Program-made: the position numbers and the translations under genes | In this document: positions 1 through 64,000 of the stretch, one piece after another | Layout of the letters: every line of letters starts with the position of its first letter | Position numbering within the stretch: position 1 is the first letter of the stretch | DNA from: an uncultured Carboxylicivirga sp. | Lineage (GTDB): Bacteria > Bacteroidota > Bacteroidia > Bacteroidales > Marinilabiliaceae | Direction of reading: 5' to 3' | Assembly: GCF_963668385.1 (NCBI RefSeq) | Contig: NZ_OY764327.1 | Span: 4,560,501 to 4,624,500, forward strand | DNA: 64,000 nt | Notes under the pieces: model-generated | What the model was told of the DNA's origin: nothing | What the model saw: only the letters and a program-made list of their open reading frames with translations | The model's database searches: none

Positions 1-401
1 TTTCGAATTTGAGCAAGAAATGTAGGTTGGATATGATTCAAATCCGGTTTTGGATGATCCTTCAAATATTTATCAAGGTATTTTCCAATCGTTGCATCCA
101 TTACCGATTTTCCGAGTATTGGACTTAAGTCAACAGCGACCTCATAAAGATCGTATTTATGATAGCCAACAGGGTTATAATATCCAATTGATCCATCCTT
201 AAATATCATGACGTCTTTACCTTCGGTCGAAACTTTATTGTAGACCAAATTTCTATATGAGCCATCTTTATAAAATAGAAAGAACGTGGAAGATTGCTCT
301 TTTTGATTTATCCAGGTACCTCTAATTTCTTTTTTCTCAGAATTACAGGTGCCAAGGATGCAAGGCATGATAAATATGAAGAAAAAGATAATTGGCTTCA
401 T
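1..401 (-). CDS. Putative lipoprotein, 3' end cut by window edge
   Basis: An open frame runs from an ATG at 399-401 (minus strand) off the left edge, 133 codons without a stop. The N-terminus (MKPIIFFFIFIMPCILGTCNSEK) has a short hydrophobic segment and a Cys at about residue 19 that could be a loose Bacteroidota lipobox, followed by a charged mature start. A stretch near residues 27-45 (RGTWINQ...FFLFYKDGSY) resembles small lipocalin-like or META-like domains that begin with a G-x-W motif, but I cannot assign a family. It is probably exported and anchored in the envelope. The function is unknown. The missing C-terminus lies beyond the window. Confidence 0.6.
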   Translation of the reverse strand, partial: MKPIIFFFIFIMPCILGTCNSEKKEIRGTWINQKEQSSTFFLFYKDGSYRNLVYNKVSTEGKDVMIFKDGSIGYYNPVGYHKYDLYEVAVDLSPILGKSVMDATIGKYLDKYLKDHPKPDLNHIQPTFLAQIR

Positions 402-794
402 TATAGTCGTGTAAATTATAGACTATAAGCAAGTTCGAGAAATTCATTATAAAAGTCAAACATAAGAAAGATGCATATTCAAATCTTTCATGAGAGAGCT
501 GTCTCTATTGCCGGGTTTTCAATCTGTAACGGTAATACCCCTCTCCTTGCAGGATGTATTTGTGTTGTAGTTCAATATTATCTCATCCTAATGCAATTTA
601 TACAACTTCTCGCACCGTTTTTAGTAGGCTTAGCACAATTTTATAGTGTCCTGGGTCAATATAATCCCATCCAAATGAAATTTTTATATCAATTTAGCTA
701 TTTTCTGTTATCAATCTAAATACAAATTATGGTTCAGATAATTATAATCTTCAAATACTATAAAATGTTTAATCGTTGTCTTGCCTTATTCTGA
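402..794. other. Gene-free stretch
   Basis: No convincing coding potential on either strand. The short open frame on the plus strand around 471-719 has no recognisable domain and an unnatural composition. The first part presumably carries the promoter of the leftward lipoprotein gene. Confidence 0.4.
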
Positions 795-913
795 ATGAAA
801 AATGATTTGCATTATTTTTGCAAAGAATTTATTGAACAACACAAAGGAAACATCTGGGCCGAAAGCCAAAAGGTATTGGAACAACCTTTTATTTTACTTT
901 ACCCATACAATAA
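795..913 (+). pseudogene. Relic of a sensor histidine kinase C-terminus (frameshifted)
   Basis: Codons from 819 read CKEFIEQHKGNIWAES, the pattern after the G2 box of HATPase_c domains (L-x-x-C-K-E-F-I-E-x-H-x-G-x-I-W-x-E-S). At about 867-871 the frame breaks. One base later the reading resumes as KGIGTTFYFTLPIQ and stops at TAA 911-913, which is the classical kinase ending (G-x-G-(S/T)-T-F-x-F-x-L-P). Only the last ~38 residues survive; the His box, N and G1 boxes and all sensor domains are absent upstream, and a stop (TGA 792-794) precedes the fragment. This is a decayed gene remnant and not a functional protein. I see no partner response regulator. Confidence 0.75.
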
Positions 914-945
914 TAAAAAAAGGCAAGAATATGAACTCCTTGCCT
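914..945 (-). terminator. Rho-independent terminator of the doxX unit
   Basis: AGGCAAG (921-927) pairs with CTTGCCT (939-945). On the minus strand the stem is followed by a run of seven T (plus-strand A, 914-920). It lies just past the stop of the doxX-like gene. Confidence 0.75.
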
Positions 946-970
946 CTTCTAACTTTTATATCTTCTCGGA

Positions 971-1372
971 TTAGTCCCAGTTATTGCTACTCGAAATGGC
1001 ATATTTACCAGCTCCAGTGAAAAATAAAGCAACAGCACCAAATAAATACAAGCCTAAAAGTTCAACAGCCCATCCTCCATGTTCACTCATTGAGAATAAT
1101 TGACCTGCATGAGCCATTGCAATTGCCACAATACAGTTAAATGCAAAAATAGCAGCTGCAATACGTGTTCTAAATCCGGCAATAATTGCAATTGGAGCTA
1201 ACACCTCTCCAACTAAAACACCATAAGCAATAAATGATGGTAAGCCCATGCTACCAAGCATTCCTTTTATAAAATCTAAACCATGTACTAGTTTGGCAAT
1301 TCCATGCAATAACATCAAGACACCTACTGATAAACGTAAAACTAGTAATCATAAATCGTTGTTTCTATTCAT
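971..1372 (-). pseudogene. DoxX family membrane protein, interrupted by an in-frame TGA
   Basis: DoxX/SURF4-type small membrane protein with four hydrophobic segments, ending in GAGKYAISS. The natural start is the ATG at 1370-1372 (MNRNNDL), but codon 8 is TGA (minus strand, plus positions 1349-1351). Reading continues in the same frame as LLVLRLSVGVLMLLHGIAKL, which is exactly the expected first transmembrane helix of the family. Full length would be 133 residues, normal for DoxX. Without read-through, only a protein starting at TTG 1318 or ATG 1315 (115 or 114 residues) can be made, lacking most of helix 1. Many homologues have Gly at this place, so one base change (GGA to TGA) would explain it. 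Alternatives: a sequencing error, or a functional short form. Other genes here use TGA as a normal stop. Confidence 0.65.
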
Positions 1373-1623
1373 TTTCCCCTTATTGAAATTAATAATTCAA
1401 TTTGCCTCTTGGCAAAAAACATTTCTTTTAATATTTCAAACTCAAACATTGGTGTTTCATCGTTTGTTCAAAGCTAATTTGCTGTTTAGTACTTTTTAAC
1501 TTCCATTTAACAACTAACACCAATTATTGAAATATGTCTGCAAATTTAACGTAGGAAGCTCCAATAAAGACTTGATCTATGTTAAGAAAAATCGGTTACT
1601 ATAGAAACCTAAGAAAGTAGGAA
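1373..1623. other. Gene-free stretch with possible doxX promoter
   Basis: Only a minus-strand TAAATTTG at 1541-1548, matching the Bacteroidota -7 consensus TAnnTTTG, stands out; no good -33 element was seen at the right distance. No coding signal. Confidence 0.35.
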
Positions 1624-1652
1624 CAAAAAAAGGTGTCTAACTTAGGCACCTT
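1624..1652 (-). terminator. Rho-independent terminator after HIT gene
   Basis: Ten-base-pair hairpin with a 3-nt loop at 1630-1652 (AAGGTGTCTA against TTAGGCACCTT, with one G-T pair), followed on the minus strand by seven T (1624-1630). Confidence 0.85.
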
Positions 1653-1676
1653 CTAATATTTTGATAGACTTGATTA

Positions 1677-2102
1677 TTATAAGTTTGCTTTAATTTTTTT
1701 AATCATTTCTGAATATTCTTCATCTGTAAGATAGGTTTGTTGTGGATTCATCTCAAAAACGCCTCCGAATTTATATCCATCTACATATTTTGGTGCAATA
1801 TGCATGTGAATATGAGTTAATGTATCGGAATAGGCACTGTAATTAATCTTTGTTGGATTAAAGGTTTTTTGTATGGCTCTACCCACTTTTGCAACATCGG
1901 CCATAAAAGCATTTCGTTCACTATCGCTTAATTCATGAAATTCAATTCCATGATCTTTGTAAACAACATTGCATCGTCCGGTATACGATTGTTCTTTAAA
2001 TAAAAAGAGTTGCGATACTTCTAAATCGCATATTTTAATCATTAATTCATCAAGTATTGGTAAATGCTGACAATACAAACATTCAGAAGCGGGACTTTTC
2101 AT
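1677..2102 (-). CDS. HIT family protein (histidine triad nucleotide hydrolase)
   Basis: 141-residue histidine triad protein. The catalytic signature H-phi-H-phi-H-phi-phi is present as HIHMHIAP (His97, His99, His101), near the C-terminus as expected. An N-terminal CLYCQ (C8, C11) with a following H13 resembles the zinc-binding start of Hint/Fhit-like members. Members hydrolyse or transfer nucleotide phosphoramidates and dinucleoside polyphosphates in the cytoplasm; the exact substrate cannot be read from sequence. Single gene with its own terminator just downstream. Confidence 0.9.
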   Translation of the reverse strand: MKSPASECLYCQHLPILDELMIKICDLEVSQLFLFKEQSYTGRCNVVYKDHGIEFHELSDSERNAFMADVAKVGRAIQKTFNPTKINYSAYSDTLTHIHMHIAPKYVDGYKFGGVFEMNPQQTYLTDEEYSEMIKKIKANL

Positions 2103-2226
2103 TTAATTTTATGCTTTACATTATATGAATAAGAATCTTATTACAGAATTACTAATTAAGAGCATTTGCAATATAACATAAAATAACAAACGAATTATTT
2201 TATTTGATAATAAAAAGTAGATATAT

Positions 2227-2517
2227 CTATTTCAAAACCAAATCCATCACAATCTCCTCACCTATTGCCTGGTTCAAATTAATGATAATGCGATCTTTAT
2301 ACATCAGTAATTCGTTACGCAATACACTTGAATTTAATTCAACATATAATGTTCCTTGATACATATATATCCGCCGTGTGGCTCGACCTACCGATGGCCC
2401 CAAAACCCTCTCCCAATACTGAACCGCTCGATTCTGCATCAGTCCCTGATTTAGTTTTTTTTCTTTCAGATACTCTTTTAATATGTCGCTAATAGGTTGT
2501 ACTGCTTTGCGTTTCAT
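2227..2517 (-). CDS. DUF721 (DciA-like) protein
   Basis: 96-residue protein with the DUF721 pattern: an N-terminal helix (ISDILKEYLKEKKL), then VQYWERVLGPSVGRAT, then a C-terminal LYVELNSSVLRNELLMYKDRI. This small domain is related to DciA, the loader of the replicative helicase in bacteria without DnaC/DnaI. The stop of recF and this start are 2 nt apart (2520/2517), so the two are cotranscribed and probably translationally coupled, a pairing seen in many Bacteroidota. A role at the replication fork is inferred from family and neighbour only. Confidence 0.8.
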   Translation of the reverse strand: MKRKAVQPISDILKEYLKEKKLNQGLMQNRAVQYWERVLGPSVGRATRRIYMYQGTLYVELNSSVLRNELLMYKDRIIINLNQAIGEEIVMDLVLK

Positions 2518-2519
2518 TT

Positions 2520-3629
2520 TTACTGATTAATCTCCTGAACCTCCCCGGCTTCTACGTTAAACATTTTAAAACTTTTGCCTGTTTGAGGCAATGTTTCAAT
2601 TAAATAATCGGCACTTGTATGAGTAATAAATATCTGACTAAACATGTCTTCACTCACTAACTGCAAGAGACGACTGCTCCTTTGGTTATCTAATTTATCG
2701 AAAATATCGTCGAGCAATAAAATAGGTTTAATACCATTATGACGATGAATAAATTCGTATTGTGCGAGTTTTAAGGCAATCAAAAACGTTTTCTTTTGAC
2801 CTTGCGACGCTATTTTTTTTATAGGAAAGCCTGATAACATCATTTCTAAGTCATCTTTATGAATACCTTTAGTTGTATAGCCTAAACTCAAATCTTTAGT
2901 TCGGGCTTCAACAAGCTGTTCCTTTAAACCACCCTGCTGTAAATGCGAAGTGTAACCTAACGAAATAGCCTCATTACCAGCCGATACATATGCGTAATGT
3001 TTTTGAAAAACAGCTACTAATTCTTTTATAAACTCACTGCGTTTTCCATATATTTTATCAGCCAATGCCGATAATTGTTCATCCCACAATTCCAACATAT
3101 CCATGTTGCGGTTGCCACTCTCCTTCATCGATTTTAAAGTGGCATTTCGTTGTTGCAAGGATCTGTTGTAACGCATCAGATCATCCAGATAAGGTTTATC
3201 GTATTGCGATATAACACCATCGATATATTTACGCCGTAAATCACTACCATCGTTTATTAGTTGTTCGTCCGAAGGTGAAATCATCACCAATGGCAAAAAG
3301 CCAATATGGTCCGATAATTTATTATATTCTTTTTTATTACGTTTAAAATGCTTTTTCTGAGCTTTTTTTAGCCCACAATAAATGTGTTCATCTTCATCTT
3401 TTCGTTTGTACTGCCCTTGTACCACCATAAACTCCTGCCCATGCTGAATATTTTGGCTATCAATAGAATTAAAATAACTTTTGCAGAAAGATAAATAATA
3501 CAAAGCATCCAACACATTGGTTTTACCTGCACCATTATGGCCTACCATACAGTTAATTCCATCTGAAAACTCAATTTCAGTCTGAGCAATATTTTTAAAA
3601 TTTACAAGACTAAGATGCTTAATGTACAT
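2520..3629 (-). CDS. recF: DNA replication and repair protein RecF
   Basis: 369-residue SMC-like ATPase, normal RecF length. Walker A is GHNGAGKT at residues 30-37. The ABC signature (SQGQKKTFLIALKLAQ) and Walker B (PILLLDDIFDKLD) follow in the C-terminal third. The N-terminus MYIKHLSLVNFKNI is typical. RecF binds ATP and gapped DNA and, with RecO and RecR, helps load RecA onto SSB-coated single-stranded DNA. First gene of an operon with the DUF721 protein. No dnaA or dnaN is adjacent, unlike the classic proteobacterial arrangement. Confidence 0.97.
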   Translation of the reverse strand: MYIKHLSLVNFKNIAQTEIEFSDGINCMVGHNGAGKTNVLDALYYLSFCKSYFNSIDSQNIQHGQEFMVVQGQYKRKDEDEHIYCGLKKAQKKHFKRNKKEYNKLSDHIGFLPLVMISPSDEQLINDGSDLRRKYIDGVISQYDKPYLDDLMRYNRSLQQRNATLKSMKESGNRNMDMLELWDEQLSALADKIYGKRSEFIKELVAVFQKHYAYVSAGNEAISLGYTSHLQQGGLKEQLVEARTKDLSLGYTTKGIHKDDLEMMLSGFPIKKIASQGQKKTFLIALKLAQYEFIHRHNGIKPILLLDDIFDKLDNQRSSRLLQLVSEDMFSQIFITHTSADYLIETLPQTGKSFKMFNVEAGEVQEINQ

Positions 3630-3799
3630 GAATTTTATAATTTACCACAAAAGTAATGATAGCTTTTTATCGATCCATCTTAAAATTATTTTTTGTGAAA
3701 GATATTTTTATCAACAGTACCCTAAAAAAAAGAATCCATATGTTGTTTTTTTGGTAAAACAATTACATTTTTGCGCATTGAATAAAATAAACACAAAAT

Positions 3800-4483
3800 A
3801 TGTCAAAGCAACAAAAGGGAGCTCACGCAGATGAAAATCTAGAACACGTTGAGAGCGCATTGAGTAAAACAGAGCATTTTATTGAAGAAAATCAAAACAT
3901 TCTTACTACCGTAGCATTGGTTCTTATTGTTATTGTAGCAGGTTATTATGGTTTATCAAAATTGTATTTCCAACCATTGGAAAACAATGCTCAGAAGCAA
4001 ATATTTTATGCTCAACAGTACTTTGAGCAAGACAGTTTTAAATTAGCTTTAAACGGCGACGGTATTAATCCTGGGTTTATCGAAATTATGGATGAGTACG
4101 GTTCAACTAAAGCAGGTAAATTATCTGCATTTTATGCAGGTGTTTCAAATTTGCATTTAGGTAACTATGATGAAGCAATCTCTTATTTAGATGATTTTTC
4201 AACTAGTGATGAAATGATTGCTGCAACAGCTGCAGGTGCTATGGGTGATGCTTATATGGAATTAGGTAAGACTGATGAGGCAATTAGCCAATATAAAAAA
4301 GCATCAGCTTACGACAACAGCATTACAGCTCCAACTTACTTAATGAAATTAGGTGTGGCATACGAAACTGCCAACAACAATGCAGAAGCTGTTAAAGCCT
4401 ACACTGCCATTAAAGAGCAATACAAAACTTCAACCGAAGCTCGCCAAATTGATAAATATATCACAAGAGCAGAATTGAAGTAA
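3800..4483 (+). CDS. Membrane-anchored tetratricopeptide repeat protein
   Basis: 227 residues. A charged N-terminus (1-35), one transmembrane helix at about 38-57 (ILTTVALVLIVIVAGYYGLS), then helical repeats: AGKLSAFYAGVSNLHLGNYDEAISYLDDF, AAGAMGDAYMELGKTDEAISQYKKA and YLMKLGVAYETANNNAEAVKAYTAI are three TPR units. The topology (short cytoplasmic N-terminus, one helix, outer TPR domain) resembles YfgM-like proteins that work as periplasmic chaperone partners, but no specific partner can be named. I chose the ATG at 3800 because an upstream extension in another frame has no coding character. Monocistronic, with a strong terminator. Confidence 0.85.
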   Translation: MSKQQKGAHADENLEHVESALSKTEHFIEENQNILTTVALVLIVIVAGYYGLSKLYFQPLENNAQKQIFYAQQYFEQDSFKLALNGDGINPGFIEIMDEYGSTKAGKLSAFYAGVSNLHLGNYDEAISYLDDFSTSDEMIAATAAGAMGDAYMELGKTDEAISQYKKASAYDNSITAPTYLMKLGVAYETANNNAEAVKAYTAIKEQYKTSTEARQIDKYITRAELK

Positions 4484-4502
4484 GAAAATTATAAAGTTAT
4501 TT

Positions 4503-4535
4503 AAAGAGGTTGCAGATAAGCAACCTCTTTTTTTT
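4503..4535 (+). terminator. Rho-independent terminator after TPR gene
   Basis: AAAGAGGTTGC (4503-4513) pairs perfectly with GCAACCTCTTT (4520-4530), with a 6-nt loop and T through 4535. Confidence 0.95.
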
Positions 4536-4714
4536 GTCATTTTTTTAAATGAACAAAAGCTTATGTTTTTGGTCGAGCTATAAATCCCAATAAAATACAA
4601 AATCATTGATTGACTTTATCAGTATATTTTTAAAATGATGAAACACCCCATTCATATTTGGAATAATACGCAAGACGAAACATTCAATAGGATTTGATTA
4701 CAATAAATGTAAGA
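4536..4714. other. Gene-free stretch upstream of ribH promoter
   Basis: AT-rich, no open frame of interest and no repeat noticed. Together with the leader (4749-4910) it separates the TPR gene from ribH. I looked for an RFN-type (FMN) riboswitch core in front of ribH and did not see one. Confidence 0.35.
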
Positions 4715-4748
4715 TTGTAGTATATGATATAATGTTTAATTATTTTTG
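4715..4748 (+). promoter_or_regulatory. Putative Bacteroidota promoter for ribH
   Basis: TTG at 4715-4717 and TATTTTTG at 4741-4748 (matches TAnnTTTG), with a 23-nt spacer, at the long end of the usual range. Use of this promoter would give ribH a leader of about 155 nt. Confidence 0.45.
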
Positions 4749-4910
4749 CAGAAAATTATTATTTAGGATTTATTATACCTACGCTCAATCAATTTCTATG
4801 GATCGGTTCTATTGTGATAAGAATGCGATAAAAATTTTGAGCAGGATAAACTTAAATCAAGCATTTGGTGTTACGGTATAATAATGAGCAAAGCATAAAA
4901 AATAAAAGCA

Positions 4911-5405
4911 ATGGCAACAAGTTTAAAAAATTTATCAGATTATAATATTGAGGATGTTCCTTCCGCAGCATCTATGAAATTCGGAATTGTTGTTTCGGAA
5001 TGGAATACCGAAATTACCGAAGCTTTATATAATGGTGCCTTCGATACATTGGTGAAAAATGGCGCTAGTCAGGATAACATCATCAAAAAGTATGTGCCTG
5101 GAAGTTTTGAATTAACTGCTGGCGCTAAATATTTAGCTGAAATGACAGATGTTGATGCTGTTATTTGTATTGGATGCGTTATTCAGGGTGATACTCCGCA
5201 TTTCGATTTTGTATGTTCGGGAGTAACGCAAGGTATAACACAACTAAACCTTCAATACCCAATCCCATTTATTTTTAGTGTATTAACTACCTCTAATCAG
5301 CAACAAGCATTAGACAGAGCCGGAGGTAAACACGGAAACAAAGGTGACGAAGGTGCAATTACAGCCATTAAAATGGTACATTTGAAAGAATCATTGAAAG
5401 CTTAA
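4911..5405 (+). CDS. ribH: 6,7-dimethyl-8-ribityllumazine synthase
   Basis: 164 residues, the usual length. It condenses 5-amino-6-ribitylamino-uracil with dihydroxybutanone phosphate, the penultimate step of riboflavin synthesis, as an icosahedral or pentameric assembly in the cytoplasm. Visible signatures: VSEWNTEIT (the conserved F/W-N near residue 31), [29 protein letters not shown] with the catalytic His97, and the C-terminal [17 protein letters not shown]...NKGDEGA. The rest of the riboflavin pathway is not in the window. A terminator follows at 5429-5457. Confidence 0.97.
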
Positions 5406-5762
5406 TTGATACCACAAAATAGTAAAAGCACTCTGGATCTTATTCAGGGTGTTTTTTGCTTTTATACAAACCTCTTTATGCATTGTATCAATCCAACTCA
5501 TATAAGGGCTAATTATGGGCTTTAAATCAGATATTCTACTCGGAATATTCATCTTTTTTCTACGAATCACACTAAGCGGTTTCTTAATCACTTGGGTCGC
5601 ATATTCAGTTATACTTTCACTGATAACATGCACCTTTGTTTCTTCCGATTTTGTTGAACCTTTTTGTGACTTCTCATTGTGAGAAAAATACATTGGATCG
5701 AAAAATAGTTGCATAAACCATTCGGTTAGCCATTCGATTTTACTTAAAAAAAATTGTTCCAT
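5391..5762 (-). CDS. Hypothetical protein, antisense to the ribH 3' end (doubtful)
   Basis: An open frame of 123 codons from ATG 5762. It overlaps the last 15 nt of ribH and all of its terminator on the opposite strand. The N-terminus is aromatic and hydrophobic ([23 protein letters not shown]), the middle is rich in Ser/Lys/Glu, and a basic patch ([10 protein letters not shown]) follows. I recognise no domain. For: length without stops in AT-rich DNA, plausible amino-acid composition, and an otherwise unexplained 350-nt space between ribH and the next gene. Against: overlap with a neighbour's terminator and no visible promoter or ribosome site. Confidence 0.4.
5429..5457 (+). terminator. Rho-independent terminator of ribH
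   Basis: CACTCTG (5429-5435) pairs with CAGGGTG (5445-5451) through one G-T pair, followed by six T (5452-5457). Confidence 0.7.
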
Positions 5763-5869
5763 AGCTTAAGTTTTTAGAATTGTTGATGTAGGATATAAAA
5801 TCTTCGTTCTGATTCGGAAGAGAATTGTATTGCAATATTACACTGATAAACAATTTTATATGAAGTTTA

Positions 5870-5964
5870 TTAAGCACTTTATTAAGATTAATTTTTTACT
5901 TAAGTATGGATTAAGCTTAATAAAACACTTAACTTTTTGCTTAATATTTTATAGCTTTGCTTAA
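5870..5964 (+). promoter_or_regulatory. Array of eight TTAA(G)/(C)TTAA elements over a promoter
   Basis: Eight TTAA cores start at 5870, 5882, 5900, 5911, 5917, 5929, 5941 and 5961. The left ones read TTAAG and the right ones CTTAA, so the cluster is roughly symmetric about the palindrome TTAAGCTTAA (5911-5920). A -7-like TAGCTTTG lies at 5952-5959 between the last two elements, 22 nt before the ATG at 5981. This looks like a multi-site operator for the next gene; the binding protein is unknown. Confidence 0.5.
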
Positions 5965-5980
5965 TTGAGTAAATTCATTT

Positions 5981-7132
5981 ATGTCTTTTCATCCCGATCA
6001 ACATATCGTCATTAAATGTGCATTGCATCTTATGAAGCAATGGCCACTCTTTATGGATGGTATTGATCGGATCTACGGCTTTTGGCCTGATAATGGTACC
6101 AATGGCTATCAAGGCATGGAATGGCAACGAGAATTTGGAGACGAGATTCTAGATGTAAGTTTAAATACTCAAACATTCCTAAGAAACGAAGCCAAGCTTA
6201 ATACTGGTTTTCAGTGGCTAAATGCAGATCGACTTCCATTTATTTCGCAAAACAATAATCAGTTAGCGCTACCGCAATTAGATTTATTTACCGAATCGAA
6301 ATATTTGGTTTTACACATCAACCAGAAAATTGGAAGTGAAAATTCACGAGCTCATTTTTATTTGTTTTTTCGCGACAACAAAAGCAATTTTGGAATAACA
6401 GAGAGTAAAGAGGCTTATTCAACATCTGAAAAGGCAATTATTGGACGATTGGCAAAAAATCATTCTGATAGCATGGTTTCAGGATTTTTAAGTCACATTT
6501 CCGAAACAGTAAAGTTCAGAGAGACCACTCGAAACATATTGAAAGCCAAAAACAACCTTATTGAAGATGAAAAAAGTGATTTTCACAGGTGGAATAATTA
6601 TTGGCTGGATGATTATATTACTCTTTTAAGTAAAAGAGATGGCTTTAATTATGTTATAGAGAATGATGTGCGTCTGAAATTATACGAGGTATGTGACAAT
6701 CTTGAACAGATGAAGAAAAGTATCGAAAATAGTTTTGTTTACATTTGTAATCTTTACTTTTCAGAACCTGGTGATACAATAGAACTGGAATCATCCTATT
6801 TATTAATCGAACCAATGCAAGAAAATATCAATAATGCCTCTTCAACTATAAACAATAGAGTAAGTAGAACCGCAGATTTGCTAGATCGCTTGGAGAGATC
6901 AGCAATGGCAGTATTAAATAATGGCAATAACTTGACAAGCGCTGAGGTTGGCAAAAATATGGATAGAGCTATTACAGCTCCAGCTATAAGCGATGCACTT
7001 AAGAAAAATAAGGTGCGAATTCTACAATTACTATCGCAAAATCCTGATAAATGGCCAACAATACGCAGACATTTTAAGCCAGTGGTTAATCTTTATGAAA
7101 AAAACAAAGGTGACCTAAACGGCACATTGTAA
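5981..7132 (+). CDS. Protein of unknown function with basic C-terminal helical domain
   Basis: 383 residues; I do not recognise the family. No signal peptide or membrane helix, so probably cytoplasmic. The first 110 residues are rich in Trp and Asp/Asn (MKQWPLFMDGIDRIYGFWP...GMEWQREFGDEIL). The middle (about 150-290) is helical and charged. The end (about 318-375: LTSAEVGKNMDRAITAPAISDALKKNKVRILQLLSQNPDKWPTIRR split by short turns) resembles a small helical DNA-binding module: R-x-x-R/H-F-K-P after a helix pair. The promoter region carries a dense repeat array (5870-5964), which would suit self-regulation by such a protein. This is inference. Followed 100 nt later by tRNA-Lys. Confidence 0.7.
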   Translation: MSFHPDQHIVIKCALHLMKQWPLFMDGIDRIYGFWPDNGTNGYQGMEWQREFGDEILDVSLNTQTFLRNEAKLNTGFQWLNADRLPFISQNNNQLALPQLDLFTESKYLVLHINQKIGSENSRAHFYLFFRDNKSNFGITESKEAYSTSEKAIIGRLAKNHSDSMVSGFLSHISETVKFRETTRNILKAKNNLIEDEKSDFHRWNNYWLDDYITLLSKRDGFNYVIENDVRLKLYEVCDNLEQMKKSIENSFVYICNLYFSEPGDTIELESSYLLIEPMQENINNASSTINNRVSRTADLLDRLERSAMAVLNNGNNLTSAEVGKNMDRAITAPAISDALKKNKVRILQLLSQNPDKWPTIRRHFKPVVNLYEKNKGDLNGTL

Positions 7133-7182
7133 GGTATTTAACACCAAAAGGTAAAAAAAATATTACTTTTTTAATATTTTTA

Positions 7183-7214
7183 TTTGGCCAGTATTATACA
7201 AACGTCTATATTTG
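7183..7214 (+). promoter_or_regulatory. Promoter of tRNA-Lys
   Basis: TTTG at 7183-7186, 20-nt spacer, TATATTTG at 7207-7214: a near-perfect Bacteroidota sigma-A promoter, 18 nt before the tRNA 5' end. Confidence 0.8.
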
Positions 7215-7232
7215 CAACCGCAAAAACAGGAT

Positions 7233-7308
7233 GATTCAGTAGCTCAGCTGGTAGAGCACATCCCTTTTAAGGATGGGGTCCTGGGTTCGAACCCCAGCTG
7301 AATCACCA
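7233..7308 (+). tRNA. tRNA-Lys (anticodon TTT), CCA encoded
   Basis: The cloverleaf reads clearly. Acceptor GATTCAG/CTGAATC (7233-7239, 7298-7304). D arm GCTC-AGCTGGTA-GAGC. Anticodon stem CATCC/GGATG with loop CTTTTAA, giving anticodon TTT. T arm CTGGG-TTCGAAC-CCCAG. Discriminator A at 7305 and CCA at 7306-7308. The mature body is 73 nt plus CCA. Confidence 0.98.
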
Positions 7309-7309
7309 C

Positions 7310-7340
7310 AAAAGCCTCGAAATTTTTCGGGGCTTTTTTT
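7310..7340 (+). terminator. Rho-independent terminator of tRNA-Lys
   Basis: AAAAGCC...CGAAA pairs with TTTCG...GGCTTTT (7310-7337) with a G-T position, ending in a T run to 7340. Confidence 0.9.
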
Positions 7341-7613
7341 ATTTCATATGGTCCGTATTAAGCTATTTTAAGTAAGCCTTATCTTTCTCAATTATCCATT
7401 TTCGCAACATGTAGATAGGACCGTGAATTTAATCAAGTATCTTATTAAATAAACAGCTTTAGGAAGCTCTTTTCATTTCGTGGTATACGAAACTTCGTTA
7501 TTACTCCAAAAACTTAATTAGAAGGTTGGTTATCCTAATCTTTTCACTTCATCAATATTAGATCTAGAGTTTCTGTAATCGTTTTTATTTTGTGAATACA
7601 TGAAATAGCAAAC
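7341..7613. other. Gene-free stretch between convergent units
   Basis: No open frame or repeat that I can support. The region lies between the tRNA terminator and the 3' end of the pyrKD operon. Confidence 0.35.
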
Positions 7614-7683
7614 GTTTACATATGTAATTACACATGTAAACATAAACTCATGCATGTGCAATGTATAAATATACACTTGTATA
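7614..7683. promoter_or_regulatory. Abutting pair of TTACAnnTGTAA palindromes plus a related site
   Basis: TTACATATGTAA (7616-7627) and TTACACATGTAA (7628-7639) are directly adjacent 12-bp palindromes. Flanked by GTT and AAC-type ends, the whole 28-bp block 7614-7641 is itself almost a perfect inverted repeat. A related TATACACTTGTATA follows at 7670-7683. The place is unusual for an operator: both neighbouring transcription units end here. The same paired layout recurs at 10701-10724. Confidence 0.5.
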
Positions 7684-7692
7684 ATTATACAC

Positions 7693-7717
7693 AAAAAAAA
7701 CCGGACAAAATGTCCGG
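7693..7717 (-). terminator. Rho-independent terminator of pyrK-pyrD
   Basis: CCGGAC (7701-7706) pairs with GTCCGG (7712-7717). On the minus strand eight T follow (7693-7700). Confidence 0.95.
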
Positions 7718-7742
7718 CTGTAAGGTCAATAGAATGATATGC

Positions 7743-8654
7743 TTATACTTCCATAGCTCCAATTAATTCTGAAGCACTTTTAAAGCCATTCTCTTTACAA
7801 TATTTCTCTATTCCTTCAACAATCTTAACTGTAACTAATGGATCAACAAAATTAGCTGTACCTACTTGCACTGCTGAAGCTCCAGCCAACATAAATTCAA
7901 TAGCATCAGTTGCATTCATTATCCCCCCCATACCTACAATTGGAATCTTTACAGCTTGTGCAACCTGCCATACCATACGTAAAGCAACTGGTTTCACCGC
8001 AGGTCCTGATAAACCGCCTGTTATAGTAGATAAAACCGGACGACGTGTCTTTGCATTAATAGCCATCCCTAGTAATGTATTAATTAATGATACTGAATCA
8101 GCTCCATTATCCTCAACAGCCTTTGCTATTTCAGTTATATCAGTAACATTAGGTGATAACTTCACTATTAAATGCTTTTTATACACCTTTCGTACAGCAC
8201 TTACAACCGCAACAGCAGAAGGACAACTGGTTCCGAATGCCATTCCACCTTCTTTTACATTCGGGCATGAAATGTTTAATTCAATTCCAGGAATGTTATC
8301 TAATGAATTTACCACTTCGGCCGTTTCAACGTATTCATCTATTGTTGAACCCGATACATTAACCAACATATTGGTATCATAGTCCTTTATGCGAGGGTAA
8401 ATAGTATCAGCAAAATAGTGAACTCCTTTATTTTGAAGCCCCACGGCATTAAGCATACCTTTAGGAGTTTCCGCCATTCGTGGATAAGGATTTCCTTCGC
8501 GATGGTTTAAAGTTGTACCTTTTACTAATACACCGCCTAAGCGCGCAATATCAAAAAAGTCCATAAACTCCTCACCATAACCAAAGGTTCCTGAGGCTGT
8601 CATTACCGGGTTCTTCAACTTCAACCCGTTTAAATTAATATTTAAGTCTACCAT
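7743..8654 (-). CDS. pyrD: Dihydroorotate dehydrogenase B, catalytic subunit
   Basis: 303-residue class 1B enzyme (PyrDB). It oxidises dihydroorotate to orotate in pyrimidine synthesis using FMN and passes electrons to PyrK and NAD+. Visible: N-terminal [31 protein letters not shown], the active-site loop [13 protein letters not shown] (the Cys is the catalytic base in class 1 enzymes), [11 protein letters not shown], and the phosphate-binding C-terminal part [29 protein letters not shown]. The start overlaps the 3' end of pyrK by 7 nt, so the two are translationally coupled. Confidence 0.97.
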
Positions 8655-9418
8655 TTTAAATAAGTTGAATCAAAAACTGGCCCGTCAGTACAGGTACATT
8701 TATTTCCATCAATAGTATCAGCAACACAGCATAAGCAAGCTCCAAAACCACATGCCATATGGTTTTCTAAAGAAACCTGGCATCTAATTTCATGATTACG
8801 AGCATATTTAGCTACAACTTTCATCATAGCTTCTGGTCCACAGGTATAAATCCAATCTATTTCTGGATTTTGAGTGCGCATAACAGGATGATGAATCACA
8901 AATCCTTTGACACCCTCTGATCCATCCTCTGTTGTTGTATATACTTCGCCAAGCTCCTTAAATTCATCTAATGCTATTAAACCTTCGGCACTGCGAGCTC
9001 CTAAAAGAAAACGTGGTTTTATTCCGTTGGCTTTCAAATGGCGCCCCATATACAACAAGGGAGCTATTCCACATCCTCCACCAACTAATAATACGTTATC
9101 TTTATCTGGTAATGAGAACCAATTACCTAGAGGATAGACCAGGTTACATTTGTCACCTTCTTTTAAAGTACCCATTAATCGGGTTCCTTCGCCAATTTCT
9201 TGTACTAAAAGTTTCATGGTATTGGCTTCCGAATCTACATCATGTATAGAGATGGGTCTTCTTAAAAAAGTGTCAGGTCCATTTTCAACCTTCACTTCTA
9301 CAAACTGGCCAGGCATCATATGAGGTAGTTTGTTCGGATGTTTAAGAGTTAACACCACGTACTCATGATTCAGGCGTTGATTACTGATTACAGTAAAGTC
9401 GTCGATATATTTTTTCAT
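8648..9418 (-). CDS. pyrK: Dihydroorotate dehydrogenase B, electron-transfer subunit
   Basis: 256 residues. Ferredoxin-reductase fold binding FAD ([10 protein letters not shown] motif, R-x-x-P-x-S), NAD ([15 protein letters not shown]) and a C-terminal 2Fe-2S cluster. The cluster cysteines are visible as C223-x4-C228-x2-C231 and C241/C243, in [14 protein letters not shown] and NKCTC. It transfers electrons from PyrD to NAD+. First gene of the pyrK-pyrD operon. Its leader contains a palindrome at 9453-9468 that may be an operator. Confidence 0.97.
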
Positions 9419-9452
9419 GCTAAAATACTTGCAACATCAAGATTCATAGTTA

Positions 9453-9491
9453 GTTTACTTTTGTAAACATGACTAAATTGCTGCAAATATA
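9453..9491 (-). promoter_or_regulatory. pyrK promoter -7 element and leader palindrome
   Basis: On the minus strand TATATTTG at 9484-9491 fits the -7 consensus; no good -33 was found. Downstream of the expected start of transcription lies GTTTACTTTTGTAAAC (9453-9468), a 6-4-6 palindrome related to the TTACA/TGTAA sites around the XRE gene. A repressor bound there would block the pyrimidine operon. This is inference. Confidence 0.5.
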
Positions 9492-9607
9492 CCAAAAATT
9501 AATGAGTTTGATAAGAGTAGCTCTCTAATAACACAGCATGAAAATTAGGAAAAGTGGATCTATCTGTCTCAGCCATTATAGAATGATATTATGAGCCACT
9601 AAAATTC

Positions 9608-10060
9608 TTAATCTGGTTTATACTCTGTAAACGATTTATCGGTATAGAATACAATAATGCGTTCAATCTTTTTATCGTTAGATACAAATGGCTCTTTTTC
9701 GATAGCTGGTGCTACATTAATCTTAGGTTTATTAGAAAATACAGGTGGTTTTTCCATTTTGATATTCGGTTTTTCGGGCTCCTTCTTATCTTCAACAACC
9801 TTTTGCGACATTGGTATCGACATTTGACTAATAGAAGGCTTATTTGCTCCATTTTTTAGCATTGGACCTTCACCTGTAATTAACCAATCTCCATTTATAT
9901 GCGGAAAACTACTGATTAGTTTCGAAAGAAAATCTAATCCGGGCTTATTTCTACCAGACATGATATGAGAAATACCGGAACGCTGTACACCAATGATATC
10001 TGCTAATCTGGATGGTGTCAACTTTTCGTGTTTAAGTATAGCTTCTAAACGTTCTTTCAT
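9608..10060 (-). CDS. XRE-family helix-turn-helix transcriptional regulator
   Basis: 150 residues. Residues 1-70 are an XRE/CI-type HTH: MKERLEAILKHEKLTPSRLADIIG, then VQRSGISHIMSGRNKPG as turn and recognition helix, then LDFLSKLISSFPHINGDWLITGEG, a very common Bacteroidota form. The C-terminal half is a Pro/Lys-rich linker (EDKKEPEKPNIKMEKPPVFSNKPK) and a short hydrophobic tail (IERIIVFYTDKSFTEYKPD); there is no peptidase domain. The upstream region carries three TTACAnnTGTAA-like sites at exact 45-bp spacing, suggesting autoregulation. The regulated pathway is unknown; the same motif lies in the pyrK leader. Confidence 0.85.
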   Translation of the reverse strand: MKERLEAILKHEKLTPSRLADIIGVQRSGISHIMSGRNKPGLDFLSKLISSFPHINGDWLITGEGPMLKNGANKPSISQMSIPMSQKVVEDKKEPEKPNIKMEKPPVFSNKPKINVAPAIEKEPFVSNDKKIERIIVFYTDKSFTEYKPD

Positions 10061-10098
10061 GGTTATTTAATCAATAAGTAAATCTGATTAATAAATAG

Positions 10099-10200
10099 TT
10101 ACAATTGTACATTAGTTTTTACAAATCTGTACGCAATTGGTAAATACAAATGTAACTATAAAATTACAAATAACAAAAGTATCTGAATTTACATTTGTAT
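10099..10200. promoter_or_regulatory. Three operator-like palindromes at 45-bp spacing upstream of the XRE gene
   Basis: TTACAATTGTAC (10099-10110), ATACAAATGTAA (10144-10155) and TTACATTTGTAT (10189-10200) each match TTACAnnTGTAA in 11 of 12 positions, and their starts are exactly 45 nt apart. The second contains TACATTTG on the minus strand, a -7 consensus for the XRE gene, so binding would overlap its promoter. Confidence 0.55.
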
Positions 10201-10947
10201 CTATTTTATTTATGTGTTCACATTACTAATCATATGCACTCATCCTTATAAATACAGCCAATACAACTCTATTATTTACCTATTCTTGCACTTTAGTTAA
10301 ATTTAGTTAAGTAGTTGCATTAATGTTTTTTAACAATGTTTGCTTATGGTTTAAATAACGCTGAAAGCTTCCGTAGTAAGACATTTTAACACCTCTATAC
10401 TCCTCACATACACAGTTATTTGCATATATGTAAATTATAACTTTATGTAACTTGTATTATTTACTGGTTATTAGTTGTTTAAGTAGTTTTTATGAACAAA
10501 TTTAGGCTGATTTAGTTTGTGTTATTACAGATGTATTCATATTTATTAACGTATTAATACAATTGAATGATATATATTACTGGTATTGTGTGTATTATGA
10601 AACACTTTTTCACTATTATAACAGTATGTCCACGAGTTTCTAGATGTGATTTAACGGTAGACAATTGTAAACTGTTGAAATTTTTTAGATTTTATTTGAT
10701 TTACTCATGTAATTACATAAGTAAACTACATCTCTCTAGCCTATTTTAATAATCTGATGAAATATGTAAACTCACAATGCGAAAAAATGCATATGTTTAT
10801 ACAGTAAAGCCATTATTATGCTTAAAAATCTAATTTTGATATTTATTAACAACTATAAGTAACGTTTTAAATATCTTGTAGAAAATGGATTAATTATTGT
10901 TAAGTGTAATAATTTAAATCTCCTTTTTCAGGTTAATCGAAAAGATG
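10201..10947. other. Long gene-free AT-rich stretch with one more palindrome pair
   Basis: No gene is visible in about 750 nt; a 60-codon open frame near 10567 has no protein-like character. It holds a second abutting pair, TTACTCATGTAA (10701-10712) and TTACATAAGTAA (10713-10724), inside a nearly perfect 26-bp palindrome, plus several loose half-sites (10421-10434, 10661-10672, 10763-10771). Confidence 0.5.
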
Positions 10948-10955
10948 TAATTTTG
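10948..10955 (+). promoter_or_regulatory. -7 element of mntP, very short leader
   Basis: TAATTTTG matches TAnnTTTG and ends only 14 nt before the mntP ATG, so the transcript would be almost leaderless. No clear -33 TTTG at the expected distance. No yybP-ykoY (manganese) riboswitch fits in this space. Confidence 0.5.
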
Positions 10956-10969
10956 CGCAAAATCATTTT

Positions 10970-11530
10970 ATGGAGTTTTTATCGTTATTACTAATTGCAA
11001 TTGCATTAGCAATGGATTCATTTGCCGTTTCCATAACTGTTGGATTATCCATTAAAAAAATAAAATTCAACCCTGTTGGAAAAGTTTGTTTGCTATTTGC
11101 ATTTTTTCAGGGTATAATGCCTGTTATTGGATGGCTTCTAGGACAATCATTCGCAGATTCTATTAGTGCCTATGATCATTGGGTAGTTTTTGCATTGTTA
11201 TTATTTATTGGTGGTAAAATGTTGTACGAGGCTTTTCAGTACAACGAATCGGCTCCTTTTGTAAACGCATACAACAATAAAACAATAACCATGCTGGCAA
11301 TTGCAACCAGTATCGATGCTTTAGCTGTTGGTATTAGTTTTTCGCTATTAAATGTAGATATTGTATTTCCAGCTATTGTAATTGGTATCGTTACCTTTAT
11401 TTTTTCTCATTTAGGCATTGCCATCGGTTGGAAATTAGGTAGTATTTTTAGAAATAAAATTGAAATTATTGGAGGTATCTTACTTATTGGGATTGGTGTC
11501 AAGATATTAATTGAACATTTGCTAATGTAA
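10970..11530 (+). CDS. mntP: Putative manganese efflux pump MntP
   Basis: 186 residues, normal for the family, with six hydrophobic segments in two homologous halves. The conserved acidic motifs in helix 1 of each half are present: ALAMDSFAVS (about 13-22) and ATSIDALAVG (about 111-120). MntP exports Mn2+ across the inner membrane and protects against manganese overload. Monogenic. The promoter appears to sit directly in front of the start codon, so no manganese riboswitch is evident. Confidence 0.93.
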   Translation: MEFLSLLLIAIALAMDSFAVSITVGLSIKKIKFNPVGKVCLLFAFFQGIMPVIGWLLGQSFADSISAYDHWVVFALLLFIGGKMLYEAFQYNESAPFVNAYNNKTITMLAIATSIDALAVGISFSLLNVDIVFPAIVIGIVTFIFSHLGIAIGWKLGSIFRNKIEIIGGILLIGIGVKILIEHLLM

Positions 11531-11557
11531 AAAGGGATGAACAAAATTGCTCATCCC
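11529..11557 (-). terminator. Terminator between mntP and flavodoxin gene
   Basis: GGGATGA (11534-11540) pairs with TCATCCC (11551-11557). On the minus strand five T follow, so it serves the flavodoxin operon. As RNA it can also fold for mntP but lacks T there. Confidence 0.8.
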
Positions 11558-11587
11558 TCATTAATTATAAAGTAATATCGGTTGTTA

Positions 11588-12094
11588 TCAAGCAAACTCT
11601 TTTTTAAGTTTCTCTACCCACGCTTCAATGCGCTCGTTACTTAGAGCAGCCTGATTTTCAATATCAAGAGCTAACCCTACAAACTGATCTCCACGCTGAG
11701 CTTTACTTCCTTCAAATTCGTAACCATCGGTTGATGTAAAACCAACGATTTTACCACCTCGTTCTTCCAGAAATTCAGCCATTAAACCAATTCCATCCAC
11801 AAAATTTTCAGAGTAACCTTTTTGGTCTCCACCTCCAAAAATAGCAAATCGTTTACTTTTCAGTTTTTCATCTTCGATAGACGGTAGAAATTCATCCCAA
11901 TAATTGGGTAATTCTCCATCAAACCAGGTTGGAACGGCCAATATGTAATTCGTAAATTTCATAAAATCCTCGCCTGTAGCAACATCAATGTCAACAGCTG
12001 TTACATTATCTGCACCTAACAACTTGAGAATTTTCTTTACTTGTTGTCCGGTTTTTACCGAACGGTAACTATAAAATATACCAGTATCTTTCAT
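11588..12094 (-). CDS. Flavodoxin
   Basis: 168 residues, FldA-like length. The first strand is TGIFYSYRSVKTGQQVKKI. Where classical flavodoxins have the phosphate loop T/S-x-T-G-x-T, this protein has a diverged S-Y-R-S-V-K-T-G-Q. The flavin-flanking loop VPTWFDGELPNYWDEFLP corresponds to the usual (S/T)-T-W-x-x-G-E-L, and FGGGDQKGYSENFVDGIG is the standard G-G-G-D-Q-x-x-Y. Cytoplasmic FMN electron carrier. It starts 18 nt after the E1 gene on the same strand, so it is probably cotranscribed with the 2-oxoacid dehydrogenase. A functional link is inference. Confidence 0.9.
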   Translation of the reverse strand: MKDTGIFYSYRSVKTGQQVKKILKLLGADNVTAVDIDVATGEDFMKFTNYILAVPTWFDGELPNYWDEFLPSIEDEKLKSKRFAIFGGGDQKGYSENFVDGIGLMAEFLEERGGKIVGFTSTDGYEFEGSKAQRGDQFVGLALDIENQAALSNERIEAWVEKLKKEFA

Positions 12095-12111
12095 AATTCG
12101 TTGCTTAGGAT

Positions 12112-14157
12112 TTAATAGGATAACAGATCTTTGGCTGCATCATAAATTTTATCAGTATTAGGCAGAATTGCTGCTTCTAATGTACGGTTAAAACCAACCG
12201 GTGTAAAAGATGAACCTACACGACGAACCGGAGCATCAAGATATTGGAATCCGTCCGTACTAATTAATGATGCAACTTCGCCACCAAATCCAGCAAATAC
12301 TTTATCTTCATGAACAACCAATGCTCGTGAAGTTTTCTTAACCGATTCAAGAATGGTTTCATTATCTAATGGCGATAACGAACGTAGATCAACCACTTCA
12401 ACATTTCCTAAACCTTCTTTTTCTAGTTTTTCGGCCACTTCTAAGCACATATGCGTAGTGTTTCCGTATGTAAAGATACTTAAATCAGTACCTTCGCGAC
12501 GAATACGTGCTTTTCCAAACGGAACTTCAAAATCATCAGGAATTGGAGTTGCCGCTTTTGGAGCATTGTATAATGCTTTAGGCTCCATAAACATAGTCAT
12601 ACCTTCTGATCGCATTGAAGTACGTAACAAACCTGCCGCATCATCGGCAAACGAAGGATATACCACACGTACCCCCGGGAAAGTAGTAAGAGCACCTTCT
12701 ATGTTTTGGGAGTGATACAAACCACCACCAATATAACCTCCAGATGCTAAACGTACTGTGATATTAGGTGAAAACTGTCCTTTTGTTCTCCAATATTCGT
12801 GGGTAGTTTCAACAAATTGTTCCATTGCGGGCCAGAAATAATCGGCAAACTCGGCACCTTCAACAACCACTCTGATATTTTTATTATACCGAACCATACC
12901 ATTGGCGGTTCCCATAATAAAATCCTCAGCAATAGGAGCATTAAAGACTCGTTTTTTGCCAAACTCTTGCTGCATCCCTTTCGAAACATTAAAGATTCCA
13001 CCTTTGTCTTTATTGGCAATATCTTGTCCCCAAAGATAGGTGTCAGGATTATGACGAAACTCTGCTTTAAGCGTTTCGTTTAGTCCTTGAATAAGCTTCA
13101 TTGGTTCACCATCCTGGTTATGCGTTCCGTTAGGATATTTATCTGAAACATAAGGTTCAGGAATTACAAAATCGCTAGCTGATTCGGGTGTTGGATGAGG
13201 CGCTGCCATACCTTTACGGTGAGCCACTTTTACCTCTGCAGCCACTTCAGCTTCGATGTTGGCTAATTCTTCTTCTGTTGCTCTTTCATATCGTAAAAGT
13301 AAACGCTTATATTTTGCTAATGGATCGTACTCTTTTACATAACCTAGCTCATTATCATCGCGATACAATTCATGGCGATCAGAGTTACTATGAGAATGAA
13401 TACGAACACAGTTGGCATGTACAATTACGGGTTTTTGATTCTCTTCGGCCCATTTACTGGCTTCAGCCATGGTATTCATCGAATCAAATACATCTTTACC
13501 ATTACAATACATAATGCGCAAGTGCTTAAAACCTTCAAAGTTACGAGCTACTTTTCTATTGGCTGTCTGGTCTTTCTTTGGAACCGAAATACCATAACCA
13601 TTATCCTGGAAAACAAAAATAACAGGTAATTGCTCACGCGATGCACCGTTAACAGCCTCATACACGTATCCTTCCGAAACCGAAGATTCTCCTTGAGAAC
13701 TTATTGCCACCCCTTTGTTCTCGTATGTTTTTATGGCTCGCGCCACACCGACAGCATGTAAGGTATGGTTACCAGTACATGACGAAACATTATGAATGTT
13801 CCATTCGGGTTTTGCAAAGTGGTTCGACATATGTCGACCACCACCAGCAACATCAGCATCTTTTGAAATACCGTTGTATATGATTTCTTCTGCTGTTAAA
13901 CCTGCAGAAACATTGGTTACCAAATCGCGGTAATATGGGAATAAATGGTCTTTGCTTCGGTCAAAAACCTGACCGATTGCTAATTGAATTCCATCGTGTC
14001 CTGCTGCCGGAGCGTGATAAGACCAACCTATTGCCTGTTTCAGGTAATTAGGTGCTTTTTCGTCAAGGGTACGACCTAAAAATAGTAGACGATACCACTT
14101 TAACAAAGTGTCTTTATCTGTTTTTCTGATGGAATATATTTTTGGAATATCACTCAT
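12112..14157 (-). CDS. 2-oxoisovalerate dehydrogenase E1, fused alpha-beta subunits
   Basis: 681 residues from the ATG at 14157 (MSDIPKIYSIR); a TTG 18 nt upstream would add six residues and is less likely. The first half is the E1alpha thiamine-diphosphate part, with AAGHDGIQLAIGQ, the TPP motif QGESSVSEGY...FQDNGYGIS (about 155-191) and HSHSNSDRHELYR. From about residue 350 comes the E1beta part: GQDIANKDKGGIFNVSKGM and FNAPIAEDFIMGTANGM, ending in APVRRVGSSFTP. It decarboxylates branched-chain 2-oxoacids (or a related substrate) and acylates E2. The fused form is common in Bacteroidota. It follows E2 with a 21-nt gap. No E3 is present in the window. Confidence 0.93.
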   Translation of the reverse strand: MSDIPKIYSIRKTDKDTLLKWYRLLFLGRTLDEKAPNYLKQAIGWSYHAPAAGHDGIQLAIGQVFDRSKDHLFPYYRDLVTNVSAGLTAEEIIYNGISKDADVAGGGRHMSNHFAKPEWNIHNVSSCTGNHTLHAVGVARAIKTYENKGVAISSQGESSVSEGYVYEAVNGASREQLPVIFVFQDNGYGISVPKKDQTANRKVARNFEGFKHLRIMYCNGKDVFDSMNTMAEASKWAEENQKPVIVHANCVRIHSHSNSDRHELYRDDNELGYVKEYDPLAKYKRLLLRYERATEEELANIEAEVAAEVKVAHRKGMAAPHPTPESASDFVIPEPYVSDKYPNGTHNQDGEPMKLIQGLNETLKAEFRHNPDTYLWGQDIANKDKGGIFNVSKGMQQEFGKKRVFNAPIAEDFIMGTANGMVRYNKNIRVVVEGAEFADYFWPAMEQFVETTHEYWRTKGQFSPNITVRLASGGYIGGGLYHSQNIEGALTTFPGVRVVYPSFADDAAGLLRTSMRSEGMTMFMEPKALYNAPKAATPIPDDFEVPFGKARIRREGTDLSIFTYGNTTHMCLEVAEKLEKEGLGNVEVVDLRSLSPLDNETILESVKKTSRALVVHEDKVFAGFGGEVASLISTDGFQYLDAPVRRVGSSFTPVGFNRTLEAAILPNTDKIYDAAKDLLSY

Positions 14158-14178
14158 CTTGAATACTTTAAACAATGA

Positions 14179-15495
14179 TTAAATTTCCGAATTGATATCA
14201 AACTCTTCGATATAATCGGCTATACGTCTTAGGAAGTTACCTCCTAGCATACCATCCACAATTCTATGATCGTATGATAATGATAAGAACATTTTATGTC
14301 GGATACCAATTACATCACCAGTAGGTGTTTCAATAACTGCAGGTTTCTTTTCTATTGCACCAATGGCTAAAATAGCAACCTGTGGCTGATTAATAATCGG
14401 TGTACCAATAATGTTTTTAAATGATCCGAAATTGGTAATAGTAAATGTACCTCCTTGAATATCATCAGCTCCCAATTTATTGTTGCGGGCCAATTCTGCC
14501 AAGCGATTGATATCACCTGATAAACCAACAAGGTTCTTTTGATCGGCTTGTTTGATTACCGGAACAATTAGGTTTCCAGAAGGAAGAGCAACTGCCATAC
14601 CAATATTCACATTCTTGCGCATGATGATTTTATCACCATCAACAGATGCATTTACACCAGGAAAATCGCGTAAAGCTTTGGCTACAGCCTGAGTAAAAAT
14701 TGGCATAAAAGTAATTTTCTCACCATATTTTTTCTGGAATTGATCTTTTACTTTATTACGCCATAATACTACATTAGTAACGTCAGCTTCTACTACACTA
14801 GTTACATGTGGCGACACTTGCTTAGACATAACCATATGCTCAGCAATCAACTTACGCATGCGATCCATCTCAACAATCTCGTCGTTGGCCGATACAGATA
14901 CATGAACTTTTGGTTGTTCTTTTGGAGCAGCCGGAGCTGGAGTTGCAACTGGTTTAGATTCTGCTTTAGGTGACGATGCTGGAGTATCCTTACTTCTATT
15001 AGAAAGATAATCAAGCATATCCTGCTTAGTTACTCTACCATCTTTGCCGGTACCTTTAACTTGTTCTAACTCATCAAAACCAATTCCTTCTGTTTCGGCC
15101 ATGCTACGCACCAATGGAGAATAAAAGCGATCAGAAGATTTATTAATATCTGAAGTACTGGTACTTTCAGATGCGGTAGTAGTGCTTGCTTCAGTAGGAG
15201 CACTTACTGGTTTGTCAGCTTCTGCTGCTGAGCCATCATCAGTATCTTCCGCTCCTTCAAGCAAAATAATAGCTACTGGTTCTCCAACCGCAACCACATC
15301 ATCTACCTGATATTTAATTGATTTAACAGTACCTGCAACCGGAGATGGTATTTCTGAATCTACCTTATCTGTTGCTATTTCCAGTAAGACATCATCTTCC
15401 TGAATGGTATCACCTTCCGAGACAAACCATTTTGTAATTGTTGCCTCTTCAACACTTTCGCCCATCTTAGGCATCAGTATTTCAAATGTTGACAT
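14179..15495 (-). CDS. Dihydrolipoamide acyltransferase E2 of a 2-oxoacid dehydrogenase
   Basis: 438 residues from ATG 15495 (MSTFEILMPKMGES). Domain order: lipoyl domain 1-80 with the lipoylated Lys44 in EIATDKVDSEIPSP; an Ala/Ser/Thr/Glu-rich linker; the E1/E3-binding domain (about 130-170, YSPLVRSMAETEGI...GTGKDGRVTKQDML); a second Ala/Pro linker; then the catalytic domain with the H-x-x-x-D-G signature (YDHRIVDG) near the C-terminus. It transfers the acyl group to CoA in the branched-chain 2-oxoacid complex. First gene of the operon E2-E1-flavodoxin, behind a near-consensus promoter. Confidence 0.94.
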   Translation of the reverse strand: MSTFEILMPKMGESVEEATITKWFVSEGDTIQEDDVLLEIATDKVDSEIPSPVAGTVKSIKYQVDDVVAVGEPVAIILLEGAEDTDDGSAAEADKPVSAPTEASTTTASESTSTSDINKSSDRFYSPLVRSMAETEGIGFDELEQVKGTGKDGRVTKQDMLDYLSNRSKDTPASSPKAESKPVATPAPAAPKEQPKVHVSVSANDEIVEMDRMRKLIAEHMVMSKQVSPHVTSVVEADVTNVVLWRNKVKDQFQKKYGEKITFMPIFTQAVAKALRDFPGVNASVDGDKIIMRKNVNIGMAVALPSGNLIVPVIKQADQKNLVGLSGDINRLAELARNNKLGADDIQGGTFTITNFGSFKNIIGTPIINQPQVAILAIGAIEKKPAVIETPTGDVIGIRHKMFLSLSYDHRIVDGMLGGNFLRRIADYIEEFDINSEI

Positions 15496-15530
15496 ATTAT
15501 TAAATTTAAATAATCTAAATAAAAACAAGG

Positions 15531-15561
15531 CAAATATAATGCATGGTATTATTTAAACAAA
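15531..15561 (-). promoter_or_regulatory. Consensus Bacteroidota promoter for the E2-E1-flavodoxin operon
   Basis: Minus strand TTTG (15558-15561), exactly 19 nt, then TATATTTG (15531-15538), 35 nt before the E2 start. This is the best promoter match in the window. Confidence 0.85.
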
Positions 15562-15883
15562 TTCTAAATAAATCATTACGCCTTCTTTCGCAATTTCTAA
15601 CAATCAAACTTTATAAAGGTTCTAAATAAGGTATTTTTACTTTTCATAATTCTTGAAACAATCCACAAAAGTATCAGGAACACAAGGGGCTAATAAATTA
15701 TTAAATAATATTAACCAATGCGTATTTACTTATAACTTCTTCTACATCTATTGGAACGGAATTATCAATTCATCTGGAAAGTGAAACTGTTTAATTAAGT
15801 TTTTGGACGATCGTTATAATTTAGTTTATTTTGAAGCGTTTTAAATTAAGCAACAAAGAAGAATTAGTATAAATTTTAAAACT
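15562..15883. other. Divergent intergenic region
   Basis: Holds the upstream part of the E2 promoter and, presumably, the promoter of the M13 peptidase gene. A TTATTTTG near 15823-15830 is only a poor -7 match. No other structure seen. Confidence 0.3.
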
Positions 15884-17962
15884 ATGCAGCATTGCTGTGA
15901 TAAACAACCTAAAATGAACTCAAACATGTTATTTGGTTCTTTGCTGGCTGTCACTATTGGTGTTAGTTCCTGTGCAACAGGAAGCAAAGAACAAAAGCAG
16001 GAGATTAAGCCTGTGTTTTCGGCTGAGGATATGGATCAGAGTGTTGATCCGGGGACAGATTTTTTTGAATATGTCAATGGTGGATGGAGAAAGCAACATC
16101 CTCTTCCAGATGATAAAAGCCGTTACGGTAGCTTTGACTTATTGGCTGAAGATAATAAAGCCAAAGTAAAAGACATTATTGAAAAAGCTGCTGCAGAAAA
16201 AGCAGCAGAAGGTACTATAAGCCAGAAAATTGGTGATTTTTATGCTGCGGGAATGGATACTTTAGCTATCAATAAAGCAGGATATACACCTATTAAACCT
16301 TTATTAGCAAAAGTTAATGGTATTGCAAAACAAGAAGATTTAGTGAAAGTCATTAGTTTTCTTCAACAGCAAGGTATTAGTCCGATATTTTATTATTATG
16401 CCAGTCCTGATCAAAAGAACAGTACTATGACTATTGCTGGCATCCACCAAGGTGGTTTAGGAATGCCGGATCGCGACTATTATTTCGAAAAAACTGAGGA
16501 TGCTAAAAAACTTCGCGATGCTTACAAAACGTATCTTACTACATTATTTACATTAATTGGTAACGATGATAAAGAAGCTGCTCAAAATGCAAATACTGTA
16601 TTTGGTTTCGAAACAGCTTTAGCTAAAGCTTCTAATACACGTCTTGAGAATCGAGATCCTCACAACACCTATAATAAAACAGATATTAAAGGTGTTGAAG
16701 AAATGGCAAAACCTTTCCCATTTGGTACTTTTATTGAAGAAATGGGTTACAGCGTTCCTGCTGAGATTAATGTTGACCAACCGAAATTTATAGAAGAAGT
16801 TGGTAAATTATATAAGAAAGAAAATCTAGCAACCTGGAAAACATTTCTTACAGCAGTTGTGGTTCGTAGTACTGCATCTTATTTAAGTGATGATTTTGTA
16901 AATGCTAATTTTGCCTTTTACGGTCAGGCAATGTCAGGACAAAAAGTTCAGGAGCCTCGATGGAAAAAAATAGTCAGTTCAACAAATGGTGCTTTGGGAG
17001 AAGCTGTTGGACAACTTTTTGTAGCTGAGTACTTCCCTCCTGCTGCTAAAAAACGAATGGATAAACTAGTTGAAAATCTGCGTATTGCATTTGGTCAACG
17101 CATCGAAAATCTAGAATGGATGAGTGATGCTACAAAAAAAGCGGCTCACGAAAAACTAGATGCTATCCGTGTTAAAATAGGTTACCCAATTAAATGGCGT
17201 GATTATTCAGATTTAAAAGTAGTTAGAACGTCCTATCTTGAAAATATTTTAGCTAGTAATCGTTTTGATTTAGATTATGAAATGGCTAAAATAGGTAAAC
17301 CAGTTGACCAGGATGAATGGATGATGACTCCACAAACTGTCAATGCTTATTACAATCCATTAGCTAACGAAATTGTATTCCCAGCTGCTATTTTACAACC
17401 TCCATTCTTTTATTTAGATGGAGATGATGCAGTTAACTATGGAGCAATTGGTGTAGTTATTGGTCATGAAATGACTCATGGTTTTGATGATCAAGGTCGT
17501 TTGTTTGCCAAAGATGGTAACATGGAAGAATGGTGGACTGCCGAGGATGCTGAGAAATTTAATGCACGTACTCAAGTATTAGTTGATCAGTTTAATAAAT
17601 TTGAAGTTTTACCTGGGGTATTTGCCAATGGTGCTTTATCGTTAGGTGAAAACATTGCAGACTTTGGTGGTTTGTTAATTTCATATCAAGCGTATTTAAA
17701 CTCGTTGAACGGTAAAGAAGTAACCGAAAAGATTGACGGATTTACTGATAAACAACGTTTTTACCTTGCTTACTCTCGTGTATGGGCACAAAACATTCGT
17801 GATGCTGAAATTGCTCGTTTAACTAAGGTTGATGTTCACTCATTAGGAAGAAACCGAGTAAATGGTCCTCTTCCAAACGTTCAAACATGGTACGATGCTT
17901 TTGGATTAGATGAAAACAGTCCGTTGTATATTGCACCTGAGAACAGAGCTTCTATTTGGTAA
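15884..17962 (+). CDS. M13 family metallopeptidase (neprilysin/PepO-like lipoprotein)
   Basis: 692 residues, typical for M13. The zinc site is visible: HEMTH at 528-532 (IGHEMTHGFDDQG) and the third ligand Glu589 in ENIADFGG. NAYYNPLANEIVFPAAILQPPFF and the C-terminal SRVWAQNIRDAE...RVNGPLPN are also diagnostic. The N-terminus has a hydrophobic segment and GVSSCATG, a likely lipobox, so the enzyme is probably a periplasmic or surface-anchored oligopeptidase. The leader is better formed if translation begins at ATG 15914 (MNSNMLFGS) rather than 15884; both are possible. Own terminator. Confidence 0.95.
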   Translation: MQHCCDKQPKMNSNMLFGSLLAVTIGVSSCATGSKEQKQEIKPVFSAEDMDQSVDPGTDFFEYVNGGWRKQHPLPDDKSRYGSFDLLAEDNKAKVKDIIEKAAAEKAAEGTISQKIGDFYAAGMDTLAINKAGYTPIKPLLAKVNGIAKQEDLVKVISFLQQQGISPIFYYYASPDQKNSTMTIAGIHQGGLGMPDRDYYFEKTEDAKKLRDAYKTYLTTLFTLIGNDDKEAAQNANTVFGFETALAKASNTRLENRDPHNTYNKTDIKGVEEMAKPFPFGTFIEEMGYSVPAEINVDQPKFIEEVGKLYKKENLATWKTFLTAVVVRSTASYLSDDFVNANFAFYGQAMSGQKVQEPRWKKIVSSTNGALGEAVGQLFVAEYFPPAAKKRMDKLVENLRIAFGQRIENLEWMSDATKKAAHEKLDAIRVKIGYPIKWRDYSDLKVVRTSYLENILASNRFDLDYEMAKIGKPVDQDEWMMTPQTVNAYYNPLANEIVFPAAILQPPFFYLDGDDAVNYGAIGVVIGHEMTHGFDDQGRLFAKDGNMEEWWTAEDAEKFNARTQVLVDQFNKFEVLPGVFANGALSLGENIADFGGLLISYQAYLNSLNGKEVTEKIDGFTDKQRFYLAYSRVWAQNIRDAEIARLTKVDVHSLGRNRVNGPLPNVQTWYDAFGLDENSPLYIAPENRASIW

Positions 17963-17987
17963 AAAAATTAAAGGCTATATAAAGTTA

Positions 17988-18019
17988 AAGTCCCTCAGCA
18001 ATGCAGAGGGACTTTTTTT
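17988..18019 (+). terminator. Rho-independent terminator of M13 gene
   Basis: AAGTCCCTC (17988-17996) pairs perfectly with GAGGGACTT (18006-18014), followed by T to 18019. The T run contains the stop codon of the convergent gene. Confidence 0.93.
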
Positions 18020-19220
18020 ATTGTAATCTTTCTAATAGTACAGAATATTCTTCACTAGAATCTTTACGACGAAATACAAATTCTAATTCGTTTTTTTGCT
18101 GAGTTATCATTGATAATTGAGTGAAAATTTCGCACAATTCTTTGTCTTCAAAATGAAGTCCCTTAATATCAACTAAAACATCTCCTTTAGCAACTCCTTT
18201 TTCAGCAGCAGGCGTATCTAACCAAATTCCATTTACTTTAATAGTGTCGTTAATCGAAGCAAAATCAATTCCAAAACCTAGTTTTGATATAGCATCGTTT
18301 ACCTGTGAATATGAATGAAAAAAGAATCGCTTTTTAGGATAATCTAGAACTAATTCGCCATTTTCCATTAGTTTCATTCCAATTCTCGACGAAGTTTCAT
18401 CGCTACGAAGTTGAAGATTTGTAAAGGATACATCAGCCACTTTAACTTCATCTACCTGCCAAATGTTGGTAGTAATATCTACACTATCGAGTCCCCAGGC
18501 TCCTTGAGAATTGGTCCCACTTGATTGATATGCAGGTTTGTTAAATACACTCTTCTTCCTCAACTTATCAACCACACTTTGTTTAAACATATAAATGGCA
18601 CTACTCCCCGTATCAACCAAAACTCCATATTGGTACCATCCATTTAAAGAAACTCTTATATATGGTGAGCTTTGCATTTTACTAAGCCCCAATTTTTGGC
18701 CTTCTTTCTTTGATAAACCAAATTTCTTATAGGAATCTGTCAAAAGCAGATTTTTTTCTTTCATATCCAGTTTAAATGCACCAAAGCGCAATAAATTACT
18801 ACCTATCATCCCGTCCACATCAAAACATTTTAGTGGACCTTCCAATGCTTCGGTTGATAATGCTGGAATATTTGTATAGACAAGATCACCCAATCGAATA
18901 GTATCCAACAATACAATTTCAGACTCTTTACGAATTCCATTGGCATCCGAAATAGGTATACTCCCAATTTTGGTAAAATTCTGATGTTTTGTGCTATCTT
19001 TAAAAACAATACACATGGCACCAGTATCTACAATATATCTTCCTTTTACTCCATTTACATTAGCCTCAATTATTACCTTATTTAAATAATATTCAAACGG
19101 AATGGTTTGATAAAATTTTTCTTGCTGAATATTACCCTGATTAAAACTGAATCTTTTTTGAGCACTTGTACTACATATAGATACGAAAACAAAAAAGGTA
19201 ATGGAGAAATATAGTTTCAT
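18018..19220 (-). CDS. Secreted retropepsin-like aspartyl protease with PDZ domain
   Basis: 400 residues with a signal peptide (MKLYFSITFFVFVSICSTSAQ). Two D-T-G motifs are visible: YIVDTGAM at about 62-69 and VLVDTGSSA at about 200-208. A tandem pair of pepsin-like half domains in one chain therefore supplies both catalytic aspartates. A C-terminal PDZ-like part (about 310-395: DTPAAEKGVAKGDVLVDIKGLHFED) follows. Such aspartyl-protease/PDZ proteins are frequent in Bacteroidota; their substrates are unknown. The gene converges on the M13 gene and its last codon lies within that gene's terminator. Confidence 0.88.
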   Translation of the reverse strand: MKLYFSITFFVFVSICSTSAQKRFSFNQGNIQQEKFYQTIPFEYYLNKVIIEANVNGVKGRYIVDTGAMCIVFKDSTKHQNFTKIGSIPISDANGIRKESEIVLLDTIRLGDLVYTNIPALSTEALEGPLKCFDVDGMIGSNLLRFGAFKLDMKEKNLLLTDSYKKFGLSKKEGQKLGLSKMQSSPYIRVSLNGWYQYGVLVDTGSSAIYMFKQSVVDKLRKKSVFNKPAYQSSGTNSQGAWGLDSVDITTNIWQVDEVKVADVSFTNLQLRSDETSSRIGMKLMENGELVLDYPKKRFFFHSYSQVNDAISKLGFGIDFASINDTIKVNGIWLDTPAAEKGVAKGDVLVDIKGLHFEDKELCEIFTQLSMITQQKNELEFVFRRKDSSEEYSVLLERLQ

Positions 19221-19265
19221 AGTTCGCTGATATTATATTTAATGAAAAAAAAGAGGCTTCTTAAA

Positions 19266-19302
19266 AATAAAATAGCAGGATCAAAAAGAATCTGATCCTG
19301 CT
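19266..19302 (-). terminator. Hairpin terminator of DUF5362 gene
   Basis: AGCAGGATCA (19274-19283) pairs perfectly with TGATCCTGCT (19293-19302). On the minus strand a T-rich tail (ATTTTATTTTTAA) follows. Confidence 0.8.
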
Positions 19303-19320
19303 CTATAAATATTTTATTTA

Positions 19321-19782
19321 TTAAAAATTAGCCATCATACCAACCGGAATAGCAACAACTAAGATCAATATATAAAGGGATAATATTACAATTGTAAAAA
19401 CCCCCATAAACTTAAATAATGATTTAAGATTACTAAAAGCGGCGGTTAAAGTAAATGAGTTTTCACCCATAATAGCTTGTTTAGTTTTAGTCGAAAATTT
19501 ATACAAATAACTTACAGGGAAGTAATAGATTAAAGCAATTACTAAATAAAATACACCAATTAATCCTACAGGTAAACCAGATAGGCCCATGGATGCACCT
19601 CCGGCAATTGTTAAGCCAATCGTAGCGATTACTCCTGCAAGGGCCATAAATCCAACTCCTATAAATCCCATTATAGCCAGGAATTTAGCCCATTTGGATG
19701 CTTCTAATAAATATGATTTAATTTCGTTGCTGGTTAAAATGACTGAGATGTCGGTTTGTTCATTATTATCTACGTTTTCCAT
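19321..19782 (-). CDS. DUF5362-type integral membrane protein
   Basis: 153 residues with four predicted membrane helices (about 33-60, 66-88, 72-95 region joined by a Gly-rich turn, and 122-150). The layout is a polar N-terminus (NEIKSYLLEASKWAKFL), a Gly/Ala-rich hairpin, then VSYLYKFSTKTKQAIMGENSFTLTAAFSNLKSLFKFMGV before the last helix. I recognise this as the Bacteroidota family usually called DUF5362; the function is unknown. Monogenic with its own terminator. Confidence 0.75.
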   Translation of the reverse strand: MENVDNNEQTDISVILTSNEIKSYLLEASKWAKFLAIMGFIGVGFMALAGVIATIGLTIAGGASMGLSGLPVGLIGVFYLVIALIYYFPVSYLYKFSTKTKQAIMGENSFTLTAAFSNLKSLFKFMGVFTIVILSLYILILVVAIPVGMMANF

Positions 19783-20085
19783 CTAAAGTTATGATTAGTT
19801 TTTTCCTACTCGTTTGGCTTTTCGGAATCGTCCCCTTTATTTTTAAGTGAGTTTAGGTCTTCACTACTATTAAGCACAAATATATTAATACTACACCGTA
19901 ACACCTAAGGCGTTTATCAAGTAGTAAAAAGAATATCTAAAATAATATCAAAGATTACTGCTTTTTAAAATGATCCCCCCTTTTGATGTGTTGATTTAGA
20001 AAAAAAAGTCAACTTTATAAATTATGATAAACTTTTAAATTTTATTAACTTACACCTGTTTTAAAACACATTAAACTTTAAACCT
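19783..20085. other. Divergent intergenic region
   Basis: AT-rich with no gene. It must carry the promoters of the DUF5362 gene (leftward) and the M16C peptidase (rightward); I found no consensus match good enough to mark. A run of six C (19974-19979) is the only local oddity. Confidence 0.3.
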
Positions 20086-23067
20086 ATGAAGAAAAATGTT
20101 TTTTTCTTTTTGATTGCCATATTGGCAATTATTACATCCTGTGGTCCTCGCGAAAAATATACCACAGGTGAAAAATACCATGGTTTTACCTTGGTTGAGA
20201 AGAAATTTGTAGATGAAGTTAACGCCGAATGCTACTTGTTTAAGCATGATAAGAGTGGCGCACAACTTCTAAAAATTGCAGCCGACGATCCTAACAAGCT
20301 TTTTAACATCGCTTTTAAAACAGCTCCCAAAACCGATTATGGTACTCCACATATTATGGAGCACAGTGTTTTAAACGGGTCTAAAAACTTTCCGGTAAAA
20401 AGCCCGTTTGACGTTTTAATGAAAGGTTCGTTGAATACCTTTTTGAATGCAATGACAGGTTCGGATATGACTACTTACCCGGTAGCCAGTATGAATGACA
20501 AAGATTATTTTAATCTGATGCATGTTTATTTGGATGCTGTTTTTAATCCTTTGATTTATTCTGATCCTCGAATTTTGAAACAAGAAGGATGGCATCGCGA
20601 AATGGAAAGCGTTGATGGCGACATTACATACAAAGGGGTTGTATACAACGAAATGAAAGGTTCGTTCTCTAATCCTAGTCGCGAATTAGGATATCAAATG
20701 GGTAAGTTATTATTCCCCGATAATACTTATGGTGTTTCATCTGGAGGATATCCAAGCCAAATACCAAATTTAACCTACGAGTATTTCATCAATTTCCATA
20801 AAAAATTCTATCATCCCGGTAATAGCTATATTTTATTGTATGGTGACGCTGATTTAGACCGAGAATTGAAATTTATCGATGACGAATATCTGTCAAACTA
20901 TGATTTGCCAACAGAAAAAATCGAAATTCCGCTTCAACAGCCATTTACAGCTATGAAAGAAGCGGTAAAACCATATCCGGTTGCAGATGGAGCTCCAACA
21001 GAAGATCAGACTTATTTAAGTATGGCTTTTGTTGTTGGTAAAAGTACCGATAGAGCTTTAGCTATGACTTTCGATGTTATTTCTGATGCTTTGGTAAATA
21101 ATGAAACTGCACCTTTGCGTTTGGCTTTACAAGAAGCCGGTATTGGAAAAGATGTGAGTGCTTATTTCAGCGAAGATAAACAATGTTCTTTCCAGATAAC
21201 TGTTCAAAATGCAAATCCGGAAGATAAAGATGCTTTTAAAGACATTGTATTTAAAACATTACAATCTGTTGTTGACAGTGGATTTGATAAGAGTGTGGTT
21301 GAAGGAATCATCAACCGTACCGAGTTTAACTTAAAAGAAGGCAACACCCCACAAAAAGGTATTACTTATGCCATGCAGTGCTACCAATCATGGGCTTTTG
21401 GCAATGATCCATTCCCTGGATTAGAGTTTAATAAGCCTCTTAGCGTTGTTAAAACAGCATTAACCAGTAATTTATTAGAAGATGCTATTAGCACTCATTT
21501 AATGAATAACACTCACTCTGCTTTATTGGTACTTAAACCAGAGCCTGGTTTACAAGCAAAATTAGATGCCGTTACTAAACAAGAGTTAGAAGATTATAAA
21601 AATCAATTAACTCAAGAACAAAAAGAGCAGTTGGTTGCCGAAACCAAAGAATTGATTGAATATCAAAAAAGAGAAGATTCTCCCGAAGCTTTAGCTACTA
21701 TTCCAATGCTTGAGCTTTCTGATATAAGCCCTGAAATTAAATGGTATGGTGTTGATGAAAAAAATATTGCTGATGTAAATGTAATTCAACACAATACTTT
21801 TACAAATAACATTCTTTACAGCTATTTATATTTCGATTTAAGAACACTTCCTGAAGAGTTAATTCCTTATTCTGAATTACTGACTAATTTATTGGGTAAA
21901 TTAAATACTACTAATTATACCTATGGAGATTTAGATACTGAGATGAATATTCAAACCGGAGGTTTCTATACTTATACCAGTGCATATCTTGAACATCATA
22001 ACGATGATCAGATGCTTCCTAAATTTACTGTTTATGGTAAGTCAACAGCCGAAAAAGCTGATAAACTTTTCGACTTAACAAAAGAAGTTCTGCTAAACTC
22101 TAATTTTGAAGATAAAGATCGTTTGAAAGAGTTGATCACACGTCATCAATCGCGTATTGATTCCCGAATTAAAAATAATGGAATGAATTATGCTTTAACT
22201 CGTTTACGTTCATATTACTCAAATAGTGGTATGTTTAGCGAATTAACAGGCGGTATTGAGTACTACAATTTTATTACAGATTTGTCGGATAATTTCGATG
22301 CTAAAAGTGATGAAATCATTGCTAATTTAGAGAAAACTGCCTCATTATTGTTTTCGAAAAACAATTTGATTGCAGCGGTTACATGTGATGATAAAGACAT
22401 GGCTTTATATGCAAATGGACTAAAACACATCACTTCTTCGTTACCAGCTGAAGACGTTAAATTAAATACCTGGAAATTTAATTTTGAGAAGAAAAACGAA
22501 GGATTAAAAACAGCTTCGAAAGTACAATATGTAGTTAAAGGTTACGACTTTAAAAAGCTTGGATACGATTACAATGGAAAATTAAAAGTATTAAATCAGA
22601 TATTGTCAACCGATTGGCTACAAAAACAAGTTCGTGTAATTGGTGGAGCTTATGGAGGTTTCTGTGGTTTTTCAAATACAGGTAATGTGTACTTTGGTTC
22701 ATACCGCGATCCTAACTTAAAAGAAACCCTTACTAATTACGATAATACACCGGGTTTCCTTGATACCTTCGATGCTGACTCAACTGCAATGACTCGTTTT
22801 ATTATTGGTACAATTTCGAATATGGATGGACCAATGACTGCATCTCAAAAAGGAAGTGAAGCCATCAGAAATTATTTCGAGAAAAACACACCAGAAGAGT
22901 TAAAAGCTGAAAGAACTGCTGTATTATCTACTACTAAAGAAGATATAATAGAGATGAAGAAGATGGTACAGGATATTTTAGATCAGGATGCAATTTTTGT
23001 TTACGGTAATGAAAACAAAGTTCAAGAAAATGCTGATTTGTTCGAAAAAGTTATTTCATTGGAATAA
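20086..23067 (+). CDS. M16C family zinc metalloprotease (PreP/insulinase-like lipoprotein)
   Basis: 993 residues. The inverted zinc motif H-x-x-E-H is at 89-93 (HIMEHSVLNGSKNFPVKSPFDVL), the hallmark of the M16C subfamily that includes presequence protease PreP. The second Glu ligand is expected in the EMKGSFSNPSRELG region. N-terminal lipoprotein signal (FLIAILAIITSCGPRE, Cys at about 19), so it is likely a periplasmic enzyme degrading peptides inside its closed chamber. The full two-half architecture (about 500 + 490 residues) is present. Monogenic. Confidence 0.95.
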   Translation: MKKNVFFFLIAILAIITSCGPREKYTTGEKYHGFTLVEKKFVDEVNAECYLFKHDKSGAQLLKIAADDPNKLFNIAFKTAPKTDYGTPHIMEHSVLNGSKNFPVKSPFDVLMKGSLNTFLNAMTGSDMTTYPVASMNDKDYFNLMHVYLDAVFNPLIYSDPRILKQEGWHREMESVDGDITYKGVVYNEMKGSFSNPSRELGYQMGKLLFPDNTYGVSSGGYPSQIPNLTYEYFINFHKKFYHPGNSYILLYGDADLDRELKFIDDEYLSNYDLPTEKIEIPLQQPFTAMKEAVKPYPVADGAPTEDQTYLSMAFVVGKSTDRALAMTFDVISDALVNNETAPLRLALQEAGIGKDVSAYFSEDKQCSFQITVQNANPEDKDAFKDIVFKTLQSVVDSGFDKSVVEGIINRTEFNLKEGNTPQKGITYAMQCYQSWAFGNDPFPGLEFNKPLSVVKTALTSNLLEDAISTHLMNNTHSALLVLKPEPGLQAKLDAVTKQELEDYKNQLTQEQKEQLVAETKELIEYQKREDSPEALATIPMLELSDISPEIKWYGVDEKNIADVNVIQHNTFTNNILYSYLYFDLRTLPEELIPYSELLTNLLGKLNTTNYTYGDLDTEMNIQTGGFYTYTSAYLEHHNDDQMLPKFTVYGKSTAEKADKLFDLTKEVLLNSNFEDKDRLKELITRHQSRIDSRIKNNGMNYALTRLRSYYSNSGMFSELTGGIEYYNFITDLSDNFDAKSDEIIANLEKTASLLFSKNNLIAAVTCDDKDMALYANGLKHITSSLPAEDVKLNTWKFNFEKKNEGLKTASKVQYVVKGYDFKKLGYDYNGKLKVLNQILSTDWLQKQVRVIGGAYGGFCGFSNTGNVYFGSYRDPNLKETLTNYDNTPGFLDTFDADSTAMTRFIIGTISNMDGPMTASQKGSEAIRNYFEKNTPEELKAERTAVLSTTKEDIIEMKKMVQDILDQDAIFVYGNENKVQENADLFEKVISLE

Positions 23068-23084
23068 TCGTTGAAATTACATCA

Positions 23085-23118
23085 TAAAAAAAAGGAGTCT
23101 CTTGAGGCTCCTTTTTTT
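23085..23118 (+). terminator. Rho-independent terminator of M16C gene
   Basis: AGGAGTCT and AGGCTCCT form an 8-bp stem (one G-T pair) with a CTTG loop, flanked by A and T runs, 23085-23118. It can act in both directions. Confidence 0.92.
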
Positions 23119-23148
23119 GTATCATTAGATAATTATTTAAGAATCATC

Positions 23149-23979
23149 TTACTTTTCTTTTGTTTCGTGATGTTGTTTTACAATTCTTCTGACTTCATTT
23201 AAAAGTAGCGGAAATGCTGGTTCTGTCATCCCATGGCCATAACCATCCAATTCAAATAAACGAGTTTGCTTGTGCCCTGCTATTTTCATCATTCGCATTA
23301 AATAAGCATTCTCTTCATACCTACCTAGCATTTCTAATTCTCTATCGCCTGTAATTAGTAATAATGGAGGAGCATCAGCTCTAACATGATAAAGAGGTGC
23401 CAAACTATCAATAATAGGTTGTTCTCCGGGTATACCTCTTTCTTGTCGCACTGTAAAGTGTGTAATGGCATGCCCACTAAATGGAATCAATCCGGCAATA
23501 TTATTGGCATCAATGTCAAATGCTGCTAAATATGATTTATCCAATCCAATCATACTTGTTAGGTAGCCACCCGCAGAATGTCCCGAAACAAATATTAAGG
23601 TTGAGTCGCCACCAAAACTCTCAATATTTTTAAATGTCCAAGCCACAGCCGCTGCTGCATCTTTAATATATTCAGGAGCTTTAACATTAGGATATAAACG
23701 GTAATTAACACCTATTACAGCTACATTTTTTTCCTTTAAAGCTGCTGGAATTTCTTTGTGCCCACCAGTTAAACCACCTCCGTGAAACCATACAATAGTG
23801 GCAAATTTATCAACGTTCTCAGGATAATAAATATCCAAAACACAACGCTCCTTTTTATAGTCGTCATGTTTGTTCTCATCTTTTGAATAATAATGAATAT
23901 TTTCCTCTGTTTGATAATTTGTTTGGCCCCAAGCCGATATGCTTAGTAAAGCAATACAAATAGCTAATAAATGTTTCAT
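23149..23979 (-). CDS. Secreted alpha/beta-hydrolase (carboxylesterase-like)
   Basis: 276 residues with a signal peptide cleaved after about residue 18 (ISAWGQ). The oxyanion motif HGGG is at 66-69 and the nucleophile elbow GHSAGG has Ser135. The likely acid is Asp212 (ITGDRELE) and His249 (DGYGHGM) completes the triad. This is the hormone-sensitive-lipase/BD-FAE esterase pattern; deacetylation of polysaccharides or ester hydrolysis in the periplasm is likely, but the substrate is unknown. It has no sugar-utilisation neighbours. Confidence 0.88.
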   Translation of the reverse strand: MKHLLAICIALLSISAWGQTNYQTEENIHYYSKDENKHDDYKKERCVLDIYYPENVDKFATIVWFHGGGLTGGHKEIPAALKEKNVAVIGVNYRLYPNVKAPEYIKDAAAAVAWTFKNIESFGGDSTLIFVSGHSAGGYLTSMIGLDKSYLAAFDIDANNIAGLIPFSGHAITHFTVRQERGIPGEQPIIDSLAPLYHVRADAPPLLLITGDRELEMLGRYEENAYLMRMMKIAGHKQTRLFELDGYGHGMTEPAFPLLLNEVRRIVKQHHETKEK

Positions 23980-24057
23980 AATTTTTATAGAATTCTTTCA
24001 ATTAAGATTAGTATAGTATTTTATTTTCAGTGATAAAACTATCGTTTTTTTATCCAT

Positions 24058-24083
24058 AAAAAAAGCCCGGCTATACCGGGCTT
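24058..24083 (-). terminator. Rho-independent terminator of TonB-receptor gene
   Basis: AAGCCCGG (24063-24070) pairs with CCGGGCTT (24076-24083). On the minus strand a run of T follows. Confidence 0.95.
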
Positions 24084-24102
24084 ATAATGTATGTTTTAAG
24101 AA

Positions 24103-26541
24103 TTAAAATCCTTCTTCCATTCCTTCTCCTCCATTATCACCGCGTTTACCTCTTTTTTGCATAAAGTTATTTAATCGGTAGGATAAAGTGAATGAATACA
24201 TCGGTGCATTACGTCGACGTTCGCTGTAGTTATAAAAACCCGGATCTTCGCTTATATTCACCATTTTACCAGTATTAAATATATCACGAATTTGAACTAC
24301 TGCAGACAACTTTCGATCCAATAAATCCATGCGATAAGCAGCATTAAACATATAAAAGTCTTCGTTTCTTCCTTGCGAAGTAACGGTTGCACTATTATAA
24401 TTTCCATCAAACTGAAGCTGCATGTTCTTTCTTAATTTAAAGGTATTACTCACACGAGCACTCCAGTTAAATGAGGTTCGTTCAAAAGGTTCATCATTTT
24501 TTACTCCTTTAATACGATAATCGTACAAATCACCCATTAAGTTAATCTCCCACCATTTAAGTATTGGCGTATTAATCATTGCTTCAGCTCCTAATGAATA
24601 ATCGGTTCCTACATTCGAAAAAGTGGTAAGTAATATTCCTTCTTCGTAAACGCTTTGAATGCGTTCTACTTTATTGTGTTTTACTCTGTAATAACCTTCT
24701 AACGATAATTGTGCTTTTTTCCAGCTTTTTAAATAACCCATTTCGTAGGCATCAATGTATTCGGGTAAAAGATCAGGGTTACCCATTCGAACATTAAACA
24801 TATCTTCCCAGGTAATAAAAGGCTCTAGATACCAACCTCTTGGGCGATCAATACGACGTGAATAACTACCCATTACCTGATTATCAGCCGGTAATTTGTA
24901 CGATAAATGTAAGGTTGGGAAATAATCAAAACGATCAATATTGTAGGTTTGATTATCACGTTGTGTGGTAATATCGCGATACGTATATTCGCCTCTTAAT
25001 CCAACCTGATATCCCCAATTACCATATTCTCCGTTAAAAGTTGAATACAGGGCTGCAATATTTCGGTCGTAATCTGTAGTATTACCTTTATCTATTTGTT
25101 CTACAAAACCACCATCTTCCCAAATATACAATCCGTTTTCGTCTTTACTCAAACTTTTTCGCCCCTGAAATCCAGCTTCAAAGCGCTTATTACTGCCCAA
25201 TGGTTTGGTATAATCAACACGCACTTCCCAGCGGCCTGAAGGACCTGTTTCCGTTGTTCGCGTACCATCATTGATTACTCCTGATGCATCTGATAAGGTA
25301 TTTTCCGAATCATCATTGCCATCGCGATAACGATAGTTTAACTGAGCACTTAATTCATGGCCTTTTTCTTCGAATTTATGGGTGTAGTTCGTTGTAAAAG
25401 AGTAGTAATTTCCTCCTCTTTCGCCATAATTGCGACTTAACTCGCGAACTTCATTACTTTCGTATCCGTCAGCTATTTGAATGGTACGATAATCAAGTAA
25501 TGAATTGTTTTGCATTTTAAAATCACCCAATCTAAAACCAAAGGTAAAAACATCGTTATCGCTAATATCCCAATCAAAGCCTCCTCGTAGACCCATCATT
25601 CTAAATTCGCGATCACTGTCTCCATTGGCTCTGATTATTGTAGTTGTATCATTCCTGGTTGTGCGGCGTTCGCTATAGCTACTACCCGGAAATGGTCGAT
25701 AGTTATAATCACCACCCAAATTAAAGTTAAACTTATTTTTACGATAATTTAAGAGAAAATCACCCCCATACATACCAAATGAGCCGCCTTTAAGATTGAA
25801 CAGCCCTTGTACCCCTTGCAACCGATTTTTTTTGGTAACAATATTAATGATACCTCCTGTTCCATCTGGTTGATATTTAGCAGATGGGTTGGTGATAATC
25901 TCTATATTCTCGATGGTTGATGCCGGTATCTGACGAAGAACATCACTTGGATCCATTACGGTTGGTTTACCATCAATAAGAACAGTAAAACCCGTACTGC
26001 CACGTAACGATACATTTCCTTCGATATCAACACGAATAGAAGGAACGTTTTCCAGCACTTCAACTGCAGAAAGCGATGCCGAGGTCATTTGTTTACCTAC
26101 CGACACTACCTTTTTATCAATTTTATACTCAACGCTCTGACGCTCCGAAACCACTTCAATTTCATCAATAGCAGTTGACGAAGCTCCCAATGCAATTTCA
26201 CCCAAGTCAACAATATCTCTTGCCGATTTTACCTGAACATCATCATAGCGTTTATTTTCATAGCCTAAAAAAGAAACAACTATATAAAAACTTCCAGGCT
26301 TTAAGCCCTTTACCTTAAACTGTCCCGACTCATCAGTTATTGTACCTGTTACAACAGAGTCATCTTCTTTTTTATAGATGGCTACGGTAGCATATTCTAT
26401 TGGTTTTTTCGATTTTCCATCATAAATCTTTCCCTTTACAACTCCATCTTTTTCCGGTGCTTCCGGATTATTAGCCTCAAGCCAGGTTGTGCTCGTTAAT
26501 AACAAGACAGTTATCAGCAATGCAATTCTTTTAATTCCCAT
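24103..26541 (-). CDS. TonB-dependent receptor-like outer-membrane beta-barrel protein
   Basis: 812 residues. Signal peptide (1-23), then a carboxypeptidase-regulatory-like domain (about 33-115: GVVKGKIYDGKSKKPIEYATV...KGLKPGSFYIVVSFLGY). A plug-like domain follows (about 125-235: VLENVPSIRVDIEGNVSLRGSTGFTVLIDGKP and ITNPSAKYQPDGTGGIINIVTKK), then a long barrel ending in FTLSYRLNNF. This is the outer_membrane_beta-barrel_3 type, common in Bacteroidota and not tied to SusD-like partners. The substrate is unknown. The C-terminal tail GKRGDNGGEGMEEGF is hydrophilic and extends past the barrel. Confidence 0.92.
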   Translation of the reverse strand: MGIKRIALLITVLLLTSTTWLEANNPEAPEKDGVVKGKIYDGKSKKPIEYATVAIYKKEDDSVVTGTITDESGQFKVKGLKPGSFYIVVSFLGYENKRYDDVQVKSARDIVDLGEIALGASSTAIDEIEVVSERQSVEYKIDKKVVSVGKQMTSASLSAVEVLENVPSIRVDIEGNVSLRGSTGFTVLIDGKPTVMDPSDVLRQIPASTIENIEIITNPSAKYQPDGTGGIINIVTKKNRLQGVQGLFNLKGGSFGMYGGDFLLNYRKNKFNFNLGGDYNYRPFPGSSYSERRTTRNDTTTIIRANGDSDREFRMMGLRGGFDWDISDNDVFTFGFRLGDFKMQNNSLLDYRTIQIADGYESNEVRELSRNYGERGGNYYSFTTNYTHKFEEKGHELSAQLNYRYRDGNDDSENTLSDASGVINDGTRTTETGPSGRWEVRVDYTKPLGSNKRFEAGFQGRKSLSKDENGLYIWEDGGFVEQIDKGNTTDYDRNIAALYSTFNGEYGNWGYQVGLRGEYTYRDITTQRDNQTYNIDRFDYFPTLHLSYKLPADNQVMGSYSRRIDRPRGWYLEPFITWEDMFNVRMGNPDLLPEYIDAYEMGYLKSWKKAQLSLEGYYRVKHNKVERIQSVYEEGILLTTFSNVGTDYSLGAEAMINTPILKWWEINLMGDLYDYRIKGVKNDEPFERTSFNWSARVSNTFKLRKNMQLQFDGNYNSATVTSQGRNEDFYMFNAAYRMDLLDRKLSAVVQIRDIFNTGKMVNISEDPGFYNYSERRRNAPMYSFTLSYRLNNFMQKRGKRGDNGGEGMEEGF

Positions 26542-26768
26542 TTTCCTTTCTTACTTAAATCTATTTTTCTGATTTTTTGACGTGAATAGTGATTTTTTCC
26601 TTCGATTAATTAAGGTAAAAAAACTATTATTTTTCGGGTTTACCTTGATGTACTCATTGTCAATACATTTGATTTTTATTTTTTACATTAGTTTACTCAC
26701 AAACAAATGAGTCATTTCAAATAAAACAACATTTCTTTATCTTCGATCACGCAAATAGTTATATTAAC

Positions 26769-27872
26769 ATGGTTTTAACAAAGGAAGAACTACAACGATA
26801 TAAGCGCCACACCATTTTACCTTTAATTGGTATTGATGGTCAGCAGAAACTGAAGGATTCCAAAGTATTGATTATTGGCACTGGTGGATTAGGTTCACCC
26901 CTTTCGATGTACCTTGCAGCTTCAGGAGTTGGGACTCTTGGATTGGTTGATTTTGATCGTGTCGAAGAATCTAACCTCCAACGACAAATCGTTCATAAGA
27001 CTTCCAATATTGGAGTATCTAAAACGCAATCAGCCAAAGAAACGCTTTTAGAGATAAATCCCTTTGTTAAAATTGAATGTTTTGATGAGGCATTGACCTC
27101 TGATAATGCAATGGACATCATCAGTCAATATGATATAATATGCGACGGAACTGACAATTTTCAAACACGGTATCTGGTGAATGATGCATGTGTTCTTGCA
27201 GGTAAAACCAATGTATTCGGATCCATACATCAGTTTGAAGGACAGGTATCGGTGTTTGGTGCAGACAATGGTCCATGCTATCGCTGCTTATTTCTGGACC
27301 CCCCTGCTCCAGGAAGTATTCCGTCGTGTGCTGAAGCTGGTGTAATAGGTGTTTTACCCGGTGTAATTGGCACCTTGCAAGCTACCGAAGTTATTAAGTT
27401 GATATGTAATATTGGAGAACCTCTTATTGGCCGATTACTCAATTACAATGCTTTAACAATGCAGTTTAATGAAGTTAAATTTGCCAAAGATGAAGATTGT
27501 CCTTGTTGTGGTAGCAATCCGAGTATTACAGAGTTAATTGATTATGAAGGTTTCTGTGGAGCTCCAGCCCCTTACCTCGATAGCGAGATTTCCGCCGGGC
27601 AATTGAAAGATTTAATAAAGAGCGATCAATCACCTGTCATCATTGATGTTCGTGAAGCAGAAGAGTTAGTTGCAGGAAAAATCGAAGGAAGCATACATAT
27701 ACCAATGGGTGAAATACCTACGCGTTTTAATGAAGTACCAGATGATCAACCGGTGGTGATCTATTGCCATTTGGGAATAAGAAGTAAACATGTGATTCAG
27801 TTTTTGAAACAACAAGGATATAAGAATTTAACCAACCTTACTGGCGGAATTGAAGCATTTATAAATCAATAA
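26769..27872 (+). CDS. MoeB/ThiF-type adenylyltransferase fused to rhodanese
   Basis: 367 residues. E1-like domain: GTGGLGSP (38-44) binds ATP, ESNLQRQ supplies the conserved Arg, DGTDNFQTRYL is the Mg/adenylate-contacting segment, zinc cysteines are C170-x2-C173 and C244/C247 in CPCC, and the active-site Cys187 lies in SCAEAGVIGVLPG. From about 270 a rhodanese domain follows with the persulfide Cys333 (IYCHLGIRS). This MOCS3-like fusion adenylates the C-terminus of a ubiquitin-like sulfur carrier (MoaD or ThiS) and transfers sulfur to it. No thi or moa genes are adjacent, so the pathway stays open. Confidence 0.92.
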   Translation: MVLTKEELQRYKRHTILPLIGIDGQQKLKDSKVLIIGTGGLGSPLSMYLAASGVGTLGLVDFDRVEESNLQRQIVHKTSNIGVSKTQSAKETLLEINPFVKIECFDEALTSDNAMDIISQYDIICDGTDNFQTRYLVNDACVLAGKTNVFGSIHQFEGQVSVFGADNGPCYRCLFLDPPAPGSIPSCAEAGVIGVLPGVIGTLQATEVIKLICNIGEPLIGRLLNYNALTMQFNEVKFAKDEDCPCCGSNPSITELIDYEGFCGAPAPYLDSEISAGQLKDLIKSDQSPVIIDVREAEELVAGKIEGSIHIPMGEIPTRFNEVPDDQPVVIYCHLGIRSKHVIQFLKQQGYKNLTNLTGGIEAFINQ

Positions 27873-27938
27873 CTACGTAAGTAACCTACTTTATCTGTGA
27901 ATCTATTTTAATAGAAACATATATTCAGATATCAAACA

Positions 27939-29063
27939 ATGTGTTATCACTATTTTAAACGCATTAACAATACAGCTGTTTTCAGTTGTTTTATTGTGCT
28001 TTTTTGGTTGATGCCCATGGCAACCATCGCTCAATCAATTAAAAAAACAATTAATACTATTGATTCAATAGTTAATACCTCTTTAAAAAGAGATATTGGG
28101 GTAATTCCCGCACCCGTTTTTAATTCAACTTATGGTAACGGAATTGCTGTAGTTCCAATGGCTATCTATAATCATAAGAAGTTTTCGCCCGAAACCCATC
28201 CATCAACCTCTCAAGGAATTTTATATACCAATTTTGCGAATTCATATATTGCCGGTGCAAAACAAACCACTTATTTAAACCATAATTATTTTTGGTTAGA
28301 TGCTTATGTGGGATATGCCTCTATCAGATATCGTTTTTACGATCATCCAGATGTTCCTAAAAATGATTATACAGAAATTCAATATAAAGGATTTGTTTCC
28401 AATATTATGGCACTAGCAATGGTTAGCAAGTACTTTTATATTGGCCCCATTTTTAGTAGTAGTCACCTGTTGTCTAAATCTGATCTTTTAACAGGTCAGG
28501 ATGAATTTGAATGGTATCATATACCCGGAATTAAATTCTCTTATGATAGTCGTGATGACATTTTTTATCCTATCCATGGCTGGCTGGGAGAACTGTCATA
28601 CACCAAGTTATTTGATACTAAACTATACAACTATCATTTTGACAAGATTAAGGCCGGTATTTCTAATTATTATAGCATCAACCATAATGGTAGTAAGGTA
28701 CTGGCAAGCAAACTATACACCCAATTAGGCTATGGTAATTTACCTATCCACGAAATGGCATCCCCAGGCGCATCTCCTATATTACGAGGCTATATACCCG
28801 GTAATTATATCAATTCTTCATTAATAAGTATGCAAGCTGAATATCGCTGGATGTTTGCCCAACGTTGGGGGTGTGTTGGTTTTGGTGGTTACGGATGGCT
28901 ATTCGACCAACCATCTGAAATAAAGCATCATATTGGTTTACCTTCTGTTGGTGCCGGAATGAGATATCGTATCTTCCCTGATTTTAAGATCAACATGGCT
29001 TTTGATGTTGCTTTTGGCAGAAACAGCTGGAACTGGAGCTTTCGATTGTCCGAATCGTTTTAA
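27939..29063 (+). CDS. BamA/TamA (D15) family outer-membrane beta-barrel protein
   Basis: 374 residues with a signal peptide ending near MATIAQS (about 30). No POTRA domains. The chain is the 16-strand D15-type barrel, with the typical KFSYDSRDDIFYPIHGWLGELSYT (about 200-225) and the loop-6-like ILRGYIPGNYINSS (about 290-303; compare V-R-G-F/Y). It ends in WNWSFRLSESF, with a terminal aromatic. POTRA-less members are common in Bacteroidota; their cargo is unknown. It follows the MoeB-like gene by 66 nt and may share its transcript. Confidence 0.88.
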   Translation: MCYHYFKRINNTAVFSCFIVLFWLMPMATIAQSIKKTINTIDSIVNTSLKRDIGVIPAPVFNSTYGNGIAVVPMAIYNHKKFSPETHPSTSQGILYTNFANSYIAGAKQTTYLNHNYFWLDAYVGYASIRYRFYDHPDVPKNDYTEIQYKGFVSNIMALAMVSKYFYIGPIFSSSHLLSKSDLLTGQDEFEWYHIPGIKFSYDSRDDIFYPIHGWLGELSYTKLFDTKLYNYHFDKIKAGISNYYSINHNGSKVLASKLYTQLGYGNLPIHEMASPGASPILRGYIPGNYINSSLISMQAEYRWMFAQRWGCVGFGGYGWLFDQPSEIKHHIGLPSVGAGMRYRIFPDFKINMAFDVAFGRNSWNWSFRLSESF

Positions 29064-29165
29064 ATGGCGCGCAAGAAGCTTGCGCTTACCTTCGCAAGGT
29101 GTTTGCGCTATGGCGCGCAAGGTATATGTACTTATAAGCGCATACACCTTGCGTGATAGTACGCA
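29064..29165. repeat. Dense GCGCAAG/CTTGCGC palindromic repeat cluster
   Basis: A GC-rich 100-bp block between convergent genes. ATGGCGCGCAAG occurs at 29064-29075 and again at 29110-29121. GCGCAAG-AAG-CTTGCGC (29069-29085) is a perfect 7-bp hairpin with a 3-nt loop. ACCTT-CGC-AAGGT (29088-29100) is a second triloop hairpin. CGCAAGGTATATG (from 29117) pairs with CATACACCTTGCG (to 29153) with one mismatch. It may work as a bidirectional terminator, or be a REP-like mobile repeat. Confidence 0.7.
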
Positions 29166-29191
29166 AATAATTTTATCTGATAGAGATCATT

Positions 29192-29824
29192 TTAACGAAC
29201 CAAATTCATTTTCACTTTTGCTTCTCCTCCAGGTAGCTCATCTTTTTTAGCATGAACAGCTTTAAGCAAGAAAGCCATATTTTTACCCAAAACACGCGCT
29301 ATTTGAACCCCTTCTTCATCTTTTAATACTTCGCCGGGTGTATTACCATGTAAAATATGCCAATAGTTAGATGATGGCATAAACATTTCGCTGAATTGCA
29401 AATACTGATTCATGGTTTGAAGTGCCTGTGTCCCTCCTGTTCTTCTTACCGTTACGATGGATACTCCAACTTTATGACGAAACAATTTTCCGTTGGCACT
29501 GGCCACATAAAAGGCTCTGTCTAAAAACGATTTCATGGTTCCGTTAATATCTGCAAAGTAAACCGGCGATCCCAACAAAATTCCGTCTGCCTCTTTTATT
29601 TTCTGAATGGCTATATTTAAATCATCACCTTTAAGGGTGCATTTCTCATCTTTGTTTTTGGTGCAAGCCCCACAAGCGGTGCATCCTGTGTATGCCTGCG
29701 ACCCCACTTGTATAACTTCAACTTCTATCCCTTCTTTTTCCAATTCATTCGCCACCAATTGTATGGCATGTGCTGTATTACCTTTCTTACGTGGACTACC
29801 GTTGATTGCAACTACTTTCATCAT
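29192..29824 (-). CDS. Flavodoxin-family NAD(P)H-dependent oxidoreductase (iron-sulfur flavoprotein-like)
   Basis: 210 residues from ATG 29824 (a second ATG follows at 29821). FMN-binding start VVAINGSPRKKGNTAH, then a Cys cluster TGCTACGACTKNKDEKC (about 48-65), as in the iron-sulfur flavoprotein/NAD(P)H reductase group. Next come GILLGSPVYFADINGTMKSFLDR, which flanks the flavin, and VRRTGGTQALQTMNQYL. Many annotated relatives keep the cysteines without a proven cluster. The electron acceptor is unknown. No operon partner. Confidence 0.88.
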   Translation of the reverse strand: MMKVVAINGSPRKKGNTAHAIQLVANELEKEGIEVEVIQVGSQAYTGCTACGACTKNKDEKCTLKGDDLNIAIQKIKEADGILLGSPVYFADINGTMKSFLDRAFYVASANGKLFRHKVGVSIVTVRRTGGTQALQTMNQYLQFSEMFMPSSNYWHILHGNTPGEVLKDEEGVQIARVLGKNMAFLLKAVHAKKDELPGGEAKVKMNLVR

Positions 29825-29914
29825 CAATTTTCACTTTTATTGCCTGCAAATTATAAAAGATAAATCACATCAAAAACAAAGCCATTAATTTATTGCCTAA
29901 TACTCTTGGATGTT

Positions 29915-30715
29915 TTAGTGTACACGAGATTTCATCATTTTTACAATGAAATTAGTAGCAAAACGAGGTGCTAAACGATAAATCTTATCCAACATTCGGG
30001 CATCTTTACCCACCATTACCCGAAATTTATTCTTTTCGATAGCCTTAATCATTATGGCAGCTGCTTTGGGTGCAGGTAATGTCATGTTGGATGCTTCTTT
30101 TGATTGCTCTTCCTTCTCTTTTGTCGCAACACCTGAATTAGACATTATATTGGTATTTACAGCTCCAGGATGAATGATAGTTACATTAACATTGGTTTCC
30201 TTCAACTCTGCATATAAACCTTCGGTAAGCAGCTTAACTGCAGCTTTAGAGGCTCCATAGAATGTTTGTCCCGGAAAAGGAATAAAACCTCCCATACTCG
30301 AAACATTGGCAATATGAGCTTCGGGGCATTTTAAAAGATGAGGCATAAAAGCCTTGGTCATATACAAGGTGCCATAAAAGTTAACGTTCATAATGCGTTC
30401 AATGTGATCGTAATCTAAATCAGCTACATTTATAAATGGCTGAATAATTCCTGCATTATTTATGATTCCATCCACAGTTCCATGCTGTTTGATTACCGCT
30501 TTTGGCAATTGCTCAACACTTTGGCGATCGGAAATATTGGTAACATGAACCGAAACATTAGATTCGCCGGCTAATTTGGCTGTCTCCTCTAATCCGCTTT
30601 CGTTAATATCAACCATTGCTACCTTAGCACCTTTTTGCACTAATTGCAAAGTTAATTCGCGCCCCATTCCGCTACCTGCTCCGGTAACTACTATTATTTT
30701 ATTTTGGATTTTCAT
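29915..30715 (-). CDS. Short-chain dehydrogenase/reductase
   Basis: 266 residues from ATG 30715 (MKIQNKIIVVTGAG). Classical SDR: the cofactor motif TGAGSGMG (11-18), VDIN after strand 2 (NAD or NADP choice uncertain), NNAG, catalytic Ser in NVSSMGG and Y-x-x-x-K in FYGASKAAVK. The C-terminus (DKIYRLAPRFATNFIVKMMKS) is like that of bacterial DltE/short-chain family members acting on lipophilic substrates. The upstream in-frame extension is dropped because the Rossmann strand begins right after the chosen Met. Confidence 0.9.
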   Translation of the reverse strand: MKIQNKIIVVTGAGSGMGRELTLQLVQKGAKVAMVDINESGLEETAKLAGESNVSVHVTNISDRQSVEQLPKAVIKQHGTVDGIINNAGIIQPFINVADLDYDHIERIMNVNFYGTLYMTKAFMPHLLKCPEAHIANVSSMGGFIPFPGQTFYGASKAAVKLLTEGLYAELKETNVNVTIIHPGAVNTNIMSNSGVATKEKEEQSKEASNMTLPAPKAAAIMIKAIEKNKFRVMVGKDARMLDKIYRLAPRFATNFIVKMMKSRVH

Positions 30716-30806
30716 GATTCTATCATTTAATATTGTTAAAATATAGTAATTCATTAAGAAATCAGGTGAACAAAAAATGTCTAACAGTTTTGGTTAACAT
30801 TTAAGT

Positions 30807-30838
30807 AAAAAAAAGAGTCTTGACAATGCCAAGACTCT
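30807..30838 (-). terminator. Rho-independent terminator of the LRR gene
   Basis: AGAGTCTTG (30814-30822) pairs perfectly with CAAGACTCT (30830-30838). On the minus strand eight T follow. Confidence 0.93.
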
Positions 30839-30859
30839 CTCTCTCATATATTCAACGAT

Positions 30860-32314
30860 TTATTTTTTAACAATTCTTTTAACAATTGAATTTAAATTAT
30901 CTGAAACACGAATGATATATACACCAGGTGCTTGATCTGAAATATTCAATTGAGTTATACCTGTACCCTTGCTTCTTTTAACTAATAATCCGTTAACCGT
31001 AGTTATTTCAAAGGTATAATCTCCATCGGCCTTTATAAAAAGGTTTGCATCAACAGGATTAGGATAAACCTCACATTCTATATTAGAGTTATCATCAACA
31101 CCTGTGTTAACAGAAAAATAAGCAGTGTATGAAGTTGCAAATGTTGTTAAGGCATCTCCTCCATTATATGTATTGTCATCATCATCTTTCCAGTATTCAA
31201 ATATATATCCTTCTTTTATAGGTGAGGGAAAGTATATTTCAAGTGCATAGCTATTGTTTTGAAAGGCTCCATATCCAATTTCCTTAAGGTAACAATTCTC
31301 TGCAAAAGATACCGTTTTAAGGCCAACACCCCAAAAGGCATAATTCCCAATGGTTTCAACACTAGCTGGTATTGTAATACTCGAAATTGAATTATTATTA
31401 AAAGCCATTTGTCCAATCTTCTTGAGAGAACTTGGTAGTTTTATTTCCCTAATACCTTTTCCATAGAATATACCATCTCTTTGATTTTCCGCATCATCAA
31501 TGCCTGTAATTAATTGGCCTTCAATCTCAGATGGGATCGTAATATATTTGCTTAAGAAATTATAGTTACATGCAGTTATTACTCCATCTTCTATTTCTAG
31601 TTCTTCACTATTTAGGGTATGAATATACTTTGCAATTAAAGCAAAAGAGCCAATACTAATAGTTTCTCCTCCTTGATAAGTGGTATTATTATTATCAAGA
31701 GCTACCCAGTATTCAAAATTATCATCAGTAACTATAGGGGTTGGTAAAGTAATTGAATATACACTTGTATATACAAATGCATGCGATCCTATCTTAACCA
31801 AATGACTATCATCGGCAAATGTAACCTCAGATAATGATTCATTATTATAAAAACAACTTGAACCAATTGTTAGTACCGAAGAAGGTAAAATCAAACTTGA
31901 GAGATTATTATCTCTAAAAGCATCTGAACCAATATATTTAAGATTCTGAGGAAATTCTATCGAAGTTAAATTATTACCGTAAAATGCGAAATCACCAATC
32001 TTTTCCATAGAAGAAGGAAGTGATAAACTAATAATATTTTTACTTGCAAAAGGATCATTAGCAACCGGAACTAAAGGCCATCCATCGGCCTCAGCATCAA
32101 TTACCCCTGTTATTCCTAAATTTTCAGGGATGATTAAATTTGTACCGTCCACATTGGCTGAAAAATCATAGGAACAAGCAATAATGATTCCATCTTCAAT
32201 AGTTACATCTGAAGATGTTAATGTGTAATCAATTGGATCTGCATAAATGTGACATGTACAAATCAATCCAATTGATAGAATCAATAGTTTTAGATGAGTG
32301 TTTGTTAATTTCAT
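30860..32314 (-). CDS. BspA-type leucine-rich-repeat protein with type IX secretion tail
   Basis: 484 residues from ATG 32314 (signal peptide MKLTNTHLKLLILSIGLICTC...YA). Residues about 70-190 and 265-345 hold BspA-like LRR_5 repeats (SLPSSMEKIGDFAFYGNNLTSIEFPQ and relatives). Each LRR block is followed by the same small module (FEYW...TYQGGETI and FEYWKDDDDNTYNGGDAL), so the mature protein is an internal duplication. The last ~75 residues are a Por secretion tail (YPNPVDANLFI...GVYIIRVSDNLNSIVKRIVKK), which directs export through the type IX system. Surface adhesion or binding is likely; no ligand can be named. Confidence 0.88.
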   Translation of the reverse strand: MKLTNTHLKLLILSIGLICTCHIYADPIDYTLTSSDVTIEDGIIIACSYDFSANVDGTNLIIPENLGITGVIDAEADGWPLVPVANDPFASKNIISLSLPSSMEKIGDFAFYGNNLTSIEFPQNLKYIGSDAFRDNNLSSLILPSSVLTIGSSCFYNNESLSEVTFADDSHLVKIGSHAFVYTSVYSITLPTPIVTDDNFEYWVALDNNNTTYQGGETISIGSFALIAKYIHTLNSEELEIEDGVITACNYNFLSKYITIPSEIEGQLITGIDDAENQRDGIFYGKGIREIKLPSSLKKIGQMAFNNNSISSITIPASVETIGNYAFWGVGLKTVSFAENCYLKEIGYGAFQNNSYALEIYFPSPIKEGYIFEYWKDDDDNTYNGGDALTTFATSYTAYFSVNTGVDDNSNIECEVYPNPVDANLFIKADGDYTFEITTVNGLLVKRSKGTGITQLNISDQAPGVYIIRVSDNLNSIVKRIVKK

Positions 32315-32418
32315 AAGATTTGTTTTATAATAAAACATAATATACGAATGAATTAACAATGAGTTACACTCATATCAATTTTCTATAATTAACTGAATAA
32401 ATTCACAAGGTGTTTAAA

Positions 32419-33120
32419 TTACAATTTAACCAAATTAGCCAAAATAGAGGATAGATATTGATTAGTAGTATTGCATTCTGACAACGACTTTAAAATCGCT
32501 GCCTCAGATTGAATAAACTCTTCCGGAACCAATTCTTCTCTGCAATTATTGATTAGGTTCTGAAGCGATTCCGGGGTAGTCTCCAAATGAAATTGAAGTC
32601 CCAGAACTTTATTATTGTATAGATAAGCCTGATTAACACAGGCCTCACTTTGCATTAAATGAACAGCTCCTTCTGGTAAATCAAAGGTGTCGCCATGCCA
32701 GTGCATTACGTTCAATGAATCAGGGAGATCTTTTATCAACTCCTCTCCTTTCGCAGCGTCCGTTTGAGCTATTGGAAACCAGCCAATTTCTTTCTGTTTG
32801 TTGGCATATACCTTTGCTCCCAATGCATCGGCAATAAATTGAGAACCCAAACAAATACCCAAAACTATTTTATCCGCTTTAATGGCCGAATGAATAAATG
32901 CCTTCTCAGCTTTTAACCATGGATAAACATCCTCATCGTAAATACCCATTGGGCCACCCATAACCACTAGCATATCAAAGTCGTCTATTGCCGGAAATTT
33001 GGCCTCCTCATACAAAAGCGTTGACGTTAAAGGATAATTCCGCTCGTTAGCCCAGGTTTCGATGTAACCCAATCCTTCAAAAGGAACATGCTGTAAATAA
33101 TGGATGCGTATGGTTTTCAT
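32419..33120 (-). CDS. Class I glutamine amidotransferase-like protein
   Basis: 233 residues. The triad of GATase-1 enzymes is intact: Cys90 in GICLGSQ, His178 and Glu180 in LQFHLE. VVMGGPMGIYDED and VMHWHGDTFDLPEGA are diagnostic of the stand-alone GMP-synthase-like GATases (YfeJ-type). These are cytoplasmic; some hydrolyse gamma-glutamyl compounds, but the substrate here is unknown. Not in an operon with a synthetase. Confidence 0.9.
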   Translation of the reverse strand: MKTIRIHYLQHVPFEGLGYIETWANERNYPLTSTLLYEEAKFPAIDDFDMLVVMGGPMGIYDEDVYPWLKAEKAFIHSAIKADKIVLGICLGSQFIADALGAKVYANKQKEIGWFPIAQTDAAKGEELIKDLPDSLNVMHWHGDTFDLPEGAVHLMQSEACVNQAYLYNNKVLGLQFHLETTPESLQNLINNCREELVPEEFIQSEAAILKSLSECNTTNQYLSSILANLVKL

Positions 33121-33308
33121 AGTATTTAGTGTATTAGTTTTTAAGGCAGTAGTAAATTTACTGCATGACTAAAACAATGTATTTTAGCATTAAAATTTAA
33201 AGAATTAAATGCTTGATATTTAGTAATTAATTAAACTTTGACAAACTACTGTTCAGAAAATTTAACTTAAATGTACAGGCTAAAAAACGAATGCCAAGAT
33301 AGTAAAAA

Positions 33309-34151
33309 TCAAACCTTATCGGGCCATATATTGGGCAACTCACCACTGAATCCCATTTGAGGTAAGCCATCTATTGTATTCATTTCATCAGTGGTTAATT
33401 CAAAATCTAACAAATCTAAATTATCAATTATTCTTTGATTGGTTGTTGATTTGGGTATGGCCACCACATCGTGTTGAATAATCCAACGTAAACAAACCTG
33501 AGCAATTGATTTATTGTATTTTTTAGCCAGAGATTGAAGTAATTCATTCTGAAACACTTTTCCTCTTGCCAATGGCGACCAGGCTTCCACAACAATACCA
33601 TGATGCTGACAATACTGTACCAAATCTTTTTGCCAATATCCCGGATGAAACTCAATTTGATTTACAGCAGGTTTAACTTTTGCTGTTGTAAATAAAGCCT
33701 CTAAGTGTTCCTTAAAAAAATTACTCACTCCAATAGATTTAATCTTGCCTTCTTGCTGCAACTCTTCCATGGCACGCCAGGTATCAGCATTTGCCTTTTG
33801 CCAGTCGTTGTAGTTTTTAGCATTGGCTGGCCAGTGTATCAGATATAAATCGATGTAATCCAAACCTAATTTTTGAAGTGATAATTCGAATTCTTCTTTG
33901 GCTGATTTATACCCCAGACATTCGCGCCACAATTTGGTGGTTACAAAAATATCCTCGCGTGCAATACCGCTCTTTGCAATGCCTTTGCCTACCGCTTCTT
34001 CGTTATGATAAAAGGCTGCCGTATCAATCAGTTTATATCCGTTTTGAAGTGCAAAACTCACAGCTTCAATTCCTTCTTGTTCGGTTGATTTATAAGTTCC
34101 AAATCCCAATGCCGGAATATGGTTTCCGTCGTTTAATTTAAAATTCTGCAT
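33309..34151 (-). CDS. Aldo/keto reductase
   Basis: 280 residues, (beta/alpha)8 AKR. The tetrad Asp43 (LIDTAAFYHN), Tyr48, Lys73 (VTTKLW) and His106 (YLIHWP) is complete. GVSNFFKEHLE, VNQIEFHPG and VVEAWSPLARG follow, and the NADPH-binding end IPKSTTNQRIIDNLDLLDFELT is typical of the DkgA/2,5-diketo-gluconate reductase group. It reduces small aldehydes or ketones; the natural substrate is unknown. Single gene. Confidence 0.93.
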   Translation of the reverse strand: MQNFKLNDGNHIPALGFGTYKSTEQEGIEAVSFALQNGYKLIDTAAFYHNEEAVGKGIAKSGIAREDIFVTTKLWRECLGYKSAKEEFELSLQKLGLDYIDLYLIHWPANAKNYNDWQKANADTWRAMEELQQEGKIKSIGVSNFFKEHLEALFTTAKVKPAVNQIEFHPGYWQKDLVQYCQHHGIVVEAWSPLARGKVFQNELLQSLAKKYNKSIAQVCLRWIIQHDVVAIPKSTTNQRIIDNLDLLDFELTTDEMNTIDGLPQMGFSGELPNIWPDKV

Positions 34152-34234
34152 ATTTTTTTACAATGTATTATTAATCTTACAAACCAATGAATTGATTGTT
34201 TAGGAATAGTTCCCTATTAGTTCTTTAACCATCA

Positions 34235-34801
34235 TTACAATTTTACTTTTATCCCAAACGGAAAAAAAGTAAATGCATAGAATTTATTAAAATGATCGAT
34301 ACTCATGGGTGAATAATAAACCCTGTTTGTCGGTAAAAGAATAATTAATGGAGAGGTTTCAAGATAGATTCGTTTTGATAGTTTGAGATTTAAAGTAATA
34401 CTGGCATTAAAACTTAATCCAAAACTATCATGATTATCCCAATTAGTATGCAATGCCCCCATGCCGGCTCCAGCCATCCAAAAAAGTCGATCGTTTACCA
34501 CACCCAATTTGTAATAGCCATTTACATGGAACAAGCTATTATTGCTGTTGAGTTCGTGCAATTGATCTGTTATGGCAAAACCTAAATGCCTCGAATGCTC
34601 GTAAGAGATTCCATAATACCAGTTATTCTTAATCTGTTTTTGGTACTCAAAATAGGTACGAACACCCAACGAATTATAGCCATCAATTAACAAACCGCTT
34701 TGAATAGTCAGGTAATCGTTTCTATTCGACTGCTGCAGGCTTTGAGAGTTAACATGTACACCAATTAGTAGAAGGAGTGACAGGATGGTTAATGGTTTCA
34801 T
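34235..34801 (-). CDS. Small outer-membrane beta-barrel protein, function unknown
   Basis: 188 residues. Signal peptide cleaved near VNSQS (about 18). The rest alternates hydrophobic and polar residues in short strands separated by turns (LTIQSGLLIDGYNSLGVRTYFEYQ, WYYGISYEHSRHLGF, LFWMAGAGMGALH, LKLSKRIYLETSPLIILLP) and ends in FFPFGIKVKL, as an 8-stranded OmpW/OmpX-like barrel would. No family assigned with confidence. Monogenic. Confidence 0.7.
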   Translation of the reverse strand: MKPLTILSLLLLIGVHVNSQSLQQSNRNDYLTIQSGLLIDGYNSLGVRTYFEYQKQIKNNWYYGISYEHSRHLGFAITDQLHELNSNNSLFHVNGYYKLGVVNDRLFWMAGAGMGALHTNWDNHDSFGLSFNASITLNLKLSKRIYLETSPLIILLPTNRVYYSPMSIDHFNKFYAFTFFPFGIKVKL

Positions 34802-34872
34802 ATATCGGGTTAAAGGTATGATTCAAAAATAACTATTTATTCGAATCAATAGTTCAAATTGTTTTATAGCAA

Positions 34873-35054
34873 AGTTCAACCCACTTTCGGGGTTGTATCA
34901 TTAGTCAAATAGTCACCCCGCGCTCCGCACGAGGCTATTATTGTTAATATCCTTCGGATATTTTCAAATCCTGAAAGGATTTAATATAAATAGCCATGGG
35001 TGGAACCCGTGGAACATGAACGCATCATAAAGGAACCCCAAAGTGGGTTCAACT
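34873..35054. repeat. MITE-like structured inverted-repeat element
   Basis: A 182-bp block bounded by arms of 22 nt (34873-34894) and 21 nt (35034-35054) that form 20 pairs with one mismatch and one bulge; AACCCACTTT pairs with AAAGTGGGTT in the core. Inside, GGCTATT (34933-34939) pairs with AATAGCC (34989-34995). That stem encloses two perfect 7-bp triloop hairpins, AATATCC-TTC-GGATATT (34946-34962) and AAATCCT-GAA-AGGATTT (34966-34982). A third, CCATGGGT-GGA-ACCCGTGG, lies at 34994-35012. No open frame. It is a small mobile element or a structured RNA. Confidence 0.7.
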
Positions 35055-35194
35055 GTTGATTTGCATTATTTCTCTGTATTTACATTATTGTTTATGTTAT
35101 CAATTAATATTCTGGTTCCGATTGATCATATTTTGTTTGAAGCTTATGCTTTTTATTTATTTTCCATAATTTTTTGGCTCAGAGGCGCCGATAA

Positions 35195-35341
35195 ATGAAA
35201 AGTTGGTGACCTGAAATGAAAAATTTATGACCTTGAGCCATTTATTTATGACCCAGAATGAAAAGTTGGTGACCTTGAGTCATTTTTTTGTGACCCGGAA
35301 TGAAAAGTTTATGACGATAAGTCATTTGAAGCTGCCTTTAA
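35195..35341. repeat. 21-bp tandem repeat (minisatellite), 7 units
   Basis: Units start at 35195, 35216, 35237, 35258, 35279, 35300 and 35321. Two unit types occur: type A ATGAAAAGTTGGTGACCTTGA (at 35195, 35216, 35258, 35300) and type B GTCATTTTTTTGTGACCCGGA (at 35237, 35279, 35321). They share TGACC; from 35216 on the order is A-B-A-B-A-B. The period is divisible by three, so frames read through as 7-residue repeats, but no start site or protein family supports translation. Confidence 0.75.
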
Positions 35342-35471
35342 ATAACAAAATCATCCTTTTTAAAATTAACTATCAAAATAAAACATGTTATTGTAACAAC
35401 CAATTATACAATCACATTAAGTAATATTCATACCAATTTAAAGGGAATTAAAACACATTAATTGAGTCGTA

Positions 35472-35505
35472 TTATTGCAACAGTGTTGCAATAATTTTAC
35501 TTTTG
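35472..35505 (+). promoter_or_regulatory. Promoter overlapped by a perfect 11-1-11 palindrome (Fur/Zur-like operator)
   Basis: TTATTGCAACA (35472-35482), one G, then TGTTGCAATAA (35484-35494): a perfect 23-bp inverted repeat. TTG at 35475-35477 and TACTTTTG at 35498-35505 form a promoter with a 20-nt spacer, so the palindrome covers the -33 box and most of the spacer. The geometry (odd length, single central base) fits Fur-family metal regulators. It sits 51 nt before the first gene of the metal-uptake-like locus. Confidence 0.7.
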
Positions 35506-35555
35506 CATCCATTAATTGTTCTACTCAACGCTAGAACATCTAACCAATTAACTGA

Positions 35556-35921
35556 TTGAAAGAATTTAAATCACATATTACCATATTACTATTAGGTATA
35601 TTGCTGTACCCTATAGTTTTTCAATCAGTGCATTTAGTGCATCATCATCTTGATGATCATCATATTTGTGAACATTCAAACTGCGATGTTGAATTAAAGC
35701 AGGATGATAACAGATCTGCCAATAAGAGTTTTTCAGAATTGGAAACTCTGTGTCCAATATGCGAATATGAATTTCCGGTAAAAGACTTACCAATACACAA
35801 CTCATATCATTCATTTGTTGATTGTAAGTATAGCATACTTATTATTGCTATTAAAAAACTACACTCACTTGAGGATAGAACCATAAAATCGCCCCGAGCT
35901 CCCCCAGCTCTTTTTGCTTAA
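35556..35921 (+). CDS. His/Cys-rich small membrane or periplasmic protein, putative metal binding
   Basis: 121 residues from a TTG start (no in-frame ATG in the N-terminal part). One hydrophobic segment (about 8-24, ITILLLGILLYPIVFQS) is followed by a His cluster (VHLVHHHLDDHHICEHSNC, residues 25-43) and a C-x-x-C motif (CPICEYEF, C66, C69). The C-terminus is SPRAPPALFA; a similar R-A-P-P end occurs in the proteobacterial DUF2946 proteins found beside copper and TonB-receptor genes. First gene behind the 35472-35505 operator and upstream of a TonB receptor. A role in sensing or handling zinc or copper is inference. Confidence 0.75.
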   Translation: MKEFKSHITILLLGILLYPIVFQSVHLVHHHLDDHHICEHSNCDVELKQDDNRSANKSFSELETLCPICEYEFPVKDLPIHNSYHSFVDCKYSILIIAIKKLHSLEDRTIKSPRAPPALFA

Positions 35922-36138
35922 ACAATAGGTTATTAGTTTATAAAAGAGAATCAGCCTTTTATTTATACACTTTAAGTAATACTCCTAAATATAATTAATA
36001 GGTTCTGTAAATAGATTTTTATTGAAATCTAAACAGAATTACTATCGGTTATATATTAGGTAAGTCAGGCTGCGTATATTCTCTAACCTATTAAAGTACC
36101 AATTATTTTCGGGTGGTTTAATCTCAATTATTTATAAT

Positions 36139-38535
36139 ATGAGTAAAAAAATCATGCTATTACTATGCATGAGTATTTTCTGGACTTTTGTTACAGGACA
36201 AAACCGTTATATCCTAAAAGGATCGGTTGTTGACGATAAAAACATAGTATTAACCGGTGCTGCAGTAGTTTTACATCCGGTTGAAGCAGGAACCGTTAGC
36301 GATTACAATGGCAATTTTGAAATTAATAATCTATTGGCTGGCACTTATACTCTTGAAGTATCTTTCATTGGCCATCGCACCCTTATTGATACCCTTACCA
36401 TCAGTAAGAATAGAATATATAATGCCCGATTAAAATGCAGGTCGCTAAACTTGCAGGAGGTAGTTATAAAAGACCACTATGCTGATGAGCGTAAAAGAGA
36501 AGAATCTCTGAATATTGAAGTGGTAAACGATGATTACCTTAAACAAAACATGGGCGGTAGTTTAATGAAATCATTGGAACGATTACCCGGCGTTTCTACC
36601 ATTGATATTGGATCGGGTCAATCAAAGCCAGTAATTCGTGGATTGGGATTTAACCGTGTAGTGGTAGTTGAAAACAACATTAAGCACGAAGGGCAACAAT
36701 GGGGCGAAGACCATGGTTTGGAAGTTGATCAGTATTCGGTTGATAATATTGAAGTAATAAAGGGACCTGCTTCTTTAATGTACGGTTCTGATGCTATTGG
36801 CGGTGTAATTGATATGAATAACCGGAAAATACCAACCGATAATAGTTTTGGAGGTAGAGTTGATCTTACCGGAAAAAGCAATAACAACTTGGTAGGTGGT
36901 TCTTTGTCGGTATTTGGTAGAAAAAAGTGGTTCTTTGCCGAATTCAGAGCTACAATTCTGGATTATGGCGATTATCGTGTACCAACCGACAGCGTTGAAA
37001 TATACTCTTATAAAGCAGCTTTGCACAAAAATTATATGCGCAATACTGCCGGTAAGGAGCACGATTTTCATCTATCTCTGGGCATTGTAAAAAATCGATT
37101 TCAAAGTCGGTTTTACATCAGTAATATTCACAGTAAAAATGGTTTTTTTGCCAATGCTCACGGATTAGAGCCCCGCAATGTAGATACCGAATTGCATGAT
37201 CGCTCAAATAGGGATATTAACGATCCATATCAGGAGGTAAATCACTTTAAAGTGATCAATACCAGTAAATATCAGGATGATAAATTGCAGATTGAAACCA
37301 ACCTGGGATATCAGATTAATTTCAGAGAAGAATGGAGTGTTTATACCAGTCATGGATATATGCCACCGGTTTTTCCCGACACTTTATCTTTCAATCCTCG
37401 ATTGGAGCGTCAGTTCGACAAAAGCGTTTATACTGCAAATGCCAAAGCAAAATATCAGGTAAATGAAGCCACACAACTTGCGTTAGGATTTAACGGTGAA
37501 TATCAAAACAACCAAATTGACGGACGCGGTTTTATTATTCCTGCCTATCAACAATTAACATTGGGTGGTTTTGCTTTTGCTAAACACAAATTTTCAGATA
37601 AAAGCATGATGCAAATGGGTGTTCGTTACGATTATGGTTCAATTAAAACCAATCAATACAACGATTGGTTTCCATCGCCCGAAATTGAAAATGGTGATAC
37701 CACCTGGGTGTATTTGCAACGAGCAGGTAACATTGATCGTAATTTCCCCAATTTTACATGGTCGGTCGGATACAATTACAATGCTCATCATTGGAGTTTT
37801 AAGGCAAATTTGGGTAAAAGTTTTAGAATGCCCATTGCTAAGGAGCTGGCAGCTAATGGAGTTAATTATCATCGGTTTAGCTATGAAGTAGGCGACCCGG
37901 ATTTATCGCCCGAAATATCGTATCAACTGGATTTAGGATTAGAATATTTTACCGATCGATGGGCCCTTGGTGCCACTCCTTTTCTAAACTATTTCTCCAA
38001 TTATATTTATCTGAATCCTACTTCGGAGCATGATAGACTATATGGAAACGGAAATCAAATATTTAACTATACCGAAAGTCAGGTTTTTAGGTATGGAACA
38101 GAAATCCATGCACATTACGAAATCCTAAAATCATTACAATTAGGTTTGATTGGTGAATATGTGTATTCCGAGCAATTATCAGGAGCTAAGAAAGGATTTA
38201 CACTTCCGTTTTCGCCACCTGCCTCTGCCATCTTTAATATTAAATACCGACCCGAAACGGTATTGTTTCTTAAAGACAGCTATCTGTCAGTTGATGTTAG
38301 GCTAACAAGCGCTCAAAATAACATTGTACCTCCCGAGAAACCCACAGATGGTTCTCAGGTAGTAAATGTTGGATTTGGAGGTACGGCTCGATGGAACAAA
38401 CAACCCATTAACTTATCGCTACAGGTTCAAAATATTTTAAACAGCAAGTATTTTAACCATACCAGTTATTACAGGCTCATAAATGTGCCTGAACCGGGAC
38501 GAAATTTTGTATTGAATATTTCTGTTCCGTTTTAG
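36139..38535 (+). CDS. TonB-dependent receptor, putative metal (zinc/copper) importer
   Basis: 798 residues. Signal peptide (1-20), carboxypeptidase-regulatory-like domain (about 25-100), plug (about 120-235) with VIRGLGFNRVVVVENN and GQQWGEDHGLEVD (185-197), then VIKGPASLMYGSDAIGGVI. A 22-strand barrel ends in GRNFVLNISVPF. The plug segment rich in Glu/Asp/His and the His-rich neighbours point to a metal or metal-complex ligand and not to a sugar (there is no SusD). I think of the ZnuD-like zinc receptors, but cannot prove it. It lies between the His-rich protein and two DUF4625-type lipoproteins on the same strand. Confidence 0.88.
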   Translation: MSKKIMLLLCMSIFWTFVTGQNRYILKGSVVDDKNIVLTGAAVVLHPVEAGTVSDYNGNFEINNLLAGTYTLEVSFIGHRTLIDTLTISKNRIYNARLKCRSLNLQEVVIKDHYADERKREESLNIEVVNDDYLKQNMGGSLMKSLERLPGVSTIDIGSGQSKPVIRGLGFNRVVVVENNIKHEGQQWGEDHGLEVDQYSVDNIEVIKGPASLMYGSDAIGGVIDMNNRKIPTDNSFGGRVDLTGKSNNNLVGGSLSVFGRKKWFFAEFRATILDYGDYRVPTDSVEIYSYKAALHKNYMRNTAGKEHDFHLSLGIVKNRFQSRFYISNIHSKNGFFANAHGLEPRNVDTELHDRSNRDINDPYQEVNHFKVINTSKYQDDKLQIETNLGYQINFREEWSVYTSHGYMPPVFPDTLSFNPRLERQFDKSVYTANAKAKYQVNEATQLALGFNGEYQNNQIDGRGFIIPAYQQLTLGGFAFAKHKFSDKSMMQMGVRYDYGSIKTNQYNDWFPSPEIENGDTTWVYLQRAGNIDRNFPNFTWSVGYNYNAHHWSFKANLGKSFRMPIAKELAANGVNYHRFSYEVGDPDLSPEISYQLDLGLEYFTDRWALGATPFLNYFSNYIYLNPTSEHDRLYGNGNQIFNYTESQVFRYGTEIHAHYEILKSLQLGLIGEYVYSEQLSGAKKGFTLPFSPPASAIFNIKYRPETVLFLKDSYLSVDVRLTSAQNNIVPPEKPTDGSQVVNVGFGGTARWNKQPINLSLQVQNILNSKYFNHTSYYRLINVPEPGRNFVLNISVPF

Positions 38536-38575
38536 TATTAATAATCAAATATTTATAATAATTAAAATTGAAAAG

Positions 38576-39406
38576 ATGACTCAAAAATTGAAATTAACAG
38601 CTTCTGTATTATCATTAGCTTTCTTAACTTTCTTTACTTCGTGCGAAAAGGATGACGAGGGTGTTGCAAAGCCAACAATTTCTGATTTGGAAATAGGAAT
38701 TGGTAATAGTTTGATTGGCTATATCGGCAGTGATTTACATATTGAAGCCGAAGTTGTTGCTGAAGGATATTTAAATACCATTACAGTTGAGATTCATGCC
38801 GAAGATGGCAGCGACAATGAAATTGAAGCAGTATATGATTATTCCGATCAGAATTTAAAGAACACTGAATTTCATAAACATGTTGATATACCTGGTAATT
38901 TTCCTGTAGGTGAATATCATTTACATTTAATAGTTACTGATAAAGAAGGTAACTCTACAACCGTTGAAGAAGATATCACTCTTGAGGAACTGGTAGATGA
39001 AGAAGCTCCGGTAATAACTATTACATCAGCCCCTACAAGTGGACAGGCGTTTGCTAACGGTGAAACAATTTCTATCTCCGGTACAATTACCGACAATATT
39101 TCATTGGCAGGTATGGTTGTGGCTTTGGTTTACGAATCGGACAATATTGCCGATACCGATGTATCGGGCGCTGCTGGTACTAAGGTAATTGTTATGCTAC
39201 ATACTCATGATTTTGGTGATGACCCAGATGAAACCGATTTCACAGCATCTATTGCTGTTGGTGCAGAATACGATAATAATATGACACCTGCAGTTATAAG
39301 CGGTGATAATGCATGGAAAAAAGGTAATTACTATTTACTTGTTAAAAGCACAGACGCTAAAAGCAACTGGGCTATTTCAGACCGTTATCCAATAACAATC
39401 AATTAA
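38576..39406 (+). CDS. DUF4625-type lipoprotein, His-rich, two Ig-like modules
   Basis: 276 residues. Lipoprotein signal with Cys23 (LTFFTSCEKDDEG). Two beta-sandwich modules are visible: about 30-135 (ISDLEIGIGNSLIGY...HLHLIVTDKEGNSTTVEEDI) and 140-275 (PVITITSAPTSGQAFANGETISISGTI...YYLLVKSTDAKSNWAISD). His-rich strands EFHKHVDIPG, GEYHLHL and MLHTHDFGDDPDE could bind metal. It starts 41 nt after the TonB receptor, so it is probably in the same operon and surface-exposed or periplasmic next to the receptor. Confidence 0.82.
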   Translation: MTQKLKLTASVLSLAFLTFFTSCEKDDEGVAKPTISDLEIGIGNSLIGYIGSDLHIEAEVVAEGYLNTITVEIHAEDGSDNEIEAVYDYSDQNLKNTEFHKHVDIPGNFPVGEYHLHLIVTDKEGNSTTVEEDITLEELVDEEAPVITITSAPTSGQAFANGETISISGTITDNISLAGMVVALVYESDNIADTDVSGAAGTKVIVMLHTHDFGDDPDETDFTASIAVGAEYDNNMTPAVISGDNAWKKGNYYLLVKSTDAKSNWAISDRYPITIN

Positions 39407-39456
39407 TAATTTTACAGGCAGATCTTTAACCGGGTCTGCCTACAAAACCATTTCAA

Positions 39457-39948
39457 ATGAAGTATTCTATTAATGTATTTGTTGCTGTTTTGTTGATAAT
39501 ATCTTTTTATTCATGCAGTGAGGAAAAAGATATTGATACCGAAAAACCAACCATAGATATCGACTTCGACGGTGCTTTCCCCACAAGTTGCGATACACTT
39601 TATATCGGCGAAGATTCACAAATAAAACTCCGATTTGCCGATAATGTTGAATTAGGATCATATAGTATAAATATCCATAACAACTTTGACCATCATTCGC
39701 ATAGCACCGAACTCGAAGAGTGTGAATTAGAAGATATTAAAACTCCAACTAATCCTTGGGAAGTAACCAATACCTATTCAATACCCGAAGGTCAGAAAGA
39801 ATACGAAACAGACATAACTTTTTCTGTTCCATCATCAAATAATAATGGAACTATTGAAGAAGGAGATTATCACTTTTTTATCAGCCTTACAGACAAAACA
39901 GGCTGGTCGACTCAAAAAGGCTTAAGTATTAAACTGCTATATCGCTAA
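39457..39948 (+). CDS. DUF4625-type lipoprotein, short His-rich form
   Basis: 163 residues, one module. Lipoprotein signal with Cys20 (IISFYSCSEEKD), then EKPTIDIDFDGAFPTSCDTLYIGEDSQIKLRFADNVEL in short segments and the His-rich INIHNNFDHHSHSTELEECELED. It ends in YHFFISLTDKTGWSTQKGLSIKLLY. The N-H-N-F-D-H-H-x-H pattern is what I associate with DUF4625. Last gene of the TonB-receptor operon, closed by a 19-bp perfect hairpin. Probably a partner of the receptor in metal capture (inference). Confidence 0.82.
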   Translation: MKYSINVFVAVLLIISFYSCSEEKDIDTEKPTIDIDFDGAFPTSCDTLYIGEDSQIKLRFADNVELGSYSINIHNNFDHHSHSTELEECELEDIKTPTNPWEVTNTYSIPEGQKEYETDITFSVPSSNNNGTIEEGDYHFFISLTDKTGWSTQKGLSIKLLYR

Positions 39949-39970
39949 CACAGAATAGCTCAATGCATAA

Positions 39971-40019
39971 ATGTGCCGGTTATCAATGATACTACTTTAC
40001 TCATTGATAACCGGCACAT
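39971..40019. terminator. Perfect 19-bp hairpin between convergent genes
   Basis: 39971-39989 and 40001-40019 are perfectly complementary (core GTGCCGGTTATCAATGA), with an 11-nt loop. No T run follows on either strand, so it is a strong stem without the classic tail. The position between two converging units suits bidirectional termination or 3'-end protection. Confidence 0.7.
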
Positions 40020-40068
40020 CAAATAATTGATAATTTACTTTCCTGACTTCGGGTTTTGCACTACCAAT

Positions 40069-40650
40069 TTATTTAATCTTTTCTTTAAACAACTTCTTAA
40101 ACTTATCCATTTTGGGCACTATAACAGCCCTACAGTATGGTTGACTGGCATTATTAGCAAAATAGTCTTGATGATAATCTTCGGCAGCATAAAATTCGGT
40201 AAATGGACTTACTTCTGTAACAATGGCTCTATCGAAGATATGCTCTTCATCCAGCGATTTAATTACCAATTCAGTAATTTCTTTCTGCCTTTCGTTGTGA
40301 TAAAACACTACTGATCGGTATTGAGTTCCCACATCAGCCCCTTGACGGTTTAAAGTTGTTGGATCATGTGTGGCAAAAAACACTTCCAGCAAATCTTCAA
40401 AGCCAATAATATTCGGATCAAATGTTATTTGAATTACTTCGGCATGACCGGTTAAACCGGTACAAACATCTTTATACGAAGGATTTTTCACATCGCCTCC
40501 ACTATATCCCGATTCAACCTTGCTTACTCCTTTTAATTGGTCAAAAACGGCTTCGGTACACCAAAAGCATCCTCCACCAAAAGTTGCTGTTTCCTGAGCT
40601 TGTATTGTCATGGTAATGATTAATGTTAATGCTGTTAATATTGTTTTCAT
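40069..40650 (-). CDS. msrA: Peptide-methionine (S)-S-oxide reductase, exported form
   Basis: 193 residues. GCFWC at 27-31 with the catalytic Cys28, then ESGYSGGDVKNPSY, GHAEVIQITFDP, FFATHDPTTLNRQGADVGTQYRSVVFY and FYAAEDYHQDYF, all diagnostic of MsrA. An N-terminal signal peptide (MKTILTALTLIITMTIQAQ) places it in the periplasm, where it repairs oxidised methionine in envelope proteins. No MsrB domain is fused. It is convergent with the metal-locus genes. Confidence 0.97.
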   Translation of the reverse strand: MKTILTALTLIITMTIQAQETATFGGGCFWCTEAVFDQLKGVSKVESGYSGGDVKNPSYKDVCTGLTGHAEVIQITFDPNIIGFEDLLEVFFATHDPTTLNRQGADVGTQYRSVVFYHNERQKEITELVIKSLDEEHIFDRAIVTEVSPFTEFYAAEDYHQDYFANNASQPYCRAVIVPKMDKFKKLFKEKIK

Positions 40651-40741
40651 AACAAATGCTTTTCAGAAAAACACTTCTTCAAAAGAATAGTTCGATTAGA
40701 GAATTTTAAATTGTTGAATCAAAAATTGGATCATTGATATA

Positions 40742-40774
40742 TTGATGTACATTCAATCACTTTTTGTACTTTTG
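40742..40774 (+). promoter_or_regulatory. Putative promoter of rarA
   Basis: TTG at 40742-40744, 22-nt spacer, TACTTTTG at 40767-40774; the start codon is 23 nt downstream. Confidence 0.6.
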
Positions 40775-40796
40775 AACTCTTAAGAATTTTGATTTT

Positions 40797-42074
40797 ATGA
40801 GTGGATATCCTCCATTGGCTGAAAGAATGCGGCCACAAAACCTTGACGATTACATCGGACAAAAACATTTAGTTGGCGAAGGTGCAGTTTTGCGAAAGAT
40901 GATTGATCGTAAAGTAATTTCATCCATCATACTTTGGGGACCTCCGGGAGTAGGTAAAACTACTTTAGCTCGAATTATTTCCAAAACATTAGAGCGACCA
41001 TTCTATGTGCTTTCGGCCATCAATTCGGGTGTTAAAGATGTACGCGAAGCTATTGATAAGGCACGTAAATCGCGTTTTTTCAGCTCGCCCTCTCCTATTT
41101 TGTTTATTGATGAAATTCACCGTTTTAGTAAATCGCAACAAGATAGTTTATTGGGAGCCGTTGAAGAAGGCGTTGTTACATTGATTGGTGCAACAACTGA
41201 AAATCCTTCTTTTGAAGTTATTTCGCCACTCTTATCTCGCTGTCAGGTATACGTATTAAAGGCATTAGATAAAGAGGATTTATTGGATTTGGTGAATCGT
41301 GTTTTAACCAAAGATGTTTTACTAAAGGATAAGAAAGTAACCGTTGAAGAAGATAATGCTTTGCTACGCTACTCGGGTGGTGATGCACGTAAAATGCTGA
41401 ACATTCTGGAGCTGGTTACCAATGCCGAAATCAGTAAAGATGAAATTGTCATTAACGATGAGCTGGTTACCAATAATCTTCAGCAAAACCCGGCACAATA
41501 CGATAAAAATGGCGAGATGCATTACGATATCATCTCTGCCTTTATTAAATCGATAAGAGGAAGTGATCCGGATGCTGCTGTTTATTGGTTGGCTCGTATG
41601 GTCGAAGGTGGCGAAGATCCTAAATTCATAGCCCGTAGATTAATCATCTCAGCATCAGAAGATATTGGCTTGGCCAATCCAAATGCATTGTTATTAGCCT
41701 CTAACTGTTTCGATGCAATTAATAAAGTTGGCTGGCCCGAATCGCGTATTATTCTTTCGCAAACCACCATATATTTGGCAACTAGTGCTAAGAGTAATTC
41801 GGCCTATATGGCCATTAACGATGCACAGGCTTTAGTAAAACAAACAGGTAATTTGCCTGTTCCTTTGCATTTGCGCAATGCTCCTACTAAATTGATGAAA
41901 GAATTAAATTACGGCAAACAATATAAGTATTCGCACGATTATCCTAATAACTTTGCTGCGCAGGATTTTATGCCTGAGGAGGTAAAAAAACAACGGTTAT
42001 ATAAGCCTCAGAACAATGCCCAGGAAGTTAAAGCTGATGAACGAATGAAGTTTTTGTGGAAAGATTATAAATGA
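40797..42074 (+). CDS. rarA: Replication-associated recombination protein A (MgsA/WRNIP1 family AAA ATPase)
   Basis: 425 residues. AERMRPQNLDDYIGQKHLVG, Walker A GPPGVGKT (48-55), Walker B FIDEIHRF (D105, E106), sensor GATTENPSFEV and arginine finger SRCQVY. The C-terminal MgsA tetramerisation part holds AVYWLARMVEGGEDPKFIARRLI and the conserved YSHDYPNNFAAQDFMPEE. It acts at stalled replication forks with SSB and RecA. Monogenic. Confidence 0.97.
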   Translation: MSGYPPLAERMRPQNLDDYIGQKHLVGEGAVLRKMIDRKVISSIILWGPPGVGKTTLARIISKTLERPFYVLSAINSGVKDVREAIDKARKSRFFSSPSPILFIDEIHRFSKSQQDSLLGAVEEGVVTLIGATTENPSFEVISPLLSRCQVYVLKALDKEDLLDLVNRVLTKDVLLKDKKVTVEEDNALLRYSGGDARKMLNILELVTNAEISKDEIVINDELVTNNLQQNPAQYDKNGEMHYDIISAFIKSIRGSDPDAAVYWLARMVEGGEDPKFIARRLIISASEDIGLANPNALLLASNCFDAINKVGWPESRIILSQTTIYLATSAKSNSAYMAINDAQALVKQTGNLPVPLHLRNAPTKLMKELNYGKQYKYSHDYPNNFAAQDFMPEEVKKQRLYKPQNNAQEVKADERMKFLWKDYK

Positions 42075-42333
42075 GTTAGTAAGTTTTTAGGCAGGAGGCA
42101 GTAGTGAATGAATAAGACTAGAGTATGAAGACATAAGTATCAAGATAAATGACAGATTGATTATTGGTTTCATTAATAACCCTAACCAGCTTTTACACTA
42201 CTAACTAACGAGTTATATGTAAAATATTATATGGATTATGCAAGTGGCTATTAGCCATAAGCTAACAGCTAATTTAAGTTCGACAAAAAGCTGTAGTTTT
42301 ATATTGAATTAAAAAGATTAAAACAATACAACA

Positions 42334-43155
42334 ATGGATATAAATAAAATACCTAGAATAAAACATACCGATAGCGGTAATTTCTTTTTATTGGCCGGAC
42401 CTTGCGCCATCGAAGGCGAAGAAATGGCTTTACGCATTGCCGAAAAAGTAGTAGGCATAACCGATAAGCTGAAGATACCATATATTTTTAAAGGATCGTA
42501 CAGAAAGGCTAACCGCTCGCGCATTGATTCTTTTAGTGGAATTGGCGATGAAAAAGCATTAAAAATACTCAGAAAAGTAAGTGAGACTTTTGACATCCCT
42601 ACAGTTACCGATATTCATGCAGCTAATGAAGCAGCAATGGCAGCCGAATATGTGGATGTATTGCAGATACCAGCTTTCTTATGTCGCCAAACCGATTTAC
42701 TGATTGCTGCGGCTGAAACAGGCAAAGTAGTAAACATTAAAAAAGGTCAGTTTTTAAGTGCTGAATCAATGCAATTTGCAGTAAATAAAGTTAAAGATTC
42801 AGGAAATGATCAGGTGGTATTAACCGACCGTGGAAATATGTTTGGTTATCAGGATATGGTGGTTGATTTCCGCGGTATTCCAACCATGCAGCAGTTTGAT
42901 GTGCCTGTGGTTTTAGATATCACCCACTCGTTACAACAACCTAATCAGAGCAGTGGTGTTACAGGAGGAAAGCCTCAATTAATCGAAACCATTGGTCGTG
43001 CAGGTATTGCAGTTGGAGTTGATGGACTATTTATCGAAACACACTTTGATCCGGCTAATGCAAAATCAGACGGTGCTAATATGCTTCACCTCGATTTAAT
43101 GGAAGGTTTGATGACCAGATTAACAGCCATTAGAAAAACTATTACTGAGTTTTAA
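42334..43155 (+). CDS. kdsA: 3-deoxy-8-phosphooctulonate (KDO-8-P) synthase
   Basis: 273 residues, typical. FFLLAGPCAIEGEEMALRIAE, KGSYRKANRSRIDSFSG (arabinose-5-phosphate binding), TVTDIH, VLQIPAFLCRQTDLL, NIKKGQF, LTDRGNMFGYQDMVVDFRG and DITHSLQQPN are all present. It condenses phosphoenolpyruvate with arabinose 5-phosphate to KDO-8-phosphate for the inner core of lipopolysaccharide. The Cys in LAGPCAIEG belongs to the metal-dependent class if a second Cys/Asp pattern holds, which I did not verify. Alone in the window among LPS-core genes. Confidence 0.97.
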   Translation: MDINKIPRIKHTDSGNFFLLAGPCAIEGEEMALRIAEKVVGITDKLKIPYIFKGSYRKANRSRIDSFSGIGDEKALKILRKVSETFDIPTVTDIHAANEAAMAAEYVDVLQIPAFLCRQTDLLIAAAETGKVVNIKKGQFLSAESMQFAVNKVKDSGNDQVVLTDRGNMFGYQDMVVDFRGIPTMQQFDVPVVLDITHSLQQPNQSSGVTGGKPQLIETIGRAGIAVGVDGLFIETHFDPANAKSDGANMLHLDLMEGLMTRLTAIRKTITEF

Positions 43156-43320
43156 TAATAGTTTGTACGTTTTTAGGCAGTTGGCAGAAGTTTAATCTTA
43201 TATTTCACTACCGCAATAGAGAGTCTAAACCGGATCATTTCAAAAACTTGTGGAGAATCTGAAAATTAATGTTAAACTTATTTATTTTCGAATAATTTTA
43301 ATAACCAGAATCACCCCACT
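43156..43320. other. Gene-free stretch after kdsA
   Basis: Contains GTTTTTAGGCAG at 43169-43180, the same 12-mer that follows the rarA stop codon at 42083-42094. No gene. Confidence 0.35.
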
Positions 43321-43440
43321 CGAAACAAAGTTTCGAACTTCGGATTGTCAGCGATTGTTGCGAACATGGCGGAATGGTGGCTTCGAGGAACGAGAAGTTG
43401 TACCTGAAGCCATAAGTTCGTCAACGTTGCGCAGCAATTA
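43321..43440 (+). other. GC-richer, hairpin-rich non-coding block, possible RNA or decayed element
   Basis: CGAAAC-AAA-GTTTCG (43321-43335) is a perfect triloop hairpin. TGGCTTC (43378-43384) pairs with GAAGCCA (43406-43412). Around that, ATTGTTGCGAAC (43344-43355) can pair imperfectly with GTTGCGCAGCAAT (to 43439). The base composition differs from the AT-rich flanks. A classic terminator follows at 43554. An open frame of 63 codons here is not protein-like. Confidence 0.4.
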
Positions 43441-43553
43441 AAACCCAAACTTGAAATAAAGAATAGAATTTCTTTTGGTGAAGCTATGACTGATCCACAA
43501 GAATATGAACTGATCCTTTAAACAATGCATTTACAAGAAATTAAAATATAACG

Positions 43554-43578
43554 AAGGGACTTTCAGAGTCCCTTTTTT
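43554..43578 (+). terminator. Rho-independent terminator 400 nt past kdsA
   Basis: AAGGGACT (43554-43561) pairs with AGTCCCTT (43567-43574), with T through 43578. There is no gene directly upstream; it ends either a long kdsA 3' UTR or an unannotated RNA. Confidence 0.85.
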
Positions 43579-43814
43579 CATTTCAAGATATTTCAGTAAA
43601 ACTCAATAATTAGGAGAGTTTTTGCTTAGATGATTTGCAAAATATCCTAATGATTCCTCCTTATTCTCCTCTGCTTGCAGAAACCACTATTTTATCTTTC
43701 CAACATTCTCTCCATACTTATTTCTTTCTTAATCAATAGTTACTCTGACTAAAAACAATTCGTCAAATGCTGCATTGCGTGCTAATTTGAGGTTACAACC
43801 TTAAATCAAACGCC

Positions 43815-44432
43815 ATGAAATCTGTAACTTTTATATTCGTAATTATCCTGTCATTGTTTGGCTTTCATTCAGGCATCTATACCGAACCTGATTGGATTAG
43901 CAGCGGTGAGGAAAATGGTATTTATCTTTTTGAAAGATGGATTGATATCAATGATCAACTCAAGGTAAGAGAGCGAAAAGGCGAGTTTTATTCCAATTGC
44001 TTATTGGCCAATGCAGAGTTCTTTTTAAATGATTACAAAACCAGTAAACAATGGATGAAAGGCATAAGTAAAGCTGAAGTAATAGAAATACAGAACGAAG
44101 AAATTATCTACTTTGTTATTTCTCTTCCCTGGCCTTTTAAAAACCGTGATTTCACGGCCCGTTATTCATGCGAAAGAATAAATGATAAAAAAAGCATTAT
44201 TCGTTTACACAGCCTAAAAACATTTCAGCCACAAAGCAATAAATACGTTCATATTAATGATTACAGAGCATCGTGGTTAATTGAGCAAATATCACCCACC
44301 ACCTGTAAAATTACCTTTTGCACATTTTCGAGCGAGCCTCCTCTTTTCCCTCAATGGATGCAAGAACCTGTTTTAAGGAAGCTATTCTTTAAAAATCTGG
44401 AACGATTACAATGCTGTTTAAACGAAATATAA
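43815..44432 (+). CDS. START-like lipid-binding domain protein, exported
   Basis: 205 residues with a signal-like N-terminus (MKSVTFIFVIILSLFGFHSG). WISSGEENGIYLFERWI, then VRERKGEFYSNC...DYKTSKQWMKGISKAEVI. SLPWPFKNRDFTARYSCERI is the START-domain core (W-P-F/M-x-N-R-D-F), and DYRASWLIEQISPTTCKITFCTFSSEPPLFPQWMQ is its next strand pair. Such domains bind sterol-like or other lipids in a long cavity. First of three same-strand genes (gaps of 16 and 6 nt) with two SDRs, suggesting lipid or ketone metabolism. The ligand is unknown. Confidence 0.82.
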   Translation: MKSVTFIFVIILSLFGFHSGIYTEPDWISSGEENGIYLFERWIDINDQLKVRERKGEFYSNCLLANAEFFLNDYKTSKQWMKGISKAEVIEIQNEEIIYFVISLPWPFKNRDFTARYSCERINDKKSIIRLHSLKTFQPQSNKYVHINDYRASWLIEQISPTTCKITFCTFSSEPPLFPQWMQEPVLRKLFFKNLERLQCCLNEI

Positions 44433-44448
44433 CCTAAAACTTAGCATC

Positions 44449-45261
44449 ATGAAACCAAAATTAGCGATTATAACGGGCGCTTCGAGCGGATTAGGTTTAG
44501 CATTTGCTTTTGAATTGGCTAAACAAGGATATAACTTGCTTTTAACAGGGCGGCGAAAAGAAAGACTGCAGAAGATTAAAGAGCGTTTGGTTGATATCTA
44601 CCATATTGATGTTAAACTCACTATTAGCGATTTTACAGATTCAGCAGATCTTAATCGATTGGTTCAACAAATTAGTCAACTGCCCTCTGTTCATATTCTG
44701 ATAAATAATGCAGGTATGGGCTGTCGTCGTAATTTTTACGACGATCCGTATCAAAATCAAGAGAAAATGCTGAAAATACACATCACAGCAGCATCCAAAC
44801 TCAGACACACAGTTGTGCCCATCATGAAAAGACAAAGATGTGGATCTATAATCAATGTGGCATCATTATCAGCTTTTATGCCCGCTTCGTTAAGTTATTT
44901 CTACAGTTCGAGCAAAGCCTTTTTAGTTAGCTTATCGGAATGTATGTTTATGGATTTAAAACCCTATAATATTCATGTTCAGGCTTTGTGCCCTGGTTTT
45001 GTAAAAACTGAATTTCATCAGCGACAAGGAATTAAAGAACAGATTGGATGGGTAGAACAGCAAATGCTTTGGATGAATAAAGAACGGGTAGTCAAACTAA
45101 GTTTAAAACATCTTACTAGTGGTCAACCTATTTGTATTCCAGGCTTTATCAATCAATTACTTTACCGGATATCAAGTATGATTCCCCGGCGACTTTATTA
45201 TTCAATCTCTGCCTATCGTACAGCTATGCTAAGAAACGACACTTTATTACTTGCAAAATAA
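44449..45261 (+). CDS. Short-chain dehydrogenase/reductase
   Basis: 270 residues. Cofactor motif TGASSGLG (9-16), GRR after strand 2 favouring NADP, NNAGMG, Ser in NVASLSAF and Y-x-x-x-K as YFYSSSKAFLV. CPGFVKTEFHQRQG belongs to the DltE/short-chain group. The C-terminal extension (LLYRISSMIPRRLYYSISAYRTA) is amphipathic and could touch membranes, as in several SDRs acting on fatty or steroid substrates. Middle gene of the START-SDR-SDR unit. Confidence 0.9.
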   Translation: MKPKLAIITGASSGLGLAFAFELAKQGYNLLLTGRRKERLQKIKERLVDIYHIDVKLTISDFTDSADLNRLVQQISQLPSVHILINNAGMGCRRNFYDDPYQNQEKMLKIHITAASKLRHTVVPIMKRQRCGSIINVASLSAFMPASLSYFYSSSKAFLVSLSECMFMDLKPYNIHVQALCPGFVKTEFHQRQGIKEQIGWVEQQMLWMNKERVVKLSLKHLTSGQPICIPGFINQLLYRISSMIPRRLYYSISAYRTAMLRNDTLLLAK

Positions 45262-45267
45262 GCTATC

Positions 45268-46065
45268 ATGAAAACAACCCAAAAATATAGTGTGATTACG
45301 GGTGCAAGCCAAGGCTTAGGACGATCAATTTGTTTTGAGTTAGCTCGTCGAAGACACAATTTATTACTAATTGCCAAGGCCGATGAAAATCTACCTGAGT
45401 TGGCTGATAGATTAGCAAAAAACTATCATACCGATATACAATTTCTGGAAGTTGATTTTACTCAAGTTAATTCAATTGAAAAAATAGATGCATGGTTAAA
45501 TAAGTATAATGTGAATATGCTTATTAATAATGCCGGAATTGGTGGCACTAACTATTTTCATAACTGTAGTTTTGATGCATTTGATTCTATTATTTCGGTA
45601 AACATACGTACGTTAGTTTTAATTACTCGTTCAATAATTGAAAATTTAAAACAAAATGCGCCCTCTTATATCCTTAATATTTCAAGTATGGCCTCATGTT
45701 GCCCTATCGCTTTTAAAACCATATATCCTGCTTCTAAATCATTTGTTTATTCCTTTTCGCGAAGCTTAGGTGAAGAATTGAAGAATGATAATATCCATGT
45801 TAGCGTGGTACTTCCCGGAGCTTTCCGTTCTAATAGCAATGTTTGTAAAAGAATTGCCATAAGTAATTGGTGGAATAAAACAGGATGCCTTACAACCAAC
45901 CATATGGCTTACCTTATTATAAAGCAACTTCTTAAATATAAGAAAGTAATTATCCCAGGTATATTAAATAAAATCAATTGGTTGATTTTGAAAGTACTGC
46001 CCTATACAATATGTATTCCGGCAATTTCAAAATCGGTAAAGAAGGAATTACAGTTGATAGGATGA
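45268..46065 (+). CDS. Short-chain dehydrogenase/reductase
   Basis: 265 residues, a paralogue of the preceding SDR (same order of motifs: TGASQGLG, IDAWLNKYNVNMLINNAGIGG, ISSMASCCPIAFKTIYPASKSF). The active-site Tyr and Lys are present in YPASKSF. The hydrophobic C-terminus (INWLILKVLPYTICIPAISKSVKKELQLIG) again suggests membrane association. It starts 6 nt after the previous gene. Its last 18 nt overlap the convergent regulator gene. Confidence 0.9.
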   Translation: MKTTQKYSVITGASQGLGRSICFELARRRHNLLLIAKADENLPELADRLAKNYHTDIQFLEVDFTQVNSIEKIDAWLNKYNVNMLINNAGIGGTNYFHNCSFDAFDSIISVNIRTLVLITRSIIENLKQNAPSYILNISSMASCCPIAFKTIYPASKSFVYSFSRSLGEELKNDNIHVSVVLPGAFRSNSNVCKRIAISNWWNKTGCLTTNHMAYLIIKQLLKYKKVIIPGILNKINWLILKVLPYTICIPAISKSVKKELQLIG

Positions 46066-47052
46066 TTTAAAATGATGAATGGCTCCAGTTAATTTATTAA
46101 AAAAGCGATTTCGTTCCTTCTCTCCGACTTTACTAATCATGTTTGATTTAGATATTAACGTCTGATGAAGACTTGAAACTGATTGACAAAATTCGGCATC
46201 ATCGTTTATCAATACACCCAAAATATTGTAGGTTATAAAAACTCGTTGTACATCATCGGTTGTGATAAAAATGGTATTATCATTCAGAATAATCTCATTT
46301 TCGTAAAGTGTATAAGTATCCGCAATGCCATGATCAGGATGGCCTTCAAGGAATTTCATACCTAATTCGGCTTGTTTTTGGTTGTGATTAAGCCACCTTT
46401 CTATGCTGTTTATAAGCTTTTCAAGGTCTTCTTTTGATGCAAAATAACCCGATATCCAATAATACTCGATCTGACGCAACAAAATCCGAAATGTATCCTC
46501 ATTCCATAACTCTGTTGTAGGAATCTTCAGCACTATTGTTGCTATTTTCTTACACTTCTCAATTATTTCGTTATCAATAACCGAAAGAGTAAATTTATCG
46601 CCTTCCTTTATATTTACATTGAATATTGTTTTTTCCCAAAAGAAGAATTTAAAAGAAGCAATTTCGGGAAATTGAAAATATTGAAAGATGGGTGGATCTT
46701 TTGCCAGATAAAGAATATGTTTTCGCGCGACTGAGTTTATTTTCAGAAGATTATTATAGATAAAATCCAGCCATTTATTTTTATCGAAATTACCGGGCGC
46801 TACATCTAACTGACGAAAAGTTAAGAAGCTTGATTGTTGAGCTATAAATTGATCCATCGAACAATTGTAATAGCTACATAATTGAGACGCTTCATCTAAA
46901 CTCAGTGTTTTTTCGCCTCGTATGCGCCTGTAAGCACTGTCGTTACTAATACCTAAAATTTCAGCAACCTCCTGTGCCAACGATAAATTATTGGCGATTT
47001 TTTCTCTGATTAAATCAAACAATTTAGTTTGTATGTCTCCCCCCGGTATCAT
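46048..47052 (-). CDS. Helix-turn-helix transcriptional regulator with large C-terminal domain
   Basis: 334 residues. N-terminal HTH (about 20-72): SLAQEVAEILGISNDSAYRRIRGEKTLSLDEASQLCSYYNCSMDQFI. The remaining 260 residues form an uncharacterised alpha/beta region with aromatic-rich stretches (FQYFQFPEIASFKFFFWEKTIF), perhaps a ligand-binding domain common in Bacteroidota regulators of this type. The 3' end overlaps the SDR gene by 18 nt, tail to tail. Control of the START-SDR-SDR unit is plausible from position only. Confidence 0.85.
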   Translation of the reverse strand: MIPGGDIQTKLFDLIREKIANNLSLAQEVAEILGISNDSAYRRIRGEKTLSLDEASQLCSYYNCSMDQFIAQQSSFLTFRQLDVAPGNFDKNKWLDFIYNNLLKINSVARKHILYLAKDPPIFQYFQFPEIASFKFFFWEKTIFNVNIKEGDKFTLSVIDNEIIEKCKKIATIVLKIPTTELWNEDTFRILLRQIEYYWISGYFASKEDLEKLINSIERWLNHNQKQAELGMKFLEGHPDHGIADTYTLYENEIILNDNTIFITTDDVQRVFITYNILGVLINDDAEFCQSVSSLHQTLISKSNMISKVGEKERNRFFNKLTGAIHHFKSSYQL

Positions 47053-47190
47053 TACTTAAAGTTACGCTTATAACCATAGATAATCAAGCTTCAGGAAAGT
47101 CTGAATGTCATTCTGGACACCATTATTTTTACAAGAGGAGATTTTTCGTTTATCTTAAGTGTTGATTACATGTATTGTTGAAAATATGCG

Positions 47191-47217
47191 AAAAATGCCC
47201 TCGATAAAGGGCATTTT
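47191..47217 (-). terminator. Rho-independent terminator of M48 gene
   Basis: AAAATGCCCT (47192-47201) pairs with AGGGCATTTT (47208-47217); T-rich on the minus-strand exit. Confidence 0.88.
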
Positions 47218-47235
47218 ATAAAATAGATAGTTCTA

Positions 47236-48048
47236 CTATTTCTTATAATATTTCATTGCTTCAGGCATGTAGGCCTTCAGGTCTTTTACCCTTGTTTCGT
47301 CAGCAGGGTGAGTACTCATCCATTCTGGTGGTTTTTGTCCGCCCATATCAGACATACGCTGCCAAAACGGAACAGCTTCGTTTGGATCATATCCTGCCAT
47401 CGCCATAAAAATCAAGCCCATTTTATCGGCTTCTGTTTCATGAGCTCTTGAAAAAGGTAACATCACACCATATTGTGAGCCAAGACCAAAGGCAGCCATT
47501 GCCAACTGTTGAGTTTGTTCTGGCTTTTCGTCCATTAATACAGTAAGAGCTGTTCCTCCATATTGAACGGCCATTTGCTGACTCATACGCTCACTTCCGT
47601 GCTTAGCAACGGCATGGGCAATTTCGTGTCCCATAACAACGGCTATACCTGTTTCATCTTGGCAATAAGGAAGAATACCTGTATAAAATACCACTTTACC
47701 GCCTGGCATACACCATGCATTAGGTGTTTCATCTTCAACGAGGTTAAATTCCCACTCAAATCCTGCAATCTGGCTTGAATAACCATTATCGGTCATGTAT
47801 TTTTCAACAGCTGCAGCAATCTTTTTACCTACCTTTTTAATCGTAGCTGTTTTTTCTTTGTCTGTCGATATCTTGTTTTCTTTCAAAAACTCTTGGTATT
47901 GAGTGAAACTCATCGACATAACTTCTGAATCGGATACCAAATTCAACTGTTTTCGACCCGTAATAGGATTAGTAGCACAAGAAACCAATAGGCTAACAAC
48001 CAGCACTACACCCAATGATACCGGCCATTTTTTCATAAGCTTTATCAT
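47236..48048 (-). CDS. M48 family metalloprotease lipoprotein (BepA/LoiP-like)
   Basis: 270 residues. Lipoprotein signal with Cys24 (SLLVSCATNPITGRKQL, the typical M48 lipoprotein start). Zinc motif HEIAH at 141-145 (VVMGHEIAHAVAKHG), further ligand region SRAHETEADKMG and STHPADETR near the end. It works in the periplasm as a quality-control peptidase on outer-membrane proteins in related bacteria. Either ATG 48048 or ATG 48036 (MKKWPVSL) could start translation. Confidence 0.94.
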   Translation of the reverse strand: MIKLMKKWPVSLGVVLVVSLLVSCATNPITGRKQLNLVSDSEVMSMSFTQYQEFLKENKISTDKEKTATIKKVGKKIAAAVEKYMTDNGYSSQIAGFEWEFNLVEDETPNAWCMPGGKVVFYTGILPYCQDETGIAVVMGHEIAHAVAKHGSERMSQQMAVQYGGTALTVLMDEKPEQTQQLAMAAFGLGSQYGVMLPFSRAHETEADKMGLIFMAMAGYDPNEAVPFWQRMSDMGGQKPPEWMSTHPADETRVKDLKAYMPEAMKYYKK

Positions 48049-48151
48049 TTTTTTCTATTTAAGTTAGATCTTTATCAAAAAGAGATTGCAAAATTAAGAC
48101 AGAAAATCAATTCTCATATTTATCATGCTTATATATTACTTTTGAAAACAG

Positions 48152-48186
48152 AAAAAGGGTGAATATGTTTATTGCACACCACCCTT
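48152..48186 (-). terminator. Hairpin terminator of the sulfur-transfer fusion gene
   Basis: AAGGGTG (48155-48161) pairs with CACCCTT (48180-48186); on the minus strand the exit continues CTTTTTCTG. The loop is long (18 nt), so it is weaker than the others. Confidence 0.6.
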
Positions 48187-48221
48187 CTCAATATTTTATT
48201 AATGCATGAAACTATTTATGG

Positions 48222-50687
48222 TTAGATAAACAGGTTTACATTTGATTTTTCTGCTTCTTCAAGATAATTGGCAACTCCTCCAATATTAACGCCTTCAATC
48301 AATTCTTCTTTCTTCACTCCCATCACATCCATACTCATCTGACAAGCTATAAGGTTTATACCAGAAGAAACTGCATTTTGTATCATCACATCCAGTGAAT
48401 CTACTTTCTTATCTTTCATACGCTTCTTCATCATTTTGGCACCCATACCTCCCATATTCATATTTGATAGCTTTAGATCACCACTATGCTTTGGCATCAT
48501 TATATCAAACATCTTGTCCATAACACCTTTCTTAACCTTTGGCTTATTAGGCTTTTTAATCACATTTAAGCCCCAGAATGTAAAGAAAATGGTAACACGT
48601 TTACCCATTGCTGCAGCTCCGTTAGCAATAACAAAAGAAGCTAATGTTCGATCCATATCATCACTAAAAACAATTAGTGTTTTATTGTCGCCTTTATCCT
48701 GAACCGAAAATCCTTCTTTCAACACATCGTTTTTACGGATGATGGCCGTTATTTCACCATTTCCCTTTTCGCGAGTAAGTAAATCATTACCAGTTACCTT
48801 ACACCACGATGCTACATCGTTATAGAAACCCGGATCGCTGGCTTTAATCATCAATTGCCCCTGAGTAGGTAGCTTATCCATCTCTGATTTTAGCTTCATA
48901 ATTGGCCCTGGACATTGCAAACCACACGCATCTACCTCTAAAATATCTGTTTTGATAACTGGAGTATTCTTTGAAACTTCAACCTGAACAGCTTCTGCAT
49001 TTTCGGTGAATTGCAGTTTATTATCCTGAGGTTTCATTGCATTATTAAAAACCTTTAAACCTCCCGAAAGATTATATACTTCTTCGAACCCATTCTGACG
49101 TAATATACGCGCTGCCAGGTATCCTCGCATACCAACTCCACAATACAGAATTACTTTTTTATCCTTCGGAATACGATCTAAACTGGTACGAATAGCATCA
49201 ATTGGAATGTTAAGGGCTCCATCAAGTGCCCCCAAAGCAAACTCATCTGCAGTACGCGTATCAACCAAAGTAACTTCACTTAATTCAATCTCACTTAATT
49301 CATATGCCGACAATGGTTTAAATAATCCTCTGATTATGTTTTCGGCATTAAAACCGGCCTGATTCACAGGATCTTTAGCAGAACTAAACGGAGGCGCATA
49401 AGCATGCTCTATTTCCTGTAAATCGTAAATAGTTCCTTCATTTTTGATGATAGTTGCTAAAATATCCAAGCGCTTATCTACACCTTTATATCCAACAATC
49501 TGAGCTCCGTATAAACGACCTGTTTCCGGACAGAAAGAAATCTTTGTGGTCATCTGCATAGCTCCCGGGTAATATCCTGCATGCGAACCGTTATTTACAA
49601 TGGTTGATGCATATTTGATGCCTGCAGCCTTCAAACTCTTATCTGCCAAACCTGAAATACCAGCGGTTAAATCAAATACTTTGGCTATTGCAGTTCCAAT
49701 GGAACCGTTATATGTTTTTGTATGTCCGAAGGTAAGATTGTCGGCCAAAATACGTCCTTGTTTATTTGCCGGACCCGCTAAGAATGCCAAACTAGGCTTC
49801 TTCGAAATTTGATGAGGAAACTCAATACTATCGCCTACTGCATAAATATGTTCATCTGATGTTTGAAGATATTCATTTACCCACACGCCACCTGTTTCTC
49901 CTATTTTTAAACCAGCTTCTTTAGCAAGCTTATTATCCGGGCGAACCCCAATGGATAGAATAACAAAATCGGCATTTAACACATCTCCATCAGCTAAACA
50001 AACGTCCAGACTTCCCTGAGCATTCTCTTTAAAAGCTTTGACAGCATTATTGAGATATAATCCAACATTGTTTTCTTTAAAATGCTGATGTAAACCAGCT
50101 GCCATTTCCGGATCAAGCATATTCATAACTTGCGGAGCCGCTTCAACAACCGTAACATTTAGCCCTCTGTGATGAAGATTTTCAGCCATTTCTAAACCAA
50201 TAAAACCAGCGCCCACTACAACTGCTGTGGCAGGTTTCTCATCATCAACAAAAGCTTTAATCTTATCCGTATCCTCTACATTACGAAGAGTAAATATATT
50301 TTTATGTTTTATTCCTTCAATGGGTGGAATAATTGGAGATGCTCCCGGAGAAAGAATCAATTTATCATACGTCAGCTCATATTTTTCACCTGTTTGATGG
50401 TTGGTTACACATACTTTCTTCTGATTAGCTTGAATAGCTGTCACTTCGGAATGAATGCGAATATCAATATTAAACCATGAATTGAAACTTTCGGGCGTTT
50501 GAACCATCAAATTCTGTCGATCTTTTATTACTCCACCAATGTAATAAGGTAAGCCACAATTGGCATATGAAATATGTGGTCCTTTTTCCAACATGATGAT
50601 TTCAGCTTTTTCGTCTACCCTGCGCAAACGTGCAGCTGTTGTTGCTCCGCCCGCAACGCCTCCTACAATGACATATTTTTTATTCAT
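48222..50687 (-). CDS. FAD/NAD disulfide reductase fused to rhodanese, TusA and DsrE domains
   Basis: 821 residues from ATG 50687 (MNKKYVIVGGVAGG). Domain order: a CoA-disulfide/polysulfide reductase-type FAD enzyme (1-450) with GGVAGGATTAARLRR, redox Cys44 in SYANCGLPYYIGG and ENIIRGLFKPL; a rhodanese domain (about 455-550) with the Cys in ILYCGVGMRGYLAA; a TusA/SirA domain (about 585-655) with DACGLQCPGPIMKLKSE; and a DsrE/F-like domain (about 665-821) with FTFWGLNVIKKP and NLIACQMSMDVMG. It links thiol/polysulfide reduction with persulfide relay between carriers in one chain. Its partners are not in the window. Confidence 0.93.
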   Translation of the reverse strand: MNKKYVIVGGVAGGATTAARLRRVDEKAEIIMLEKGPHISYANCGLPYYIGGVIKDRQNLMVQTPESFNSWFNIDIRIHSEVTAIQANQKKVCVTNHQTGEKYELTYDKLILSPGASPIIPPIEGIKHKNIFTLRNVEDTDKIKAFVDDEKPATAVVVGAGFIGLEMAENLHHRGLNVTVVEAAPQVMNMLDPEMAAGLHQHFKENNVGLYLNNAVKAFKENAQGSLDVCLADGDVLNADFVILSIGVRPDNKLAKEAGLKIGETGGVWVNEYLQTSDEHIYAVGDSIEFPHQISKKPSLAFLAGPANKQGRILADNLTFGHTKTYNGSIGTAIAKVFDLTAGISGLADKSLKAAGIKYASTIVNNGSHAGYYPGAMQMTTKISFCPETGRLYGAQIVGYKGVDKRLDILATIIKNEGTIYDLQEIEHAYAPPFSSAKDPVNQAGFNAENIIRGLFKPLSAYELSEIELSEVTLVDTRTADEFALGALDGALNIPIDAIRTSLDRIPKDKKVILYCGVGMRGYLAARILRQNGFEEVYNLSGGLKVFNNAMKPQDNKLQFTENAEAVQVEVSKNTPVIKTDILEVDACGLQCPGPIMKLKSEMDKLPTQGQLMIKASDPGFYNDVASWCKVTGNDLLTREKGNGEITAIIRKNDVLKEGFSVQDKGDNKTLIVFSDDMDRTLASFVIANGAAAMGKRVTIFFTFWGLNVIKKPNKPKVKKGVMDKMFDIMMPKHSGDLKLSNMNMGGMGAKMMKKRMKDKKVDSLDVMIQNAVSSGINLIACQMSMDVMGVKKEELIEGVNIGGVANYLEEAEKSNVNLFI

Positions 50688-51374
50688 GATTCTTTTATTG
50701 AAAAATTTCTGTATTTGAAACAAAGAAAATAAAAGTATACATATCTACAATAATAGATATATTTAAAAAATGTTAATATCTACATGTGTAAATTCATAAT
50801 GCCATCCGTTTTATATTTAAATAAGATCATTATACTAGTCAAAGATCAAATACATGTATAACTTACCAATTATCATCACCAATGTCTCATATATATTAAA
50901 TTCGTTGATCATTTACATTATGCTTATTTATAAACACGTATATCCACTGTATATAATATAACAACTTCGTAAAGATTGAATATCTATATAATGAATAAAC
51001 CACGCGTATTAACAATTCAGGTGCCATTATATATCGTGTATGTGTTTCTATGTTTTTCTCATTTTTAGTCGGCCAGTAATACCTATTTATATAAAGTCTG
51101 AAAGTGTTATTTTTTATTTGCTCTGCAGAGAAAGCACTTTTAGTCATAAAGTTCACTATGCACCAGATGATTTATTATAAATTCTATATGTAGCTGAAGA
51201 TTGGCTTGTAGATATTATGTCAATTTACAGCTTTTTCATTATGGATAAATAGGTAACAGCAGCCAGTCAGTAATGTGATATAACCACTTTATATCCAATT
51301 TTCACTTAAAGTAAATTGTAATACTAAGCACATTAAAGTCAATTAAAATCGAATTTAATATGTATTTACTTTGA
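50688..51374. other. Long gene-free AT-rich stretch
   Basis: No supported gene; an 86-codon open frame on the minus strand near 50896-51156 lacks protein-like features. CTACATGTGTAA (50780-50791) matches the TTACAnnTGTAA sites of the 7.6-10.7 kb region in 11 of 12 positions, and AATACATGTATAA (about 50848-50860) is a loose relative. Confidence 0.4.
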
Positions 51375-51415
51375 GTTTAATCTGAGTTTAATTTGTAATT
51401 AAACTCAGATTAAAC
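51375..51415. repeat. Perfect 19-bp inverted repeat with 3-nt loop
   Basis: 51375-51393 is the exact reverse complement of 51397-51415 (core TTTAATCTGAGTTTAATT), with loop TGT. The left arm also contains GAGTTTAAT twice in direct order (from 51373 and 51384). Located 60 nt upstream of the EamA promoter; too AT-rich and without a T tail to be a normal terminator. Confidence 0.75.
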
Positions 51416-51474
51416 AAGTACACAACACAATAACAACCCAATTACTCACGGACATTTTCGTTTTACAAGACAAA

Positions 51475-51504
51475 TTGCAATAATCTGAAGTATTTATATT
51501 TTTG
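51475..51504 (+). promoter_or_regulatory. Promoter of the EamA transporter gene
   Basis: TTG at 51475-51477, exactly 19 nt, TATTTTTG at 51497-51504; the ATG is 26 nt downstream. Confidence 0.75.
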
Positions 51505-51529
51505 CGGCGATATAACAAGAAATAGATAC

Positions 51530-52402
51530 ATGAAAACAATTGTAAAAAGCCATGCCAAGCTCCACTTTGTAGTTTTACTCTATGGTTTCACTGCTATTTT
51601 AGGCAAACTTGTTAGTTTACCTGCCCCGCAATTGGTTTGGTATCGAATGTTTATTGCAGCTCTTGTTTTGGGTATTTTTATGCGATTAAAAGGTATTCCG
51701 TTTGCAATAGGTAAAAAGAATGTCATAAAAATTATGGGAGTTGGTTTGGTCGTTGCCTTTCATTGGATCACATTTTTTGGAGCTGTTAAAATTTCAAATG
51801 TGTCAGTAACGCTAGGATGTATGGCTTCTACCACCCTATTTGCTAGTTTTCTTGAGCCTATCATCTTTCGAAAAAAAGTTAAATGGATTGAAGTATTTAT
51901 AGGCATTATCATTATTAGTGGTTTATACCTTATCTTTCAATTTGAATTAGGTTATTTAAAAGGAATACTAACCGCACTTACATCGGCTTTTTTGGCAGGT
52001 TTATTTACAGTACTAAACAAATTGTTTATTGATAAACATCATCCTGTAACCATTAGTTTTTACGAAATGGGCAGTGGTTTTGCAGCCATTACAGTTTTTC
52101 TTGCCTTAACAGGTACATTTAATGAAAAAATGCTTGTACCAACAACAATGGATGTGCTTTTTATACTGATTTTAGGAGTTATTTGTACTGCTTATGCATT
52201 TGTAGCAGCTGTGGATGTAATGAAATATTTATCGGCTTACACGGTGGTTTTAGCCATTAATATGGAGCCTGTTTATGGCATACTTCTGGCTTTTACAATA
52301 TTTGGCCAAAGTGAATTCATGTCAGCTGGTTTTTACGTTGGTACAGCTATTATTCTTTTAGCTGTTTTTCTATATCCAATTCTGACCAATAAAAAAGGCT
52401 GA
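51530..52402 (+). CDS. EamA (DMT superfamily) transporter
   Basis: 290 residues with ten hydrophobic segments in two EamA repeats: the first starts LHFVVLLYGFTAILGKLVSLPAPQLVWYRM, the second GILTALTSAFLAGLFTVLNKLFID. Inner-membrane metabolite exporter or importer; the substrate cannot be read from sequence. Single gene behind a good promoter and an unusual inverted repeat. Confidence 0.92.
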   Translation: MKTIVKSHAKLHFVVLLYGFTAILGKLVSLPAPQLVWYRMFIAALVLGIFMRLKGIPFAIGKKNVIKIMGVGLVVAFHWITFFGAVKISNVSVTLGCMASTTLFASFLEPIIFRKKVKWIEVFIGIIIISGLYLIFQFELGYLKGILTALTSAFLAGLFTVLNKLFIDKHHPVTISFYEMGSGFAAITVFLALTGTFNEKMLVPTTMDVLFILILGVICTAYAFVAAVDVMKYLSAYTVVLAINMEPVYGILLAFTIFGQSEFMSAGFYVGTAIILLAVFLYPILTNKKG

Positions 52403-52452
52403 TTGAATAATTAGATATTCAAATCAACCTCTATTTTTAATGTACTAATCTA

Positions 52453-53901
52453 TTATCGTTCTTGCAGATTAAGCATTGGTTTATCTTTAAAACCTTTTGA
52501 TCCAAAAACAAGATTTAACCCAAACATTACCGAAGCACTTTGCATTTCGCCAAATATTGGAATATCATCGCCATCAATGGTATAGTTTCGATAAGACATT
52601 GGTATTTTATCAACCATTACATAAAGTTGCAGCGGTCCTATAAAACTCGATACACCAAGTCCTAAATGACTTACACCTCTTATATCAATATTATAGTTTA
52701 CTGATGTTGCTAAACGGTGGTATAAATTCAAATTAGCCGAAAAATTAAAATCCTGTCTGTAAAAATCCTTTTGAAATATACTGCGCGATAGAAAGCCTAA
52801 TGAAAATACGTGATTAACATTATATTCTGCTCCTAAATACAACACAGGACTTAAACCGGTTCTGAATGATTCTGCATCGTGTGTAACATTCACTCCTGCC
52901 AATAATGAATCTAAAATATCATCTCCAATTTTTGCCTCGTTATCAATGATACTTGAATCGATTTTTGCTCCCTGATAACTATATGATCCACGCGCAGAAA
53001 GAGAGTGAAGGTTATCCTTCCATTTTATGGCTCCCAAATCATTTAAAGCTGCAGAAAAAGACCATTTTTGATTTAAATCATAAACAGCTCCCAAATCAAA
53101 TGCAACTCCCGGATTGGTAAATGACAATGAATTATTCAACAGATAATCAGTATCTACATCTTCCATATCAATGTCCGTTGGAAAGCCATCTTCATCATAT
53201 TCAACATCTTCAATACCAGGTATTGATGTTAAAATATCAGCATTAGCTATTAAATCGTATGATGTACGTGATGTATGTATCTCAAATTCAGAAAAATCTG
53301 TTTTGGTTGCCGCTACTCCAAACAACGGTTTGATACGTGCAGCAACAGTTAATTTATCATTTATCGGGCGACTGTAGCTAAATGCAAACTCATGATAAAT
53401 GGTGTGTTGCATATTTAAGCCCTTTAAACTAATGGTTGTGTTGTCAGGTGTACCATTCTCCATCAGCATAAAAAAGCCTTTGGGTAAACCATAGTTAATT
53501 GCTACTTTCTCGCGAAATGAAAAGGTGAAATATCCTTTTTTTGTTCTGAATCCGAACATTAACGGTATAATTTGCTGATCAACTCTTAAGTTAAGCCCAT
53601 CACCCATTTTATCATATAGTTTTCCGTAATCAAAACCATTATTTAATGGAGACAATGGTATACCTTCAGAATTTACTTGAATAAAATTGGTTAAAGGTAC
53701 ATCACTCTGAAAAGAAGTAAGTGAACTAACCATGGGTATGCCAATGAAGAAGTTAGGGCGTGGCTCTTTAGCCGGATTCATCAATACACTTTGTGGTGTA
53801 TTTTTAAGATAGTACAACGACATTGGAGCCTGGCCCATTGCCGATAATGAACTACCCAATAGAAAAATGATAAATATATATTTAAATAATATTGATTTCA
53901 T
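52453..53901 (-). CDS. DUF5723 family outer-membrane protein
   Basis: 482 residues from ATG 53901 (MKSILFKYIFIIFLLGSSLSAMGQ signal peptide). APMSLYYLKNTPQSVLMNPAKEPRPNFFIGIPMVSS is the typical DUF5723 opening: the asparagine-proline-A motif near the N-terminus, then a FadL-like 14-strand barrel pattern. The strands FAFSYSRPINDKLTVAARIKPLFG and AFDLGAVYDLNQKWSFSAALNDLG are like PorP/FadL-type barrels. The end is ASVMFGLNLVFG. Last gene of the OmpA-lipoprotein-DUF5723 operon. The function is unknown; an envelope assembly or surface complex is likely. Confidence 0.85.
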   Translation of the reverse strand: MKSILFKYIFIIFLLGSSLSAMGQAPMSLYYLKNTPQSVLMNPAKEPRPNFFIGIPMVSSLTSFQSDVPLTNFIQVNSEGIPLSPLNNGFDYGKLYDKMGDGLNLRVDQQIIPLMFGFRTKKGYFTFSFREKVAINYGLPKGFFMLMENGTPDNTTISLKGLNMQHTIYHEFAFSYSRPINDKLTVAARIKPLFGVAATKTDFSEFEIHTSRTSYDLIANADILTSIPGIEDVEYDEDGFPTDIDMEDVDTDYLLNNSLSFTNPGVAFDLGAVYDLNQKWSFSAALNDLGAIKWKDNLHSLSARGSYSYQGAKIDSSIIDNEAKIGDDILDSLLAGVNVTHDAESFRTGLSPVLYLGAEYNVNHVFSLGFLSRSIFQKDFYRQDFNFSANLNLYHRLATSVNYNIDIRGVSHLGLGVSSFIGPLQLYVMVDKIPMSYRNYTIDGDDIPIFGEMQSASVMFGLNLVFGSKGFKDKPMLNLQER

Positions 53902-53951
53902 AAGAATGATTCGATTTGAATGGGTATAATGTAAAACAATCATCTGGTTTA

Positions 53952-55556
53952 CTAATCATTAGGTATATTACCTTTGATCTCTGCAGATAATGTCATTTCC
54001 AACTTATTATCCTTAAATATTTTAATATACGTATTGTCACTATTAGAAGCTCCATAAGATGCTCCTTGGGTGGTTATTACGATATATTTCATATTCTGAT
54101 CACGGAATTTATCAATCTGATCTTTATCAAGAGTTATTTGTACTTCAGAATGAACCGATTCACTAACATGACCATCTTCATCGGGCACTGCTGATGCAAT
54201 GTGTTCTCCCGGGCTTGCAATTAAGTAATCTATATTATTGTAATTGGCATCTTGTGCAGTAATACTTTCAACCACAATATCAAACGGTAATCCATTATAT
54301 ACATCCAGATATAAATTAATATTCTCAATTGCATCTGTGACATCCGAATCACCAAACTCATCATTAAAATCTAAGTTTAAGGTGTCAACTCTTTGATAAT
54401 CTATAGCTCTGAAATTCAATGGAAAAGTAATCCCTAAATCGGCTTGTAAGTGGTTATAATGGTGAAGAAAATTAACTTTACTTTCATCATTTTCAGGATT
54501 GGACACTGCTGTCATTTGTACTTTTACCTTATTTGGCAGATCTTCAATTATATCCAATATATTAGAATTGTCCTTATCATAGCTAAAAATCTGTTCTGAT
54601 GGTAATACTGGAAATCCAAAAGTAGCAGCCTCTATGCCCAAAATATTATCACCTAGTTCCAATAGCTTTGGATCAGTTCCGGATGTTGAAAACTCAACTT
54701 CATCCAATTGAAGATTAAAAGAACTACCTACCGAATTTATAGTATTTACATCAACATACACATTAGCCATTTGAATAGCATCAAAAAACTGGTTTGAATC
54801 AAAGGCATCGAATTCCATTGAATCAACAATAGTTTCGGCATAATTACCAAAGTATCCAAAAGTTACTTCAGCTATTAAATCATTCATGCCAAAATCAACT
54901 CCAATAGCTCCAACTGCATATGCAGGAACTTCAATATCTAAATTTGTATTCAGGGTAATATAACTGGAATCAATTCCTGTACTGAACCGAATAATGTAAT
55001 CATCTAAATTTATATTCTCGGCTGAGAAATTGTTAACAGATGTAGTATATGAAAATACTTCTCCACTAGGGTTAAATAATTCCGGTATCTCTATGGTTAT
55101 ATTGCCGGTAGATCCCGATGGAAGATTTAAATTATCGACTGATAATAAACCACTCTCAAGAAATACACTATCAAAACGAGCATCTAATCTTTCGTTCATA
55201 ATATACTTATCAATAATGGTTTGATTGACAGCAACACTTTCAGGCGTAGGATTTGCAAATGGAAGATTAACTGAATAGTTGACATTATTTAAGGTAACCA
55301 TTCCTTCAAGTTCCAATTCAAAGGTTTCGTAAAACCTATGCACAATTAAACCATCATCTTCAAAACTCAAATAATCCGAATCATCTAACTTCTCGATGAA
55401 AGACCCCATTGTAAAATATGCCTGTGCTAAAGGAACACTTAGACTGTAATCCCTATCCGGATCCGGCATTTTATCCAAATCAATGGTTTCTTCTTTACAA
55501 GCACCCATTAATATAAGTGCAAAAAGAAACGGTATCTTTAAATATCTTAAGTTCAT
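53952..55556 (-). CDS. Large lipoprotein of unknown function
   Basis: 534 residues from ATG 55556 (MNLRYLKIPFLFALILMGAC). Clear lipobox LMGAC (Cys20), then KEETIDLDKMPDPDRDYSLSVPLAQAYFTMGSF. The mature part is almost entirely beta-strand-like and acidic, with repeated segments such as ENINLDDYIIRFSTGIDSSYI and DVNTINSVGSSFNLQLDEVEF. I recognise no named domain. It starts 10 nt after the OmpA-type gene and is followed by DUF5723, a gene set I have seen together in Bacteroidota. A periplasmic or outer-membrane partner of the DUF5723 barrel is the likely role. Confidence 0.8.
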   Translation of the reverse strand: MNLRYLKIPFLFALILMGACKEETIDLDKMPDPDRDYSLSVPLAQAYFTMGSFIEKLDDSDYLSFEDDGLIVHRFYETFELELEGMVTLNNVNYSVNLPFANPTPESVAVNQTIIDKYIMNERLDARFDSVFLESGLLSVDNLNLPSGSTGNITIEIPELFNPSGEVFSYTTSVNNFSAENINLDDYIIRFSTGIDSSYITLNTNLDIEVPAYAVGAIGVDFGMNDLIAEVTFGYFGNYAETIVDSMEFDAFDSNQFFDAIQMANVYVDVNTINSVGSSFNLQLDEVEFSTSGTDPKLLELGDNILGIEAATFGFPVLPSEQIFSYDKDNSNILDIIEDLPNKVKVQMTAVSNPENDESKVNFLHHYNHLQADLGITFPLNFRAIDYQRVDTLNLDFNDEFGDSDVTDAIENINLYLDVYNGLPFDIVVESITAQDANYNNIDYLIASPGEHIASAVPDEDGHVSESVHSEVQITLDKDQIDKFRDQNMKYIVITTQGASYGASNSDNTYIKIFKDNKLEMTLSAEIKGNIPND

Positions 55557-55566
55557 AATCTTTGCT

Positions 55567-58122
55567 TTATTCAATTACTTTAATTTCTACCCTTCTATTC
55601 TGAGCCCTTCCCTCTTTTGTACTATTATCTGCTATTGGCTGATCAAAGCCATAACCAGTATAAGTAACACGTTCAGACTCCACTCCTCGTGATAATAAGT
55701 AGTTTTTCACTGCTAAGGCACGAGCTTTTGATATCTTTTTATTAACTGATGCAGACCCAACATTATCAGTATGACCTGATACTTCTATTTTAACATCTTT
55801 ATTCTCGATTAAAAGATTCGCCAGTTTTTCTAATTCAACAAATGAAGAAGATTTGAGCGTTGATTTTCCTGTATTGAATAGAATATTTTCAACCACTATT
55901 TTGGCACCAGACGTCATCTTTCTCAGTTTGAAATCTTTAATAATAAGTGTTGAATCACTTTCAAATTCCTGAGTATCATTAATAAAAAAGTAACCATCAG
56001 CATCTACCTGAATTACAAAAGGCCCGGCTTCTTCAACATTAATGGTGTATTTTTTCGAAATTGAATCAAGTGAACTATACACAAAAGGCTTATCTTCTCC
56101 AGGTCGAGTAAAACTTACTCTACCTTCGATTAGCTCATTGGTGTTTTCATCTTTAATTGTACCTGTTAAATAATATTGTACCTTACTTGGCTGAAGACTA
56201 ATGTATTTCTGCTCTTCGTCGGAATAAAACTCTTTCAGTTTCATTTCATTTTCGTAAGCAAAATAATCATTAGCAGTAACCGATAAAGTAAATGTTGCTT
56301 TATCTTCAATTGTTATGGAATATTCACCAGTTTCTTTATCAGAAATAACACGGTAGAATAATGTACTGTCAGTTTCTGATTTTAAAACAACTTCGGCCTG
56401 CACTGGGTTTGCACTTATGATGTCAAAAACTTTACCGTATAGTGTAAACGGATACTTCAGCTTTTCTAATTCGTAGTTTGCTTCTATTTTACTATTGCGT
56501 TTTGATGGACACTGTAACGTATCTTTTACAGAACGGTATCCAGGAGCATCAATTTGAGCCCAATATGGACCGACATCCTCAAAATTAATCAAATAGCTAC
56601 TATCAATAGTATCCTGCTTCACTGAAGTGATTAAGTCATCAGAATGAATATTGAAAATACTTATTGTAGCATTAATCATTGAAGAATCCTCCATATTTAC
56701 TACACTCCCAAACATTTGAAATGGAATTCGAGGGTCTTTTTCAACTTTGTAAATATCTAAGCCTCCATAACCACCATCGCGCGTAGTGGCCAAAAGGGCA
56801 AACATCGAATCTGGTGTTGTATGATAAAATAACTCATTAGCCGGAGTATTGATTGGATACCCCATGTTTACAGGCTTTCCCCATGAGCCATCTGGTTGTT
56901 TTTCACATTTGAAGATATCAAATCCTCCCATTCCTTGGTGCCCATTTGAAGCAAAATACAAGGTTTTACCATCTGGAGTTACAAAAACAGCTTCTTCATC
57001 AAAGGGTGTATTTATTTCAGATCCCAAATTCTCAATATGCTTGAATTTGAGTTTTCTCTTCCAGGTGCATTTCCATATATCCTTGCCTCCTTCGCCTCCC
57101 ATGTGATTACTTACAAAGTAAGCTGTTTGTTGTATCTTATGCCTCTTTTTATCAGCTTTATTACTCGATACTGTGTCGGATACAGCAGACATACTGGTTT
57201 CCTGGTAAGCAATATGATCAACTTTTCCTCTCAGTTTCTTAAAATTACCTAAACGATCTTGCATAATAGTAGCAGCATAGATGCCACCATTGTTCTTCTT
57301 TCCTTTATAGTATAAAAGTTGGTGTTTATCATCAATAATACCCGAAACGCTAATGTTATTATTTGAGCTCAAGGAAGATCTTTCTGAACGTCCAATCAAT
57401 TTTGGCTCACCCACTTCATCAACGGGGTTGTAAAGGCAATTTTTACTAACCAATATCCGTTCTTTATACTTAGTTCTTGGCTTTAAATGTTTGGGCTCTC
57501 GTGTTGGTCGCCTTGATGTAAAAAACATTGCAGAATCGCCATGTGATGAAAAAACAGCAGCATACTCATCATAATAGGTATTTATAACAGGACCTAAATT
57601 TTTGATAAATACGGGCAGTGTATCCTGAATAGCTTGTTCACCAAAGATACATTCTTTCTTAAGTTGCTCTAATTCTTTAGAGAACGTTTTTTGTTTTGCC
57701 GGAGTTAATGAAAGAGCATACACTTCATAAGCTCGTTGAGCATTTACATACTGCAGATTGTATTGATAAGCTCTTCCTAAATGTAGTTGATAGTCGGAAG
57801 CTACATCTGGAGAACATTTTTGTAGGTATTGTAAAGCAGCTTTGGGATTTGATGAGTAAAGGCAACAAACTCCAATTTTGTAATTGAGCTCAGACTTATC
57901 AGGTGCAAGCTCCTCAAGTCTTAAATAATACTTTAAGGCTTCGCCATAATAATCATGCCCTTTTTTGTAGTAACTCTCTGCAGTTTTTAATATTTTTTTT
58001 AAGGACTCTGAATTTTTAGTATCTGCAGAATGGAAGGAATCTTCCGATATTTTCGGATTCTCCTGACTAAATCCTGCAAAGGCAATCATCATATATATAT
58101 ACAATAATGCTACTTTTTTCAT
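55567..58122 (-). CDS. PorE-like OmpA protein with TPR, PD40/WD40-like and carboxypeptidase-regulatory domains
   Basis: 851 residues. Signal peptide (1-19, YMMIAFAGFSQ). TPR region (about 45-150); beta-propeller PD40 repeats (about 175-470: AAVFSSHGDSAMFFTSRR, EAVFVTPDGKTLYFASNGHQGMGGFDIF, FALLATTRDGGYGGLDIYKVE); and CarboxypepD_reg-like modules (about 480-735) including YLTGTIKDENTNELIEGRVSF. The C-terminal OmpA peptidoglycan-binding domain (about 745-850) has VEVSGHTDNVGSASVNKKISKARALAV and AQNRRVEI. This architecture is that of the type IX secretion protein PorE and its paralogues. No lipobox is visible. First gene of the operon. Confidence 0.9.
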   Translation of the reverse strand: MKKVALLYIYMMIAFAGFSQENPKISEDSFHSADTKNSESLKKILKTAESYYKKGHDYYGEALKYYLRLEELAPDKSELNYKIGVCCLYSSNPKAALQYLQKCSPDVASDYQLHLGRAYQYNLQYVNAQRAYEVYALSLTPAKQKTFSKELEQLKKECIFGEQAIQDTLPVFIKNLGPVINTYYDEYAAVFSSHGDSAMFFTSRRPTREPKHLKPRTKYKERILVSKNCLYNPVDEVGEPKLIGRSERSSLSSNNNISVSGIIDDKHQLLYYKGKKNNGGIYAATIMQDRLGNFKKLRGKVDHIAYQETSMSAVSDTVSSNKADKKRHKIQQTAYFVSNHMGGEGGKDIWKCTWKRKLKFKHIENLGSEINTPFDEEAVFVTPDGKTLYFASNGHQGMGGFDIFKCEKQPDGSWGKPVNMGYPINTPANELFYHTTPDSMFALLATTRDGGYGGLDIYKVEKDPRIPFQMFGSVVNMEDSSMINATISIFNIHSDDLITSVKQDTIDSSYLINFEDVGPYWAQIDAPGYRSVKDTLQCPSKRNSKIEANYELEKLKYPFTLYGKVFDIISANPVQAEVVLKSETDSTLFYRVISDKETGEYSITIEDKATFTLSVTANDYFAYENEMKLKEFYSDEEQKYISLQPSKVQYYLTGTIKDENTNELIEGRVSFTRPGEDKPFVYSSLDSISKKYTINVEEAGPFVIQVDADGYFFINDTQEFESDSTLIIKDFKLRKMTSGAKIVVENILFNTGKSTLKSSSFVELEKLANLLIENKDVKIEVSGHTDNVGSASVNKKISKARALAVKNYLLSRGVESERVTYTGYGFDQPIADNSTKEGRAQNRRVEIKVIE

Positions 58123-58350
58123 AGATAAATACTTGTTACGGTTAATGTTACTATCATCAATTTATTATTGACAATTTTTATTTCTTCATATGAAGTGGTA
58201 GTAGCTAAAAATCAAATTAGTTTGATAATAAGACGACCAACTTCACAACTCGACAATACTAATCGTCGTAGGATTTCCACTTTTTTGTCTTGGATTTATC
58301 AATTGGGATTACGCAAGAATATGCATAAGGTTAGACTATTTTGATATATT

Positions 58351-59430
58351 TCATTCTCTTATTAAGTAATTCGATACTTCTTTGGCGGTACTTTTTAGGC
58401 GCTCTTTTACGTTATCCATTAAATGTAAATTAAATACACCCTCCGTAGTAGTTGAAAACACCTTATCAAAAACTGCAGGTTTTGCTTTTACCATACCTCC
58501 AATTCCAATTACTGTTTTCCCTTGCTTTTTCGCTTCTTTTGCCAATTGTCCCGGACCTTTTCCCATCATAGTTTGATTGTCGATACAGCCTTCGCCTGTA
58601 ATTACAATATTACTATTTTGTATTGCATCGAAATATTTTAATAGACTATCAAAATACTCATAACCACTTATTAAATTAGTCTTACTGAATGTTACAAATG
58701 GTAATGCAATGCCTCCGGCAGCTCCTAATCCTTTTATAGTATTCAATTTAATATTAGAATAAGTTTGTAATAGCTCAACCCATTCAAACATATACCTTTC
58801 AAGTATCACAACTTCAGAAGGAGATGCACCTTTTTGCGGACCAAAAATTGCTGCTGCTCCATTATTACCTAATATTACATTATCAACATCTGTAATTATA
58901 TTGACCTTTATGTCTTTGAGCAAATTATTTAGTGATGAAAACAGGTTTATATTGAAATTTGCTAATGGATTACAACTAGGGATTTCTGCTTCAACTAAAC
59001 CATATAGTAAACCTGAGCCTCCATCAACTGTCGCACTTCCACCAAGAAACAGATCGATTTCTTTAACTCCTTTATCAATAGCATCTCTCACAATTAGTCC
59101 AACACCATAAGTACTAAGTTGAAGAGGTTTTCGGTTCTTAGGATCAACAAGGCTAAGCCCTCCAGAAGAAGCTATATCAATATAGGCTTTATTCTTATCT
59201 ATATAATAAATTGAATTAATTAGACGATGATCAGGAGTATAAGTTTGAACATGTTGAAGCTTCTTTTTCAGGAAAGCAATTATATCTAAAGATCCTTCTC
59301 CTCCATCAGCCATTGGTAATGTGATACAATTAAAACCTGCATACTTTAGTTCATCTTCTATAATTTTATTCACTTCAAAAGTTGACAGAGTTCCTTTAAA
59401 GGAATCACAGCATATCAAAATTTTACTCAT
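58351..59430 (-). CDS. Glycerate kinase
   Basis: 359 residues, glycerate kinase type 1 (GarK/GlxK). CCDSFKGTLST at the N-terminus, MADGGEGSLD, DIASSGGLSLVDPKNR, TYGVGLIVRDAIDKG, LFLGGSATVDGGSGLLYGL, AAIFGPQKGASPSEV and GEGCIDNQTMMGKGPGQLAKEA. It phosphorylates D-glycerate to 2- or 3-phosphoglycerate in the cytoplasm. It starts 4 nt inside the end of the glutaminyl-cyclase gene (ATGA overlap), so it is translationally coupled and last in the operon. Confidence 0.94.
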   Translation of the reverse strand: MSKILICCDSFKGTLSTFEVNKIIEDELKYAGFNCITLPMADGGEGSLDIIAFLKKKLQHVQTYTPDHRLINSIYYIDKNKAYIDIASSGGLSLVDPKNRKPLQLSTYGVGLIVRDAIDKGVKEIDLFLGGSATVDGGSGLLYGLVEAEIPSCNPLANFNINLFSSLNNLLKDIKVNIITDVDNVILGNNGAAAIFGPQKGASPSEVVILERYMFEWVELLQTYSNIKLNTIKGLGAAGGIALPFVTFSKTNLISGYEYFDSLLKYFDAIQNSNIVITGEGCIDNQTMMGKGPGQLAKEAKKQGKTVIGIGGMVKAKPAVFDKVFSTTTEGVFNLHLMDNVKERLKSTAKEVSNYLIRE

Positions 59431-60464
59431 TTATTGCGCAATTGAAGCTCTTTGGGAAGAGAAATTATAAAATAATAAGACCAATTTTTTCCTGTCAGAT
59501 ATATCTCTTGCTGTAGTTTATTATATGCAATACCATTTAAGGTACCTTCACTTTGCAAATTGTATTTCTGTATGATATTTGCAAAATCAATTTTGTAAAC
59601 AACAACTCCTGTTACAGGATCAATAATCACAATATAATCCTTTCCCCAAACATTAGCCATTACATATCCATTGATCCATTCTAACTCATTAAGCTGATCG
59701 ATTGTTCCTTCATGGTTAAATACCACAAGCTCTCTAATTACATTCAATGTTGCAGGATTGATGAGATACAGATGTTCAGATCCATCAGAAGCAATTAAAT
59801 TTTCTCCATCAGAACAAAGCCCCCAGCCCTCACGATGATAATCTGCTTGAGTAAGTAAATTGAGGTCAGAATCAAATTTTATAATACTACCTTCCTTCCA
59901 GGTAAGTAGATTTATTGTATGATTTACAAAAGTAAGCCCTTCGGCAAACAGGTTATTCTTTAACTTCTGCCGCTTAATAATATCACCTGTTTGATGGTTA
60001 ATTATATTGATAGTTGATTCACCATACTTACCAGCTGATTCGTATAGAACATCATTGTAAAACTCTAGTCCTTGCGTGAATAATGATGTATTATGCTTCA
60101 CCTTTTTATAATCATCGATTACAATCGTTTTAGGTGCAGAGTCTGCTACTATCAGGAATTCTTTACTAATCCTTTTTACTTTACCATTCGATAAGTTAAA
60201 ACTCCAGTCAAACTGATGTATTCCACCATTTAAATCGCTTAATGGAAATTGAAAAGTATATTTCCCTACAATAAAAACATCATCATTTAAAACAACCGAA
60301 TCAATCTTGTTTTTCTTTGAAAAGGTTTTAAAAATAAGTGTGTCGTTGTTTGTAAAAACTATTCGATCGGAATTGTTTTTAATACTTCTAGTCTTAAGTA
60401 ATACACTACAACCGGCCAAAGTTACCACAACAATGACCGGAATTAATTTTCTAAACCTTTTCAT
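59427..60464 (-). CDS. Glutaminyl-peptide cyclotransferase (beta-propeller type)
   Basis: 345 residues from ATG 60464 (MKRFRKLIPVIVVVTLAGC), with lipobox LAGC, Cys19. The family signature FTQGLEFYNDVLYESAGKYGESTI is at about 130-153, followed by FAEGLTFVNHTINLLTWKEGSIIKFD, DGSEHLYLINPATL, LNELEWINGYVMANVWGKDYIVIIDPVTG and LNGIAYNKLQQEIYLTGKNWSYYF, the five-bladed propeller of plant/bacterial glutamine cyclotransferases. It forms N-terminal pyroglutamate on exported proteins, as is common for type IX cargo in Bacteroidota. An extra ~100-residue N-terminal domain precedes the propeller. Middle gene of the operon with MalY and glycerate kinase. Confidence 0.9.
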   Translation of the reverse strand: MKRFRKLIPVIVVVTLAGCSVLLKTRSIKNNSDRIVFTNNDTLIFKTFSKKNKIDSVVLNDDVFIVGKYTFQFPLSDLNGGIHQFDWSFNLSNGKVKRISKEFLIVADSAPKTIVIDDYKKVKHNTSLFTQGLEFYNDVLYESAGKYGESTINIINHQTGDIIKRQKLKNNLFAEGLTFVNHTINLLTWKEGSIIKFDSDLNLLTQADYHREGWGLCSDGENLIASDGSEHLYLINPATLNVIRELVVFNHEGTIDQLNELEWINGYVMANVWGKDYIVIIDPVTGVVVYKIDFANIIQKYNLQSEGTLNGIAYNKLQQEIYLTGKNWSYYFIISLPKELQLRNK

Positions 60465-60469
60465 GTAAA

Positions 60470-61639
60470 TCAATAAGGTTTTGTATCGACAATTTGATTT
60501 AATGCACGTTCTAAAATCGAACGTGGACTTGCCACATTTAATCTCATATAACCTTTTCCTTCTACACCAAAACTCGTTCCATCATTTAGGCCCACCTTGG
60601 CTTTGCTTATAAGGTGATTCTTTAAATCATTATGATTAAGATTCCATTCCGAGAAATTCAACCAAAGCAAATATGTTGCATCAGGTATTTGCATTTTTAC
60701 TTCTGGTAAATTCGTCTTCAGAAAGTCATCAACCATTTTGATATTTCCTTCAATGTATGAAGTTAATTCTTTTAACCAAGGTCTTCCTAAATTATAAGCT
60801 GATGTCAGCGCCAAACTACTAAACACATGCCCTAAATGTACCTGAAGTCTGTTTTGCGTTTTTTGGTAGATGGATAATAATTTGGGGTTGGATGAAATCA
60901 CATAGGATGTATTAAAACCTGCTATGTTAAAAGTTTTGGATGGAGCCATGAATGTGAGAGAGTTAGCAGCTGCTTCTTCGTTTAATGAGGCAAAAGGTTT
61001 ATGTTGTTTCCCCCACCATACAAGGTCAGAGTGAATTTCATCAGCCAAAACAATTACATTATGTTTTATACAAATTTCATTTATTTTTTGCAGCTCTTCT
61101 TTTGACCAAGCTCTTCCTACAGGGTTATGCGGATTACAAAGTATAAAAAGTTTTGTACTTGCTTTTGCAGCTTCTTTTTCGAACGCCTCGTAATCAAATA
61201 CATATTTTCCATTATCTTGAATCAACGAATTCTTAATTAATTTACGTCCATTATCGGAAACTACCGAATGAAATGGTGGATACACAGGTGTATTGATGAT
61301 AATACCATCTCCTGGTTCAGTTAAGCCCAAAATAGAAAAGGCCAATGCTGGTACAACTCCTGGTGAATATTCAATCCAATTAGTTTGTATATTCCAATCA
61401 TGCTTATAATCACACCAATTCTTTATGGCTTCATTAAAATCATCTTTCCTAATAGTATACCCAAATATTTCATGAGCTGCACGTTTTCGAATCTCCTCAT
61501 GAATTTCAGGAGCAGCCGCAAAATCCATATCAGCAACCCACAATGGAATCACATCATTTGTTCCAAAATTCTTTTCTCGTAGATCAAACTTATAAGTGTT
61601 TGTTTCTGATCTGTCAATAATCTTATCAAAATCGTACAT
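60470..61639 (-). CDS. MalY/PatB family PLP-dependent aminotransferase (cystathionine beta-lyase-like)
   Basis: 389 residues from ATG 61639; a GTG one codon upstream is not needed. PLWVADMDFAAAPEI, NTPVYPPFHSVV, ILCNPHNPVGRAWSKEEL, LADEIHSDLVWWG and the PLP Lys in APSKTFNIAGF are the fold-type I MalY pattern. LLWLNFSEW and FGVEGKGYMRLNVASPRSILE complete it. These enzymes cleave cystathionine or other C-S conjugates to pyruvate, ammonia and a thiol. First gene of the operon MalY-QC-glycerate kinase, whose common logic is unclear. Confidence 0.93.
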   Translation of the reverse strand: MYDFDKIIDRSETNTYKFDLREKNFGTNDVIPLWVADMDFAAAPEIHEEIRKRAAHEIFGYTIRKDDFNEAIKNWCDYKHDWNIQTNWIEYSPGVVPALAFSILGLTEPGDGIIINTPVYPPFHSVVSDNGRKLIKNSLIQDNGKYVFDYEAFEKEAAKASTKLFILCNPHNPVGRAWSKEELQKINEICIKHNVIVLADEIHSDLVWWGKQHKPFASLNEEAAANSLTFMAPSKTFNIAGFNTSYVISSNPKLLSIYQKTQNRLQVHLGHVFSSLALTSAYNLGRPWLKELTSYIEGNIKMVDDFLKTNLPEVKMQIPDATYLLWLNFSEWNLNHNDLKNHLISKAKVGLNDGTSFGVEGKGYMRLNVASPRSILERALNQIVDTKPY

Positions 61640-61663
61640 CACAGTCTTTTATTATGGTTTAGA

Positions 61664-61690
61664 TATAAAAAAAGGGCTGCAAGCCCTTTT
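61664..61690 (-). terminator. Rho-independent terminator of the small lipoprotein gene
   Basis: AAAAGGGCT (61670-61678) pairs perfectly with AGCCCTTTT (61682-61690), triloop, followed by T on the minus strand. It separates the lipoprotein gene from the MalY operon. Confidence 0.92.
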
Positions 61691-61709
61691 CTATATGCTT
61701 ATATTCTTT

Positions 61710-62174
61710 TTACTGAATTGTAACATCAACATTTGTTATTAACTCATTCCCTTCTTTATCAGTTACAACAAATTTAAGTTGATAGGCACCACCTAAGCAA
61801 TTCATTTCAATGGCTTCATCAAATAAATTTGCGTTTACTGTCTCAGTTTCCCCACTTAAATCTATTTCGTATGATTCATTATTTTCAGCAGGTGCCCATG
61901 GGCTTCCAAAACCTTTTAATGAAGCCGATTCAATACTTTGATCAAGATACTCAATTGTTACAACACATTTCGATAACTCTTTATTATCCTTAAATGTAGC
62001 ATTGAGCCCCATCTCTACCCCTTTTGAATAGTTTGTTGTACCATCCAATAAAGGTTTAGTAAATTCAATTGTTGGAGCTTCTGTATCTTTTTCAGGGCTA
62101 TCGCTTTTACTACAAGCCATCAATAAGATTGTACTTGCAAAGCCCAATGTAAAAATGCGGAATATTCTTTTCAT
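61710..62174 (-). CDS. Small lipoprotein, Ig-like/DUF4625-related
   Basis: 154 residues from ATG 62174 (MKRIFRIFTLGFASTILLMAC, lipobox LLMAC). The mature part starts SKSDSPEKDTEAPTIEFTKP and continues GVEMGLNATFKDNKELSKCVVTIEYLD and YQLKFVVTDKEGNELITNVDV, the same strand order as the two DUF4625-type lipoproteins at 38.5-39.9 kb but without their His clusters. Minus-strand TATATTTG at 62192-62199 is a likely -7 element. Own terminator. Function unknown. Confidence 0.78.
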   Translation of the reverse strand: MKRIFRIFTLGFASTILLMACSKSDSPEKDTEAPTIEFTKPLLDGTTNYSKGVEMGLNATFKDNKELSKCVVTIEYLDQSIESASLKGFGSPWAPAENNESYEIDLSGETETVNANLFDEAIEMNCLGGAYQLKFVVTDKEGNELITNVDVTIQ

Positions 62175-62218
62175 CAGATTAGTATTTTCCACAAATATAG
62201 TTTTTAAAACTACTTTTA

Positions 62219-63307
62219 CTAACCTAAATTTTTACAATATTTTCCGTAAACGTTTGCGATACCGTCTTTTAATGAAATAGTTGCTTTCCAACCCAATTTT
62301 TCAAGTTTAGAAACATCCATTAGCTTACGCATTGTTCCATCAGGTTTTTCTGCATCCCATAATAACTTACCTTTATAACCAACAATATCCATTATGGTTA
62401 AAGCTAAATCTTTAATGGTTAAATCCTCTCCACATCCAATATTAATATGCGTATTTCGAACCTCAGTTTTATCTTTTGCTACATCTTTGAAAGAAATACT
62501 ATTCATTACATAGATACAAGCAGCCGCCATATCATCAGAATGTAAAAATTCGCGCATTGGTTTACCACTTCCCCATAAAGTAATTACCACATCATCTTCT
62601 TTTTGATAAATACCATATTTTTCCAGAATGCCAATTTTCTCTTCTTTTGATGATGAACCTGAAACATCTTCTATCGGTCGGGTATTTAGATCATTATCAA
62701 TGCTATTCCAATCATTAGCTTTTAACAGTTTTCCCAAATGCATTTTACGAATTAATGCTGGTAAAACATGGCTGGTTTCAAGGTTATAGTTATCGTTTGG
62801 ACCATATAAATTAGTTGGCATCACCGATATATAATCAGTTCCGTATTGAAGATTATACGATTCGCACATTTTAATCCCTGCAATTTTAGCAATTGCGTAT
62901 GGTTCATTGGTATATTCCAATTCCTCCGAAAGAAGACAATCTTCCTTTAATGGCTGTGGAGCATTTTTAGGATAGATACAAGAACTTCCTAAAAACAGTA
63001 ATTTCTGTACTCCAACCTGATATGCCGAATGTATAATATTATTTTGAATCTGTAAATTTTCGTAAATAAAGGCACCTCTGTAAATATTATTAGCCATAAT
63101 TCCACCTACTTTGGCAGCAGCTAAAAATACATATTCGGGTTTTTCTTCTTCGAAAAAAGCGGTAACAGCTTGTTGATCCAATAAGTTTAATTCCTTACGA
63201 GTACGGGTAACAAAATTGGTATATCCTTGTTCCTTTAATCCTCTTAAAATAGCAGAGCCGACCAATCCACGATGGCCGGCAATGTATATTTTTGCATTTT
63301 TTTGCAT
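62219..63307 (-). CDS. fcl: GDP-L-fucose synthase
   Basis: 362 residues. NAD(P) motif [10 protein letters not shown] (10-19), then [14 protein letters not shown], the catalytic Ser in GSSCIYP, and Y-x-x-x-K in [21 protein letters not shown] and [18 protein letters not shown] are diagnostic of the epimerase/reductase WcaG. It converts GDP-4-keto-6-deoxy-mannose to GDP-L-fucose. A ~45-residue segment (about 200-240, [27 protein letters not shown]) is an insertion relative to short homologues and is frequent in Bacteroidota. The start overlaps the gmd stop by one base (TAATG). Confidence 0.95.
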
Positions 63308-64000
63308 TATTCGAAATAATTGAGAGTTTCGTATCCTCCTTCACGAAGGTATTTATCTTTCTGCATCAATTTAACATCAGACTCCATCATATCTTTCACC
63401 AAACCGGCAAGGTCATATTCTGGTTTCCAACCTAATTTTTCGTTCGATTTTGTTGGGTCTCCAATTAATAAATCAACCTCTGTTGGACGATAATAACGAG
63501 GATCTACTTTTACGACTTCGGTACCTACTTCAACTTGAAATTCAGGGTTATTACATGCTGTGACATATCCCACCTCATTTTCACCTTCTCCTTTAAATTC
63601 CAATTCAATACCCACTTCGGCAAATGCCATTTTAACAAAATCGCGCACTGTTGTTGTTACTCCGGTAGCAATAACATAATCTTCAGGTTTTTCTTGCTGA
63701 AGAATTAACCACATGGCTTTAATATAGTCTTTTGCATGCCCCCAGTCACGTTTCGAATCCATATTACCTAAATACAGGCAGTCTTGCATTCCTAAACCAA
63801 TTTTAGCAACTGCACGTGTAATTTTACGAGTTACAAATGTTTCACCACGTAAAGGACTCTCATGATTAAATAAGATACCATTACAAGCAAACATATTATA
63901 TGCTTCTCGATAGTTCACAGTAATCCAATACGCATACATTTTAGCAACTGCATATGGACTACGAGGGTAAAAAGGTGTTCTTTCTGATTGTGGTACTTCC
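63307..64000 (-). CDS. gmd: GDP-mannose 4,6-dehydratase, 5' end cut by window edge
   Basis: The last 230 codons of gmd, open to the right edge. The first visible residues are [20 protein letters not shown] (63940-63999) with the catalytic Y-x-x-x-K. Then come [74 protein letters not shown], the C-terminal [27 protein letters not shown] and a short family-typical tail. It makes GDP-4-keto-6-deoxy-D-mannose, the substrate of the next gene fcl. Together they supply GDP-L-fucose for surface glycans. Confidence 0.96.

Follow-up and report, generated by a model that had tools for sequence, protein, structure and literature searches.

A putative two-layer zinc-scavenging operon with a Zur-type operator, a CruR-like leader and DUF4625 lipoproteins in a Carboxylicivirga genome

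Our study concerns a locus in a 64,000-nucleotide stretch of DNA (the window; positions 4,560,501-4,624,500 of one 6.27-Mb contig) from an uncultured Carboxylicivirga sp. Between positions 35471 and 39948 the window carries a palindrome, a small His/Cys-rich protein (35556-35921), a TonB-dependent receptor (36139-38535) and two DUF4625 lipoproteins, A (38576-39406) and B (39457-39948), with all four genes on the forward strand; behind them comes an inverted repeat (39960-40030, 30-nt arms, 83%). The initial annotation described this gene set and its palindrome, and both are confirmed here by motif, Pfam and conservation evidence. The inverted repeat is a candidate terminator, possibly common to the operon and a convergent gene that by eye is msrA-like.

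The operator is a perfect 12-1-12 palindrome, ATTATTGCAACA-G-TGTTGCAATAAT, at 35471-35495, which we describe as a Zur-type box; the perfect symmetry reported earlier stands, while its arms are 12 and not 11 nucleotides long. Inside the operator lies a TTG (35475-35477, forward strand), and just past it TACTTTTG (35498-35505, forward strand), with a spacing of 20 nt between them; we take these to be the -33 and -7 elements of a Bacteroidota promoter, for which we assume the -7 consensus TAnnTTTG. The promoter that had been placed under the palindrome is thus covered at its candidate -33 element, whereas the -7 element abuts the palindrome from outside. A sigma-70 promoter scan gave no signal above chance. 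Among 50 boxes (49 from relatives and that of the window), TAnnTTTG stands at one of two fixed offsets in 40, either 5 nt before the box (33/50) or 23 nt after the box start (8/50), with one locus showing both, and the window promoter follows the second register. Judged by these motifs, the operator lies on the predicted promoter in both registers, as expected of a repressor site; a palindromic operator overlapping the promoter is a feature of Zur regulons. When up to three mismatches are allowed, the core pattern has two matches in the window, one exact and the other at three mismatches, and since shuffled windows give a mean of 0.69 such matches and two or more in 18 of 100 shuffles, it is the exact match that counts. 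The exact sequence TTGCAACANTGTTGCAA occurs in the 6.27-Mb genome at the window site only, and a position weight matrix made from the 49 related boxes, with the window box left out, scores this site at 29.4 and the runner-up within the 64 kb at 11.1.

The same operator is linked to zinc genes elsewhere. The only two boxes with one mismatch in the genome stand in tandem near 966 kb, immediately before a Fur-family gene that is followed by znuA, znuC, znuB and another receptor gene, whose product contains a His-rich loop; the ZnuA of this cluster also has a His-rich loop and matches the Pfam ZnuA family at 2.4e-54. Other genomes of the family have a box directly 5' of znuA (L289 and L290), as the initial annotation had anticipated, and boxes also precede a cobW/COG0523 GTPase in L292 (Pfam 3.3e-51) and a second COG0523-type GTPase in L224, recognised by motif only. 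COG0523 GTPases are typical Zur targets, and an operator common to zur, znuABC and COG0523 genes is a second feature of Zur regulons seen here. Ribosomal protein paralogues, which had been named alongside znuA, were not recognised behind the box in a search led by the box and not by gene name. Among 27 family loci whose box has no more than one mismatch, 16 boxes precede a Zur-type gene, 3 znuA, 2 a COG0523 gene and 2 the small protein, and 4 are unassigned. Such boxes occur in 33/60 family genomes (reversed-pattern control 3/60) and 29/149 genomes of the order sample (control 3/149). When 28 box loci of the order sample were examined, 8 could be linked to a gene of zur or receptor type, 12 were intragenic and 8 fell in neither class, so that a one-mismatch match alone is not specific.

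A Zur-type regulator of the Fur family, classed as such by its Fur domain and its linkage to znuABC, is encoded in the genome; the NCBIfam Zur equivalog cut-off was reached by none of the Fur-family proteins scanned. In a tree with many open inner forks and some long branches, the Zurs linked to operons of the present type form a clade (97/96) separate from the znu-linked Zurs, the operon-borne Zur of L214, placed outside this clade, being the one exception; the same class of box accompanies both. The window genome encodes four Fur-family proteins, all of them outside the operon-linked clade, and the znu-linked Zur is therefore the likely, though predicted, regulator of the window operon.

Conservation of the box was followed in close and wider relatives. 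The close set consists of the best 80 of at least 566 DUF4625 relatives from a scan with a DUF4625 alignment, the pattern of which demanded I/V-H-x-N-F-x-x-H, so that residues H74 and H80 of lipoprotein B are conserved by construction in this set. These loci come from several Bacteroidota orders and include one Balneolaceae record; 61 show the start of a receptor operon, 7 have a receptor cut by the contig end, 8 lack an upstream receptor (7 with less than 900 nt of upstream sequence, and L144 with 9 kb), and in 4, from Flavobacterium, the receptor lies downstream. Counted from 500 nt upstream to 60 nt into the first recognised gene, a box with at most three mismatches is present at 49 of the 61 operon starts (43 at two or fewer, 20 at one or fewer, 4 exact; reversed-pattern control 0/61), these loci being related, picked for closeness and not 61 independent events. 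Three of the 12 starts without a box by this rule (L149, L195 and L214) have one nearby, beyond its reach. A Zur-type gene lies within the operon in 37/61 loci; 40 have a detected small protein and 21 do not.

The expectation that the palindrome would precede orthologous loci thus holds close to the window and fails at a distance: in the order sample, a box with three or fewer mismatches directly precedes only 6 of the 24 receptor-DUF4625 loci (L098, L099, L100, L103, L106 and L109); L097 has zur and a box about 9 kb away. All six boxed loci encode receptors at least 45% identical to that of the window, and none below 45% is boxed. Within the family, orthologues of at least 53% identity (G164, G202, G158, G194 and G029) have the box upstream, as does G199 at 44%. 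Of 16 family receptor loci that were fetched, 7 have a box scoring above 15, among them L278 and L279 in diverged form; no box above this score was found at the other nine (L280-L288), the readable ones of which keep the His site of lipoprotein B described below. Given this sparseness in both samples, Zur control with this operator is, as read from the boxes, a property of only part of the receptor family, the window included.

The small His/Cys-rich protein noted earlier is indeed present and has 121 residues, with an N-terminal hydrophobic segment, a His-rich region, a CxxC motif (C66-C69, CPIC; codons 35751-35762) and a C-terminal RAPP (R114-P117; codons 35895-35906) that ends four residues ahead of the stop. 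We compared 42 copies, namely that of the window and 41 found by BLAST from a few reference copies, a procedure which favours similar ones. All 42 end in RAPP or RGPP, 1-8 residues before the stop, and this motif is written in 36 different codon strings in the 42 genes, which points to selection on the peptide. The distance from CxxC to the R is 48 residues in 38 copies and 47 in one, three copies having no CxxC at that place; the median pairwise identity of the 44-residue linker between the motifs is 18%, and the N-terminal length is variable. The window protein has no match to Pfam DUF2946 (PF11162) at E<=1, for which reason it is described here as CruR-like and not filed as a member of that family. 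PF11162 matches 6 of 26 aligned relatives (best 6.3e-4), as the only family matched by more than one of them, and its cut-off is passed in 0/149 Bacteroidales genomes. The 217-nt intergenic leader that follows (35922-36138) folds strongly in the window (z -4.15), with only weak folding of the receptor start region, and this RNA structure is not generally conserved in relatives. Both the RAPP ending and the likely arrest-peptide nature of the protein were absent from the initial annotation.

These motifs are reminiscent of CruR of Bordetella pertussis, a copper-responsive leader peptide that heads a TonB-receptor operon and in which CxxC (90-93), RAPP (139-142) and their spacing of 49 residues are all needed; the proposal is that copper bound to the CxxC lifts the arrest, whereupon Rho terminates transcription (PMC9426467). 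CutF of Rhodobacter capsulatus acts while it is being exported, and a length of about 45 residues is argued by the authors of that work to bring the metal motif into the SecY vestibule on the periplasmic side; that paper refers to Bacteroidota in one figure legend only and does not contain the word zinc (PMC9973294). In RAPP-like arrest peptides the stall occurs when the third residue of the motif occupies the P-site, while direct proof of arrest by CruR or CutF was still absent at the time of that report (PMC10987492). Like CruR and CutF, the window protein is the exported product of a leader ORF ahead of metal genes and combines a cysteine-based metal motif with a proline motif at the C-terminus; the 48 residues of its family compare with the 49 of CruR, a TonB receptor lying behind both leaders. 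The known examples serve copper, whereas the window operon has a Zur box and a leader outside the Pfam DUF2946 model. We conclude that the small protein is a likely arrest-peptide regulator, and that it seems to act as a second, nascent-chain metal sensor before the receptor gene.

The receptor has 798 residues, with a CarboxypepD_reg domain, a plug and a barrel, and its best match in the PDB is ZnuD at 5.5e-24; colicin I, haem and siderophore receptors follow at 1.4e-10 and weaker, and OprC at 1.6e-6. Its score of 140 bits against the NCBIfam ZnuD model NF038289 is far below the cut-off of 950, and it is accordingly called ZnuD-like only and not ZnuD; NCBIfam haem-receptor models score it as high as the ZnuD model does, all of them below cut-off. 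The zinc ligands of ZnuD are Asp99, His100, Glu340 and His499 (PMC4557270). Plug residues D191 and H192 (codons 36709-36714) align with chain residues 113-114 of 4rdr, which, through an offset of 14 residues, we infer to be Asp99 and His100. By the same offset His499 falls two residues from H578, and Glu340 is not among the aligned residues. In a receptor alignment of 100 rows, which includes the window and some loci fetched twice, D191 is found in 89, H192 in 98, E195 in 96, D197 in 99, H578 in 88 and H774 in all 100; the acidic/His plug segment reported earlier (EDHGLEVD) is thus real and conserved. Like the neisserial ZnuD this is a TonB receptor with conserved Asp-His ligands in its plug, from which it differs in its extra N-terminal CarboxypepD_reg domain and in the adjoining lipoprotein genes.

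Lipoproteins A and B pass the cut-off of Pfam DUF4625 (PF15418) at 5.7e-29 and 9.6e-38, and high-confidence models (mean pLDDT 92.7 and 92.2) show both as Ig-like, with two such domains in A (lipobox C23) and one in B (lipobox C20). The His clusters ascribed to them are real and conserved in relatives. In B, H74, H80, H82 and H139 are all kept in 38/39 readable receptor-adjacent copies, the window included, the exception being L106 without H82 (L278 is cut); in an alignment of 21 sequences that was not selected by pattern, H74, H80 and H139 are invariant and H82 is kept in at least 90%. The four-His site extends to distant copies and to those that lack a box, and of the copies with no detected receptor next door L096, L102 and L119 have all four His and L122 none. 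It is absent from all four aligned DUF4625 paralogues of the genome (61710-62192 in the window, L027, L028 and L029; L030 was left unaligned). Three paralogues (L027, L028 and L030) adjoin long receptor-type genes that are SusC-like by eye, an arrangement that resembles that of the operon, although the aligned copies at such SusC/SusD-like loci are without the His site. Lipoprotein A has conserved His residues of its own (H55, H74, H100, H102 and H115), and its lipobox cysteine is followed by EKDDE, which we take to resemble a Bacteroidota surface-export signal. The putative role of DUF4625 proteins as receptor partners, put forward in the initial annotation, is supported by receptor adjacency and by the lack of the His site in the aligned paralogues. 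Bacteroidota TonB receptors with ligand-binding lipoprotein partners include HmuR/HmuY, for haem; the lipoproteins HmuY and XusB belong to families other than DUF4625. XusA/XusB of Bacteroides thetaiotaomicron, an iron-siderophore system, likewise joins a TonB receptor to a ligand-binding lipoprotein (PMC12574912).

Taken at the level of the DNA, the identity of the operator with those of zinc genes, the gene order, the motifs, their spacing and the correlation of the His site suggest, with a probability that we put at roughly 0.7, a two-layer zinc-scavenging operon made up of a Zur operator, an arrest-type leader, a ZnuD-like receptor and His-site lipoproteins. We propose that in a zinc-replete cytoplasm the Zur-type repressor encoded near 966 kb with znuABC binds 35471-35495, where it would cover the -33 element and abut the -7 element and so block transcription, and that it is released on zinc starvation. 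The first product translated would be the CruR/CutF-like leader peptide, the ribosome probably pausing at its C-terminal RAPP. The fixed 48 residues would place the CxxC near the point at which a chain that passes through ribosome and translocon emerges, so that metal bound there, with the help of the His-rich segment, could relieve the pause and lower receptor expression. The receptor would import zinc by way of its plug Asp-His site, and the two lipoproteins may trap zinc or a complex of it, or pass it on, as XusB does with iron-siderophore. A more specific version, in which Zur senses cytoplasmic zinc, the CruR-like nascent chain senses metal on the periplasmic side and gates the receptor, and the DUF4625 pair forms a surface zinc-capture module, is tentative.

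Other readings concern the metal, the small protein or the ligand. If the box were a Fur site and the system took up iron, the Fur-family membership of the regulator would be explained, and such palindromes are common to Fur-family operators; the box-linked genes are zinc genes, however, and the two Fur-domain genes of the genome that score higher are neither box-linked nor placed among the box-linked regulators in the midpoint-rooted tree with its long branches. We consider iron control extremely improbable, and the Zur- or Fur-like control proposed initially is supported with zinc and Zur clearly preferred on the strength of the box-linked zinc genes. The zinc or copper capture that had been suggested with it is upheld as to zinc, by these genes and the likeness to ZnuD, and copper retains a foothold through the CruR-like small protein. 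A copper operon, or one for nickel or cobalt, would consist of a CruR-type copper leader, a copper-importing receptor and a Fur-family protein of other specificity at the box. CruR precedes a copper-regulated TonB receptor and has CxxC as its copper motif (PMC9426467), some CutF-like proteins have been suggested to serve nickel and cobalt (PMC9973294), and in the window genome a 3-mismatch box with a RAPP-ending small protein also stands before an RND pump gene. Against this, the box is common to znuABC and COG0523 genes, the ABC binding protein has a His-rich loop, and ZnuD is the nearest solved relative of the receptor with OprC much weaker, which together make copper improbable.

The small protein could instead be a stable, membrane-anchored peptide that buffers or chaperones metal, as its His/Cys-rich composition and hydrophobic N-terminus might suggest; no RNA structure is conserved in the leader, the receptor start folds only weakly, and efficient stalling was not seen with most of the RAPP-like proteins tested from E. 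coli and B. subtilis (PMC10987492). An exact spacing of 48 residues over a linker of 18% identity is hard to explain by a folded binding protein, however, and equally so are the variable N-terminal length and a RAPP/RGPP that always lies 1-8 residues from the stop, and a stable peptide is therefore doubtful, though it deserves serious weight. Receptor and DUF4625 proteins might also import a zinc-carrying organic ligand (a zincophore, a haem-like or a peptide complex) in place of ionic zinc, in keeping with the haem-receptor scores, the DUF4625 paralogues beside SusC/SusD-like genes (by eye) and an Ig-like fold that resembles carbohydrate-binding modules, among others. The His site is found in receptor-linked DUF4625 and is absent from the four aligned paralogues, and ZnuD itself was first misannotated as a haem receptor (PMC4557270), so that we regard this route as rather unlikely.

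The preferred reading, a zinc-scavenging operon under Zur, has precedents for several of its parts. The Zur regulon of Caulobacter crescentus includes the TonB receptors ZnuK, ZnuL and ZnuM, and Zur operators overlap the promoters of TonB zinc receptors there as in the window; phylum and operator sequence differ, and neither DUF4625 lipoproteins nor a RAPP leader before these receptors is mentioned in the available part of that paper (PMC4176598). Zur-controlled TonB receptors and receptors with lipoprotein partners are thus known already; what is new here, as predicted from sequence, is the way they are joined, the use of DUF4625 proteins as partners and the putative zinc leader. A literature search that covered mainly open-access papers found no paper that names DUF4625, and among the matches listed no title or abstract opening described such an operon in Bacteroidota. 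Titles, abstract openings and passages of the CruR, CutF and DUF2946 literature yielded no zinc-responsive arrest peptide, and we know of no earlier one. If the model is true, the leader would be the first known arrest peptide that responds to zinc, a putative zinc counterpart of the leader peptides that sense copper, and zinc would be read in two compartments on one operon; the fixed spacing of the leader is a convenient starting point for asking how metal outside the cytoplasm might be sensed by a nascent chain. The model also gives DUF4625 a testable function, and Zur in Bacteroidota a candidate operator with initial targets. Relatives of lipoprotein B are present in 24/149 genomes of the order sample and in several orders, and this may be a common zinc route in such bacteria.

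The operator varies among relatives of the operon. In two loci of one genus (g136; L278 and L279), a variant operator, TTGAAACAATGTTTCAA or TTTGAAACAATGTTTCAA, precedes a Zur-type gene, the receptor and DUF4625; this variant points to operator drift inside the family. A further set of family receptor/DUF4625 loci (L280-L288) keeps the four-His site of DUF4625 lipoprotein B (H74, H80, H82 and H139) and lacks a high-scoring box, which suggests that a different operator or regulator is at work there. Gene order also differs, and is DUF4625-A, DUF4625-B, receptor in the Flavobacterium loci L197, L208, L209 and L213. Within the window, another DUF4625 lipoprotein, devoid of the His site, is encoded on the minus strand at 61710-62192 with no adjoining receptor.

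Locus L026 (6326-12118) comprises a Fur-family gene, a box with three mismatches, a RAPP-ending small protein with sub-cut-off similarity to DUF6769 (7.3e-4), a second small protein and a pump, the last two appearing by eye TRASH-like and of CzcA/CusA type, respectively. This module is possibly an efflux counterpart sharing the leader logic of the operon. In the window leader, and only there, the RAPP codons form a terminator-like hairpin followed by TTTTT (35896-35910). At L292 (5109-8206), a Zur-type box is followed by a COG0523 GTPase and, after it, by an ABC ATPase and a permease of MacB/FtsX type that carries an extended His-rich segment; this is a possible new zinc-responsive module.

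The DNA 5' of the window operator contains a tandem repeat of a 42-bp unit (2.9 copies, 35206-35327). Inverted ends (GTTCAACCCACTTT...) bound a stretch of ~180 bp, from 34874 to about 35055, that looks MITE-like by eye and whose left end has one match within the window.
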